Origin: Chloroflexota bacterium
Lineage (GTDB): Bacteria; Chloroflexota; Anaerolineae; B4-G1; DUEL01
Assembly: GCA_011388675.1 (NCBI GenBank)
Contig: DROW01000032.1
Span: forward strand, 1 to 43,542
DNA: 43,542 bases
Reading direction: 5' to 3'
Below are positions 1 to 43,542 of the stretch, piece by piece. The notes under the pieces were generated by a model. That model saw only the letters and a program-made list of their open reading frames with translations. It did not search any database and was not told where the DNA came from. The position numbers and the translations under genes were made by a program. Each line of letters opens with the position of its first letter. Positions within the stretch are counted from its first letter, which is position 1.

Positions 1-1787
1 CCGGCGTGCGCGGGGTGTTGAGCGGCCGGGTCCGCGTCCCCGAGGAGTGGGAGACGGCCATCGAGGCCGCCCTCGGCCCGCTGGCCCAGGCCCTGATCGT
101 GGAGGGCTGGGAGGCGGTCGACGAGGCCCGGAGGCGACTTCCCACGGACGAGCAGGCGGCTCTCCTGCCGCTGGAGGCCCTCCGCGCTCCCTCTCTCGAC
201 CTGCCGGAGGGGGTGGTGCGCGCCGCCGACGTGGTCTCCTGCGACGACACGTTGCGCTCGGCGGTCGAGGCCCTTCTGGGGTCCACCCTGCTCGTCGCCG
301 ATCTGGAGGCGGCCCGTGCCCTCCTCCCCCATCTTCCCCCCGGCACCCGCTGCGTCACCCGCGCGGGCGAGATCGTCACCGCCGAGGGGGCGGTCGTCCT
401 GGGCAAAGAGGGGAAGGGCGTGCTGGCCCAGGAGCGGGCCTGGAAGGCCCTGCCCGACAAACTCCGGGCGGCCCGTCAGCGGCGGGAGGAGCAGGAGAAG
501 GAAATCCGCAAGGTTCAGGAGAAGATCGAGGCCCTGCGAGCCGCCCTTCAGGAGGCCGAGCGGGACGTCCACGCCGTCACCCAGGCGGTTTCCCAGGCCG
601 AAGCCGGCCCGCTCGCCGAGGCGCGGACGGAACTGGCGGTGGCCCGACAGGCCCTGGAGAACCAGCGACTCCTCCTCCAGCGGGAACTCTCCATCCTGGA
701 ACGGCTCAAGGCCCAGGTCGCTGCCCAGGAAGAACGGACGCAGCGGCTGCGGCAGGAGTACGAGGCCGTCCAGCAGCGGTTGGTCCAACTGAAAGAGGAG
801 ACGGAAGCGTTCGAGCGGGAACGGGTCGAGGCCCGGTCCCGCATCGGGCCGGCGGAGGCAGAACTGAGCCGTCTGAACGAGGAGGAGGCCCGCCTGGCGA
901 AGGAGGAGCAACGACGCCGCCAGCGGGTGCACGGGGCGGAGACCCTCCTGAACGGCGCTCGACTGGAACTGTCCCGCCGTGAGGACGAACTGAACCGGCT
1001 GCAGGAGCGGATCCGAGAGGAACTGGGCCTGGTCGAACTGGAGGTGGCCGAGGAGGTCACCGCGCAGACCCCGCTACCTCTCCGCCCGCTGGTCTCCCCG
1101 CTGCCGGTGGTCGAGGTGCTGCCCGAGGGGTTGCAGGAGGAGATCCAGCGCCTGAAGGTCCGGCTCCACCGACTGGGCCCGGTCAACCCCAACGCGCCGC
1201 AGGAGTACGCGGAGACGATGGAGCGGTACCGCTTCCTTTCGGAGCAGGTCGCCGACCTGGAAGCCGCCTCCGCCCGGCTGCGGGAGGTCATCGACGACCT
1301 GGACCGGATGATGGAACAGGCGTTCCGGGAGACGTTCGACACCATTGCCGCCACTTTTGAGCGGACTTTCACCCGTCTCTTCAACGGCGGCACCGCCCGG
1401 CTGGAACTGACCGATCCGGACGACCTGATGACGACCGGGGTGGAGATCGTCGCCCGTCCGCCGGGAAAGCGGCTCCAGAGCCTGGCGCTGCTCTCCGGTG
1501 GGGAGCGGGCGCTGACCGCCGCCGCCCTTATCTTCGCCATCCTTCAGGTCCGTCCCACCCCCTTCTGCGTGTTGGACGAGGTGGATGCGATGCTGGACGA
1601 GGCCAACGTGGCCCGTTTCCGGTCGATGCTGGAGGAACTTTCCTCGCGGACTCAGTTCATCGTCATCACCCACAACCGGGGCACCGTCGAGGCGGCCGAC
1701 ACCGTCTACGGCATCTCGATGGGCTCCGACGGCGTCTCCCAGGTGGTCTCGCTGCGGCTGGAGGGCCGCGACGTGGAGGGGGAGTGA
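1..1787 (+). CDS. smc: Chromosome segregation ATPase SMC, C-terminal part (5' end outside window)
   Basis: SMC dimers form rings that compact and segregate the chromosome with ScpA and ScpB. The visible 594 residues begin inside the hinge domain (about residues 1-130, opening [16 protein letters not shown]), continue through a long charged coiled coil rich in E, R, Q and L (about 145-390), and end in the C-terminal half of the ABC ATPase head. That head carries the signature motif [14 protein letters not shown] and the Walker B stretch [19 protein letters not shown], followed by the switch His in VITHNRGT. The reading frame is open to the left edge, so the N-terminal Walker A half lies outside the window. 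The stop codon overlaps the next start (TGATG), so it is co-transcribed with the asparaginase gene. Identification is firm. Confidence 0.96.
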
Positions 1788-2767
1788 TGGGGCGTGTGGC
1801 CGTGTTGACGACCGGAGGGACCGTGGCGATGCGGTACGACCCCGAGGCGGGCGGGCCCATCCCCCTGCTGAGCCCGGAGGAACTGACCGCCTCCCTGCCG
1901 CCGGGCGCGCCCGAACTGGCGCTGGAGGCGATCTGTAACCTGCCCAGTTCTCACTTCACCGTTGAGACGCTGTGGCGGATCCGGGAGCGGGCGGCCGCGT
2001 GGGCTGCGGACCCGGGGGTGGACGGGGTGGTGATCACCCACGGGACCGACACGCTGGAGGAGACGGCCTACCTGCTCGACCTGACGGTGCCGGGGGAGAC
2101 CCCCATCGTCGTCACCGGCGCGATGCGGTCCGCCTCCGACCCCGGCTACGACGGCCCGGCCAACCTGTGGGCGTCGATTCGGGTTGCTGCCAGCCCCCAG
2201 GCGCGCGGATTGGGGGCCCTCGTGGTGCTGAACGACGAGATCCACGCTGCCCGCTTCGTCACCAAGATGGACACCCTTTCCACCGCCACCTTCCAGTCGC
2301 CGGGGTGGGGTCCCCTGGGCCGCGTCGAGGGGGATCAGGTCTACATCCCCTGGCGGCTGGAGCGGGAGGTGATCCCCTGCCGTCGGCTGGAGGAGCGGGT
2401 CGCGCTGATCAAACTGGGGGTGGGGATGCCCCCCGACCCGCTGGAGGACGCGCTCCGTCGGGGCGTCCGCGGGGTGGTGCTGGAGGGGCTGGGCGGCGGG
2501 CGGATTCCCCCCTGGTGGCTCCCGACCATCGAGCGGGCTGTGGCGGAGGGGGTGATCGTGGTCGTCGCCAGCCGCTGCCCCGGTGGACGGGTGTGGGACG
2601 CCTACGGCTACAGGGGGGCTCATCGGACCTTGCGGGAGTTAGGTTGTCTGTTCTCCCCCCATCTCAACGGTCAGAAAGCCCGCGTTCGCCTGATGGTTGT
2701 CCTGGGAAGCGCCGACAGCCCAGAGGAGGTGGCGAGGCTGTGGAAGCGTCGAGCAGCGACCGAGTGA
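1787..2767 (+). CDS. ansA: L-asparaginase (AnsA/AnsB type)
   Basis: Predicted to hydrolyse L-asparagine to aspartate and ammonia. The 326-residue protein has both family signatures: the N-terminal nucleophile loop VLTTGGTVAM and the second catalytic loop THGTDTLEETAYLLD with its Thr-Asp pair. The length matches bacterial asparaginases. No signal peptide is visible, so it is probably cytosolic. I chose the ATG that overlaps the smc stop (TGATG); a GTG three bases earlier is the alternative. The stop overlaps the possible GTG start of rsfS. Related Glu-tRNA(Gln) amidotransferase GatD shares the fold, but no GatD N-terminal extension or GatE partner is present here. Confidence 0.9.
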   Translation: MGRVAVLTTGGTVAMRYDPEAGGPIPLLSPEELTASLPPGAPELALEAICNLPSSHFTVETLWRIRERAAAWAADPGVDGVVITHGTDTLEETAYLLDLTVPGETPIVVTGAMRSASDPGYDGPANLWASIRVAASPQARGLGALVVLNDEIHAARFVTKMDTLSTATFQSPGWGPLGRVEGDQVYIPWRLEREVIPCRRLEERVALIKLGVGMPPDPLEDALRRGVRGVVLEGLGGGRIPPWWLPTIERAVAEGVIVVVASRCPGGRVWDAYGYRGAHRTLRELGCLFSPHLNGQKARVRLMVVLGSADSPEEVARLWKRRAATE

Positions 2768-3126
2768 GGAGGAGCAAACTGGAACCGATTGACCTGGCAC
2801 GAAAGATCGTGGACGTGATCGTCGACAAGAAGGGGGAGGACATCGTCCTGCTGGACCTGCGTGACCTCTCCACTTTGACCGATTACTTCGTCATCTGCAG
2901 CGGGGCCAGCGAACGTCAGTTGGGCGCGCTGCTGGCCGCGGTGCGGGAGATGACCAAGAAGTCGCTGGGGGTCCTGCCTCTCAACATCGAGGGCGACCCG
3001 TCGGCGGGCTGGATCTTGATGGACTACGGCTCCGTCGTCGTCCATCTCTTCGCGCCCGAACTGCGGGTCTACTACGACCTGGAAGGATTGTGGCGGGATG
3101 GACGCATCGTGGTGCGCATTCAGTGA
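2764..3126 (+). CDS. rsfS: Ribosomal silencing factor RsfS (Iojap family)
   Basis: RsfS binds ribosomal protein L14 and blocks joining of the 30S and 50S subunits, damping translation in starvation. The 120-residue product fits the family and shows the conserved core LDLRDLSTLTDYFVICSGAS and the closing block WILMDYGSVVVHLFAPELR. The start is uncertain: GTG 2764 overlaps the asparaginase stop, but an AGGAGGAG Shine-Dalgarno at about 2767-2774 lies inside that reading and would suit a CTG at 2779 (LEPIDLARK). Both give the full domain. It follows smc and ansA without a gap, so it is probably the third gene of that operon. The usual partners nadD and obg are not in view. Confidence 0.92.
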   Translation: MRRSKLEPIDLARKIVDVIVDKKGEDIVLLDLRDLSTLTDYFVICSGASERQLGALLAAVREMTKKSLGVLPLNIEGDPSAGWILMDYGSVVVHLFAPELRVYYDLEGLWRDGRIVVRIQ

Positions 3127-3205
3127 TGGGCCGCCACGACGTCGCCGGGGAGGAAAGCCATTCCGCCAGCGGGCCGACCCCCGTGGTTTGTGGGAGGGAT
3201 GACTT

Positions 3206-4129
3206 ATGAGACCGGAATCGGACGGGCCGTCGGCTATTAACCGCGCGATTCCCGAGGCGCGGCCCCGCGCCCTGGTCTGGAAGGCACGGCAGTTCCTCGC
3301 CCTGACCAAGCCCCTGCAGACGATGCTCCTGCTGGTCACCGGCGTGTGTGCCTACGCCCTCACCCTGCCGGGAGCGGTCGACTGGGGGGAGTTGACCCTG
3401 GGCGGGCTGGCGTTATTGGGCTCCATCGCCGGGTGCACGGCGCTCAACATGGTGATCGATCGGGACATCGACGCCCGGATGGGCCGCACGGCCCGTCGTC
3501 CCATCCCCTCCCGGGCGGTCTCGCCTCGCGCGGCGACGGCCTTCGGGCTCTTCCTCGCCGTTCCCGCGCTGGCGCTGGCCTGGGTCCTCTACCCCCTGTT
3601 CGGGCTGCTGGTCAGCGCGGGCTTCGCGCTCGACCTGGCGGTCTACACCCTCTGGCTGAAGCGCCGCACCCCCCTTTCCATCCTCTTCGGAGGCATATCC
3701 GGTGGGATGCCAGCGATGGCCGGGCGGGCGCTGGCCCTGGGACGGGTGGACGCGGTCGGCGTGCTCCTCGCTGTTGGGGTCCTGTTGTGGATCCCCTCTC
3801 ACATCCTGACCCTGGCGACCCACTACGCCAAGGAGTACCGCCTGGCTGGGGTTCCGGTCTGGCCGAACGTCTACGGCCCCCGCGCGACCCGCAGGACGGT
3901 GGCTGTGGCTTCCCTGGGGGCGGCGGTGTCGCTGGGGACGGCCGGGTGGCTGCTGGGGATCCATCCGGTGGCGTTGGTCGCCCTCTTCGTGATGGGGCTT
4001 GGCCTTTCGGGGATGGCCCTGGCGGTCCTGATCCGCCCGTCCGAGCGGCTCAACTGGCGGCTGTTCAAGGCCGCGTCCATCTATATGCTTGGCTCCTTCG
4101 TCTGTCTGACCATCGGGGCTGTGATCTGA
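3206..4129 (+). CDS. ctaB: UbiA-family prenyltransferase, probable protoheme IX farnesyltransferase (heme O synthase)
   Basis: Integral membrane enzyme expected to transfer a farnesyl group to heme b, giving heme O for cytochrome oxidases. The 307-residue protein has about eight or nine hydrophobic segments. It shows the first Asp-rich motif NMVIDRDIDARMGRTARRP, where heme O synthases carry N(M)xYDRDIDxxMxRTxxRP, and a later block YAKEYRLAGVPVWP that matches the family's DYxxAGxPMLP region. The conserved PH of that region reads PSH here (WIPSHILTLATHYAKEY). A Shine-Dalgarno (GGGAGGGA) precedes the ATG. No oxidase genes are adjacent, so the substrate is assigned from family motifs only; another UbiA substrate is possible. 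A hairpin follows the gene. Confidence 0.82.
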   Translation: MRPESDGPSAINRAIPEARPRALVWKARQFLALTKPLQTMLLLVTGVCAYALTLPGAVDWGELTLGGLALLGSIAGCTALNMVIDRDIDARMGRTARRPIPSRAVSPRAATAFGLFLAVPALALAWVLYPLFGLLVSAGFALDLAVYTLWLKRRTPLSILFGGISGGMPAMAGRALALGRVDAVGVLLAVGVLLWIPSHILTLATHYAKEYRLAGVPVWPNVYGPRATRRTVAVASLGAAVSLGTAGWLLGIHPVALVALFVMGLGLSGMALAVLIRPSERLNWRLFKAASIYMLGSFVCLTIGAVI

Positions 4130-4140
4130 TCGAAGGGACT

Positions 4141-4186
4141 GGCCCGGCACCGACCGCAACCGCCGATGCCGGGCCGATCCTTTTCC
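4141..4186 (+). terminator. Probable Rho-independent terminator after ctaB
   Basis: Perfect 9-bp inverted repeat GGCCCGGCA (4141-4149) / TGCCGGGCC (4167-4175) with a 17-base loop, followed by GATCCTTTTCC with a short T run at 4181-4184. It lies between two convergent genes and could serve both, but the T-rich side favours the plus strand. Confidence 0.6.
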
Positions 4187-4210
4187 CCGCTCACCATTCG
4201 CGGATCGTTC

Positions 4211-5932
4211 TCACGGCGAACTCATCGGCAGCATGGGGAAGGAGTAGATCGTCGTCGTGCGCTCCTCTCCCTCCCCCTCGACGTAACCGAAGAGGACCTC
4301 TTCTCCGTCCGGGCATCCGACCGGCCCCCAGTAGGCGTCGGCATAGAAGGTCGCGCCCTCCGTCAGGCCCGGGGCGTACCACCATATTCCCGTGGACTCC
4401 TCGTCGTACATCTTGAAGAAAAGGGGCCAGCCTGTCCCCTCCGGCGGTTCTGCTCCCTCCGGCAAGATCCAGAGATCCGGCGGGAGCCCCCCATCTGGAT
4501 ACCAGGTGAGGTCCACGCTGGTCAACCCCTCCGTCCCGGTGATGATTCGGGGGATACCGCCGTCGTCGAGCGGGACGAGCCAGAGGCCTCCTCCACGGCC
4601 ATACTCCCCCTCCCCGTATCCCGCCACCGCTATGGTCGACCCGTCCGGGCTCCACGCTGGTTCTACCCACGAGAGGAAGGCTGTGTCGGTGATGACGGTC
4701 CGGGGGACACCATCCGGGGATACGATCCACAGTTCCGCCGCTTTGGAGTTCTCTTCGCTCCGGAAGTAAGCGATGGAGTCGCCGTCGGGGGACCACACCG
4801 GCTGGGCGAATTCCCCCTCCCCGGAGGTCAACTGGACCAGGTCGCTCCCGTCGGGTCGGGCCTTGAAGACGTGGCTTCTGGAGGGCGCGCCGACGAGGGC
4901 CTGGAAGAGCAACCACTCCCCGTCGGGGGACCAGTGGGGGGGGAAGTAGAAGGTGGCACCGGGAACGGTAAAGTAAGAAAGGAGCGAACCGTCCAGGCCC
5001 ACCACGCCGATCTCGTTGTCCGTGTTGTAGGCGATGCGGTCGCCTGAGGGATGGAAACTCATCCCCCACGCTTCCTCAGGCAAGATTCCCTCGACGAAGG
5101 TGTTGGCCTCCCGGTCGTAGATCATGTACCCCTTGGCCGTGTTCTCGCGGTAGTTGAAGTAAGTCAGATACCGACCGTCGGGTGAGCAGTGGGGGTGGCT
5201 GGCGTGGCCGGTCTGGGTGATCCACTCCGGCTCCCCGAACACCGGCAGCACGGGGTTCAAGTACGTATCGGCGGCCATTCCCCACCGGAGCTGCTCCGGG
5301 ATCGACATCGGCCCCGGGTCTCCCGGAGGCCCTCCCGGCGGGACTGCCACCTCTTGCCCCGCTTTCACCTCCACCTCTACACCGGCCGCGCTGACCGTGA
5401 CGGTCCCCTCCAGCACCGAGACCGTCGTCCCGCCGTCGGGCGTGGTACGGACGCTGAAGCGGGTCCCCCGCACCGAGGCCACCGCTGCGGGGGTCTCTAC
5501 CTCGAACGTCTCCCCCGGCCTCAGCCCTTCGACGTTGACCCACACCTGTCCCTCCTGCATCGTCAGTCGGACGGTGTCGGGGTCGGGCTGGGCGAAGGTG
5601 AAGATGGTGTTGGGGGCGACCCGCACCATCCCCTCCTCCAGGCCCACGCGGGCGGTGGAGGCCTCTTTGGCCCAGACCTCACCGCCGAGGTAGATGGTCA
5701 TATCCGCCACCGCCTCCACCCATTCCGCTTCGGGCAGCGCGTGGGCGTCCACCTCGTTGACCACGTCGACGACGGTAGCCGTCGGACCCTCTGGGGCGGG
5801 CGGCTCCGTCGGCAGCGGCGTCGCCGCCCCTGTCTGCTCGGTCGGCGGGGAAGTCGCTGGTCCCTCCTCGCCTCCGCAGCCTGCCAGCAAAGCCGCCAGC
5901 AGGACAATCATCATCACCCATCGTCCTTTCAT
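4211..5932 (-). CDS. FecR-domain lipoprotein with TolB-like beta-propeller
   Basis: The 573-residue protein starts with a lipoprotein signal (MKGRWVMMIVLLAALLAGC, lipid Cys at 19), then a Pro/Thr-rich linker. A FecR domain follows at about 68-190 with the signature TPAAVASVRGTRFSV. The C-terminal two thirds carries at least five WSPDG-type propeller blades (SPDGRYLTYF, SPDGEWLLFQ, SPDGDSIAYF, SPDGSTIAVA). It is probably anchored outside the membrane as a sensory or scaffold protein; no enzymatic residues are seen. FecR domains in Fec systems pair with FecI and FecA, which are absent. The adjacent partner is instead a CHASE2 cyclase on the same strand. The start was set by GGGAGGAAGAAG just upstream; a GTG/ATG further up is less likely. 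Function unknown. Confidence 0.85.
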   Translation of the reverse strand: MKGRWVMMIVLLAALLAGCGGEEGPATSPPTEQTGAATPLPTEPPAPEGPTATVVDVVNEVDAHALPEAEWVEAVADMTIYLGGEVWAKEASTARVGLEEGMVRVAPNTIFTFAQPDPDTVRLTMQEGQVWVNVEGLRPGETFEVETPAAVASVRGTRFSVRTTPDGGTTVSVLEGTVTVSAAGVEVEVKAGQEVAVPPGGPPGDPGPMSIPEQLRWGMAADTYLNPVLPVFGEPEWITQTGHASHPHCSPDGRYLTYFNYRENTAKGYMIYDREANTFVEGILPEEAWGMSFHPSGDRIAYNTDNEIGVVGLDGSLLSYFTVPGATFYFPPHWSPDGEWLLFQALVGAPSRSHVFKARPDGSDLVQLTSGEGEFAQPVWSPDGDSIAYFRSEENSKAAELWIVSPDGVPRTVITDTAFLSWVEPAWSPDGSTIAVAGYGEGEYGRGGGLWLVPLDDGGIPRIITGTEGLTSVDLTWYPDGGLPPDLWILPEGAEPPEGTGWPLFFKMYDEESTGIWWYAPGLTEGATFYADAYWGPVGCPDGEEVLFGYVEGEGEERTTTIYSFPMLPMSSP

Positions 5933-5969
5933 CTTCTTCCTCCCTCGGGTTTTGACGGGACTTATCGTT

Positions 5970-6032
5970 CTCACCACGGAGGCGCGGAGGACCCAGGGGA
6001 TGCTCTGTGTTCTCTACGTCTCGGTGGTGGGA
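5970..6032. repeat. Imperfect dyad repeat of the CCACAGAG type, copy 1
   Basis: Left arm begins ACCACGGAGGCGCGGAGGA (5973-5991); right arm ends TCTACGTCTCGGTGGTGGG (6013-6031). The arms are roughly inverse to each other and resemble the second copy at 17927-18002. The right arm overlaps the last five codons and TAG stop of the cyclase gene (PTTET). Confidence 0.7.
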
Positions 6033-7900
6033 GCCGAGATCTCGCCTCGTAGCCCCAACAGTCGCACCACTCGCAGCGGCTCCGACTTGCCACGCGCTGT
6101 GAAGGGCGGGATGGCCTCGTCTACTAATATAGTCTCCCGAACCTTGTCGTAGAGGTCGGCGCTGAGGAGAATGGTGACCTCCTCCGGCACCTCCCCGCCG
6201 GGCGGGCGGGGGATCTTCATCGCCACCTTACAGTGGGCCTCGATGCGGGCGGCGGTGTTCACCGGATCGCCGATGACGGAGTACTCCACCCGTCGCCCGC
6301 GCCCCACGATCGCGTCCACCACCGGCCCACAATGGACGCCGATCCCTATCCGCAGCGGGCGCTGGTCCCGCAGGGGCCAGACGATCTGCAGGGATCGGGT
6401 CGCCTGGGCCATCCGAACCGCGGCCCGCACCGCCCGCAGGGCGTAGTCGGGGAGCGGTTCCGGGAGGCCGAAGAGGACCATCAGGCCGTCCCCCACCACA
6501 TCGTAGATGACCCCTCCTTCGGCGAAGACTGCCTCCGTCATCGCGTCCAGGTAAGCGGTGAGGAAACGGACCATCTCCGCGATCCGTCCCTGGCGCATCA
6601 GCGTCTCGGTGGCGTTGGTGAAGCCGCGGATGTCGGCGAAGAGGACGGCGGCTTCCTTCTGTGGTCGGTCGGTATGGAGGAGGGCCTCCCAGTTGTCCAG
6701 CACGGCCCGGAGCCGCTCCGGGGACATCACCCCGGCGAACCGTCGTCGCAGCCGACGCCTCTCCCGCTCGACGAGGATCGTTCGCTGCGCTATGGCGGTC
6801 CCGCCCACCACCGCCGCTGTCGCTGCCGGCGCGACCAGCGGCAGGAGCAGGTCGGCCTGGGTGAACAAGAGACCTCCTGCCGCCAGGTAGAGGCCGATCC
6901 CTCCCGCCAGTGCCGCCATCCCCACCCCAGGCCGACGCAGGCCGGTCGCGACAAGGGCCAGCAGTCCAGCCACCGCCACGGCGACCGGGGGGAACCATTG
7001 GGGTGGACGGTGCAGCCAGTCCTTTGCCAGGAGCGTGTCCACGGCGTTGGCCTGGATCTCCACCCCCGGCATCCCGGTCGGTCCCGCGAAGGGGGCCGGA
7101 TGCCGGTCCTGCTCCAGCAGCGTCGTGTAGCCGATCAGGACGATGGTATCCCGGAAGACCTCCGGCGGCACCTCACCCGACCAGACCTGGTGCATCGGCA
7201 CGGTCTGAAAGGTCCCTTCCGGACCGCGGAAGTGGATCGGGAGGGTGCCGTCGCTTCCCAGGGCGGACCCAGGGACATCGATGGGGCCTCCGGCGTAGAG
7301 GGTGGCAATGACGAGGGAGAACGAGGGGTGGACTTGACCTCCCCAGGGGTGGAGGAGGAACGTCCGCCGAATGGAATCGTCGGCGTCGGTGGGAAGGTTG
7401 GTCAGGCCGACCCCGGCGGCGGCTTCGGAGAGGACAGGGATCGGGGGGCTGAGGGTGGTCGCCTCGTATCCTGCCGGAGCCACTCGGAGGAGGTGGCTTG
7501 CCAAGACGACGTTGCCTGCGGCAGCGAGGGCCTGGGCGAGTTTCTCGTCGCCCCCCTCGTCCCAACCGGGGGTATCGAAGACCACATCCACCCCGATGAG
7601 GCGCGGGTTCCCGGCGCTGATCCGCTCGATCAGTTCGGCCCAGCGGGCGCGGGGCCAGGTGCGGATGTTCTCCCCATGCAGATCGCCCATCATCTGGAAG
7701 GAGGCCTCGTCGAGGGCGACGATCACGATGGGGGAGCGGGGTTCCTCTTGACCGCGCAGTCGAAAGCGCAGGTCGATCGTCCACCCCTCGGCCCGGTCGG
7801 CCCAGGTGGGGACCAGCCATTGTAGGAGGACCGCCCCGACCAGCACGAGGGCGGGGATCGCCCATCGAAGGGCGCGGGCGGCCCAACGCTTGGATCCCAT
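6014..7900 (-). CDS. CHASE2-domain class III nucleotide cyclase
   Basis: Membrane sensor that should make a cyclic nucleotide in response to an external signal. Order in 628 residues: one N-terminal membrane segment (about 13-31), an extracytoplasmic CHASE2 domain (35-295), three membrane segments (304-372), a short basic linker, then a class III cyclase domain (415-590). Metal-binding Asp residues are present in FADIRGF (D423) and VVGDGLMVLFG (D471), and the transition-state Asn and Arg in GDPVNTAARIE (N548, R552). The two purine-selecting positions are unusual: D467 where adenylyl cyclases have Lys, and S541 where they have Asp. Adenylyl activity is therefore not assured. GGAGGGAAG precedes the ATG. 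It is followed on the same strand by the FecR lipoprotein gene. The last residues come from a dyad repeat. Confidence 0.92.
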   Translation of the reverse strand: MGSKRWAARALRWAIPALVLVGAVLLQWLVPTWADRAEGWTIDLRFRLRGQEEPRSPIVIVALDEASFQMMGDLHGENIRTWPRARWAELIERISAGNPRLIGVDVVFDTPGWDEGGDEKLAQALAAAGNVVLASHLLRVAPAGYEATTLSPPIPVLSEAAAGVGLTNLPTDADDSIRRTFLLHPWGGQVHPSFSLVIATLYAGGPIDVPGSALGSDGTLPIHFRGPEGTFQTVPMHQVWSGEVPPEVFRDTIVLIGYTTLLEQDRHPAPFAGPTGMPGVEIQANAVDTLLAKDWLHRPPQWFPPVAVAVAGLLALVATGLRRPGVGMAALAGGIGLYLAAGGLLFTQADLLLPLVAPAATAAVVGGTAIAQRTILVERERRRLRRRFAGVMSPERLRAVLDNWEALLHTDRPQKEAAVLFADIRGFTNATETLMRQGRIAEMVRFLTAYLDAMTEAVFAEGGVIYDVVGDGLMVLFGLPEPLPDYALRAVRAAVRMAQATRSLQIVWPLRDQRPLRIGIGVHCGPVVDAIVGRGRRVEYSVIGDPVNTAARIEAHCKVAMKIPRPPGGEVPEEVTILLSADLYDKVRETILVDEAIPPFTARGKSEPLRVVRLLGLRGEISAPTTET

Positions 7901-8052
7901 CTTCCCTCCGTAGGGTATTATGGCGTTGAGGAAAGAGAAACGGCGTGCCCGCGTGTACCGTCGGGTCGGAGGGCGGGGAGGAAAAGAGGTGTGTGGCGTC
8001 CTGAGGGCGGGTGGAAAACGATTGAGCGGTTCTAGGCGAAAGACCTCCGTCC

Positions 8053-8070
8053 CTGGGGCGAAAGCCCTAG
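8053..8070 (-). terminator. Short hairpin at the hdrA stop codon
   Basis: CTGGGGC / GCCCTAG with a GAAA (plus strand) or TTTC (minus strand) loop; a seven-pair stem including one wobble pair. It includes the TAG stop of the HdrA gene. No T run follows on the minus strand, so a terminator role is only suggested. Confidence 0.25.
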
Positions 8071-9386
8071 GTCCCTTTCCCCCACTGGGCGAACAATTCT
8101 AGTACTTTGGCTGCTGCACCGGAGGCGTGGGCCACCGTCTCCGGGATGTCCATCGGCCCGATGCCGGTGCCGGCCAGGAAGACCCCTTCCCGTCCGCTCT
8201 CCACCGGCTGCATGTTGCCGTCGGCGGAGACGAGCCAGCCCGCGCTGTCCACCTCGATCCCCAGCATCTCCGCCAGGCGGCGGGTGGTGGGGCGGGGGAT
8301 GATGGCTGGGGCCAGGACCACCAGATCGGCGGCGATCCGCACCTGTCGCCCGCTCAGCGTGTCGGCCCCGAAGACCATCACCCTGTCCCCCTCGCGGAAG
8401 ACGCGGGAGACCTTGCCGCGCAGGTAGATGACCCGCTCCTCCTCCATCGCCCGCTGGGTGAACTCGTCGTATCCCTTGCCGCCAGCCCGGATGTCGATGT
8501 AGAAGATGTAGGCCTGCCCGTCGTGGACCCGGTGGCGGTAGAGGATGGCCTGCTTGGCGGTGTACATGCAGCAGATCTTGGAGCAGTGGGGGTTGTGGCG
8601 CTCCGGCGAGCGGGAGCCCGCGCACTGGATGAAGACCACCTCCTTCGGAACCTTGCCGTCGGAGGGGCGGCGGACCTTGCCGGAGGTGGGGCCAGAGGCG
8701 GAGAGCAGCCGCTCGAAGGCCAGCGCGTCGATCACGTCGGGAACCTGACCCCCGCCGTACTCGGGCATCTTGTCTAGTCCGTACAGGTCGTACCCGGTGG
8801 CGACGACGATCGCGCCGACCTCTTCCTCGATGAAGGTGTCCTCCTGGTCGTAGGCGATGGCCTGGGTGGGGCAGAACTTCTCGCAGGCGCGGCACTTGCC
8901 CCGCTGGAAGAAGATGCAGGCCTCCCGGTCGATCACCGGTTTGTTGGGCACCGCCTGGGGTGAGAGGGTGTAGATCGCCTTGCGGACGCCGATGCCCCGC
9001 TGAAACTCGGCCGGGACCTTCTTGGGGCATTTCTCCTGGCAGATGCCGCACCCCGTGCACTTATCCCAGTCCACGTAAGCGGCGTGGCGGCGGATGCGGA
9101 CCCGGAAGTGTCCGACCTCTCCGGAGATCGATTCGACCTCGGAGTAGGTGAGCAGTCGGATCCGGTCGTGGTGACCGACCTCGACGGTGCGTGGGGTCAG
9201 AATGCACTGGGAGCAATCCAGCGTGGGGAAGGTCTCCGAGAGTTGGGCCATTCGCCCGCCGATGGAGGGCAGCCGTTCCACCAGGACGACATCGTAACCG
9301 GCGTTAGCGATGTCCAGCGCGGCCTGCATCCCGGCGATGCCCGCGCCGACGACCAGAGCGCGCGAGATGGGTTTCTGATCTGTCAT
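8067..9386 (-). CDS. HdrA-like FAD and iron-sulfur oxidoreductase (CoB-CoM heterodisulfide reductase subunit A family)
   Basis: Flavin electron-transfer protein of the HdrA family, cytosolic. In 439 residues: an N-terminal FAD-binding GxGxxG (VVGAGIAGMQAA), the HdrA Cys motif LDCSQCILTPRTVEV, a ferredoxin insert with two 4Fe-4S sites (CTGCGICQEKCP and C-x6-C-x2-C-x3-C in ACIFFQRGKCRACEKFCP), then the family block FIQCAGSRSPERHNPHCSKI and a C-terminal FAD segment VFLAGTGIGPMD. It is shorter than the roughly 650-residue methanogen HdrA. No HdrB, HdrC, MvhD or hydrogenase gene lies in the window, so the electron partner is unknown. Start chosen at MTDQKPISR behind GGAGAGGGAG. A clear promoter lies upstream. 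The role in heterodisulfide, sulfur or ferredoxin chemistry cannot be told from this sequence. Confidence 0.9.
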   Translation of the reverse strand: MTDQKPISRALVVGAGIAGMQAALDIANAGYDVVLVERLPSIGGRMAQLSETFPTLDCSQCILTPRTVEVGHHDRIRLLTYSEVESISGEVGHFRVRIRRHAAYVDWDKCTGCGICQEKCPKKVPAEFQRGIGVRKAIYTLSPQAVPNKPVIDREACIFFQRGKCRACEKFCPTQAIAYDQEDTFIEEEVGAIVVATGYDLYGLDKMPEYGGGQVPDVIDALAFERLLSASGPTSGKVRRPSDGKVPKEVVFIQCAGSRSPERHNPHCSKICCMYTAKQAILYRHRVHDGQAYIFYIDIRAGGKGYDEFTQRAMEEERVIYLRGKVSRVFREGDRVMVFGADTLSGRQVRIAADLVVLAPAIIPRPTTRRLAEMLGIEVDSAGWLVSADGNMQPVESGREGVFLAGTGIGPMDIPETVAHASGAAAKVLELFAQWGKGT

Positions 9387-9428
9387 CTCCCTCTCCAGCG
9401 ATCTCTCCCCTCCTCCCCGGCCGCGCCC

Positions 9429-9457
9429 ATTGTAGTCCAATCTGGAGATCCTGGCAA
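9429..9457 (-). promoter_or_regulatory. Sigma-70-type promoter of the hdrA-like gene
   Basis: On the minus strand: -35 TTGCCA (9457-9452), 17-bp spacer, -10 TACAAT (9434-9429), about 43 bases upstream of the ATG. Both hexamers match five of six consensus bases. Confidence 0.75.
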
Positions 9458-9521
9458 CTTCGCGGGCTCCTTATCTTCGGACGTGAGTTCGGACACGGCC
9501 GCGAGATTGCAACACCCCGGA

Positions 9522-9578
9522 TGCGCTTCAGAGTAGGGGCACCTGCCCTTCTCAATCTGCCCCCATTCTGAAGCACAC
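9522..9578. repeat. TGYGCTTC dyad element, copy 1
   Basis: Arms GCTTCAGAGTAGGGGCA (9525-9541) and TGCCCCCATTCTGAAGC (9558-9574), 15 of 17 positions inverse-complementary, 16-base loop. It lies between the divergent hdrA-like and tatA promoters. Similar sequences occur at 34023-34068 and 38016-38033. Confidence 0.65.
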
Positions 9579-9596
9579 TCTCCCACCCCAGAACGG

Positions 9597-9625
9597 TTGA
9601 CAACTCCCCTGAGCAGGAGTACAAT
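9597..9625 (+). promoter_or_regulatory. Strong sigma-70-type promoter of the tat operon
   Basis: Consensus -35 TTGACA (9597-9602), 17-bp spacer, -10 TACAAT (9620-9625). It lies 57 bases before the tatA ATG and is the best-matched promoter in the window together with those at 24835 and 26681. Confidence 0.85.
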
Positions 9626-9682
9626 CCCCGTGCCGATTGGGATCGGCCGGTAGAAAGCGGATCAACGGAGGTAGTGGATCGA

Positions 9683-9868
9683 ATGTTGAGAAACTTTGGG
9701 CCTGCGGAGTTGTTAATCATCCTCCTCATCGTGATCGTGCTCTTCGGCGTAGGCCGGCTGGGGAAGATCGGGGCCGAACTGGGGAAAGGCATCCGTAACT
9801 TCCGCCAGGCGCTCTCCGGCGAAGAAGTGGAGATCGAGGAGGAGACCACCGAGACCGACAAGGCGTAG
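9683..9868 (+). CDS. tatA: Twin-arginine translocase subunit TatA
   Basis: TatA oligomers form the size-adjustable passage of the Tat system, which exports folded proteins. The 61-residue product has one N-terminal membrane helix (GPAELLIILLIVIVLFG), the hinge and amphipathic helix GVGRLGKIGAELGKGIRNFR typical of TatA, and an acidic tail EEVEIEEETTETDKA. I chose ATG 9683 because GGAGG (9667-9671) lies 11 bases before it; an upstream GTG at 9674 is only two bases from that site. It is the first gene of a tatABC cluster under a consensus promoter. Confidence 0.95.
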   Translation: MLRNFGPAELLIILLIVIVLFGVGRLGKIGAELGKGIRNFRQALSGEEVEIEEETTETDKA

Positions 9869-9886
9869 TCCAGCCTCTTCCCGGCG

Positions 9887-10255
9887 ATGGAGTTCTTTAA
9901 CATCGGTCCCGGCGAACTCCTCTTCATCGCTCTGCTCGCTATCCTGGTGGTCGGGCCCAAGCGGTCCGTCCAGTTGATGCAGCAGGCGGGCCGGTTGCTG
10001 GCCCGTCTGCAACAGGAGTGGCGCACGATCCAGCGCGACGTTATGACGGAGGTCCAGTCAGTGCGGGACGAGATCTCCCTGGATACCTCCGATTGGATCA
10101 CCTCCCCACGGTCGTCGATCTACCCCCTCGGGGGGCTGGCGAGCGTAAGAGGGGAAACAACGGCGGACGAAAAGCCGGGTGAGGAGGACGGAACGGACAA
10201 GGCTACCGATGGAACGACAAGCGACGCAGCAGGAGGAGACTCTTCCCATTCTTGA
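9887..10255 (+). CDS. tatB: TatB-like twin-arginine translocase subunit
   Basis: A second TatA/B family protein: 122 residues with one N-terminal membrane segment (IGPGELLFIALLAILVVGP), the Gly-Pro hinge followed by KRSVQLMQQAGRLLARLQQEW, and a longer polar tail ending in Asp/Gly/Ser-rich sequence. The GPKR hinge and longer cytosolic region fit TatB, which with TatC recognises the twin-arginine signal. Assignment as TatB rather than a second TatA rests on position between tatA and tatC and on length. It starts 18 bases after tatA and overlaps the start of tatC by 47 bases. Confidence 0.85.
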   Translation: MEFFNIGPGELLFIALLAILVVGPKRSVQLMQQAGRLLARLQQEWRTIQRDVMTEVQSVRDEISLDTSDWITSPRSSIYPLGGLASVRGETTADEKPGEEDGTDKATDGTTSDAAGGDSSHS

Positions 10256-10937
10256 ACATATAGAGGAACTGCGGCGTCGATTGCTGCGCTCTCTGATCGC
10301 GCTAGGGGTAGGCGTCATCCTTAGCGCAATTTTTGCCCCACAGATCCTCGAGTGGCTGGCCCGCCCCCTTCCGGGCGGTGGGCTTCAGCAACTGGAGGCC
10401 ATTGAGGTCACCGAGAACGTAGGGGTCTTTATGCAGGCCACCCTCCTGGGAGGGGTCACCCTGGCGATGCCTTTCATCCTATATCAGATGTGGCAATTCG
10501 TCGCCCCCGGCCTGTACCCCCACGAGCGTCGCTACGTCTACCTCCTCCTCCCCCTGGCGACGTTCCTGTTCCTCGGAGGTGCGCTCTTCACCTACTACGT
10601 GATGTTGCCCGCCGCCATTCCTTTCCTGATCAGTTTCGCCGACATCCCCGTCCGCCTGCGCCCAGCCAACTACTTCTCCTTCGTCACGAGCATTATGTTC
10701 TGGATCGGTGTGAGTTTTGAGACCCCCCTGATCCTCTTCTTCCTGGCCAAAATCCGTTTGATCGACTACAAGATGCTGATCCGGGGCTGGCGGGTGGCCA
10801 TTCTCCTCATCGCTGTGTTGGCCGCCGTCATCACCCCCACACCGGACCCGGTGAATATGAGCCTGGTGATGCTGCCCCTCATCCTCCTGTACGGATTCAG
10901 CATCCTGCTGGCCCGGATCGCCTATCGTCCCTCGTAG
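10209..10937 (+). CDS. tatC: Twin-arginine translocase subunit TatC
   Basis: TatC is the membrane receptor for twin-arginine signal peptides. The 242-residue protein has six hydrophobic segments and the conserved N-terminal block ILEHIEELRRRLL, the loop FILYQMWQFVAPGLYPHERR with its conserved acidic/Pro region, and FVTSIMFWIGVSFETPLI. I chose ATG 10209 (MERQATQQEETLP), which gives the usual short N-terminus before the HxEELR motif; a GTG at 10179 is possible and sits on GAGGAGG. It overlaps tatB. A DUF4062-like gene follows after 34 bases and may belong to the same transcript. Confidence 0.95.
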   Translation: MERQATQQEETLPILEHIEELRRRLLRSLIALGVGVILSAIFAPQILEWLARPLPGGGLQQLEAIEVTENVGVFMQATLLGGVTLAMPFILYQMWQFVAPGLYPHERRYVYLLLPLATFLFLGGALFTYYVMLPAAIPFLISFADIPVRLRPANYFSFVTSIMFWIGVSFETPLILFFLAKIRLIDYKMLIRGWRVAILLIAVLAAVITPTPDPVNMSLVMLPLILLYGFSILLARIAYRPS

Positions 10938-10971
10938 AAGCGGGGCCGCTTTGCCAAGAGAGGAGCGGGGC

Positions 10972-11520
10972 GTGGATCGGGTGATTCGGCTGTACGTCAG
11001 CAGCAGCCCAGATCTAGAGGCGGAGCGGGAGGCTCTGGGGAGAGCGGTGGCCGCACTGCCCGTCTCCCTGGGATGGGAGATCCGCCACACCCCCCTCACC
11101 GGCGAACCGGAGGGCGACTCGCTTTCCTTCGTCGCCTCGTGTGATCTTTTCGTCGTCCTGTTAGGGGCCGACTTCGCCGCCCCGATGGGCAGCGAGTGGC
11201 AGGAGGCCCGCCGCCATCGCCGGGCGACGCTGGCCTTTTCCAAGCGGGTTTCCCGTTCCCCTTCGGCGCTGTGGGCCTTCTACCAGAAGGGAGTGGAGTG
11301 GCAACTGTTCGCCTCCCCCGCCGAACTGGAGCGGCTGCTCCTCCGGCGGCTTGCCCGGGCCCTCCTCGACCACGGCGAGCGGTTGGGCCTCAACCTGAAG
11401 GACGTGGAGAGGCTCGTCGCCCTCCTGGAGGAGGAAGCGGAAGAGGAGACGGGGGGAACGAAAGAACCCGACCGGCGAAGCGGCGCAGGCCGGTCGGGGA
11501 TCATCTTGGGCAGGCGGTGA
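10972..11520 (+). CDS. DUF4062-like protein of unknown function
   Basis: The 182-residue protein opens with IRLYVSSSPDLEAEREAL, close to the DUF4062 opening (hydrophobic-x-VSSTxxDLxxERxAL), and continues GDSLSFVASCDLFVVLLGAD, consistent with a Rossmann-like fold related to TIR and SLOG nucleotide-sensing domains. The middle contains an aromatic FYQKGVEWQLF stretch, and the C-terminal half is helical, acidic and basic in turn. No membrane segment or signal is visible. Start GTG 10972 has AGAGGAGCGGGG upstream; a TTG at 10951 is the alternative. It follows tatC directly, but nothing links it to export. DUF4062 domains elsewhere are found with NTPases and defence genes; no such partner is here. 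Domain call is moderate, function unknown. Confidence 0.65.
   Translation: MDRVIRLYVSSSPDLEAEREALGRAVAALPVSLGWEIRHTPLTGEPEGDSLSFVASCDLFVVLLGADFAAPMGSEWQEARRHRRATLAFSKRVSRSPSALWAFYQKGVEWQLFASPAELERLLLRRLARALLDHGERLGLNLKDVERLVALLEEEAEEETGGTKEPDRRSGAGRSGIILGRR
11467..11498 (+). other. Hairpin inside the 3' end of the DUF4062-like gene
   Basis: Perfect 10-bp inverted repeat CCCGACCGGC / GCCGGTCGGG with a 12-base loop, about seven codons before the stop. No T run follows. It may attenuate 3' decay or act as part of a composite terminator with the hairpin at 11556-11588. Confidence 0.45.
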
Positions 11521-11555
11521 GGGCGGAAGCACCGTCCGCGGGAGGCGAAGCGCGA

Positions 11556-11588
11556 GGGGGTGGAGAGGTACGTCGCTCCTCCACCCCC
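11556..11588. terminator. GC-rich hairpin between convergent transcripts
   Basis: Perfect 10-bp arms GGGGGTGGAG (11556-11565) and CTCCACCCCC (11579-11588) with a 13-base loop, placed between the stop codons of the tat/DUF4062 unit (+) and the CBS-ACT gene (-). No T tract on either side, so termination is inferred from position and stem strength. Confidence 0.5.
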
Positions 11589-11618
11589 CACCGGGACCAT
11601 CCACCGGTGCTCGCGGGT

Positions 11619-12281
11619 TCAGGAGGCTGCCAGGTCCCCCGGCTCCCACACGTGGCGGATCTGTACGCCCAGTTCGTCCAGGGCCCGCAGCAGGGTCTCC
11701 CGATCCACCTGCTCCACCCGAAAGGCGATGATCCGGTCCTCAGGCCGCTCCCCCCAGAAGGTCCCCAGCGAGTGGATGTTCCCTCCGAGTTCGGCGATCT
11801 TATCCACCACCCGGGCCAGGCTACCCACCCGTTCCGGGATGACGACGGTGACGCGGAGGCTGGGGTAGCCCCCGCCCAGTCCCTCCACAAACACGCGGAA
11901 GATATCCGTGTCGCTGATGATGCCGACCAGACGACCTTCTTCCACCACGGGCAGGCAGCCGATCTGGTGATCGATCATCACCCGCGCCGCCTCCTCCAGC
12001 GGCAGGTCGGGCGGGACGGTGACCACCTCTTTGGCCATCACCTGCTCAACCGTCATCCGGGAAAGCAGATAGTTCACCTCGAAGATGCTCAGCGAGACGT
12101 CGGAAGCCGGAGAGGCGTACACCAGGCTTTTCTCCGTGGTGATGCCGACGAGCCTTCCCTCCTCATCCACGATGGGAAGGTGGCGAAACGGATGGCTGCG
12201 GAGCAGTTCGAGTGCCTCTTTCACGCTCGTCTCCGGCGTGGCCGTGATCGGATTGGGCGTCATTCGATCCCGCACCAGCAT
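11619..12281 (-). CDS. AcuB-like CBS-pair and ACT domain protein
   Basis: Likely cytosolic small-molecule sensor. The 220 residues hold two CBS motifs (about 1-55, opening MLVRDRMTPNPITATPETSV, and 75-135, VEQVMAKEVVTVPPDLPLEE) that together bind an adenosyl ligand, followed by an ACT domain (about 140-210, LRVTVVIPERVGSLARVVDK). This order and length fit the AcuB family, named from Bacillus acetoin catabolism; no acetoin genes are near, so that role should not be assumed. GAGGAGG lies before the ATG. It is the last gene of a minus-strand run that includes the membrane protein, HIT protein and mtaB. Confidence 0.85.
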   Translation of the reverse strand: MLVRDRMTPNPITATPETSVKEALELLRSHPFRHLPIVDEEGRLVGITTEKSLVYASPASDVSLSIFEVNYLLSRMTVEQVMAKEVVTVPPDLPLEEAARVMIDHQIGCLPVVEEGRLVGIISDTDIFRVFVEGLGGGYPSLRVTVVIPERVGSLARVVDKIAELGGNIHSLGTFWGERPEDRIIAFRVEQVDRETLLRALDELGVQIRHVWEPGDLAAS

Positions 12282-12296
12282 AGCAACCTCCTCGCT

Positions 12297-12854
12297 TCAA
12301 TCTCGATTTCCCTTCAACGCCGATAGTGCACGGAAGATCACACCCCCTGTCAGGGCCAGCGCAGTGAGCCCAACGATGGACCACTTCGCCGCGGTGCAGA
12401 TCGCCGCCGCGACGACCAGGCCGGGCAGACGGGTCGGGTAGGCCAGGAAGAGCACGGAGAGCGCGACGTTTTCCGAATAATCCGCCAGCACGCTCAGCCA
12501 GGGAAGGAGCGGCAGCCAACGCCACCGGGAGGTGGAAAGTCGGGGACGGTAGAGACCGATGAGGGAGAGGGTGAAGAAGGTACCGTAGGCCAACGGATAG
12601 AGAAGGTCGGCCGTGAGATGGCCCACGACCGCGCTCCGCCGCTGGGCGGAGGTGTACAGCGCCAGGTCCCCGTACACCTCCTCCGGCGTGTACCACACCC
12701 GCGTGTCGAACGGAGGCGTCTGCGCTGCTGTGCCGTCCTGAGGGCCGACGGCGTGGGAGACGAGCAGGGTGAGGAGAAGCGTAACGACGGCAGAGAGGAG
12801 GATCCCCCGCCAGTTCGCCCGCCGTTCAAAGGCCTGCAGGACCCGGACTTTCAT
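12297..12854 (-). CDS. Integral membrane protein of unknown function
   Basis: 185 residues, four likely membrane segments: LLSAVVTLLLTLLVS near residue 20, LLYPLAYGTFFTLSLIGLY near 95, a segment around LPLLPWLSVLADYSENVAL, and a C-terminal pair around GLVVAAAICTAAKWSIVGL. A polar loop with VWYTPEEVYGDLALYT faces one side. No family motif that I can name. The ADYSENVAL stretch with its charged residues inside a hydrophobic region is the most distinctive part. Start at MKVRVLQAFERR was chosen because an upstream reading would overlap the HIT gene; GGAGG lies about 10 bases before it. It starts 17 bases after hinT and ends 15 bases before the CBS-ACT gene, so it is probably co-transcribed with both. 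Confidence 0.7.
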   Translation of the reverse strand: MKVRVLQAFERRANWRGILLSAVVTLLLTLLVSHAVGPQDGTAAQTPPFDTRVWYTPEEVYGDLALYTSAQRRSAVVGHLTADLLYPLAYGTFFTLSLIGLYRPRLSTSRWRWLPLLPWLSVLADYSENVALSVLFLAYPTRLPGLVVAAAICTAAKWSIVGLTALALTGGVIFRALSALKGNRD

Positions 12855-12871
12855 CGCAGGGCGTACCTCCG

Positions 12872-13213
12872 CTACCCCGGCGGCCATTGAAAAGGCCGGC
12901 CACCCAAAAGGTGGAGGTGAAGGTGGAACACCGACTGCCCTGCAGGACGGCCGTTGTTGACCACCAGGCGATAGCCCCGGTCAACCCCCATCTCCTCGGC
13001 AACCCTGCGAGCCACGGTGAACAGGCGACCCAACATCGGCTCGTCCTCCGGCTCCACCTGGGCGACGCCGCTGATGTGTCGGTTGGGTACGATCAGCACG
13101 TGCACCGGAGCCTGGGGGTTGAGGTCGTGAAAGGCGGTCACCGCCTCGTCCTGGTAGACGATCCGGGCCGGTGCCTCCCCGCGCACGATGCGGCAGAAGA
13201 TGCACTCGTTCAT
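12872..13213 (-). CDS. hinT: Histidine triad (HIT/HinT) nucleotide-binding protein
   Basis: Small cytosolic nucleoside phosphoramidase or AMP-lysine hydrolase of the HIT superfamily. The 113-residue length is typical. It begins NECIFCRIVRGEAPARIVYQ, has the family Asn-rich strand YRLVVNNGRPAGQSVFHLH and the catalytic triad motif HLHLHLLGG near the C-terminus. The start overlaps the stop of mtaB by four bases, indicating translational coupling. Physiological substrate is not predictable. Confidence 0.93.
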   Translation of the reverse strand: MNECIFCRIVRGEAPARIVYQDEAVTAFHDLNPQAPVHVLIVPNRHISGVAQVEPEDEPMLGRLFTVARRVAEEMGVDRGYRLVVNNGRPAGQSVFHLHLHLLGGRPFQWPPG

Positions 13214-14454
13214 TCGACGACCTCCCCGACGAACAGGCCGCTGTGCAAGGCGACGAGCCGGGTGCGCACGATCCGGCCGGTCAGCCTCTCCCCAAACGAC
13301 GTAACAACGCGCAGGTAGTTGTCCGTCAGTCCGTACCAGAGGCCATCGTCGCGGCGGTGCTCCCAGAGGACCCCCATCTCGCGGCCCACGAACTGTTGCT
13401 GGTACGTTTCGGCCAGTCGCTTACCCACCTCTCGCATCCGGTGGGCCCGCTCCCGCCGGACGGCGACGGGCACTTGGTCGGGCAAGCGCGCAGCAGGGGT
13501 CCCCGGCCGGGGGGAGAAGGGGAAGACGTGGAGCCGGGCGAAGCCCATCCGCTCGACGAAGGCCAGACTCTCGGCGAAGGCCGCTTCGTCCTCGCCGGGG
13601 AAGCCGACCATCATGTCGGTGGTCAGGGCCAGGTCGGGGATGGCGGCATGGGCGGTCTCCACCAGCGCCGCGTACCGGGCCGTGGTGATGGGCCGCCCCA
13701 TCCGGCGCAGCGTCGCGTCGCACCCGGCCTGCAGCGGCAGGTGGAGTTGGCGACAGAGACGGGGGTTCTCCCACAGGCGGAAGAACTCCTCGTCCAGGTC
13801 CCACGGCTCCACCGACGAGAGCCGCAGGCGGGGAACGTCGGTGTGGGTCAGCACCGCCTCCACCAGCCGGTGCAGCCCGCGCTCCATCCCCAGGTCGCGC
13901 CCGTAGGAGCCCAAATTGACTCCTGTGAGCACGACCTCCTGGTAACCCTCCGTCGTCCGCTCCTGCACCTCGGCGAGCACCTCTTCGAGGGGACGGCTGC
14001 GCCCCGGCCCGCGCAGGATGCGGACGATGCAGTAGGTACAGTGGTTGTCGCACCCATCCTGCGCTTTGACGAAAGCCCGGGTCCGCAACCTCCCCCGCTT
14101 TCCCGCTTCCTCGCTTCCCTCCATCCCCACGAACCGCTCGACGAACGTCTCCTTCCCCTCGTTCGGCACCACCCACGCCACACCGGGAAACTGGGCGAAG
14201 GTCTCCGGGGCTAGGGTGGCCGCGCAGCCGACCACGGCGATGCGGGCCCGAGGATTGGCCCGGTGGAGGGCACGGACCGCGTGGCGGGTCTTTCGCTCCG
14301 CCTCGGCGGTGACGGCGCAGGTGTTGACGATACAGACGTCGGCCTGGGACGGCTCATCCACCACGGCGTGGCCCGCCGTCGCCAGCCGTCGCGCCATCGC
14401 CTCGATCTCGCTCCAGTTCAGCCGACAGCCCAGGCTGTGCAGGTAAACCCGCAC
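13210..14454 (-). CDS. mtaB: tRNA (N6-threonylcarbamoyladenosine(37)-C2)-methylthiotransferase MtaB
   Basis: Radical SAM enzyme that adds a methylthio group to t6A37 of tRNA, giving ms2t6A. In 414 residues: an N-terminal UPF0004 domain with Cys ligands for one 4Fe-4S cluster (SLGCRLNWSE, NTCAVTAEAE, VVGCAA), a radical SAM core with CDNHCTYC for the second cluster, and a C-terminal TRAM-like region. The sequence opening and the CRLN motif favour MtaB over MiaB or RimO. A GTG start follows GGGGGAGAGAG. Between the UPF0004 and radical SAM domains an octamer array (14097-14120) is translated in frame as part of EGSEEAGKRG; see findings. It overlaps hinT by four bases. Confidence 0.93.
   Translation of the reverse strand: MRVYLHSLGCRLNWSEIEAMARRLATAGHAVVDEPSQADVCIVNTCAVTAEAERKTRHAVRALHRANPRARIAVVGCAATLAPETFAQFPGVAWVVPNEGKETFVERFVGMEGSEEAGKRGRLRTRAFVKAQDGCDNHCTYCIVRILRGPGRSRPLEEVLAEVQERTTEGYQEVVLTGVNLGSYGRDLGMERGLHRLVEAVLTHTDVPRLRLSSVEPWDLDEEFFRLWENPRLCRQLHLPLQAGCDATLRRMGRPITTARYAALVETAHAAIPDLALTTDMMVGFPGEDEAAFAESLAFVERMGFARLHVFPFSPRPGTPAARLPDQVPVAVRRERAHRMREVGKRLAETYQQQFVGREMGVLWEHRRDDGLWYGLTDNYLRVVTSFGERLTGRIVRTRLVALHSGLFVGEVVE
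14097..14120 (-). repeat. Octamer array within mtaB
   Basis: Three tandem octamers read on the plus strand as GCTTTCCC, GCTTCCTC, GCTTCCCT, the same unit as in the intergenic arrays at 15350, 32548 and 34074. It is in frame in mtaB. Confidence 0.65.
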
Positions 14455-14473
14455 CTCTCTCCCCCGACCGCGA

Positions 14474-15241
14474 TCACGACGGAATACGGTACACCCCCTG
14501 CGCGATCATCCGTTCCACGCCGCAATCCAGGTTCGCCACCCAATCGATGAACCGGTCCACCATCTCCCGCCCCTCGAACATCGCCCCGTGCTGGGGGACG
14601 ATGCGCTCGATCTCCAGCCCGCGCACCATCTCCGCCCACTGGCGGCAGACGGCGGGGGAGGGCATATACCGCTGGTGGAAGGCCTCCATATACTGCACGT
14701 GCGCGTCGAAATCCTCAACCCGGACGTACCTTCCGTCCGGCGGAAGGAGGGAGGCCCCCAGGTCGCCGGAGAAAAGGGTCTTCGAGGCGGGATCGTACAC
14801 CTGGAGGTTCCCCGCCGAGTGGAGGAAGTGGGCCGGAAGGAGGATCAGTTCAGCGTCGGCGAAGCGGATTCGGGTCCCCTCGTCGGGCACGGCCAGCACG
14901 CGCTGCTCGGCCAGCGACTGACTGCAGAACGAGGGGATGAACCGGAGCCAGATGGCCGGGAAGCAGATGGTGGCCTCGGTGATCAGAAGGTAGCCGTTCA
15001 GCCCGGCCCCCACATCCGGGTCCTGGTGGGTCAGCACGATGTAGGCCAGTTTCTGCGGCGGCAGGTACTCGGCCATCGCCGCGCTCAGTTTGGAGAACAT
15101 CCGGTTGCCGCCGGGGTCGAGCAGGACGCCCGCGTCGCCGTGGATGATGAGGAACTGGTTGGCCTGGACCTCTCCCTCGCCGGCCAGGTTGTCGAACCGG
15201 ACACACTTGTGGACGCCATCGTCGTAGAAGATCTCCGCCAT
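14474..15241 (-). CDS. ODP-type metallo-beta-lactamase-fold di-iron protein
   Basis: 255 residues of the metallo-beta-lactamase fold without a flavodoxin domain. The metal motif is LTHQDPDVGAGL rather than HxHxDH, a pattern of the oxygen-binding di-iron (ODP) branch related to flavodiiron proteins. Other ligands are seen in LPAHFLHSAGN, FSGDLGAS and PQHGAMF. It may sense or reduce oxygen; in ODP proteins of chemotaxis systems the di-iron centre senses oxygen. No partner rubredoxin, flavoprotein or chemotaxis gene is adjacent. Start at MAEIFYDDG follows GGAGGAGAGAG; a longer reading would run into the heptamer array upstream (15256-15304) and is rejected. Confidence 0.85.
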   Translation of the reverse strand: MAEIFYDDGVHKCVRFDNLAGEGEVQANQFLIIHGDAGVLLDPGGNRMFSKLSAAMAEYLPPQKLAYIVLTHQDPDVGAGLNGYLLITEATICFPAIWLRFIPSFCSQSLAEQRVLAVPDEGTRIRFADAELILLPAHFLHSAGNLQVYDPASKTLFSGDLGASLLPPDGRYVRVEDFDAHVQYMEAFHQRYMPSPAVCRQWAEMVRGLEIERIVPQHGAMFEGREMVDRFIDWVANLDCGVERMIAQGVYRIPS

Positions 15242-15255
15242 CTCTCTCCTCCTAC

Positions 15256-15304
15256 GTTCTGTGTTCTGCGTTCTGTGTTCTGCGTTCTGCGTTCTATGTT
15301 CCAC
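15256..15304. repeat. Heptamer tandem array (GTTCTGY)7
   Basis: Seven 7-bp units on the plus strand: GTTCTGT, GTTCTGC, GTTCTGT, GTTCTGC, GTTCTGC, GTTCTAT, GTTCCAC. Located just upstream of the metallo-beta-lactamase-fold gene. Confidence 0.85.
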
Positions 15305-15349
15305 GTTTCGGGTTGCAAGCCGCGTCAGGGCATCTTCCCTCTCTTTCCC

Positions 15350-15406
15350 GCTTCCCTGCTTCCCCGCTTCCCCGCTTCCCTCCCTTCCTTGCTTCCCCGC
15401 CTCCTC
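15350..15406. repeat. Octamer tandem array (GCTTCCCC), largest copy
   Basis: About seven units with period 8 (one unit of nine), consensus GCTTCCCC on the plus strand or GGGGAAGC on the minus strand. It abuts and overlaps the stop codon of the HerA-like gene (15405-15407). Confidence 0.8.
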
Positions 15407-17900
15407 AACCCTCCCCCCACGCCGCGAGGCGCACTTGCCCGCCGTCCTCTGTCTCTACCACCCACTCCGGCACCCAGGCCAGTCCGCAGTAATCGACCAC
15501 GACGTCCCGCCGACGGGGAGATACCTCCACTACCTCGATCTCCTCTAGCGTCGCCGCCCAGCGGTCGTTGATCTCCTCCACCTCCTCCTGCCACTCCTCC
15601 GCCAGCGCTTTCAACTGTGCCTCCAGGTTCTTGATCGCCTCCTCCGACTCCCGCACGTCCGCCTCGGCCTGCTTGGTGAGGCGGTGTTTCCGGCTGGCGG
15701 TGGAGAGGACGCGGGATCGACGGCCGGTCAGGAAGCCCAGGGCGGATTCGCCCAGGGTGAGCAGTTCCTCCCGCTTGCGGGCCTCCAGTTCCGCCTGATC
15801 CTCCTCCAGTTCCCGCTGCTCGCGGCGGAGTTTCTCCTGGAGCCGCTGCATCCTCTTGTCCATCTTCTTCTTCGCTTTGGCGACCTCTTCATCCCGCCGT
15901 TCGCGGGCCACCTTCTCGCAGCGACGCCGGAAATCGAGTCGCGTCTCGCCCACCTTGCCGTACAGTTTCAGCGCCGGGTTGTGCCAGATGGTAAGCCGGA
16001 CGTTGCGGTACAGGTACTCGGAGAAAGCGCGGGTCCATCGCTTGTAGGCAGTCGCCCGGGCCATATGGGCCGGCACCGGTAGGTATTCCCCTTCGCCCAC
16101 CGGCTCGTGGGAGAGATCGTCCGGATCGAGATCCACCTCCCCCTCCTCCCAGTTCACCGGGGCCGGAGGGGGCGGTGGCTCCACCAGCCGGGCCACCGTT
16201 TCCTGGTGGCGCACCCCCTTCCGCTCGTCCTCCAGATAGACGGTCCCCACCGCCAACAGCCGAGGCTGGTAGACGAGCCGCTTGGACCGAACGACGACCT
16301 CCCTTCCAGTCCGTTCCTCGTGCTGACGGAGCGCCCACTCAAAGGTGTCGGCAGCAGGGAGGAAGATCTGCGGGACCGAGGAGGGCAGGGTGGGAAGCGT
16401 CGAGACCGTCGGCATCTCGGAGGCCGGCGCTGGCGGGGACGGCGGAGCCGCGGACGTCGGGGCAGCGGCGGAGGGCCGCTCCCGCATCGGGGCACCGACC
16501 AGTTGGCGGACCTGCGCCCGCGTGAGGGGGCCGCGGAGGTAGGACATCGCCCAGCGGGTGTGGAAGAAGACGGGGCGGTCGGCACGGATGTCGTGGAGGA
16601 GGAATACGCGCGACTTGAGGCCGGTGATCGCTTTATCCAGGCTGGCCCGGTCGAACCCGGCACCCGCCGCCCGGGTCGCCCCCTCCAGCCCTTCCAACAC
16701 CCGATCCTTGTCCCGCTCCGTCCGCAGCGTGCCGATGGCCCAGGTCCCGGCGTTGCTCAACCCCTTGTAGTCCAGATCGACCGGGTTCTGGGTAGCCAGG
16801 ACCACCCCCAGCCCGGCGGCGCGGCCCTGCTTGATCAGAGCCAGCAGCGGCTGTTTCGTCGGTGGGTTGGCGGGATGGGGTGGGAAGAAGCCGAAAACCT
16901 CGTCGAAGTAGAGGATCGCCCGCAGGTCGGACGTGCCGGGCTGGGCGGCCATCCAGTCGCGGACCGCTTCCAGGAGCAGGGTGACGAAGAAGTGCCGCTC
17001 CGTGTCGTCCAGGTGGGGCAGGTAGAAGAGGTTGGCCCGCGGGCGACCGTCCTCCGTGCGGAGCATCGGGCCGATCTCCAGCGGTGTCCCCTCCCGCCAG
17101 ACCTCGAAGCCGGGGGAGGCGAAGATGTTGTTCAGGGCACGGGCCAGCGACATCCGTTCCTTCTCCGGCAGGAAACTCTCCAGGTCGAACACGCCCACCT
17201 GCCGGACCGGTGGCTGCTGGATCAGCCGGATCAGCGTCGGCAGGTCGAGCCCTTGCCCCGACCGCCAGACGTGCTCGACGATCAGGGAGAGCAGGACGTG
17301 CTCGGGGCTCTGGAGGGGGTCGGCCTCCCGCCCGACGAGGCTGAGCAGGGCGGACACCAACCCCTGGATCCGCTCCCGCAGCGTCTCCTCGTGGGTCTCC
17401 CAGTCCAGCGCGGGCGGGTCGAACCGGTGGAGGACGTTCACCGGCACGCCGGCCTTGGACCCCGGCGTGTAGAGGATCATCTCCGAGCCCTCCCGCAGGC
17501 GGGCAAGCCGATCCGGCCCGATCCCCCAGTCGCCCAGGCCGTTCCGCCACAGGGTTGCCGCCTGCTCGGCGGCCTGCTGGACGGTCAGCCCCTTGCGCTG
17601 CGCTCGCTCCGCGTCCACCCACGGCTCGAACGCTTCCGGCGACAGCGAGGGGAACGTCAACAGCAGGTTGGTCACATCCCCCTTGGGGTCGATGGCAATG
17701 ATGGGGATCCCCTGGAGCAGGGCTTCCTCCAGTAAGATCAGCCCCAGGCCGGTCTTGCCCGACCCGGTCATCCCCAGGAGGACGGCGTGGGTGGTCAGGT
17801 GACGGGCAGGGTAGAGCACGGGCCGGTCGGTGATCTTTTCCGCCTGTAGAGCGTACTCCCGTCCCAGGTAGAAGGCACCTTTCCGTTCGATCTCGCTCAT
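15405..17900 (-). CDS. HerA/FtsK-superfamily ATPase with C-terminal coiled coil (helicase HerA-like, DUF853-type)
   Basis: 831-residue cytosolic P-loop ATPase. Walker A is GMTGSGKT at residues 43-50, a DPKGD motif follows near 71, Walker B is RAILYFDEVFGFF near 327-339, and a sensor-like VVLATQNPVDLDYKG follows. This order is that of HerA-type hexameric motors. After about residue 470 a Pro/Ala linker leads to a second conserved region (WALRQHEERTGREVVVRSKR), then a long Lys/Arg/Glu coiled coil (about 640-780) and a small beta-rich C-terminus. HerA proper works with the nuclease NurA in DNA end processing; no NurA is nearby, so substrate and role are unknown. ATG start with GAGCGAGG upstream. 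It lies between ligA and the metallo-beta-lactamase-fold gene. Confidence 0.82.
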   Translation of the reverse strand: MSEIERKGAFYLGREYALQAEKITDRPVLYPARHLTTHAVLLGMTGSGKTGLGLILLEEALLQGIPIIAIDPKGDVTNLLLTFPSLSPEAFEPWVDAERAQRKGLTVQQAAEQAATLWRNGLGDWGIGPDRLARLREGSEMILYTPGSKAGVPVNVLHRFDPPALDWETHEETLRERIQGLVSALLSLVGREADPLQSPEHVLLSLIVEHVWRSGQGLDLPTLIRLIQQPPVRQVGVFDLESFLPEKERMSLARALNNIFASPGFEVWREGTPLEIGPMLRTEDGRPRANLFYLPHLDDTERHFFVTLLLEAVRDWMAAQPGTSDLRAILYFDEVFGFFPPHPANPPTKQPLLALIKQGRAAGLGVVLATQNPVDLDYKGLSNAGTWAIGTLRTERDKDRVLEGLEGATRAAGAGFDRASLDKAITGLKSRVFLLHDIRADRPVFFHTRWAMSYLRGPLTRAQVRQLVGAPMRERPSAAAPTSAAPPSPPAPASEMPTVSTLPTLPSSVPQIFLPAADTFEWALRQHEERTGREVVVRSKRLVYQPRLLAVGTVYLEDERKGVRHQETVARLVEPPPPPAPVNWEEGEVDLDPDDLSHEPVGEGEYLPVPAHMARATAYKRWTRAFSEYLYRNVRLTIWHNPALKLYGKVGETRLDFRRRCEKVARERRDEEVAKAKKKMDKRMQRLQEKLRREQRELEEDQAELEARKREELLTLGESALGFLTGRRSRVLSTASRKHRLTKQAEADVRESEEAIKNLEAQLKALAEEWQEEVEEINDRWAATLEEIEVVEVSPRRRDVVVDYCGLAWVPEWVVETEDGGQVRLAAWGEG

Positions 17901-17926
17901 CCTCGCTCCTGCCGGTTGTTTGTGTT

Positions 17927-20376
<2,450 letters not shown>

Positions 20377-20436
20377 TTCCCTGCCTTCCTATGCACGCTT
20401 GCCCTCGGAAAACGGGTGGTCCGCCCACCTCCTGCG

Positions 20437-20465
20437 ATTGTACCCCATTTTCAGCCCCAGGGGAA
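20437..20465 (-). promoter_or_regulatory. Possible promoter for the small membrane protein and ligA
   Basis: Minus strand: -10 TACAAT (20442-20437), 17-bp spacer, weak -35 TTCCCC (20465-20460). The -10 is good and the -35 matches only three of six. Confidence 0.45.
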
Positions 20466-20496
20466 GGCCAGTTATCGCGCGGGAGCGCGCTGGCCT
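20465..20496 (-). terminator. Hairpin at the end of the gluzincin lipoprotein gene
   Basis: AGGCCAG (20465-20471) / CTGGCCT (20490-20496), with inner complementary CGCGC/GCGCG sequence. It starts at the stop codon of the upstream gene on the minus strand. No strong T run. Confidence 0.35.
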
Positions 20497-22190
20497 CACC
20501 CCCGGTCATCTTCCACCTGCCACCCGGTTTCGGTGCGGACCAGGTGGAGTTCTTCCAGGTGCGGCCAATCGGCGATGGCCCAGACGGTAACCGAGTCTTC
20601 CTCCAGGTCGATACGCTGCGCCTCATAGCCCGCCCGGCCGACTGCACGGACGACTTCGAGGTACGTTGCGGCCGGGGGAGCAGCGAAATCCCCTCGATCC
20701 AACACGCCTTCGACGCTCTCCAGCAGACGCTCCGTTTGGTGGAAGTCGCTCCTCTCCAGCGCCTCCCGTGCCGCAATGAACATCGTCTCCAGAGCGACGT
20801 TCTCCGGTGTGTGGGGATGGCGCAAGAAATCGGCGACGATCCCCTGCTGCTCCGCTTCCACCGGATCGGGGAACCAACCGCTGGCGAAGTAGGCCCCCGG
20901 ATCGTAGGCCTGCTGGTAGCGACGGAGCAGGTCGAAGAGGCGGACCGTATCCTCCAGGTCCCGCTCCTGCTCGGGAGAAGGGGGCGCATTCTCCAGCCAG
21001 GCCAGGAAACCCGCCTCCACCTCGTCCAGCCCCTCGCCGAACGACTCCACCAGCCCCCCGTCCAGCACTTCGACCTCGCTCCCTTCATAGGTGCTGAGCC
21101 CGGCGTAGAAATCCCGGAACGGCTGCCAGCCGTAGGTCTCGATCAGGTAATCGACGAAAGCCGCCGCCTCAGCGTAACTGACCTCGTGCTGGTGGGTGTA
21201 GAACCTCTCCGCCAGTTCCCCCAGCGGGATGTACCACCCGAGGCGGAGGAGCGCCGCCCCCCGCGCCCGGATCGGTTCCGGCTTGAAGTGACCACCAGCC
21301 ACCCAGACGGCCAACCCCTCTCGCATCAGCGGCGGTGCCTGCGGACTGAGCCCGGCGGCATCCAGCACGTGGGTGATCTCGTGGCGTAGAACTTCCTGAA
21401 GGTTAGCACCCGCGTAATGCCGATCCAGGTAGGAGATCACCAGCCGATCGCCACCCTGAGCATACCCTCCGTGCCCGATCACCCGGCCGATGAGGTAGAT
21501 CGAGATAGGTTCCTCCTGCCAGACCTGAAGCCGCGCCTCCACGTAATCCGTGGCTTCGTCGGCCCTTTCGACGATGAGGGGGAGGTCCCGCTCCGCCGCG
21601 GTGCCGGTGAGGTAATGGACCTCGCAACAGACCGTGCTGGTCGTGCTCCAGGAGGCGTTCGCCTCAAGAGGCGGCCGCTCCTCGGCGGGCCGAAGGCGGA
21701 CGGTGAGGTGGACGACGTTGTTACGGGGGTCTTCGTCCCCCTTGCGGATCCGGTCGTCCGGATCAAGGCGGACGGTCAGAGCCTGCCGACCCACCAGCCC
21801 GGTCGTGTCCCAGGCCCAGACCAAACGGGCGCGGGGAACCTGGTCGAAGGTGGGGTAGCCTACCGTGCCCTCGGCGATCGGCTCCGGGCCGTCCTCGGTC
21901 CACAGATAGACGCGGACCATCAGATCGGCCGGGTCGATGGAGCCCAGGTTGCGCGGCGTGACGTCGAAAGTAACCCGATCCCCGCTGTAAAGGTCGGGGC
22001 CGGGGTAGAGGCGGACGTCGCCAGGGGTCAAGTAGAGGTCGGTGGGGGCCGGGGTGGGAGAGGAAGATGGGGAAAGGGCCGGGGCGGTGGTCGGTGGGCG
22101 GGCGGCTGGGGTGGGGGAAACCGGGGAGGCAGGAGCACAGGCAGCCAAAAGGATCAAAAGCAGCAGGACAGCAGAGCGCACGGTGTGCAT
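20496..22190 (-). CDS. Secreted lipoprotein with gluzincin metalloprotease domain (peptidase MA-like)
   Basis: 564 residues. A lipoprotein signal ends LLLLILLAAC with lipid Cys at 18, followed by a Pro/Ser/Thr-rich linker to about residue 50. Residues 52-165 look like a CARDB-type beta sandwich (VTFDVTPRNLGSIDPADLMV). The protease core carries HEITH at 270-274 and a downstream Glu in MREGLAVWVAG (Glu291), the zinc ligands of gluzincins. The C-terminal part is helical. It is expected to be exported and anchored to the cell surface; substrate unknown. Its start is one base from the stop of the GNAT gene, so the genes are tightly linked. Confidence 0.85.
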   Translation of the reverse strand: MHTVRSAVLLLLILLAACAPASPVSPTPAARPPTTAPALSPSSSPTPAPTDLYLTPGDVRLYPGPDLYSGDRVTFDVTPRNLGSIDPADLMVRVYLWTEDGPEPIAEGTVGYPTFDQVPRARLVWAWDTTGLVGRQALTVRLDPDDRIRKGDEDPRNNVVHLTVRLRPAEERPPLEANASWSTTSTVCCEVHYLTGTAAERDLPLIVERADEATDYVEARLQVWQEEPISIYLIGRVIGHGGYAQGGDRLVISYLDRHYAGANLQEVLRHEITHVLDAAGLSPQAPPLMREGLAVWVAGGHFKPEPIRARGAALLRLGWYIPLGELAERFYTHQHEVSYAEAAAFVDYLIETYGWQPFRDFYAGLSTYEGSEVEVLDGGLVESFGEGLDEVEAGFLAWLENAPPSPEQERDLEDTVRLFDLLRRYQQAYDPGAYFASGWFPDPVEAEQQGIVADFLRHPHTPENVALETMFIAAREALERSDFHQTERLLESVEGVLDRGDFAAPPAATYLEVVRAVGRAGYEAQRIDLEEDSVTVWAIADWPHLEELHLVRTETGWQVEDDRG

Positions 22191-22191
22191 C

Positions 22192-22908
22192 TCACTCTGC
22201 GAGCCTCACCGCCTCCACGGCGAACTCCCGTGCGCCGGTGTCCACGAAGCCGGTCGACTCCGCCAGGCGGATGGAGGGCGCGTTTCGCTCGGGGGCGACG
22301 TAGAGGGGTTGCACGCCGGTGCGCAGCACCCAGGCGATGCAGGAATCCAGGACCGCCTTCCCCCATCCGCGCCCACGGGCTTCGGGCGCGGTCCACACGT
22401 ACACCTCGGCGAAGTGGGGGGACTGCCAGTTGACCCCCGCCTCCGCTGCCACCTCCCCGCGGACGCGGATGACAAAGCGGGGAGAACCATCCGGCGTCGG
22501 CGTCGGGACGACGAGCACGTTGAGCGTGGGTGTGTATCGACGCAGGTCCAGCCGGTAAATGCGGTTGATCTGGGTCTGCTCAATGAGCAACGTCGTCTCG
22601 ACGACCGGTTGTAGATCCAGCGTGGTGACCAGATAATAAGGTCGTCGGGGGTGGAGGTGGCGTTCTATCAGGGCCCGGGCGGCGGAGAGGGTGCGGGCGC
22701 GGAGCACGGCCAGCAGGCGAAACAGGTCCCGCCCTGTCTGGCAGATGGTCAGGAACCCCTCTATCCGCTTTCCCCGCTCCTCGACGTAGACGCGGGTCCG
22801 GGACGGGTCGTGGTAGAGGGTGTAGTAGGCGGCGAGGGCGTCCCTGGGGGCAGAGAGATCGAGCAGCGGGCGGACCCGACGGCGCAGTTCGACCAGGTCA
22901 GTCGCCAT
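22192..22908 (-). CDS. GNAT-family N-acetyltransferase
   Basis: 238 residues. The C-terminal half has the acetyl-CoA-binding signature in TAPEARGRGWGKAVLDSCIA, followed by PLYVAPERNAPSIRLAESTG, a standard GNAT pattern. The N-terminal half (VYVEERGKRIEGFLTICQTG) is less conserved and may form a second, degenerate GNAT-like lobe. Cytosolic. It overlaps the preceding Nudix gene by 11 bases and is followed by the gluzincin gene after one base. Substrate cannot be inferred. Confidence 0.85.
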   Translation of the reverse strand: MATDLVELRRRVRPLLDLSAPRDALAAYYTLYHDPSRTRVYVEERGKRIEGFLTICQTGRDLFRLLAVLRARTLSAARALIERHLHPRRPYYLVTTLDLQPVVETTLLIEQTQINRIYRLDLRRYTPTLNVLVVPTPTPDGSPRFVIRVRGEVAAEAGVNWQSPHFAEVYVWTAPEARGRGWGKAVLDSCIAWVLRTGVQPLYVAPERNAPSIRLAESTGFVDTGAREFAVEAVRLAE

Positions 22909-23383
22909 CGCCGGCTCTCCTTTTCTCCAGCGCCCGGCGGATCATCTCCTGGTCAAGCCAGTAAAGATCGCCGGAGAGATCGTCCGGATGGACCCAGCGG
23001 GCGGCGAGGATCTCCCCGCTGAGGTGATCCACCTTCCCCTCCACCTCGCAGAGGAAGCCCGTCTCCAGGTGGCTCGGCGGGCCGTTCAGTTCGATCATCA
23101 CCGGCGGACCGACCCGCACCGCCAGGCCGACCTCCTCCATCAGTTCCCGCCGGAGGGCGTCTTGGGGTCGCTCCCGTCGGCGGACCCAGCCCCCTGGCAG
23201 CCCCCAGGGATAGCGCCCCCGGAAGACGTGCTCCAGGAGCAGGATCTCCCCCCGGTCGTTGAAGACGACGCCGGTGACCCCCACGGTGAAGCGGGCGGCG
23301 GTCCACTGGATCAGATGGACGAGGATGGGGTAGAGGAAGGGGAACCGCCGCATCAGGCGGGCGACGAGAAACTTCGGCTTCAC
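22898..23383 (-). CDS. Nudix hydrolase
   Basis: 161 residues with a complete Nudix box, GWVRRRERPQDALRRELMEE followed by VGL, matching Gx5Ex7REUxEExGU. The N-terminus (FLVARLMRRFPFLYPILVHL) is hydrophobic and basic and may be membrane-associated or form an amphipathic helix. Cleaves a nucleoside diphosphate linked to an unknown group. The start is GTG, placed 12 bases after the asnS stop, so it is in the asnS operon. Confidence 0.9.
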   Translation of the reverse strand: MKPKFLVARLMRRFPFLYPILVHLIQWTAARFTVGVTGVVFNDRGEILLLEHVFRGRYPWGLPGGWVRRRERPQDALRRELMEEVGLAVRVGPPVMIELNGPPSHLETGFLCEVEGKVDHLSGEILAARWVHPDDLSGDLYWLDQEMIRRALEKRRAGDGD

Positions 23384-23395
23384 GGATCGTTCCTG

Positions 23396-24733
23396 CTACG
23401 GGTACACCCGCTTCAGCATCCGCGGGAAGGGGATCGTCTCCCGCAGGTGGTTGAGGCCGCAGATCCAGGTGACCGTCCGCTCCACGCCCAGGCCGAAGCC
23501 GGAGTGGGGGACCGATCCGTACTTGCGCAGGTCGATGTACCACTCGAACGCTTCCCGCGGCAGGTTCCATTCCTCCAGCCGTTTCAACAGCAGGTCGGGA
23601 TCCGAGATGCGCTCCGAACCGCCGGTGATCTCCCCGTACCCCTCCGGGGCCAGCAGGTCGACGCTCTTGGTGATCTCCGGTCGGCCCGGCCAGGGCTCCA
23701 TATAGAACGCCTTGGCGATGGTCGGATAGCCGTAGACGAAGACCGGCTTGTCGAACCGTTTGGTCAACTCCGTCTCGTGCGGCGAGCCGAAGTCCTCCCC
23801 CCATTCGATCTTGAGCAGTTCTTTGAGTTGGGGGTCCTCCGTCTGCTCCCGAACTTCGGCCAGGATCTCCAGGGCCTCGTCGTAGGAGATGCGCGGGAAC
23901 GGCGGTTCAACCTTCTCCAGGAGGGAGGTATCCCGCCCCAACAGCGCCAGTTCCGCCGATCGTTCCTTCAGGCATCGCTGGACGATGTAGGAGACGAACT
24001 GCTCCTCGATCTCCATCAACTGATCGAGGTCGCAGAAGGCGATCTCCGGTTCGACCATCCAGAACTCGGTGAGGTGGCGGCGGGTCTTGGACTTCTCGGC
24101 GCGGAAGGTGGGGCCGAAGCAGTAGACGCGGCCGAAGGCGTAGATGTTGGCCTCGTTGTACAACTGGCCCGACTGGGTGAGGTAGGCCGGCTCGCCGAAG
24201 TAGTCGGTCTCGAAAAGAGTGGTCGTCCCCTCGCAAGCGGCGGGGGTGAGGATGGGCGTGTCCATATTGATGAAGCCGTGGTCGTCCAGCCAGTCGCGGA
24301 TGGCGCGGATGACCGTGGCCCGCACCCGCAACACGGCCCACTGTCGCCGGGAGCGGATCCAGAGGTGACGGTGGTCCATCAGGAAGTCCACCCCGTGCTC
24401 TTTCGGCTGGATGGGGTAGTCCTGGGCCAACTGAATCACCTCCAGGCCGGTCACGCCGATCTCGTAGCCGCCGGGGACGCCGGGGGCGCGGTCGTCCTGA
24501 CGGACGACGCCGGTGACGACGAGGGAGGATTCCTGGGTGAGCCGCCGGGCCGCCTCGAAGACCTCCTCCGGCACCTCTTTCTTGAAGACGACGCACTGGA
24601 CGAAACCAGAGCCGTCTCGGACCTGGAGGAACTGGAGTTTCCCTTTGTCGGTGCGGTTGTACAGCCACCCCTGGATACGGACTTCCTCTCCCACGTGCTG
24701 GGCGACGTTCTCGATTCGGATCGTCTTGATCAT
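23396..24733 (-). CDS. asnS: Asparaginyl-tRNA synthetase
   Basis: Class IIb aminoacyl-tRNA synthetase that charges tRNA(Asn). In 445 residues: an N-terminal OB fold for the anticodon ([20 protein letters not shown]), motif 2 ([20 protein letters not shown]) and motif 3 ([16 protein letters not shown]). The [12 protein letters not shown] and EITGGSERI blocks fit AsnS rather than AspS. The ATG lies behind GAGGAGG; longer in-frame readings extend over the promoter and are rejected. It heads a minus-strand operon with Nudix, GNAT and gluzincin genes. Confidence 0.95.
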
Positions 24734-24768
24734 CGGCAAACCTCCTCTAGGGTGGCGTTCTCGGGGGG

Positions 24769-24797
24769 ATTGTACCCCAGAACGGGGAGGGGAGCAA
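24769..24797 (-). promoter_or_regulatory. Promoter of the asnS operon
   Basis: Minus strand: -35 TTGCTC (24797-24792), 17-bp spacer, -10 TACAAT (24774-24769), about 36 bases before the ATG. Confidence 0.65.
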
Positions 24798-24834
24798 GGG
24801 CGGTGAGATCTGGACGATCGCCGCAGATCTCTAT

Positions 24835-24863
24835 TTGACCCCGCCCCCCGGGCGGGGTATAAT
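24835..24863 (+). promoter_or_regulatory. Consensus promoter with a GC palindrome in its spacer
   Basis: -35 TTGACC (24835-24840), 17-bp spacer, -10 TATAAT (24858-24863), 27 bases before the ATG of the PH-domain gene. The spacer region is a perfect dyad CCCCGCCC (24839-24846) / GGGCGGGG (24850-24857), a plausible operator. Confidence 0.8.
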
Positions 24864-24890
24864 TCGGCCCGCCTGGGGAGAGGAACGAAG

Positions 24891-25790
24891 ATGACCGAAT
24901 GGGAGACCGATCTGCAACAGGGGCTCCGGGTGGGCGTGGGCATCATCACCGCCATCCTGTTGGTGGACGGCGGGCTGATCGCCTGGGTCGCGGGCCGCCC
25001 CGTCTCTTTCTGGACCTTTCTGGTGGGCCTCTGGGTCCTCTTCAGCCTGGGCCTCGTCGCCCTGATGGGCTACTGGCTGAACGGGCTGCTCCATTCCGTC
25101 TACGCGCTGGACCGGAACGCGCTGACCATCGTGTGGGGAGAGAACCGGCACGTGGTGCCTACCCCCCTCATCGAGCGGGTCCTCCTGGGAAGCGAACTGC
25201 AGGGGAAAGTCCGATTCCGCGGCGTCCGCTGGCCCGGCTACTGGGTCGGTTCCGGCAGGATCGAGGGGATCGGGCCGACGGTGTTCTACGCCACCACCCC
25301 TCCGCGAGAGCAGATCTTTATCGTCGCTCAGGGGGTGGCCTACGGGATTTCGCCGGACGATGTGGAGGGGTTCCTGCACACCCTTCAGACCCGGTTGCAG
25401 ATGGGGCCCACGCAGCGGGTGGAGCCGACCTCCGAGGGGCCGGCCTTTCTGGAGTGGGGTTTCTGGCGGGATCGGCTGGGGTTGGCGCTCCTGGCAGGGG
25501 CCGCGCTGGGGGTCCTGGCCCTTTTCGGTTTCCTCTCCGCCCGGTTCCCCACCCTGCCCCGGCTCCTTCCCCTGCACTTCGACGCCACCGGTGCGCCGGA
25601 TCGACTGGGGCCGAGACAGCAGATCTTCTTCATCCCCGTCATCGGGTTGGTCGTTCTCCTGGTCAACGGCGGGCTGGGCGGGCTGTTGTACCGACGGGAA
25701 CGGGTGGCCGCCTACCTCTTGTGGGGCGGTGCAGGCCTGACCCAGATCCTTCTGTGGGCGGCAGTGGTCGGCATCCTGCGCGCCCTGTGA
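24891..25790 (+). CDS. Membrane protein with bacterial PH-like domain and DUF1648 segment
   Basis: 299 residues. Two membrane helices near the N-terminus ([40 protein letters not shown]) precede a soluble bacterial PH-like domain (about 65-165, starting [20 protein letters not shown]). After that, membrane segments return with the DUF1648 signature [21 protein letters not shown]1648 occurs in SdpI-type immunity and other membrane proteins; here the role is unknown. A consensus promoter lies immediately upstream and GGGGAGAGGAA before the ATG. The DUF92 gene follows after 19 bases. Confidence 0.8.
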
Positions 25791-25809
25791 GCGCGGTCGG
25801 CAGCGGGCG

Positions 25810-26664
25810 ATGGAAAACCCTCCGAGTTGGCCCAACCTGATCGGCGGCCTGGTGCTCTCGGCGGCGATCGCGGGGGTTGCGTACCGACGGGAATCGCTCT
25901 CCCCTAGCGGCGTCGTGGGCGCGCTGTTGAGCGGCACCGTGATGTTCGGCCTCGGCGGATGGACGTGGGGCCTCCTCCTCATCGGCTTCTTCGTCTCGTC
26001 CAGCCTCCTCTCCCTCTACCGGGCCGGGGAAAAAGCCGGGCTGGCGGAGAAATTCGCCAAGGGCCACCGGCGGGACCTGGGGCAGGCGCTGGCAAACGCC
26101 GGGGTGGGAATGGGGCTGGCCGTGGCCTCCCTCTTCGGACATCGGACGCTTCTCTACGGGATGTGTGCTGGCGCGATGGCCGCGGTCAACGCAGATACCT
26201 GGGCCACCGAGGTCGGCGTCCTCAGCCATCGGCCGCCCCGCCTGATCACCACCGGTCGCCGCGTGGAGGTCGGCACCTCCGGCGGGGTGACCGGCCTGGG
26301 GTTGCTGGTCGGCCTGGCGGGCGCGGCGTTCATCGGTCTGCTCGCCGCCACAGGGGCCTGGCTGGAGGTCCGCTCGGTCCCGACCGCCCTCTGTACTTTC
26401 ACCGGCAGCCTGATCGGCGGGTCGGCCGGCAGCCTCTTCGACAGCCTGCTGGGGGCGACGTGGCAGGGCATCTACTGGTGCCCCCGGTGCGAGAAGGAGA
26501 CCGAGCGGCCGGTCCACCGATGTGGAACCGTCGCCCGACCAGTGCGTGGGTTCACCTGGCTGGGCAACGACCTGGTGAACTTCCTCTCCTCCGTCGTCGG
26601 CGCGCTGGTCGCAGCCGGGATCGGGTGGCTCTGGCTGGGAGATTTGGGAAAAATTTGTCGTTAA
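25810..26664 (+). CDS. DUF92 family membrane protein (TIGR00297; VTE6-like)
   Basis: 284 residues with about seven membrane segments. Family marks are SLSPSGVVGALLSGTVMFGL, the conserved NADTWATEVGVLS, GTSGGVTGLGLL, and SAGSLFDSLLGATWQ, together with a Cys pair motif CPRCEKETERPVHRCG. Plant VTE6 of this family phosphorylates phytyl phosphate, so a polyprenyl phosphate kinase role is possible but unproven. ATG start 19 bases after the PH-domain gene. The TAA stop lies in an AT-rich dyad (26650-26669) that borders the FtsK module promoter. Confidence 0.88.
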   Translation: MENPPSWPNLIGGLVLSAAIAGVAYRRESLSPSGVVGALLSGTVMFGLGGWTWGLLLIGFFVSSSLLSLYRAGEKAGLAEKFAKGHRRDLGQALANAGVGMGLAVASLFGHRTLLYGMCAGAMAAVNADTWATEVGVLSHRPPRLITTGRRVEVGTSGGVTGLGLLVGLAGAAFIGLLAATGAWLEVRSVPTALCTFTGSLIGGSAGSLFDSLLGATWQGIYWCPRCEKETERPVHRCGTVARPVRGFTWLGNDLVNFLSSVVGALVAAGIGWLWLGDLGKICR

Positions 26665-26669
26665 ATTTT
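26650..26669. promoter_or_regulatory. AT-rich dyad upstream of the FtsK-module promoter
   Basis: AAAATTT (26650-26656) / AAATTTT (26663-26669) around the stop codon of the DUF92 gene. In this GC-rich DNA the 26648-26676 AT-rich run, just before the -35, could be an UP element or a small terminator. Confidence 0.45.
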
Positions 26670-26680
26670 GTTTATCTGCC

Positions 26681-26709
26681 TTGACAGCCGCCTTCATCCG
26701 CGGTATCCT
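26681..26709 (+). promoter_or_regulatory. Promoter of the FtsK-like module
   Basis: -35 TTGACA (26681-26686), 17-bp spacer, -10 TATCCT (26704-26709). Perfect -35, four of six at -10, AT-rich sequence upstream. Confidence 0.75.
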
Positions 26710-26710
26710 T

Positions 26711-26742
26711 TGGCCGGATAGAACTGATGTTCTATCCGGCCA
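26711..26742. promoter_or_regulatory. Perfect 14-bp-arm palindrome (operator or leader hairpin)
   Basis: TGGCCGGATAGAAC (26711-26724), loop TGAT, GTTCTATCCGGCCA (26729-26742). It begins two bases after the -10 box, over the expected transcription start, and ends 11 bases before the Shine-Dalgarno. Position suits a repressor operator or a 5' leader hairpin. No T run follows. Confidence 0.75.
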
Positions 26743-26764
26743 GTCGCGTCTATGGGAGGAATCT

Positions 26765-27838
26765 ATGCGCGAGATGCTGGAGTATCAGGCGGATCGGATC
26801 GAGGCGGTGCTGGCGCAGCACCGGGTGCCAGCCCGGGTGACCGGTGGGCGGGTGACGCCGCGGTGGATCCGGTTTCAGGTGATGCCGGCGATAGGCGCTC
26901 GCATCTCCCGTATCAAGAGCCTGGCGGAGGAACTGGCAGCGGCGCTGGATGCCCCCACCTGCCGGGTCGCCCGTCAGGGGGCCGCGGTGATGGTGGAGAT
27001 CCCCCGCGATGACCCCAAGCCGGTCCGTCTCCTCCCGCTGCTGCGCACCGTCACCGACGTCCCGCCGATGACGGCGATCCTGGGGATGGACGAGGACGGC
27101 GTCCCACTGCTCATCCGCCTCCCTTCCCCAGACGTGGCCCACATCCTGGTGGCCGGGACGACGGGGAGCGGCAAGACGGCGTTGCTGCGCACGATGATCA
27201 TCAGTCTGGCGCTGCGCCACCCCCGGCGGGGCCACCTCGCCCTGGTGCTCATCGACCCCAAAGGGGGCCGGGCCTTCGGCTGCTTCCAGGGGCTGCCCCA
27301 GTTGGTCCGGCCGGTGGTGCGGAGCGCGGAGGAAGCGGTCGGGGTGTTGGAGGACCTGGTGCGGCTGATGGAACGGCGGGACCGGCTGGGGGAGAACCGC
27401 CCGGCGGTGGCGGCCTTCATCGACGAACTGGCGGACCTGATGATGGTGGGGGGCAGGGCGGCGGAGCACCACCTGACGCGGCTTGTGCAGCGGGGCCGGG
27501 AGGCGGGCATCCACATCGTGGCGGCGACGCAGAAGCCCACCTCGGCGGTGCTGGGGAGCCTGGTGACGGCGAACTTCCCGGTACGGCTGGTGGGCAAGGT
27601 CGCGTCGGCCCAGGACGCGCGGATAGCCTCTGGATGGAGTGGAACTGGAGCGGAGCGGCTACAGGGCCGGGGGGACTTCATCGCCGTAGCGGAGGGGCGG
27701 CTCTTCCGCTTCCAGGCCGCCTACGTCTCCCTTGAGGAGATCGGGGAATTGGTCGACGGGCTTCGACGGCAGGCCCTCCCGGCCTCTGCCCCGGCCCGGT
27801 ACCTCCTCCCGCGGGTGGAGGAGCCGTTGCCCGCGTGA
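26765..27838 (+). CDS. Compact FtsK/SpoIIIE-type DNA motor ATPase without membrane or gamma domain
   Basis: 357 residues. An N-terminal alpha-like domain (about 5-100) has the FtsK pattern WIRFQVMPAIGARISRIKSL and VMVEIPRDD. The RecA-like beta domain follows: Walker A GTTGSGKT at 131-138, DPKGG near 164, Walker B AVAAFIDELADLMM near 214-227, and IHIVAATQKPTS near 251. Full-length FtsK has four N-terminal membrane helices and a C-terminal DNA-reading gamma domain; both are missing. It could translocate DNA in conjugation, partition or an unknown process. ATG behind GGAGGAA; strong promoter and palindrome upstream. It is followed by a small membrane protein gene, which might provide the anchor, and a short unknown gene. 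Not the cell-division FtsK by length. Confidence 0.85.
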   Translation: MREMLEYQADRIEAVLAQHRVPARVTGGRVTPRWIRFQVMPAIGARISRIKSLAEELAAALDAPTCRVARQGAAVMVEIPRDDPKPVRLLPLLRTVTDVPPMTAILGMDEDGVPLLIRLPSPDVAHILVAGTTGSGKTALLRTMIISLALRHPRRGHLALVLIDPKGGRAFGCFQGLPQLVRPVVRSAEEAVGVLEDLVRLMERRDRLGENRPAVAAFIDELADLMMVGGRAAEHHLTRLVQRGREAGIHIVAATQKPTSAVLGSLVTANFPVRLVGKVASAQDARIASGWSGTGAERLQGRGDFIAVAEGRLFRFQAAYVSLEEIGELVDGLRRQALPASAPARYLLPRVEEPLPA

Positions 27839-27912
27839 GGGGGAGGGCTCGGGGTTCGCCCGCACGGCGGCAGAGGGGTGCGGGGGACCTGCCTCGCAAG
27901 GAGGGAGAGGGA

Positions 27913-28359
27913 ATGCACAGCGGTCCGGACTACGGGTATTACGGTCCACCCCCAGGGGGGGGAGCAGGCAGTCCACGGCGGGGCGGGCGCGTAGGGTTCT
28001 TCGTCGGAGTAGTGGTGGTCGCTTTCGCCGTCACGCTGGCGGTGATGATCGGCCAGCGGCTCAGCGACCAGGCCGTCGCCGTGCTGGCGGGGGCCACCTG
28101 TGGCGTCGGGGCCAGCATCCCCACGAGCCTGCTCATCGCCTGGGTTACCCGACGCCGTCAGGAGGCACGGCCGACTCCAGCGCAACAGGGAGCGTATCCG
28201 CCGGTGGTCGTCATCCAATCGCCGCCGCACGCCAACCCAGCGGCGTTGCCCCAGGGAGGGTATATGCCGCCCTATATGCAGCCGATGCCTCCCACGCCAC
28301 GGGAGTTCACCGTCGTCGGCGAAGAGGAGGAAAGCGACTACGGGGGGCATCGATGGTAG
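27913..28359 (+). CDS. Small membrane protein with Tyr/Pro/Gly-rich N-terminus
   Basis: 148 residues. N-terminus MHSGPDYGYYGPPPGGGAGS is a Tyr/Pro/Gly-rich cytosolic or surface segment, followed by a basic RRGGR. Two membrane segments: about 28-47 (GFFVGVVVVAFAVTLAVMIG) and 53-76 (AVAVLAGATCGVGASIPTSL). The C-terminal half is Pro/Gln/Met-rich (GGYMPPYMQPMPPTP) and ends with an acidic stretch. No known family. AAGGAGGGAGAGG precedes the ATG. It lies 74 bases after the FtsK-like ATPase and 13 bases before the next gene. A membrane anchor for the motor is an inference from gene order and the missing helices in the ATPase. Confidence 0.75.
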   Translation: MHSGPDYGYYGPPPGGGAGSPRRGGRVGFFVGVVVVAFAVTLAVMIGQRLSDQAVAVLAGATCGVGASIPTSLLIAWVTRRRQEARPTPAQQGAYPPVVVIQSPPHANPAALPQGGYMPPYMQPMPPTPREFTVVGEEEESDYGGHRW

Positions 28360-28372
28360 GCAAGGGAGACCG

Positions 28373-28684
28373 ATGAGTGGGATGAGAGAGGGGCTCCTCT
28401 GGTTCGACGACGACCCGAAACGGGACCTGACTCAAAAGGTCAACAGGGCTGTGCAGCGGTACCGGCAGAAGTTCGGGCGGTCCCCCAACGTCTGCTACGT
28501 CCACCCCTCCCTGCTGGGCGGGGAGTCCTGCCGTGTGGGCGGGGTGCAGGTGCTCCCGCTGCCGACGGTCCTGCGGCACCACTTCTGGGTAGGCGAGGAG
28601 AAGGTCAACGGGCGGCCGTCCGGCCGGTCAGCCCGGCGACGAGGAGATCGAGCGCGACCTCCGGCGTCAGGCGTCCCTGCTTGA
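28373..28684 (+). CDS. Short unknown protein, third gene of the FtsK-like module
   Basis: 103 residues. The core MREGLLWFDDDPKRDLTQKV, KVNRAVQRYRQKFGRSPNVC, YVHPSLLGG and LRHHFWVGEE reads as a compact conserved-looking domain with an acidic start, a basic helix and an HHFW end. I do not recognise a named family, though I believe similar short proteins occur in Chloroflexota. The last 26 codons (28605-28681) and the stop lie opposite the 3' end of holA, and their basic, low-complexity composition (RSARRRGDRARPP) suggests a tail acquired by read-through rather than part of the domain. ATG 13 bases after the preceding gene with AAGGGAGA upstream. Confidence 0.65.
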   Translation: MSGMREGLLWFDDDPKRDLTQKVNRAVQRYRQKFGRSPNVCYVHPSLLGGESCRVGGVQVLPLPTVLRHHFWVGEEKVNGRPSGRSARRRGDRARPPASGVPA

Positions 28685-29600
28685 TCTCGGCGTCCGTCGC
28701 CAGCAGATGGCGGTAGACCTGCTCCAGTTGGGCGGGGGTGAAGTTGGTCGATTGGACGAAGAGTTTGCGCGCCGGGTAGGGGTGGAGGTTCAGGACGCGG
28801 GCGATCGTCACGGCGTTCTCCCCAGCCTGGCGCAGTTCCGCAACCTGGATGAGAAGCCGGAACTGACGGACGATCATCGCCAGGATACCCATCGGGTGCT
28901 CCCCCCCATCCAGAAGCCGCTGCAGCGTCGAGGCGGCGGTCCGCCCATCCCGTCGTCCCAGAGCGTCCACCAAGTCGAAGACGACGGCCTGCTGAACGTA
29001 GGGGACGAGGCGGGCGACGTCCTCCTCGGTGACCTCCCGCCCGGGACCCACGTAGGTGACCAGTTTGAGCACCTCCTGATCCAGCAGCCGCAGGTCCGAG
29101 CCGATCACCGCCGCGAGCCGTGCGGCGGCGCGCGGAGTGATCCGGCCGCCGTGACGCCGGGCCCGTCGGGCGATCCAGCGGGGCAGTTCCTTAGCCGTGG
29201 GCAGGTCGAACCGGCGCACGTAGCCACGGGGATGACGACGAGCCAGTTGGAGCACGGGGTGGTTGTCGGGGAGGGGGCGGCCCTCGACGAAGATCAGGCG
29301 GGTCGTCTCCGGCAACGCGGGGAGAAGATCCAGAAGCCCCTGGAGGAACCGGTCCCCTTTCTGCTGGAGGTGGCTCAAAAGCCCCTCGACGATGACCAAC
29401 CGGCGGTCGGATAGAAAGGGGAGGGCCTCGCAGGCGTTCCGCAGCGCTGCTAGAGTGACCGTCTCGCCGTCCAGGACCGCCGTGTTGAGGTCCGCCATCC
29501 CGGAGCCCTCCAACCGTCGGCGGAGGTCGGCCACTGTCTCAGCGCAGGTCAGTTCGTCGTCGCCGTGAAACACGTAGAAAGTGGGGTGTGGCTGGCTCAT
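28605..29600 (-). CDS. holA: DNA polymerase III delta subunit HolA
   Basis: Clamp-loader subunit that opens the beta sliding clamp. 331 residues, standard length. Family marks: N-terminal FYVFHGDDELTCAETVADLR, RRLVIVEGL, the region ELPRWIARRARRHGGRITP, and C-terminal collar helices with GILAMIVRQFRLLIQVAELR. It lacks a functional Walker A, as expected for delta. The ATG overlaps the DUF6391 stop (ATGA). The 3' end is antisense to the last gene of the FtsK module by 80 bases. Confidence 0.93.
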   Translation of the reverse strand: MSQPHPTFYVFHGDDELTCAETVADLRRRLEGSGMADLNTAVLDGETVTLAALRNACEALPFLSDRRLVIVEGLLSHLQQKGDRFLQGLLDLLPALPETTRLIFVEGRPLPDNHPVLQLARRHPRGYVRRFDLPTAKELPRWIARRARRHGGRITPRAAARLAAVIGSDLRLLDQEVLKLVTYVGPGREVTEEDVARLVPYVQQAVVFDLVDALGRRDGRTAASTLQRLLDGGEHPMGILAMIVRQFRLLIQVAELRQAGENAVTIARVLNLHPYPARKLFVQSTNFTPAQLEQVYRHLLATDAEIKQGRLTPEVALDLLVAGLTGRTAAR

Positions 29601-30106
29601 CCCTCCCTCACCCGGACGCGGTGGACCACCAGCGCGCCACGTTGCTCGCGGACGATCCCGGCGATCCGCAGCGAGCCCACGTCGGGATCGGTCGTGACCA
29701 GCGCCTGGAGGAGGAGCCCCACCCGCTGTCCCAATATGGTTCCCAGCGTGGCGACCAGGACGACCATAGGGAGACGGCTCAGCCACTCCCTCCACCCCCG
29801 CCGACGGGGAGTCAACACCGTGAAGGCCCCCAGTCCAGCCAGCGCACCCGCGGCCACGAAGTTGGTCCCGCAGGCCGGATGGATCGCCAGGTTGCGCTGC
29901 CCCGCCTGCAGCCGCTTCAGGGCGTGCTGGGCAGCCAGCAGCACCCCCTCCGTCGGCAGGTCGCCGTAGAGGACGAACCCGTCTAGGGTGGACCGCCCCA
30001 CCATCCTCAAGTTGGGGTATCGCTGACTGAGGACGTGGATCGTCGCGTGTTCCAGCGCGTGGTGCTGTCGAAGCCGGTGGACCAGCAAGAGGATCGGGAT
30101 GGGCAT
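29597..30106 (-). CDS. DUF6391 family membrane protein
   Basis: 169 residues. The family mark HHALEHATIHVLSQRYPNLR is at the N-terminus; GDLPTEGVLLAAQHALKRLQ and LAIHPACGTNFVAAGALAGL follow, with hydrophobic segments around residues 85-105 and 112-135. Membrane-bound, function unknown. The conserved His and Cys residues (HALEHAT, HPACGTN) would suit metal or cofactor binding, but this is speculation. It overlaps holA by four bases, implying coupling. Confidence 0.8.
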   Translation of the reverse strand: MPIPILLLVHRLRQHHALEHATIHVLSQRYPNLRMVGRSTLDGFVLYGDLPTEGVLLAAQHALKRLQAGQRNLAIHPACGTNFVAAGALAGLGAFTVLTPRRRGWREWLSRLPMVVLVATLGTILGQRVGLLLQALVTTDPDVGSLRIAGIVREQRGALVVHRVRVREG

Positions 30107-30120
30107 ATCAGACCTCCTCG

Positions 30121-30906
30121 TTATTTGGCTCCCTGGGGAAGGGCCTCCACCGGCCGGGCGATGACGATGAGCCGGTAGCGGAGGCTCCCGTAGGGATGGC
30201 AGGTGACCAGCGTCACTCGCTCGTCCTCGGTGGGCTGGATGTACCGGGCATTGGCCTGGCGCACTTCCAGTGGCTGTCCCGCCTCGGGCAGGATCAGCAC
30301 CTCGTCCACCGCATACGTGAAGATCCGATCATCCGAATAGAGGAAAATCAGGTCCCCCGGCTGGACCCGATAGAGGTCGCGGAAGACCTCCCCGTGGGTC
30401 GTGTTATGTCCGTTGAGGACCGTGTTGCCCGGGACGCCGAGGGGGGCGGAGCCCTGGTGCCATCCGGCGGCCCGCATCGGCGGAACCTTCCAGATGGCCT
30501 GCTGCACTCCTCCCACGTTCACCACTTCCCACGTCGTGGTAACCACCGGCGCGTCCAGTCCGATGGAGGGGATCACGATGCGGGTGGGAGGGAACCCTTC
30601 CGGCGCGGGGGTAGGGGTAGGAAGCAGGTCGGGTGCGTCGGAAGAGGGATCGCCAGCGGGGCGATCCTCGTCCGACTTGAAGGAGGGAAGGAGGGCCGGT
30701 GGGACGGGGGTGGCGGAGGGGGACGGCGTGGCCTGAGGAGCGACGGAGGGCTCTGAGGGGAGGGGAGGAGGGAGCGTCACGACGGTGGAAGCGTGAGGGA
30801 TGAGATCAGGGCTCATCAGCGCTCCTCCAGCCAGAAGCAGGATCAATCCGAAGGCGACCAAGACGGTGCTCAGCAGGTCTCGTGACGGGGATCGGGAATC
30901 GAACAT
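30121..30906 (-). CDS. Sortase (class D/E-like transpeptidase)
   Basis: 261 residues. An N-terminal membrane anchor (LLSTVLVAFGLILLLAGGAL) and a long Pro/Ser/Thr linker precede the sortase fold. Catalytic residues are visible: His in NTVLNGHNTTHGEVFRDL, Cys in VTLVTCHPYG, and Arg in SLRYRLIVIARPVE. TLVTC fits the TLxTC signature. It would join surface proteins to the envelope or to each other. No sorting-signal protein is found in the window, so the substrate is elsewhere. It starts 14 bases after the peptidase stop. Confidence 0.9.
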   Translation of the reverse strand: MFDSRSPSRDLLSTVLVAFGLILLLAGGALMSPDLIPHASTVVTLPPPLPSEPSVAPQATPSPSATPVPPALLPSFKSDEDRPAGDPSSDAPDLLPTPTPAPEGFPPTRIVIPSIGLDAPVVTTTWEVVNVGGVQQAIWKVPPMRAAGWHQGSAPLGVPGNTVLNGHNTTHGEVFRDLYRVQPGDLIFLYSDDRIFTYAVDEVLILPEAGQPLEVRQANARYIQPTEDERVTLVTCHPYGSLRYRLIVIARPVEALPQGAK

Positions 30907-30920
30907 CGGCTCTCCGCTCC

Positions 30921-32528
30921 TCAAATTGAAGGGATGGTGCCGTCGGAGACCCACGCGGCGAAGGGCTCTGGCGTGAGCGGCCGTCCGGTTGCGTGCTCGA
31001 CCAGACTCCGCCAGTCCAACCGCGCCCCCGGGGCCAGCACCCGTTCGATCAGGAAAGCGCCGGCCTCCGGCACGCCCACCACCCCCCCAAACCGCTCCGT
31101 GATCACCTGGTCCAGTTGGGAGGCGAAGAGTTCACCCAGGATGTAGTTGTGGTAGTAGACGGGGGCGAGGGCGATGTGGTACTTCGCTGCCCAATCCGGC
31201 GCGTGCCGCCCCTCCGGGCGGGCGAGTAACTGGAACCGCTCTTTGAGGTCCCACCACAGGTTGTCCAGGTCCTGGTCGGGGTCGGCGTAGAAGGCCCGCT
31301 CGAAGTGGACCATCACCAGCGCCCAGCGGACGAAGACGAGGGAGTTGAGCCGTTCCTGACGGGCCAGCCTGTCTGCCAGGCGCGCCACCTCTTCCTCTGA
31401 AAGGCCCAGCACCTCGCGGAGCCAGCGGGGGGTGCGGACCTGACGGCCCATCAGGATCGCCACAGCCTCGGTGGTGAAGGTGTGGGCCGGCCGGCGCAGC
31501 AGCCAGGGAAGCCCGCGGTCGATGTACTTGTCGTAGACGGCGTGGCCCAGTTCGTGCAGCAGCGTCGCCATCCACCGCTCGATAGGCCGGAGATTGGCGA
31601 GGATCCGAATGTCCCCCTTCCGGTCCACGTCCATACAGAAGGCGTGCTGATCCTTCCCCGGCCGCTCGTAGAGGTCGGACCGGGCCAGGATGTCGTCGAT
31701 CTCCATCCCGATCCCCTCATAAGTCCGCCGGGCCAGTTCCTCCAGGTCCTTTCCCTCCAGGTAGGGGCTCAGGTCCAGGTCGGGGTCGCTCGGGGCCTGC
31801 TGGAAGAAGGGGTCGCTGTAGTGCCAGGGCCGCAGTTGGTGGGGCGGCACCCCGAACCGACGGGCCAGCCGTCGGTCCAGCCACTCCTTCGCCCGACGGA
31901 ACGGCTCCTCGGTCTGCTTCGCCAGCCGGTCCAGCAGGTCGAACAGTTCACCGGGGTCCAGTTCCTGCCCGGCGAGGGCGAGGTGATAGTAGTCGGGGAA
32001 GCCGAGGCGGCGGGCCCCCTCGTTGCGCAACCGGGCCAGTTGGCGGACCCGGTCGGCGATGCGGCCGCCGATCTCCTTACTGGCCTCCCAAGCCTCCCTG
32101 CGCAGTGTCGAGTCGGTCTCCTCGCGCAGGATCGCTGAAATATCGTTGTCGGACACAGGCCGTCCCTGGACCAGCGGTCGGTAGTTGACCACCTCCGCAC
32201 GGACCTCTTTCTCGATTTGGGTCAGCCGGTCGATGACCTGGGGGTCCCGCTGGCCGACCAGGTAGCGGAGGTAGAGCCGCTCCAGTTGGCGGGCCAGGAG
32301 GGGATCGGAGGGAGGGGTACGGCGGAAGTTGGCCAATTGGTGGAACGTTTCCGGCTGGGCGTAGAGCCGCATCACCTCGGCGCTGAGCCGGGCCGCCTCC
32401 TCCTGGGCCTCCGGCCTGCCGGTGGTGTGGGCCTCCCACTGGGCCAGCGCGTGGGCCTTAAACAGCGGTTCGGCCACGGCGACGTGTTGGCGGATCAACG
32501 TTTCCAACTCACTCCTCGTGTCCTGCAT
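30921..32528 (-). CDS. M2/M3-like zinc metallopeptidase
   Basis: 535-residue cytosolic helical peptidase. Zinc motif HELGHAVYDKYI, followed by the third-ligand region PAHTFTTEAVAILMG. The helical architecture, the spacing to the second Glu and YHIALAPVYYHNYILGELFA near the C-terminus resemble the M2 (ACE-like) and M3 (oligopeptidase F) groups. No signal peptide. Oligopeptide turnover is the likely role. The start is an ATG preceded by an octamer repeat whose purine-rich strand could serve as a ribosome binding site (GGGAGACAGAGGAGCGAG). Confidence 0.85.
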   Translation of the reverse strand: MQDTRSELETLIRQHVAVAEPLFKAHALAQWEAHTTGRPEAQEEAARLSAEVMRLYAQPETFHQLANFRRTPPSDPLLARQLERLYLRYLVGQRDPQVIDRLTQIEKEVRAEVVNYRPLVQGRPVSDNDISAILREETDSTLRREAWEASKEIGGRIADRVRQLARLRNEGARRLGFPDYYHLALAGQELDPGELFDLLDRLAKQTEEPFRRAKEWLDRRLARRFGVPPHQLRPWHYSDPFFQQAPSDPDLDLSPYLEGKDLEELARRTYEGIGMEIDDILARSDLYERPGKDQHAFCMDVDRKGDIRILANLRPIERWMATLLHELGHAVYDKYIDRGLPWLLRRPAHTFTTEAVAILMGRQVRTPRWLREVLGLSEEEVARLADRLARQERLNSLVFVRWALVMVHFERAFYADPDQDLDNLWWDLKERFQLLARPEGRHAPDWAAKYHIALAPVYYHNYILGELFASQLDQVITERFGGVVGVPEAGAFLIERVLAPGARLDWRSLVEHATGRPLTPEPFAAWVSDGTIPSI

Positions 32529-32547
32529 CTCGCTCCTCTGTCTCCCT

Positions 32548-32595
32548 GCTTCCCCGCCTCCCTGCCTTCCCGCTTCCCCGCTTCCTCACTTCCGC
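32548..32595. repeat. Octamer tandem array between recR and the peptidase gene
   Basis: Six 8-bp units on the plus strand: GCTTCCCC, GCCTCCCT, GCCTTCCC, GCTTCCCC, GCTTCCTC, ACTTCCGC. It abuts the recR stop (32595-32597). Confidence 0.8.
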
Positions 32596-33194
32596 TACAC
32601 CTCTTTCCGCCCCTCCAGCGCGTTCGCTAGGGTGATCTGATCGGCGTACTCTAGGTCCCCGCCGACGGGGAGGCCCCGGCCCAACCGGGTGATCCGCACG
32701 CCGAAGGGGCGCAGTTTAGAGACGAGGTAGGCGGCGGTGTAATCCCCCTCGCTGGTGGGATTGGTCGCCAGGATGACCTCCTTCACCTCGCCGGTCCGCA
32801 CCCGCTGTAGCAACTCCGCGATGCGCAGGTCCTCGGCGAAGACCCCTTCGATGGGGGCCAGCGCGCCGTGGAGGACGTGGTACAGGCCGCGATACTGCTC
32901 CGTCCGCTCGATGGCCAGCACGTCCAGCGGCTCCTCCACCACGCAGATGGTGGACCGGTCCCGTGCCGGATCGCTGCAGATCGGACAGGGGTCCTCCTCG
33001 GTGATGTTGAAGCAGACGGAACAGAAGCGGGTCTTCTCCTTCAGGTCGCGCAGGGCCTCGGCGAGGCGCAGCGGGAGATCGGACTCGGCCCGCAGGAGGA
33101 AGAAGGTGAGCCGGGAGGCCGTCTTCGGCCCGATCCCCGGCAGTTCCGAGAGCGTCTCGATCAATCGCTCCACAGAGGGAGGCATTGCCTGCAT
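32595..33194 (-). CDS. recR: Recombination mediator RecR
   Basis: Acts with RecO and RecF to load RecA at gaps. 199 residues: an N-terminal helix-hairpin-helix (LSELPGIGPKTASRLTFFLL), a four-Cys zinc finger (CSVCFNITEEDPCPIC), a Toprim domain (VVEEPLDVLAIERTEQYRGL) and the C-terminal GRGLPVGGDLEYADQITL motif. ATG 33194 chosen for its GGAGGAACG site; an in-frame ATG three codons on is possible. It is normally next to ybaB and dnaX; here an FkbM gene intervenes. Confidence 0.96.
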   Translation of the reverse strand: MQAMPPSVERLIETLSELPGIGPKTASRLTFFLLRAESDLPLRLAEALRDLKEKTRFCSVCFNITEEDPCPICSDPARDRSTICVVEEPLDVLAIERTEQYRGLYHVLHGALAPIEGVFAEDLRIAELLQRVRTGEVKEVILATNPTSEGDYTAAYLVSKLRPFGVRITRLGRGLPVGGDLEYADQITLANALEGRKEV

Positions 33195-33202
33195 CGTTCC
33201 TC

Positions 33203-33973
33203 CTAACGGTACGCGTACAACAATCCCAGGTGGCCGTGCACAGGGTTCGGGAAGACCTGCACCTGGAACCCCCTACGCCGCAGGCCGTCCGCCAGGTCCC
33301 CGTGGGAACGGTCCGTGAAGCCGTCGTGGTACTCCACACAGATGCGCTGAATCCTTTCGAACACGGTCGGATGGGCGTCGAGGAGGGTCTCGAACTCGCA
33401 GCCTTCGCAGTCGATCTTCAGGAAATCGCAGTGCGTGATCCCGCCCTGCTCGAAGGCTTCCTCCAGCGACACGACCTCGACCTCCAGCGCCGGGGACGAA
33501 TCGCCCCTCGGGACCGTGGTGTATTGGACGGCCTCCCCCGCGGCGAGGAGCCGGGTCCGCCCCGAGCGGGCCCCGACGGCGACCTGGAACGGCGTCACAT
33601 TGCGCACCCCGTTCAGCGCGATGTTCTGCTCTAGCAGTTCAAACGACTCCCGAAAGGGCTCGAAGGCGTAGATCCGGCAGCCGGGGTTCCTCCGCGCCAC
33701 GCAGACGGCGAAATCCCCGATCCCTGCCCCGACGTCGACGACGGTCCATCCGTCCTCGATCCGTGTCCCCTTCGCCTCGTACTCCCGATCCAGGCAGGTC
33801 TCCTTGACGATCCATGCGTCCATCAGGCTGCGCACGATGAACCGGCACCCGTTCCTGAGCCGCAACACGGCCCGTCGCTTCCCGAGGAGGAGTAAGAAGA
33901 GCACGTACCAGTTCTCGATCTGCCCCAGGATCGTAGGGATCGACGCCAGGTAATAGCGGACACGGGAACCCAT
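33203..33973 (-). CDS. FkbM-family SAM-dependent methyltransferase
   Basis: 256 residues. The SAM-binding loop VVDVGAGIGDFAVCVARRNP and the following acidic strand CRIYAFEPFRESFELLEQNI are clear, as is the FkbM marker HCDFLKIDCEGCEFETLLDA. The N-terminal 60 residues include a hydrophobic run (YVLFLLLLGKRRAVLRLRNG). FkbM enzymes O-methylate sugars or polyketides; no biosynthetic neighbours exist here. Placement between recR and ybaB is unusual and points to insertion. It ends eight bases before the recR start. Confidence 0.9.
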   Translation of the reverse strand: MGSRVRYYLASIPTILGQIENWYVLFLLLLGKRRAVLRLRNGCRFIVRSLMDAWIVKETCLDREYEAKGTRIEDGWTVVDVGAGIGDFAVCVARRNPGCRIYAFEPFRESFELLEQNIALNGVRNVTPFQVAVGARSGRTRLLAAGEAVQYTTVPRGDSSPALEVEVVSLEEAFEQGGITHCDFLKIDCEGCEFETLLDAHPTVFERIQRICVEYHDGFTDRSHGDLADGLRRRGFQVQVFPNPVHGHLGLLYAYR

Positions 33974-34022
33974 CGATCAGCCCACCGACGGGGGAAGGGG
34001 GGAGCCACGTCCCTCGCTTCGG

Positions 34023-34068
34023 GTGCGCTTCGGTTTGGGGGCGAAGGTGTCCGTCGGTGAAGCACACC
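34023..34068. repeat. TGYGCTTC dyad element, copy 2
   Basis: TGCGCTTCGGTTTGGGG (34024-34040) with an inverse TGAAGCACAC (34058-34067). Like the copy at 9522-9578 it has a TGCGCTTC left side and GAAGCACAC right side. It directly precedes the octamer array. Confidence 0.55.
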
Positions 34069-34073
34069 CCCTC

Positions 34074-34097
34074 GCTTCCCCGCTTCCTCGCCTCCTA
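34074..34097. repeat. Octamer tandem array at the ybaB stop codon
   Basis: GCTTCCCC, GCTTCCTC, GCCTCCTA; the last unit includes the complement of the ybaB stop (34095-34097). Confidence 0.7.
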
Positions 34098-34451
34098 CCC
34101 CAACAATCCCCCCATCAACCCTCCCAGCCCTCCGGTTACCTCGTTCATCTTCTCCGCCGCTGCCTGTTCGATCTGCTCCAACCCCTGGTTGACGGCCGCG
34201 ACGATGAGGTCCTGCAACATCTCGACGTCTTCTGGGTCGACCACCTCGGGCTGGATGGTGATGGATTGAACCCGGCGGTTGCCGGAGACGACGGCGGTGA
34301 CCGCCCCCCCACCCGCGCTGGCGGTGACGGTCATCGCGGCGATTTCCTCCTGGGCTTTCAGCAAGTTCTCCTGGAGGCTCTGCAACTGCTTGAGCATCCC
34401 GGCCTGGCCGGGGAGGCCTCCCACGATTCGGCGTTTTCCTCTCTTCGCCAT
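34095..34451 (-). CDS. ybaB: YbaB/EbfC nucleoid-associated protein
   Basis: 118 residues, slightly longer at the N-terminus than usual. The core shows QAGMLKQLQSLQENLLKAQE, AGGGAVTAVVSGNRRVQSIT and DLIVAAVNQGLEQIEQAAAE, then a Gly/Leu/Met tail (GGLGGLMGGLLG). Binds DNA non-specifically as a dimer. Start at MAKRGKRRIV chosen with AGGGAGAG upstream; an ATG seven codons earlier is possible. It lies 49 bases downstream of dnaX, the conserved order in bacteria. Confidence 0.93.
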   Translation of the reverse strand: MAKRGKRRIVGGLPGQAGMLKQLQSLQENLLKAQEEIAAMTVTASAGGGAVTAVVSGNRRVQSITIQPEVVDPEDVEMLQDLIVAAVNQGLEQIEQAAAEKMNEVTGGLGGLMGGLLG

Positions 34452-34500
34452 ACCGTATCTCTCCCTGTCCATCTTCTACCGCAGAGATGTTTTCTCCGCG

Positions 34501-36207
34501 CTAAAAGCCCCTGGCGTTCTCCGTCCCCCCACGGTTTCCCGCGTTCCTGACCACGCGAGCCCCCAGTTCCCGCACGGCCGCCTCCACCAGTTCATCCCGC
34601 ACCGATGGCTGGGACGCAGAGGGGGCCGGGTGGGAAGGGGCAGCCTGGTTGTCTTTGGGGACCAACTCACACCGGACCCGGATGGGCCGGCCGAACAGTC
34701 GTTCCAGCGCGTCCTCCACCGCCCGCCGGTTGTTCTCCTCCGAGACCTTGCCCTGGTGAAACGGGTACTGGAAGCCCAGCACCAGCGTCTCCCCCTCCAC
34801 CCGCAGCGGGTGGCCGGAGCGGAGGAGGGCGGCCAGGGAATGGTTGTGAGGATGGATCGCCCGGAGAAGATCGGCCCAGCGATCCCGGAAGGCTTCCAGC
34901 GGTGGCATCCCCTCCACAGGGGGACGGGTCGGCGCGACGTGCTGGGGTGGAGGGGGTTCCGCGGAGCGCGACGGGGAAGGGGTGGAGGGACGCTCCGCCG
35001 ACCTCGGGGAGGCTTGTTGCCTCGATGGGACCTTCGGCCGAGGCTCCCCAGGCGGCGAGGAGGCCCCCTTGTACCCCGGAGGCGTAACGGCCGGAGGCGA
35101 TCCGCCCCCAGACCGCCTCTCCTCCGGCGGCAGGGCCGCCTCCACGAAGGCCAGTTCCAACGGCAGTTGTGGTTGCCAGGCGGCGCGGGCCTCCGTCGCG
35201 GCCTCGTTGAACAGGCGGACCGCCCGGGCCAGCCGGCGGGGGTCGAAACGGCGTGCCTGGGCCTGGAAGGCCTCCCGAAGCCCGTTGGGGACGTGGAGCG
35301 GCGTCTCCTCCGAGCCCAGCCGCGTGAGCAGGAGCCCCCGCAGGTGTTCCACCACCTGCCGGGCGAACTGGCGAGGATCGGTTCCCTGGTCCACCACTCG
35401 GTTGATCAACGCCAGTCCGCGGGCCGTGTCTCCCTCGGCGAGGGCGTCCACCAGCCCCATCACCGCCTCCTCCGCCCCGGTCCCCAGCGCTGCCCGCACC
35501 ACGTCGACGGTGATCCCTTCGTCGGAGTAGGCGGCCAGTTGGTCGAGGAGGCTTTCTGCATCCCGCATACTGCCGGTGGCCTGGCGGGCGATGAGGGTGA
35601 GGGCCTCCCGCTCGACGGCGATCCCCTCCCCTTCGGCGATCCGCTCCAGCCGCTCGACAATCGTCTCCAGAGGAATACGGCGGAAGTCGAACCGCTGGCA
35701 GCGGGAGCGGATGGTCGGCGGGATGCGGTGCGGCTCGGTGGTCGCCAGGACGAAGATGGCGTGGGGCGGGGGCTCCTCCAGCGTTTTGAGCAGGGCGTTG
35801 AAGGCGGCGTTGGAGAGCATATGGACCTCGTCGATGACGTAGACCTTGTAGCGGGCCACGTTGGGCCGGAAGCCGACCCGCTCCCGCAGTTCCCGCACGT
35901 CGTCCACGCCGGTGTTGGAGGCGGCGTCGATCTCGATCAGATCCATCAGCCGCCCCTCGTTGACCGCCTGGCAGATGGCACACTCGTTGCAGGGCCGCTC
36001 GGCGGGGTCGGGGGCCAGGCAGTTGACCGCTTTGGCCAGCAGCCTGGCGGTGGTCGTCTTGCCCGTGCCGCGCGGACCGGCGAAGAGGTAGGCGTGGTGG
36101 ATTCGCCCCGAGTTGAGGGCGTTGCGCAGGGTGCGCACCACGTGCTCCTGCCCGACGACCTCCTCAAAGGTCCGAGGCCGCCATTTGCGATACAGGGCCT
36201 GGGTCAT
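34501..36207 (-). CDS. dnaX: DNA polymerase III gamma/tau subunit DnaX
   Basis: Clamp-loader ATPase. 568 residues: Walker A AGPRGTGKTTTARLLAK, a zinc module with four Cys (NCLAPDPAERPCNECAICQA), Walker B-like VIDEVHMLS, the sensor region LATTEPHRIPPTIRSRCQRF with SRC, then a collar domain (EGITVDVVRAALGTGAEEAV). A Pro/Ser-rich linker (about 395-460) leads to a C-terminal tau-like domain. I see no A-rich slippery site, so only one product is predicted. The ATG lies after GGAGACGGAG. A possible promoter and a perfect hairpin lie upstream. Confidence 0.96.
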   Translation of the reverse strand: MTQALYRKWRPRTFEEVVGQEHVVRTLRNALNSGRIHHAYLFAGPRGTGKTTTARLLAKAVNCLAPDPAERPCNECAICQAVNEGRLMDLIEIDAASNTGVDDVRELRERVGFRPNVARYKVYVIDEVHMLSNAAFNALLKTLEEPPPHAIFVLATTEPHRIPPTIRSRCQRFDFRRIPLETIVERLERIAEGEGIAVEREALTLIARQATGSMRDAESLLDQLAAYSDEGITVDVVRAALGTGAEEAVMGLVDALAEGDTARGLALINRVVDQGTDPRQFARQVVEHLRGLLLTRLGSEETPLHVPNGLREAFQAQARRFDPRRLARAVRLFNEAATEARAAWQPQLPLELAFVEAALPPEERRSGGGSPPAVTPPGYKGASSPPGEPRPKVPSRQQASPRSAERPSTPSPSRSAEPPPPQHVAPTRPPVEGMPPLEAFRDRWADLLRAIHPHNHSLAALLRSGHPLRVEGETLVLGFQYPFHQGKVSEENNRRAVEDALERLFGRPIRVRCELVPKDNQAAPSHPAPSASQPSVRDELVEAAVRELGARVVRNAGNRGGTENARGF

Positions 36208-36251
36208 CTCCGTCTCCTGTGGGACCGTGCTCCGAATCTGTGCCCCCGTCT

Positions 36252-36280
36252 AGTCTAACATCAATGGGGGGGTAGCGCAA
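36252..36280 (-). promoter_or_regulatory. Possible dnaX promoter
   Basis: Minus strand: -35 TTGCGC (36280-36275), 17-bp spacer, -10 TAGACT (36257-36252). Spacer and TTGC -35 match other promoters in the window; the -10 is weak. Confidence 0.4.
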
Positions 36281-36290
36281 CCCTCGGCAA

Positions 36291-36319
36291 GTGCGACGCA
36301 CCTTGGAGGTGCGTCGCAC
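36291..36319. repeat. Perfect 13-bp-arm palindrome upstream of dnaX
   Basis: GTGCGACGCACCT (36291-36303), loop TGG, AGGTGCGTCGCAC (36307-36319). It sits between the bicupin stop and the dnaX promoter, with each half itself containing a shorter palindrome (GTGCGACGCAC). REP-like element or terminator; no T run. Confidence 0.7.
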
Positions 36320-36351
36320 CTGCGTCGGGTAGCCCGATCAGCGATGAGAGG

Positions 36352-37023
36352 TCAACCTAGGGATTCGTCCCGGGTCAACCGAACCAGGACAGCGTCGTTG
36401 GTCGTCGTGAGGGAGTACAGGGTTCCCCGAGGCACCACCGTCAATTCGTCGGGACGAAGGGCAAGCCCCCCTCGGTCCGTCTGGACGACCACCGTGCCCT
36501 CAAGGGCGACCAGAAGGGTATCGTGTTCGGCCACCTCCGGAAGCGGCCACGTCCCTTCCCCCCGGGCCACCTGGACGACGGCATCTTCCACCCTGGCGAC
36601 GGTTCGCGGCTGGAAAGGGGCCACCAACTGGCTGGCGGCCTCGCGCAGGCTGATCCGTTCCGGACCGGGCTCAGTCGTCCCGTACAGGCGAAACCGGCCG
36701 TTCCTCCGGTTGGGAAGGACAGTGCAACGGATCAGGATGACGGTGGATCGGAGGGGGGAACTGGAGCGGTGAGCCAGCCCTTTCCGGATCACCGCCAGTT
36801 CCCCCGGCCGCAGCCGGACCTTCCCCCGCTCACTCTCCAGGAGGATGACGCCTTTGTGGACCCAGAACAGTTCGTCCTGGTCCAGGTGCCGATGCCAGGC
36901 CAGCATTCCCTGGCAAAGGTAGAGGCTCACCGTCAGATCACCGACGGTGACCAGATCGACCATAGAGAACGGTTCGGTCAATCGCTGGGCGGCGTCCTCC
37001 AGGCGCAGTTTCTCCAAGCGCAT
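36352..37023 (-). CDS. Bicupin protein of unknown function
   Basis: 223 residues with two cupin barrels. The first carries the metal motif WHRHLDQDELFWVHKGVILL and KGLAHRSSSP, with His, His, Glu and His in the expected order. The second (EHDTLLVALEGTVVVQTDRG ... VVPRGTLYSL) has the fold pattern but only part of the ligands, so it is probably not metal-bound. Enzymes and sugar-binding proteins share this layout; no substrate can be named. ATG start; it lies 12 bases after the slipin stop and is probably co-transcribed. Confidence 0.8.
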   Translation of the reverse strand: MRLEKLRLEDAAQRLTEPFSMVDLVTVGDLTVSLYLCQGMLAWHRHLDQDELFWVHKGVILLESERGKVRLRPGELAVIRKGLAHRSSSPLRSTVILIRCTVLPNRRNGRFRLYGTTEPGPERISLREAASQLVAPFQPRTVARVEDAVVQVARGEGTWPLPEVAEHDTLLVALEGTVVVQTDRGGLALRPDELTVVPRGTLYSLTTTNDAVLVRLTRDESLG

Positions 37024-37035
37024 CCCCTGCCCGTC

Positions 37036-37827
37036 CTACCCGGCCTGTTTCTCCGCACCGATGCGTCCCAGCAGGTCGGCCAGGCCGCGGAGGAACTCGA
37101 TGGGCACGGGGAAGATGATGGTCGAGTTCTTCTCCACGGCGATCTCGGTCAGGGTCTGAAGATAGCGCAACTGGATGGCAGCCGGCACCTCACCGATCTT
37201 CTTAGCCGCCTCGGCCAGCGTCTGGGCCGCCTGGTATTCGCCCTCGGCGTGGATGATCTTGGCCCGCTTCTCCCGCTCCGCCTCCGCCTGGCGGGCCATC
37301 GCCCGCTGCATCGTCTGCGGCAGTTCGACGTCCTTGATCTCGACGACGCTCACCTTGATCCCCCACGGCTCGGTCTGCTCGTCGATGATCTGCTGCAACT
37401 GGGTGTTGATCTTCTCCCGGTGGGCCAGCAGTTCGTCCAACTCCGATTGGCCGATGACGTTCCGCAGCGAGGTCTGGGCGATCTGCCAGGTAGCCCGCCG
37501 ATAGTCTTCCACCTGAACAATGGCGCTCTCCGGATCGAGGACCCGGAAGTAGGCGACGGCGTTGACCTTGACGGTGACGTTGTCGTTGGTAATGCACTCC
37601 TGAGATGGAATGTCCAGCGTCACCACCCGCAGGTCGACCTTGACCATCCGGTCGATGAAGGGGATGATGAAGAACAGTCCCGGCCCTTTGGCTCCGACCA
37701 GCCGCCCCAGGCGGAAGATCACGCCCCGCTCGTACTCCTGAACCACCTTGATCGAGGCACTGGCAAGAGCGACCAGGAAGAGAAGCCCCAGACCGGCGAT
37801 ACAACCGATTGTTCCCAGCAGTTCCAT
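37036..37827 (-). CDS. Slipin (SPFH/stomatin family membrane protein)
   Basis: 263 residues. One N-terminal membrane segment ([20 protein letters not shown]), then an SPFH domain starting [20 protein letters not shown], with [20 protein letters not shown] and [20 protein letters not shown] typical of slipins, and a coiled coil rich in A, E, K. Forms membrane microdomain scaffolds. Slipins often pair with an NfeD protein, which is missing here. ATG 37827 with GGGAGGTGG upstream; in-frame upstream codons overlap the promoter and are rejected. Confidence 0.92.
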
Positions 37828-37881
37828 TGCGCCACCTCCCGTTTGGCTGATTTCCCCTCGCGGGATCGTACAAGCGGTGGG

Positions 37882-37910
37882 ATTATACTCCGGAGGGGAG
37901 GGGGATGCAA
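37882..37910 (-). promoter_or_regulatory. Promoter of the slipin-bicupin unit
   Basis: Minus strand: -35 TTGCAT (37910-37905), 17-bp spacer, perfect -10 TATAAT (37887-37882), 54 bases before the ATG. Confidence 0.75.
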
Positions 37911-38015
37911 CCGGCAGGGCCAGCGGGTGTTCGAAGCGGAGGGCAAGAGGGGTGACCACCACTTGTGAAACGAAGGCAAGAGTGCCTGTAGGGGGCCTCT
38001 ATAGGGTGCATTAAG

Positions 38016-38033
38016 TGTGCTTCAGTTTGGGGA
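38016..38033. repeat. TGYGCTTC element, copy 3 (half-site)
   Basis: TGTGCTTCAGTTTGGGGA, close to the elements at 9522 and 34023. It contains the TGA stop of the GT28 gene (38022-38024 on the minus strand). Confidence 0.55.
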
Positions 38034-39212
38034 CGACCGCACTTTTGCGAGAAGGGCCGTTGGCCTCCCCCGCCTCCGGTCCACCCTCTCCCCCGCGGCC
38101 TCCCACAGGGCCTCCGCGACCTGCGCCGCTGCATCCGGGTGGATCAGTCGGCGGGCCTGCCGACGCATCTGACGCCGGGCGTCGGGGTCGTTCAGGAGGC
38201 GGCGGACGGCCTCCACCGTCTGGCGGGGCCCCGGTGCCCACACGCCCGCCTTCGCTTCGACGACCAACCGCACGTTGGGCATCTCCTGCACCGAAATCGC
38301 CCCCCAGATCACCGGAGGGACCCCCACCGCCAGCGCTTCGGCGAGGGTGGCCGGACCCGCTTTGGTGACCAGGAGGTCCGCTGCGCGCATCCACTCGTGC
38401 ACGTTCTCCACGAACCCTTCCACCCGCACTCCCCCGCCTGCGGCGAGGTGGCGGAGCCGCTCGTACAACCACCGGTTACGTCCGGCGATGACGACGATCT
38501 GGGCGGACAACCGTGCGTTGACCAGCGCGCGCGCTACCCGCTCCAGCGGTGCGAATCCTACCCCTCCGGCCATCGCCAGCACCACCGGCACCTCGGGGTC
38601 CAGCCCCAGGCGGCGGCGAAACACCTCCGGCCTCTGGCTTCGCACCTCGTGGAACCGCCGACTCACAGGCAGGCCCACCACCTGCACCCGGCGCGGGTCG
38701 ATCCGGTGGCGGAGCAACTGCCTCCGCGCCGCCTCCGTCGCCACCAGGTAGCGGGAGACGCCGGGATCGGCCCAGAAGGCGTGCATCACCACCAAGTCGG
38801 TGCCTACGGCGACGAGGGGAACGGCTGATCGGAGGTGGGAGAGGGCGTGGGCGAGGGTATGGATCGGCACGGGGTGGAAGGCCACGACCACGTCGGCGGG
38901 ATGCTCCGCCAGGAGGCGGCACGCGGCGGGAAGGGCCCACGGTCGAAACAGGGCCGAGAGGACGTATGCCCGCCGACGGCCGTCCAGCAGGCGGAACCCC
39001 ACCCCATAGAGACAACCGCCGTCCCGCAGTGCAGCCCCGTACCACTCCGGCGCGTGAGAGAGCGGCCAGGGAGCATACTCGGCCAAGACGTCCACCAACT
39101 CAACCCGGGACGACCGCTCCTCCAGCGCCTCCGCCACGGCTCGGGCCGCGCCGAGGTGCCCACCCCCGGTCGCCGAGTAGAGCAGCAGGAAACGGGGAGA
39201 ACGGTCAGCCAT
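38022..39212 (-). CDS. MGDG synthase/GT28-type glycosyltransferase
   Basis: 396 residues, GT-B fold. The N-terminal half is MGDG-synthase-like (LLLYSATGGGHLGAARAVAE; DVLAEYAPWPLSHAPEWYGA). The C-terminal nucleotide-sugar half shows VVLAMAGGVGFAPLERVARA and the GT28 donor motif TKAGPATLAEALAVGVPPVI. Probably transfers a sugar from UDP-sugar to diacylglycerol, making membrane glycolipid, with the acceptor unproven. It overlaps the DUF951 stop by 8 bases. The last residues (AKVRSSPN) and stop are in a TGYGCTTC element. Confidence 0.88.
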   Translation of the reverse strand: MADRSPRFLLLYSATGGGHLGAARAVAEALEERSSRVELVDVLAEYAPWPLSHAPEWYGAALRDGGCLYGVGFRLLDGRRRAYVLSALFRPWALPAACRLLAEHPADVVVAFHPVPIHTLAHALSHLRSAVPLVAVGTDLVVMHAFWADPGVSRYLVATEAARRQLLRHRIDPRRVQVVGLPVSRRFHEVRSQRPEVFRRRLGLDPEVPVVLAMAGGVGFAPLERVARALVNARLSAQIVVIAGRNRWLYERLRHLAAGGGVRVEGFVENVHEWMRAADLLVTKAGPATLAEALAVGVPPVIWGAISVQEMPNVRLVVEAKAGVWAPGPRQTVEAVRRLLNDPDARRQMRRQARRLIHPDAAAQVAEALWEAAGERVDRRRGRPTALLAKVRSSPN

Positions 39213-39408
39213 CCCGCTGCGCAGGGTCCAGCCGCCCGACGACCCGCTTGACCCGCTTTTCGAACCGGGAGCGGGGCAACAACACCCGACGCCCGCAGCC
39301 CAGGCAGCGGATGCCGATGTCGGCCCCCACGCGGGTCACCACCCACTCCAGGCTCCCGCAGGGGTGCGGTTTACGCATCTGGACGATGTCGTCAATCCGC
39401 ACCTGCAA
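39205..39408 (-). CDS. DUF951 family small protein
   Basis: 67 residues, family length. Opening RIDDIVQMRKPHPCGSLEWV and WVVTRVGADIGIRCLGCGRR with the CxxC pair, then LLPRSRFEKRVKRVV. Cytosolic, basic, probably metal- or nucleic-acid-binding, function unknown. TTG start supported by AGGAGG eight bases upstream; a GTG two codons on is possible. Overlaps the CNNM gene by 17 bases and the GT28 gene by eight, so it is translationally coupled. Confidence 0.88.
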   Translation of the reverse strand: MQVRIDDIVQMRKPHPCGSLEWVVTRVGADIGIRCLGCGRRVLLPRSRFEKRVKRVVGRLDPAQRDG

Positions 39409-40816
39409 CTTGGCTGCCTCCTGCCGAATCTGCTCCTCCCCGACAGGCCCGTTCCTCCGCAGAGGTCGAGGTTCCGGCGGGCGTGGGCTGACCAGGGATG
39501 ATCCGCACCCGCGCCACCCGCAGACCGTCCATTTCCTCCACCCTCAGTCGGATGTGCTGGTCGGGGACCGCCACCTCGTCGCCCACCCTGGGCACCCGGT
39601 CCAGCAGCCCCATCACCAGGCCGCCGATCGTGGTGTAGTAGGGGTCCTCCAGTGCGAGGTCGAGGATCTCGTTCACCTCCTCGATCTGGGCCAGGCCGTC
39701 GACCAGGACACTTCCATCGGGCATGCGCTGAATGGTGGGGGAGGCCCGGTCGAAGGCGTCTTGGACCTCGCCGACGATCTCTTCCAGCAGGTCCTCCAGG
39801 GTAACCAGGCCCGCCGTCCCACCGTACTCGTCGACCAGGATGGCGATGTGCTGACGCGCGCGGCGGAAGGCGGTCAGGAGATCGACGACCGAGATCGTCT
39901 CCGGCAGGAAGAGCGCCTCCCGCATCAGCGAGCGCGCGGGAGCGTCCAGGTCTCCCTCGGGCATCCGGGCGACCAGGTCCTTCAGGTGGACAACGCCGAG
40001 GATGTGGTCCAGATCCTCCTCAAAGACGGGGAACTTGGTCAGCGCGGTACGCGCAGCCAGTTCTGCCACCTCCCTCAGCGTCGCCTCGGCGGGCACACAG
40101 ACCATCTCCGTCCGCGGCACCATCACCTGGGACGCCCGAATGGCGCGCAGCCGAAAGATCGCCTGCAGCATATCCTCCTCATAGGCCTCCAGCACACCCT
40201 GTTCCTCGCTCTCGCGGACGATCTGCCGCAACTCGTCGAGGCTGTAAAGCGTGGAATGATACCCCATCGGCTCCATTCCCAGGACGTGCAGGACGCCGGC
40301 TGCCGCCCGATCCAGCAGCCAGACGAAGGGGTGGAAGACCTTCTGGAAGAGGTCCATCCAGGGGGCGGCGAAAAGGGCCAACCGCTCCGGCGCGCGGAGG
40401 GCGGCCACCTTGGGCACCTGCTCGCCCAACACGACGTGCAACCCGGTGACGACGGTGAGGGAGATCGCCAGGGGCAGCGCCGAGAGCACCGATTCCAGCG
40501 AGGGAGGGACGGTGACGTTGTGCAGAAGGGCCTCGATGATCGATTGGAACGTCTCCTCGCCTAGATAACCGAGGGCCAGGCTGGCGATGGTGATGCCCAA
40601 CTGGGCCGCGGCGATGAGTGCGTCTTTGTGCTCGTGGGAGGAAACCCACCGCTGGACGATCCGGGCGCGGTTTCCGTCCTCCTCGACCAACTGATCGATC
40701 CGCGTGCGCCGGGAGGCGACGACGGCGAACTCGACCATAACGAAGAAAGCGTTCACGCCGATCAGGAAGAACACGCCCGCCACGCGCAGGAGAATGAGCC
40801 ACACCGAATGGGTCAT
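39392..40816 (-). CDS. CNNM/CBS/CorC-domain membrane protein (hemolysin-family, HlyC/CorC)
   Basis: 474 residues. N-terminal CNNM (DUF21) membrane domain with four segments (starting LLRVAGVFFLIGVNAFFVMV, with SLALGYLGEE and GEQVPKVAALRAPERLALFA), then a CBS pair (MVPRTEMVCVPAEATLREVA; AILVDEYGGTAGLVTLEDLL) and a C-terminal CorC_HlyC domain (IGGLVMGLLDRVPRVGDEVA). Candidate Mg2+ or cation exporter regulator; the name hemolysin is historical. An acidic tail follows. It starts 16 bases after the rhomboid stop. Confidence 0.93.
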   Translation of the reverse strand: MTHSVWLILLRVAGVFFLIGVNAFFVMVEFAVVASRRTRIDQLVEEDGNRARIVQRWVSSHEHKDALIAAAQLGITIASLALGYLGEETFQSIIEALLHNVTVPPSLESVLSALPLAISLTVVTGLHVVLGEQVPKVAALRAPERLALFAAPWMDLFQKVFHPFVWLLDRAAAGVLHVLGMEPMGYHSTLYSLDELRQIVRESEEQGVLEAYEEDMLQAIFRLRAIRASQVMVPRTEMVCVPAEATLREVAELAARTALTKFPVFEEDLDHILGVVHLKDLVARMPEGDLDAPARSLMREALFLPETISVVDLLTAFRRARQHIAILVDEYGGTAGLVTLEDLLEEIVGEVQDAFDRASPTIQRMPDGSVLVDGLAQIEEVNEILDLALEDPYYTTIGGLVMGLLDRVPRVGDEVAVPDQHIRLRVEEMDGLRVARVRIIPGQPTPAGTSTSAEERACRGGADSAGGSQVAGAD

Positions 40817-40832
40817 CTCGACTTCCTCTGGA

Positions 40833-41597
40833 TCATCTTCCCCATCGTGCGAACCCGAACAAGAGGGCCCAACCGACTCCCAGTCCCACCAATCCGATGC
40901 CCACGGCCCACTGCGAGAGGGAGGAGCGGTCTACCAGTCGTGGAGGCCGGGTGGGGTCGGCGTGGACGATCTCGTATCGAGGGGCCAGGAACCAACCCAG
41001 GGCCAGCCCTGCCAGCAGCCCTCCGATGTGGGCGGCGTTGTCCACCCAGGGGGAGACGAACCCGTACAGGATGTTGTAGGCGACGATCCCGATCAGGTTC
41101 GCCAGCCGACGGCGACCCGCCAGGAGGCGGTCGCGGTAGCGGTAGATGTAAGCGAGGATCGCGCCGACCAGCCCGAAGATCGCTCCGGAGGCCCCTACCG
41201 AGACGGCGGGTGTGAGGGCGAAACTGACGGCGCTGGCGGCTAGCCCGCTGAAGAAGTAGATCAGCAGGAAGCGGAACCGCCCGTAGGGCATTTCGACCTG
41301 GGGGCCGAAGATCCAGAGGGCATAACTGTTGAAGCCGAGGTGGAGCAGACCCGCGTGGAGGAAGAGCGCGGTGCCCAACCGCCACAACTGCCCGGCGACG
41401 ATGGCCTGATTGATCTTCGCCCCCAGCGCAAACGCCAAATCCTGCCCCACCAGGAGGCTGACGGCGAAGACGGTGACGTTAAGACCCAGGATCACGTAGG
41501 TCCAGAGCGGCTGAGCGTGTGGAATCGAAAGCCGTACCCACCGCGGCGCCGGGGGGGTGGAAGACCACGGAACGTCAGAGTCGGATTCGGTGTTCAT
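40833..41597 (-). CDS. Rhomboid family intramembrane serine protease
   Basis: 254 residues with six or seven membrane segments. Catalytic Ser in VSVGASGAIFGLVGAIL and His in VDNAAHIGGLLAGLALG are both present, and the supporting Asn is in LHLGFNSYALWIFGP. So activity is likely. N-terminus has a Pro/Ser-rich cytosolic part. Substrate unknown. It is preceded by a heptamer array that separates it from gmk. Confidence 0.93.
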   Translation of the reverse strand: MNTESDSDVPWSSTPPAPRWVRLSIPHAQPLWTYVILGLNVTVFAVSLLVGQDLAFALGAKINQAIVAGQLWRLGTALFLHAGLLHLGFNSYALWIFGPQVEMPYGRFRFLLIYFFSGLAASAVSFALTPAVSVGASGAIFGLVGAILAYIYRYRDRLLAGRRRLANLIGIVAYNILYGFVSPWVDNAAHIGGLLAGLALGWFLAPRYEIVHADPTRPPRLVDRSSLSQWAVGIGLVGLGVGWALLFGFARWGR

Positions 41598-41609
41598 CTT
41601 CTACCACTT

Positions 41610-41644
41610 CTTGCATCCTGCATCTTGCACCCTACGTCCTGCCC
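41610..41644. repeat. Heptamer tandem array between gmk and rhomboid
   Basis: Five 7-bp units on the plus strand: CTTGCAT, CCTGCAT, CTTGCAC, CCTACGT, CCTGCCC. Lies seven bases beyond the gmk stop. Confidence 0.75.
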
Positions 41645-41651
41645 CCGCCCC

Positions 41652-42266
41652 TCACAGCCGCACGATCCGCGGGCGCACCCGGCAGTGCTCCGCCTCGATG
41701 ATCGCCACCACCTGATGCACCGCCCGGTCCAGTTCCCCTTCCCGGTTCACCACCACATAGTCGAACATCTCGATCTGCGCCATCTCCTCCCGAGCCTTGC
41801 TGAGGCGCAGCGCGATCTGCTCGGGAGGATCGGTCCCGCGCCGACGCAAGCGGGCCTCCAGTTCCTCCATCGAAGCGGTGAGGAAGATGAGCACGGCCTC
41901 GGGTGCGATGCGTCGAATGGTGGCCGCCCCCTGAACGTCCACCCGCATCACCACGTCCTTTCCCGCCGCCATCGCCTCCCGCACCTGCTGTTTGGGGATT
42001 CCTTTGTGCTGCCCGTAGACGATAGCGTGCTCCAGCAGTTCCCCCTCCTGCTCCATCCGCAGGAACTCCTCGGTGGGGAGGAAGAAATAATCGATGCCGT
42101 GGACCTCGCCGGGGCGGGGAGGGCGGTCGGTGGCGGTGACCACGAAGTGGAAGGGGCATCCCATCTCCTTCATACGGCGTACCAGTGAATCCTTCCCCGC
42201 GCCTGCCGGACCGGAGATCACGATGAGCAGAGGATACCACCGGGGCACGAACGGTTCGCCGCTCAA
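41652..42266 (-). CDS. gmk: Guanylate kinase
   Basis: Converts GMP to GDP with ATP. 204 residues: P-loop ISGPAGAGKDSLVRRM, GMP-binding TATDRPPRPGEVHGIDYFF (the usual T-T-R reads T-D-R) and DVQGAATIRR. LLEHAIVYGQHKGIP replaces the usual YGT region but keeps the Tyr. These changes are mild and the overall pattern is good. TTG start with GAGGTG five bases upstream. The start abuts the fmdB promoter on the other strand. Confidence 0.93.
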   Translation of the reverse strand: MSGEPFVPRWYPLLIVISGPAGAGKDSLVRRMKEMGCPFHFVVTATDRPPRPGEVHGIDYFFLPTEEFLRMEQEGELLEHAIVYGQHKGIPKQQVREAMAAGKDVVMRVDVQGAATIRRIAPEAVLIFLTASMEELEARLRRRGTDPPEQIALRLSKAREEMAQIEMFDYVVVNREGELDRAVHQVVAIIEAEHCRVRPRIVRL

Positions 42267-42268
42267 GG

Positions 42269-42297
42269 TTGCACCTCGCTTTGCCTGGCGGTATAAT
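42269..42297 (+). promoter_or_regulatory. Promoter of the FmdB-type gene
   Basis: -35 TTGCAC (42269-42274), 17-bp spacer, perfect -10 TATAAT (42292-42297), 28 bases before the ATG. The -35 almost touches the divergent gmk start. Confidence 0.8.
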
Positions 42298-42325
42298 AAA
42301 CGGCCATCTTCTGCAGGAGGTGCGT

Positions 42326-42727
42326 ATGCCGATTTACGAGTACCGGTGCCACGACTGCCACCGCAGGGTCGCCATCTTCTGGCGCACCTTCTCCGAGGCG
42401 GAGACAGGGGAACCGGTCTGCCCGCGCTGCGGGTCCACGCACCTCACCCGGCTGGTCTCCCGCGTGCGGGTGGTCCGCTCCGAGGAGAGCCGCCTGGAAG
42501 ACTTGGCCGATCCATCCTTTCTTTCCGACTTCGACGAGAACGACCCCCGCTCGATGGCCCGGCTGATGCGCCGGATGGCCGACGAGGTAGGGGAGGACCT
42601 GGGGCCGGAGTTCGAGGAAGTAGTCGATCGGTTGGAAGCCGGGCAGAGCCCGGAGGAGATCGAGAAGGAAATGCCGGACCTGCTCGGCGAGGGGGGCGAG
42701 GACCTCGGCGGCGATCTGGAGGAGTGA
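42326..42727 (+). CDS. FmdB-family zinc-ribbon protein
   Basis: 133 residues. The N-terminal zinc ribbon MPIYEYRCHDCHRRVAIFW with a second Cys pair in PVCPRCGSTH is the FmdB signature. The C-terminal two thirds is helical and very acidic (LEDLADPSFLSDFDENDPRS; EIEKEMPDLLGEGGEDLGG). Named after a regulator of formamidase in Methylophilus, but its role in other bacteria is unclear. GCAGGAGG lies five bases before the ATG. It is convergent with tmk. Confidence 0.9.
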   Translation: MPIYEYRCHDCHRRVAIFWRTFSEAETGEPVCPRCGSTHLTRLVSRVRVVRSEESRLEDLADPSFLSDFDENDPRSMARLMRRMADEVGEDLGPEFEEVVDRLEAGQSPEEIEKEMPDLLGEGGEDLGGDLEE

Positions 42728-42758
42728 TCGCCCCGACCGCCCATCAGCCGGCCAACCG

Positions 42759-42793
42759 GCGACCAGCGACCAGCAACTAGCGACCAGCATCCA
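42759..42793. repeat. Heptamer tandem array at the tmk stop codon
   Basis: Five 7-bp units: GCGACCA, GCGACCA, GCAACTA, GCGACCA, GCATCCA. The unit GCAACTA holds the complement of the tmk stop (CTA at 42777-42779). A small GCCGG/CCGGC hairpin (42747-42760) borders it. Confidence 0.8.
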
Positions 42794-43400
42794 ACCTCGC
42801 CTCTACTACTGCCACGATCTCTTGCTGCACGTCCTGGATCGAGCGGGCACCGTCGATCACGACCCACCGCTCCGGTTCCATCCCGGCCAGTTCCAGATAG
42901 CCGGCCCGCACTCGGCGGTGGAAGGCCAACGCTTCCTGGTCCATCCGGTTCCACTCCCCGCCGCCCAGCAGCCGCCGTGTCAGCCCCTCGTCGGGCTGGA
43001 TGTCCAGATAGAGGGTCAGATCGGGGACCAGCCCGCCGGTGGCAATGCGGGTGATCTGCCACAGCGTCTTCAGGTCCAGCCCACGGCCGTACCCCTGGTA
43101 AGCCAGCGTGCTGTCGTAGAACCGGTCGCAGATGACCAGTTTGCCCGCCGCCAGCGCTGGCCGGATCACCTCGGCGACCAACTGGGCGCGGGAGGCGGTG
43201 TAGAGGAAGACTTCGGCCCAGGCGTACATCCCCACGTTGTCCGGGTCGTGGAGAATCCGCCGGATCTGGTCTCCAATGGGGGTTCCGCCGGGTTCCCTGG
43301 TAAGGACCACGCCGTATCCCTTCTCCCGCAGGTGCTCGGCCAGGAGCCGGGCCTGAGTGGTCTTCCCGCTGCCCTCGGGGCCCTCAAACGTGATCAACAC
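42777..43400 (-). CDS. tmk: Thymidylate kinase
   Basis: Phosphorylates dTMP to dTDP. 207 residues: P-loop ITFEGPEGSGKTTQARLLAE, DR motif ICDRFYDSTLAYQGYGRGLD, and PDLTLYLDIQP. TREPGGTPIGD has the substrate-binding Arg-Glu-Pro. GTG start with GGAGGAG upstream, six bases after the R3H gene stop. The last residues (DAGR) lie within a heptamer array. Confidence 0.95.
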   Translation of the reverse strand: MLITFEGPEGSGKTTQARLLAEHLREKGYGVVLTREPGGTPIGDQIRRILHDPDNVGMYAWAEVFLYTASRAQLVAEVIRPALAAGKLVICDRFYDSTLAYQGYGRGLDLKTLWQITRIATGGLVPDLTLYLDIQPDEGLTRRLLGGGEWNRMDQEALAFHRRVRAGYLELAGMEPERWVVIDGARSIQDVQQEIVAVVEARLDAGR

Positions 43401-43406
43401 AAAAGG

Positions 43407-43542
43407 CTACTCCTCCCGGTAGATGCGCACTCGTCGGTTGGCTCCCTTTCCCACGGAGTAGGAGGAGAGATTGGCCGCGCGGGCCATCTCGTGCTGGCGG
43501 CGCCGGATGTAGGCGTTCTGGGGGGAAAGTTCCACCTCCGGC
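43407..43542 (-). CDS. R3H-domain nucleic-acid-binding protein, C-terminal end (5' part outside window)
   Basis: Only the last 44 residues are visible, ending HEMARAANLSSYSVGKGANR then RVRIYREE. The R-x3-H pattern (RRRQHEMA) and GxxxNRRVRIY match the R3H domain that ends a family of AAA ATPases (Ycf45/SpoIIIAA-like). The frame stays open to the edge. The stop is six bases before the tmk GTG, so the two are probably co-transcribed. The ATPase part is not in view. Confidence 0.65.
   Translation of the reverse strand, partial: PEVELSPQNAYIRRRQHEMARAANLSSYSVGKGANRRVRIYREE

Follow-up and report, generated by a model that had tools for sequence, protein, structure and literature searches.

Introduction

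The GGGAATC repeats of Xanthomonas and the GGGGA(C/T)T repeats of Nostoc lie nearer to the upstream gene, 0-50 nt from stop codons or overlapping them; each is a single heptamer family with a preference for four units, and its G-runs fold into G-quadruplexes (Rehm et al. 2015, PMC4692102). The TAACTGA heptamers of marine Beggiatoaceae, Cyanobacteria and Bacteroidetes are located mostly a few nucleotides upstream of start codons, at the Shine-Dalgarno position (MacGregor 2015, PMC4679880). In a survey of long simple sequence repeats with units of 5-11 nt, as summarized in the latter paper, heptamers dominated and expansion by slippage was proposed (Mrazek et al. 2007, via PMC4679880). In the phylum considered here, (GATAGRA)n heptamer satellites were described in Chloroflexus aurantiacus, which the relevant passages portray as species-specific and scattered through the genome (PMC6749651).

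The repeats of the Chloroflexota genome analyzed here belong to this known kind, that is, intergenic repeats of 5-11 nt that hug stop codons as in Xanthomonas and Nostoc. Like those, they lie closer to the upstream stop, overlaps included; unlike those, they include an octamer in which A and G are free at two positions, show no enrichment of G-quadruplex (G4) motifs and comprise several unrelated families per genome. With the TAACTGA repeats they share many dispersed arrays, a gene-relative orientation, patchiness among lineages and in-unit stops that limit entry into open reading frames (ORFs), whereas their arrays are found at stop codons and mostly spare the Shine-Dalgarno region. They fall within the 5-11 nt unit range of the simple sequence repeats, for which position relative to stops is absent from the summary of that survey, and they differ in unit from the (GATAGRA)n satellites, for which the passages concerned report no gene-end position. 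No relevant account of such repeats in Thermoflexus came up in a literature search.

Repeat arrays in the window and their host genes

The window, a stretch of 43,542 nt, belongs to an uncultured Chloroflexota bacterium with a draft genome of 2.63 Mb (assembly 81% complete). Three period-8 arrays were found where the initial annotation had placed them, after a HerA-like gene, recR and ybaB, and each touches or overlaps the stop codon of a minus-strand gene, as had been stated. All are variants of RRGGAAGC on the coding (minus) strand and start at the stop codon. The first array (15334-15404, about eight units) lies directly 3' of the HerA-like gene (15405-17900; Pfam HerA_C/DUF87), whose TGA stop at 15405-15407 it abuts, so that the coding strand reads TGA followed by GGAGGCGGGGAAGCAAGGAAGGGAGGGAAGCGGGGAAGC. 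The second (32541-32594) abuts the TAG stop of recR at 32595-32597, which is followed by CGGAAGTGAGGAAGCGGGGAAGC, and fills the spacer from there to the start of an M2/M3-type peptidase gene. The third (34070-34096) extends over the TAG stop of ybaB (34095-34097), followed by GAGGCGAGGAAGCGGGGAAGCGAGG. In addition, an FkbM-type methyltransferase gene (33203-33973) separates ybaB from recR in the window, while in the sister species ybaB, the array and recR are adjacent.

A fourth copy, assigned to mtaB in the initial annotation, is real, though weaker than the other three: a degenerate octamer run occupies 14088-14131 on the minus strand, within a variable segment on the N-terminal side of the radical-SAM domain. 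An insertion was rejected as its origin because the protein is of equal length in the sister species and the same 414 residues align in a remoter relative.

Heptamer arrays that the annotation had missed are also present, all given here on the coding (minus) strand. A second family, GAACRYR, occupies 15255-15307 in the same gap as the HerA-like octamer array, just upstream of an AGGAGG and the ATG at 15241 of an ODP-type metallo-beta-lactamase-fold gene (Pfam ODP). A GGATGCA array (41612-41642) lies just 3' of the guanylate kinase stop and upstream of a rhomboid gene. A GCTGGTC array (42755-42788) holds the TAG stop of the thymidylate kinase gene (42777-43400), supplied by a GCTAGTT variant of the unit. 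The ODP-type gene itself (14474-15241) sits between the HerA-like gene and mtaB, flanked by octamer and heptamer arrays; in two other genomes, G001 (L271) and G005 (L273), mtaB directly follows the HerA-like gene and the ODP-type gene is missing from that place.

Abundance and distribution of the repeat families

Within the window, the bare octamer was counted 9 times against 4.1 expected, which is a weak test alone. A two-unit octamer pattern gave 15 matches against 1.9 expected, with 6 as the largest value among shuffles, and Tandem Repeats Finder reported four arrays of period 7, 8, 14 or 16 against a mean of 0.2 and a maximum of 1 in 30 dinucleotide shuffles. The genome-wide count that the initial annotation had proposed as a check pointed the same way: over the whole 2.63-Mb draft, a 22-mer probe with up to three mismatches had 86 matches, and the reversed-pattern control had none. 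Most octamer arrays lie outside ORFs (35/43), and only 31 of 154 arrays of period 7, 8, 14 or 16 lie inside them.

The octamer is accompanied by other 7-8 bp families. Tandem Repeats Finder, run on 0.75 Mb of sequence from this genome and on 0.6 Mb from G001, a genome of the same genus, revealed GAACRYR, GGGTGAYT, GTGATGC, AGGGAGC and GGATGCA here and TGACGYT in the sister. Most non-coding arrays of this survey, which comprise several unrelated units, had a period of 7 or 8 or a multiple of these, and at the score used none of them had a period of 1-6.

Relatives identified through RecR were metagenome-assembled Thermoflexia and other Anaerolineae; the nearest recR locus was that of Thermoflexia bacterium J88 (RecR 95% identical), and the genus was represented by a single further genome, that of a sister species with a median protein identity of about 86%. 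At up to two mismatches the octamer matched 50 times in G000, 23 times in G001 and 3 times in G003, and once each in two of the 38 remaining genomes; it is thus nearly limited to two genera of Thermoflexia (Chloroflexota), this one and a near one. Other units are distributed differently: in the same three genomes, GAACRYR had 63, 1 and 8 matches, GGGTGAYT 130, 22 and 15, and TTGACGY 6, 102 and 9. TTGACGY also reached 209 matches in G028, a distant, order-level relative, more than in any nearer one, and this patchy distribution resembles that of the TAACTGA repeats. The reversed GAACRYR control (CAAGRYR units) had many matches in G010-G012, G020 and G024, which suggests a further heptamer family. 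At the 80 recR loci of other genomes, nearly all of them from Chloroflexota, arrays of period 7, 8, 14 or 16 numbered 71, and six other periods that are not multiples of three together gave three. The habit of carrying 7-8 bp repeats therefore extends beyond the genus, with changing units.

Placement relative to stop codons, start codons and strand

The analysis of position and strand covered 0.75 Mb here and 0.95 Mb in the sister species. Of the 0.75 Mb, 0.34 Mb had been picked for octamer matches, by which octamer frequency is biased and position should not be. Genes were called by a custom script with codon-usage scoring, so that starts are less reliable than stops. In co-directional gaps, 57 of 92 arrays of period 7, 8, 14 or 16 overlapped the upstream stop or lay no more than 10 nt from it, against a mean of 30.7 and a maximum of 42 in 2000 random placements, whereas 22 of the 92 were near the downstream start against 30.8 under the same null; when the two distances were unequal, the upstream stop was the closer in 65 of 90 cases. 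The enrichment at stop codons expected from the initial annotation is thus real, yet partly a by-product of short spacers, since the expectation rises to 44.8 when a 20-nt start zone is reserved (stop-side 53/73, P=0.001). It is strong in long gaps: where 60 nt or more of the gap lay outside the array, 15 of 26 arrays were stop-side, with 3.5 expected (P=8e-8). The flush placement in these long gaps is more pronounced than would follow from arrays merely avoiding the start region.

The purine-rich strand of the octamer was said to lie on the coding strand, and this holds beyond the window: in co-directional gaps, GGRRGC-type arrays were 24 sense to 2 antisense (P=1e-5). Among the remaining families the bias is 33 to 12. 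Of 32 cases in which the unit carries a stop triplet, 24 had the gene's own stop within the array, compared with 4 of 46 for units without a stop (P=1e-9). At one pair of orthologs (L194/L179) the stop has kept its position, and the codons leading up to it stem from the array in the sister and are unique here. Most 7-8 bp families are found in co-directional gaps, biased to one strand, abutting or containing the upstream stop and avoiding the downstream start. RRGGAAGC has no special role in this, as several unrelated 7-8 bp units are placed alike.

Turnover between sister species

Orthologous junctions were compared at 127 conserved co-directional sites of the two species, with a sister coverage of 0.95 of 3.4 Mb. 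At recR the gap spans 66 nt here, array included, and 18 nt in the sister, which has no array there; the octamer array at this site is also absent in 23 other relatives, and in one locus (L055) an unrelated heptamer array occupies the spot after recR. Copy number varies at further orthologous sites. One gap (L149/L174) has about seven octamers here and about three in the sister between nearly identical flanks, another (L131/L248) has 3.4 CACGCAT heptamers here and 8.4 in the sister, and after the HerA-like stop the sister has 1.4 units (GGGAAGCAAGG) compared with about eight here. The array after ybaB is also found in the sister.

Three orthologous junctions (L133/L176, L202/L236 and L201/L244) carry different families in the two species: GGGTGAYT versus TGACGTA, GAACRYR and GTGATGC versus GAACGTC and AACGTSA types, and GGGTGAC versus GGAAGC. 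Gene order was conserved at 33 of 38 array junctions and at 202 of 237 junctions elsewhere, and on this ground arrays as hot spots of rearrangement were rejected. Octamer runs in or near ORFs at L140:3737-3787, L151:3871-3910 and L148:2729-2767 have counterparts in the sister (L157, L164 and L180), and because these stand at orthologous sites some octamer copies are older than the species split. At L144:7722-7820 and L201:4705-4780, inverted repeats of CGCAGAGA/CACAGAG type or CGTGTTGCG type were seen, found in both species; these represent a different, hairpin-forming spacer element.

The initial annotation had proposed a unit that spreads to gene ends and grows by slippage. The length changes at orthologous sites agree with slippage; spreading remains conjectural, because neither a copying agent nor a shared flank was found.

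Origin and persistence of the arrays

Based on these observations, a model is proposed, with a probability of roughly 0.6, in which slippage-prone tandem repeats of 7-8 bp, of several families, are kept wherever they leave the coding sequence and the ribosome-binding site unharmed. Units would be gained and lost by replication slippage, as the length differences between the species suggest, and selection against damage to coding sequences and ribosome-binding sites would set where arrays persist. Arrays would settle flush with the stop because the spot just past it spares both the upstream protein and the downstream ribosome-binding site. An array whose unit bears TGA or TAG in the coding orientation can overgrow the gene end and itself provide the stop, as the statistics on stop-bearing units show, while arrays of stop-less units such as RRGGAAGC would start right behind the existing stop. 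The strand bias of stop-bearing units would follow from the same positional filter, and that of RRGGAAGC most likely reflects a tolerance of purine-rich mRNA before the start codon.

Mismatch repair fixes slippage loops of 1-4 nt and does not fix loops of 7-8 nt. Loss of mismatch repair was rejected as a cause, since MutS is present in the genome; its presence is compatible with the persistence of only those loops that are too long for mismatch repair, and is no proof of it. Slippage acts in place and by itself leaves one unit at dozens of unrelated junctions unexplained. That recurrence may have arisen by copying between loci, or short matches may have seeded the unit repeatedly.

An origin directed by the stop codon itself was also considered, in which the ribosome-free, purine-rich nascent RNA past the stop forms R-loops, whose displaced strand gives rise to repeats at gene ends through slippage or template switching. 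The flush placement even in long gaps, the strand bias of purine-rich units and the like placement of unrelated families would all be accounted for in this way; however, purine-balanced families and antisense arrays are placed alike, and this origin is held to be unlikely. A broader version, in which a process tied to termination, for example through R-loops, makes 7-8 bp arrays at gene 3' ends regardless of sequence and unrelated families converge there and replace each other, is likewise considered improbable.

The initial annotation had read the purine-rich strand as a mimic of ribosome binding sites for the next gene, and a corresponding function can be formulated, namely that the array acts as a Shine-Dalgarno-like spacer that holds or recruits post-termination ribosomes and aids re-initiation. 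The 24-to-2 orientation of octamer arrays, mostly in co-directional gaps, fits this function, as do a few arrays that stand at the Shine-Dalgarno position, ending 0-13 nt upstream of a start codon with GAGGAG-like ends; the M2/M3-type peptidase 3' of recR is one case. As the driver of the arrays, however, such mimicry fails on pairing: the anti-Shine-Dalgarno energy of the octamer (-8.5) is close to that of start regions (-8.0) and weaker than that of composition shuffles (-11.5), and pairing above composition at 4-13 nt before the start was not found. GGGTGAYT pairs at -9.6, but most other families reach only -0.4 to -3.5 (GAACRYR, TGACGYN and CACAGAG barely pair), yet are placed alike. The arrays moreover avoid the start side, and in the sister recR and the peptidase gene are adjacent without an array. 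A Shine-Dalgarno function is thus judged an unlikely explanation for the arrays as a whole.

A mobile repeat of the REP/MITE kind, copied by a transposase, is very improbable. The copies are dispersed and some form inverted, hairpin-capable pairs (L144 10183-10254, L145 10179-10301), but most arrays are single and direct, and flanks are shared only between orthologs or as a continuing array. Both a carrier element recognizable by common flanks and copying by a RAYT transposase were rejected, as no non-orthologous flank matches extended beyond the repeat and no Y1 transposase (RAYT, Y1_Tnp) was detected in this genome, of which the assembly is 81% complete. The two inverted octamer pairs could fold into long hairpins; one lies between convergent genes, and this one may be a terminator.

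A G-quadruplex element at transcript 3' ends, as was considered for the GGGAATC repeats, is equally remote: some arrays have four G-runs, and position and strand equal those of the Xanthomonas repeats, but a G4 motif occurred in 14 of 74 arrays against 10.5 after shuffling, unit positions 1-2 vary freely between A and G so that G-runs are not kept, and most other families are not G4-forming, upon which selection for G-quadruplexes was rejected.

Implications

The present lineage adds to the described repeats an octamer unit, several families placed alike in one genome and the replacement of one family by another at orthologous junctions. Stop-hugging is not tied to a single G-quadruplex heptamer, as several unrelated 7-8 bp families show it in one lineage, and the placement rule, that is, what gene ends tolerate, is separable from the sequence of the repeat. 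In conclusion, these junctions offer natural replicates for studying the birth of bacterial microsatellites and their editing of protein C-termini.
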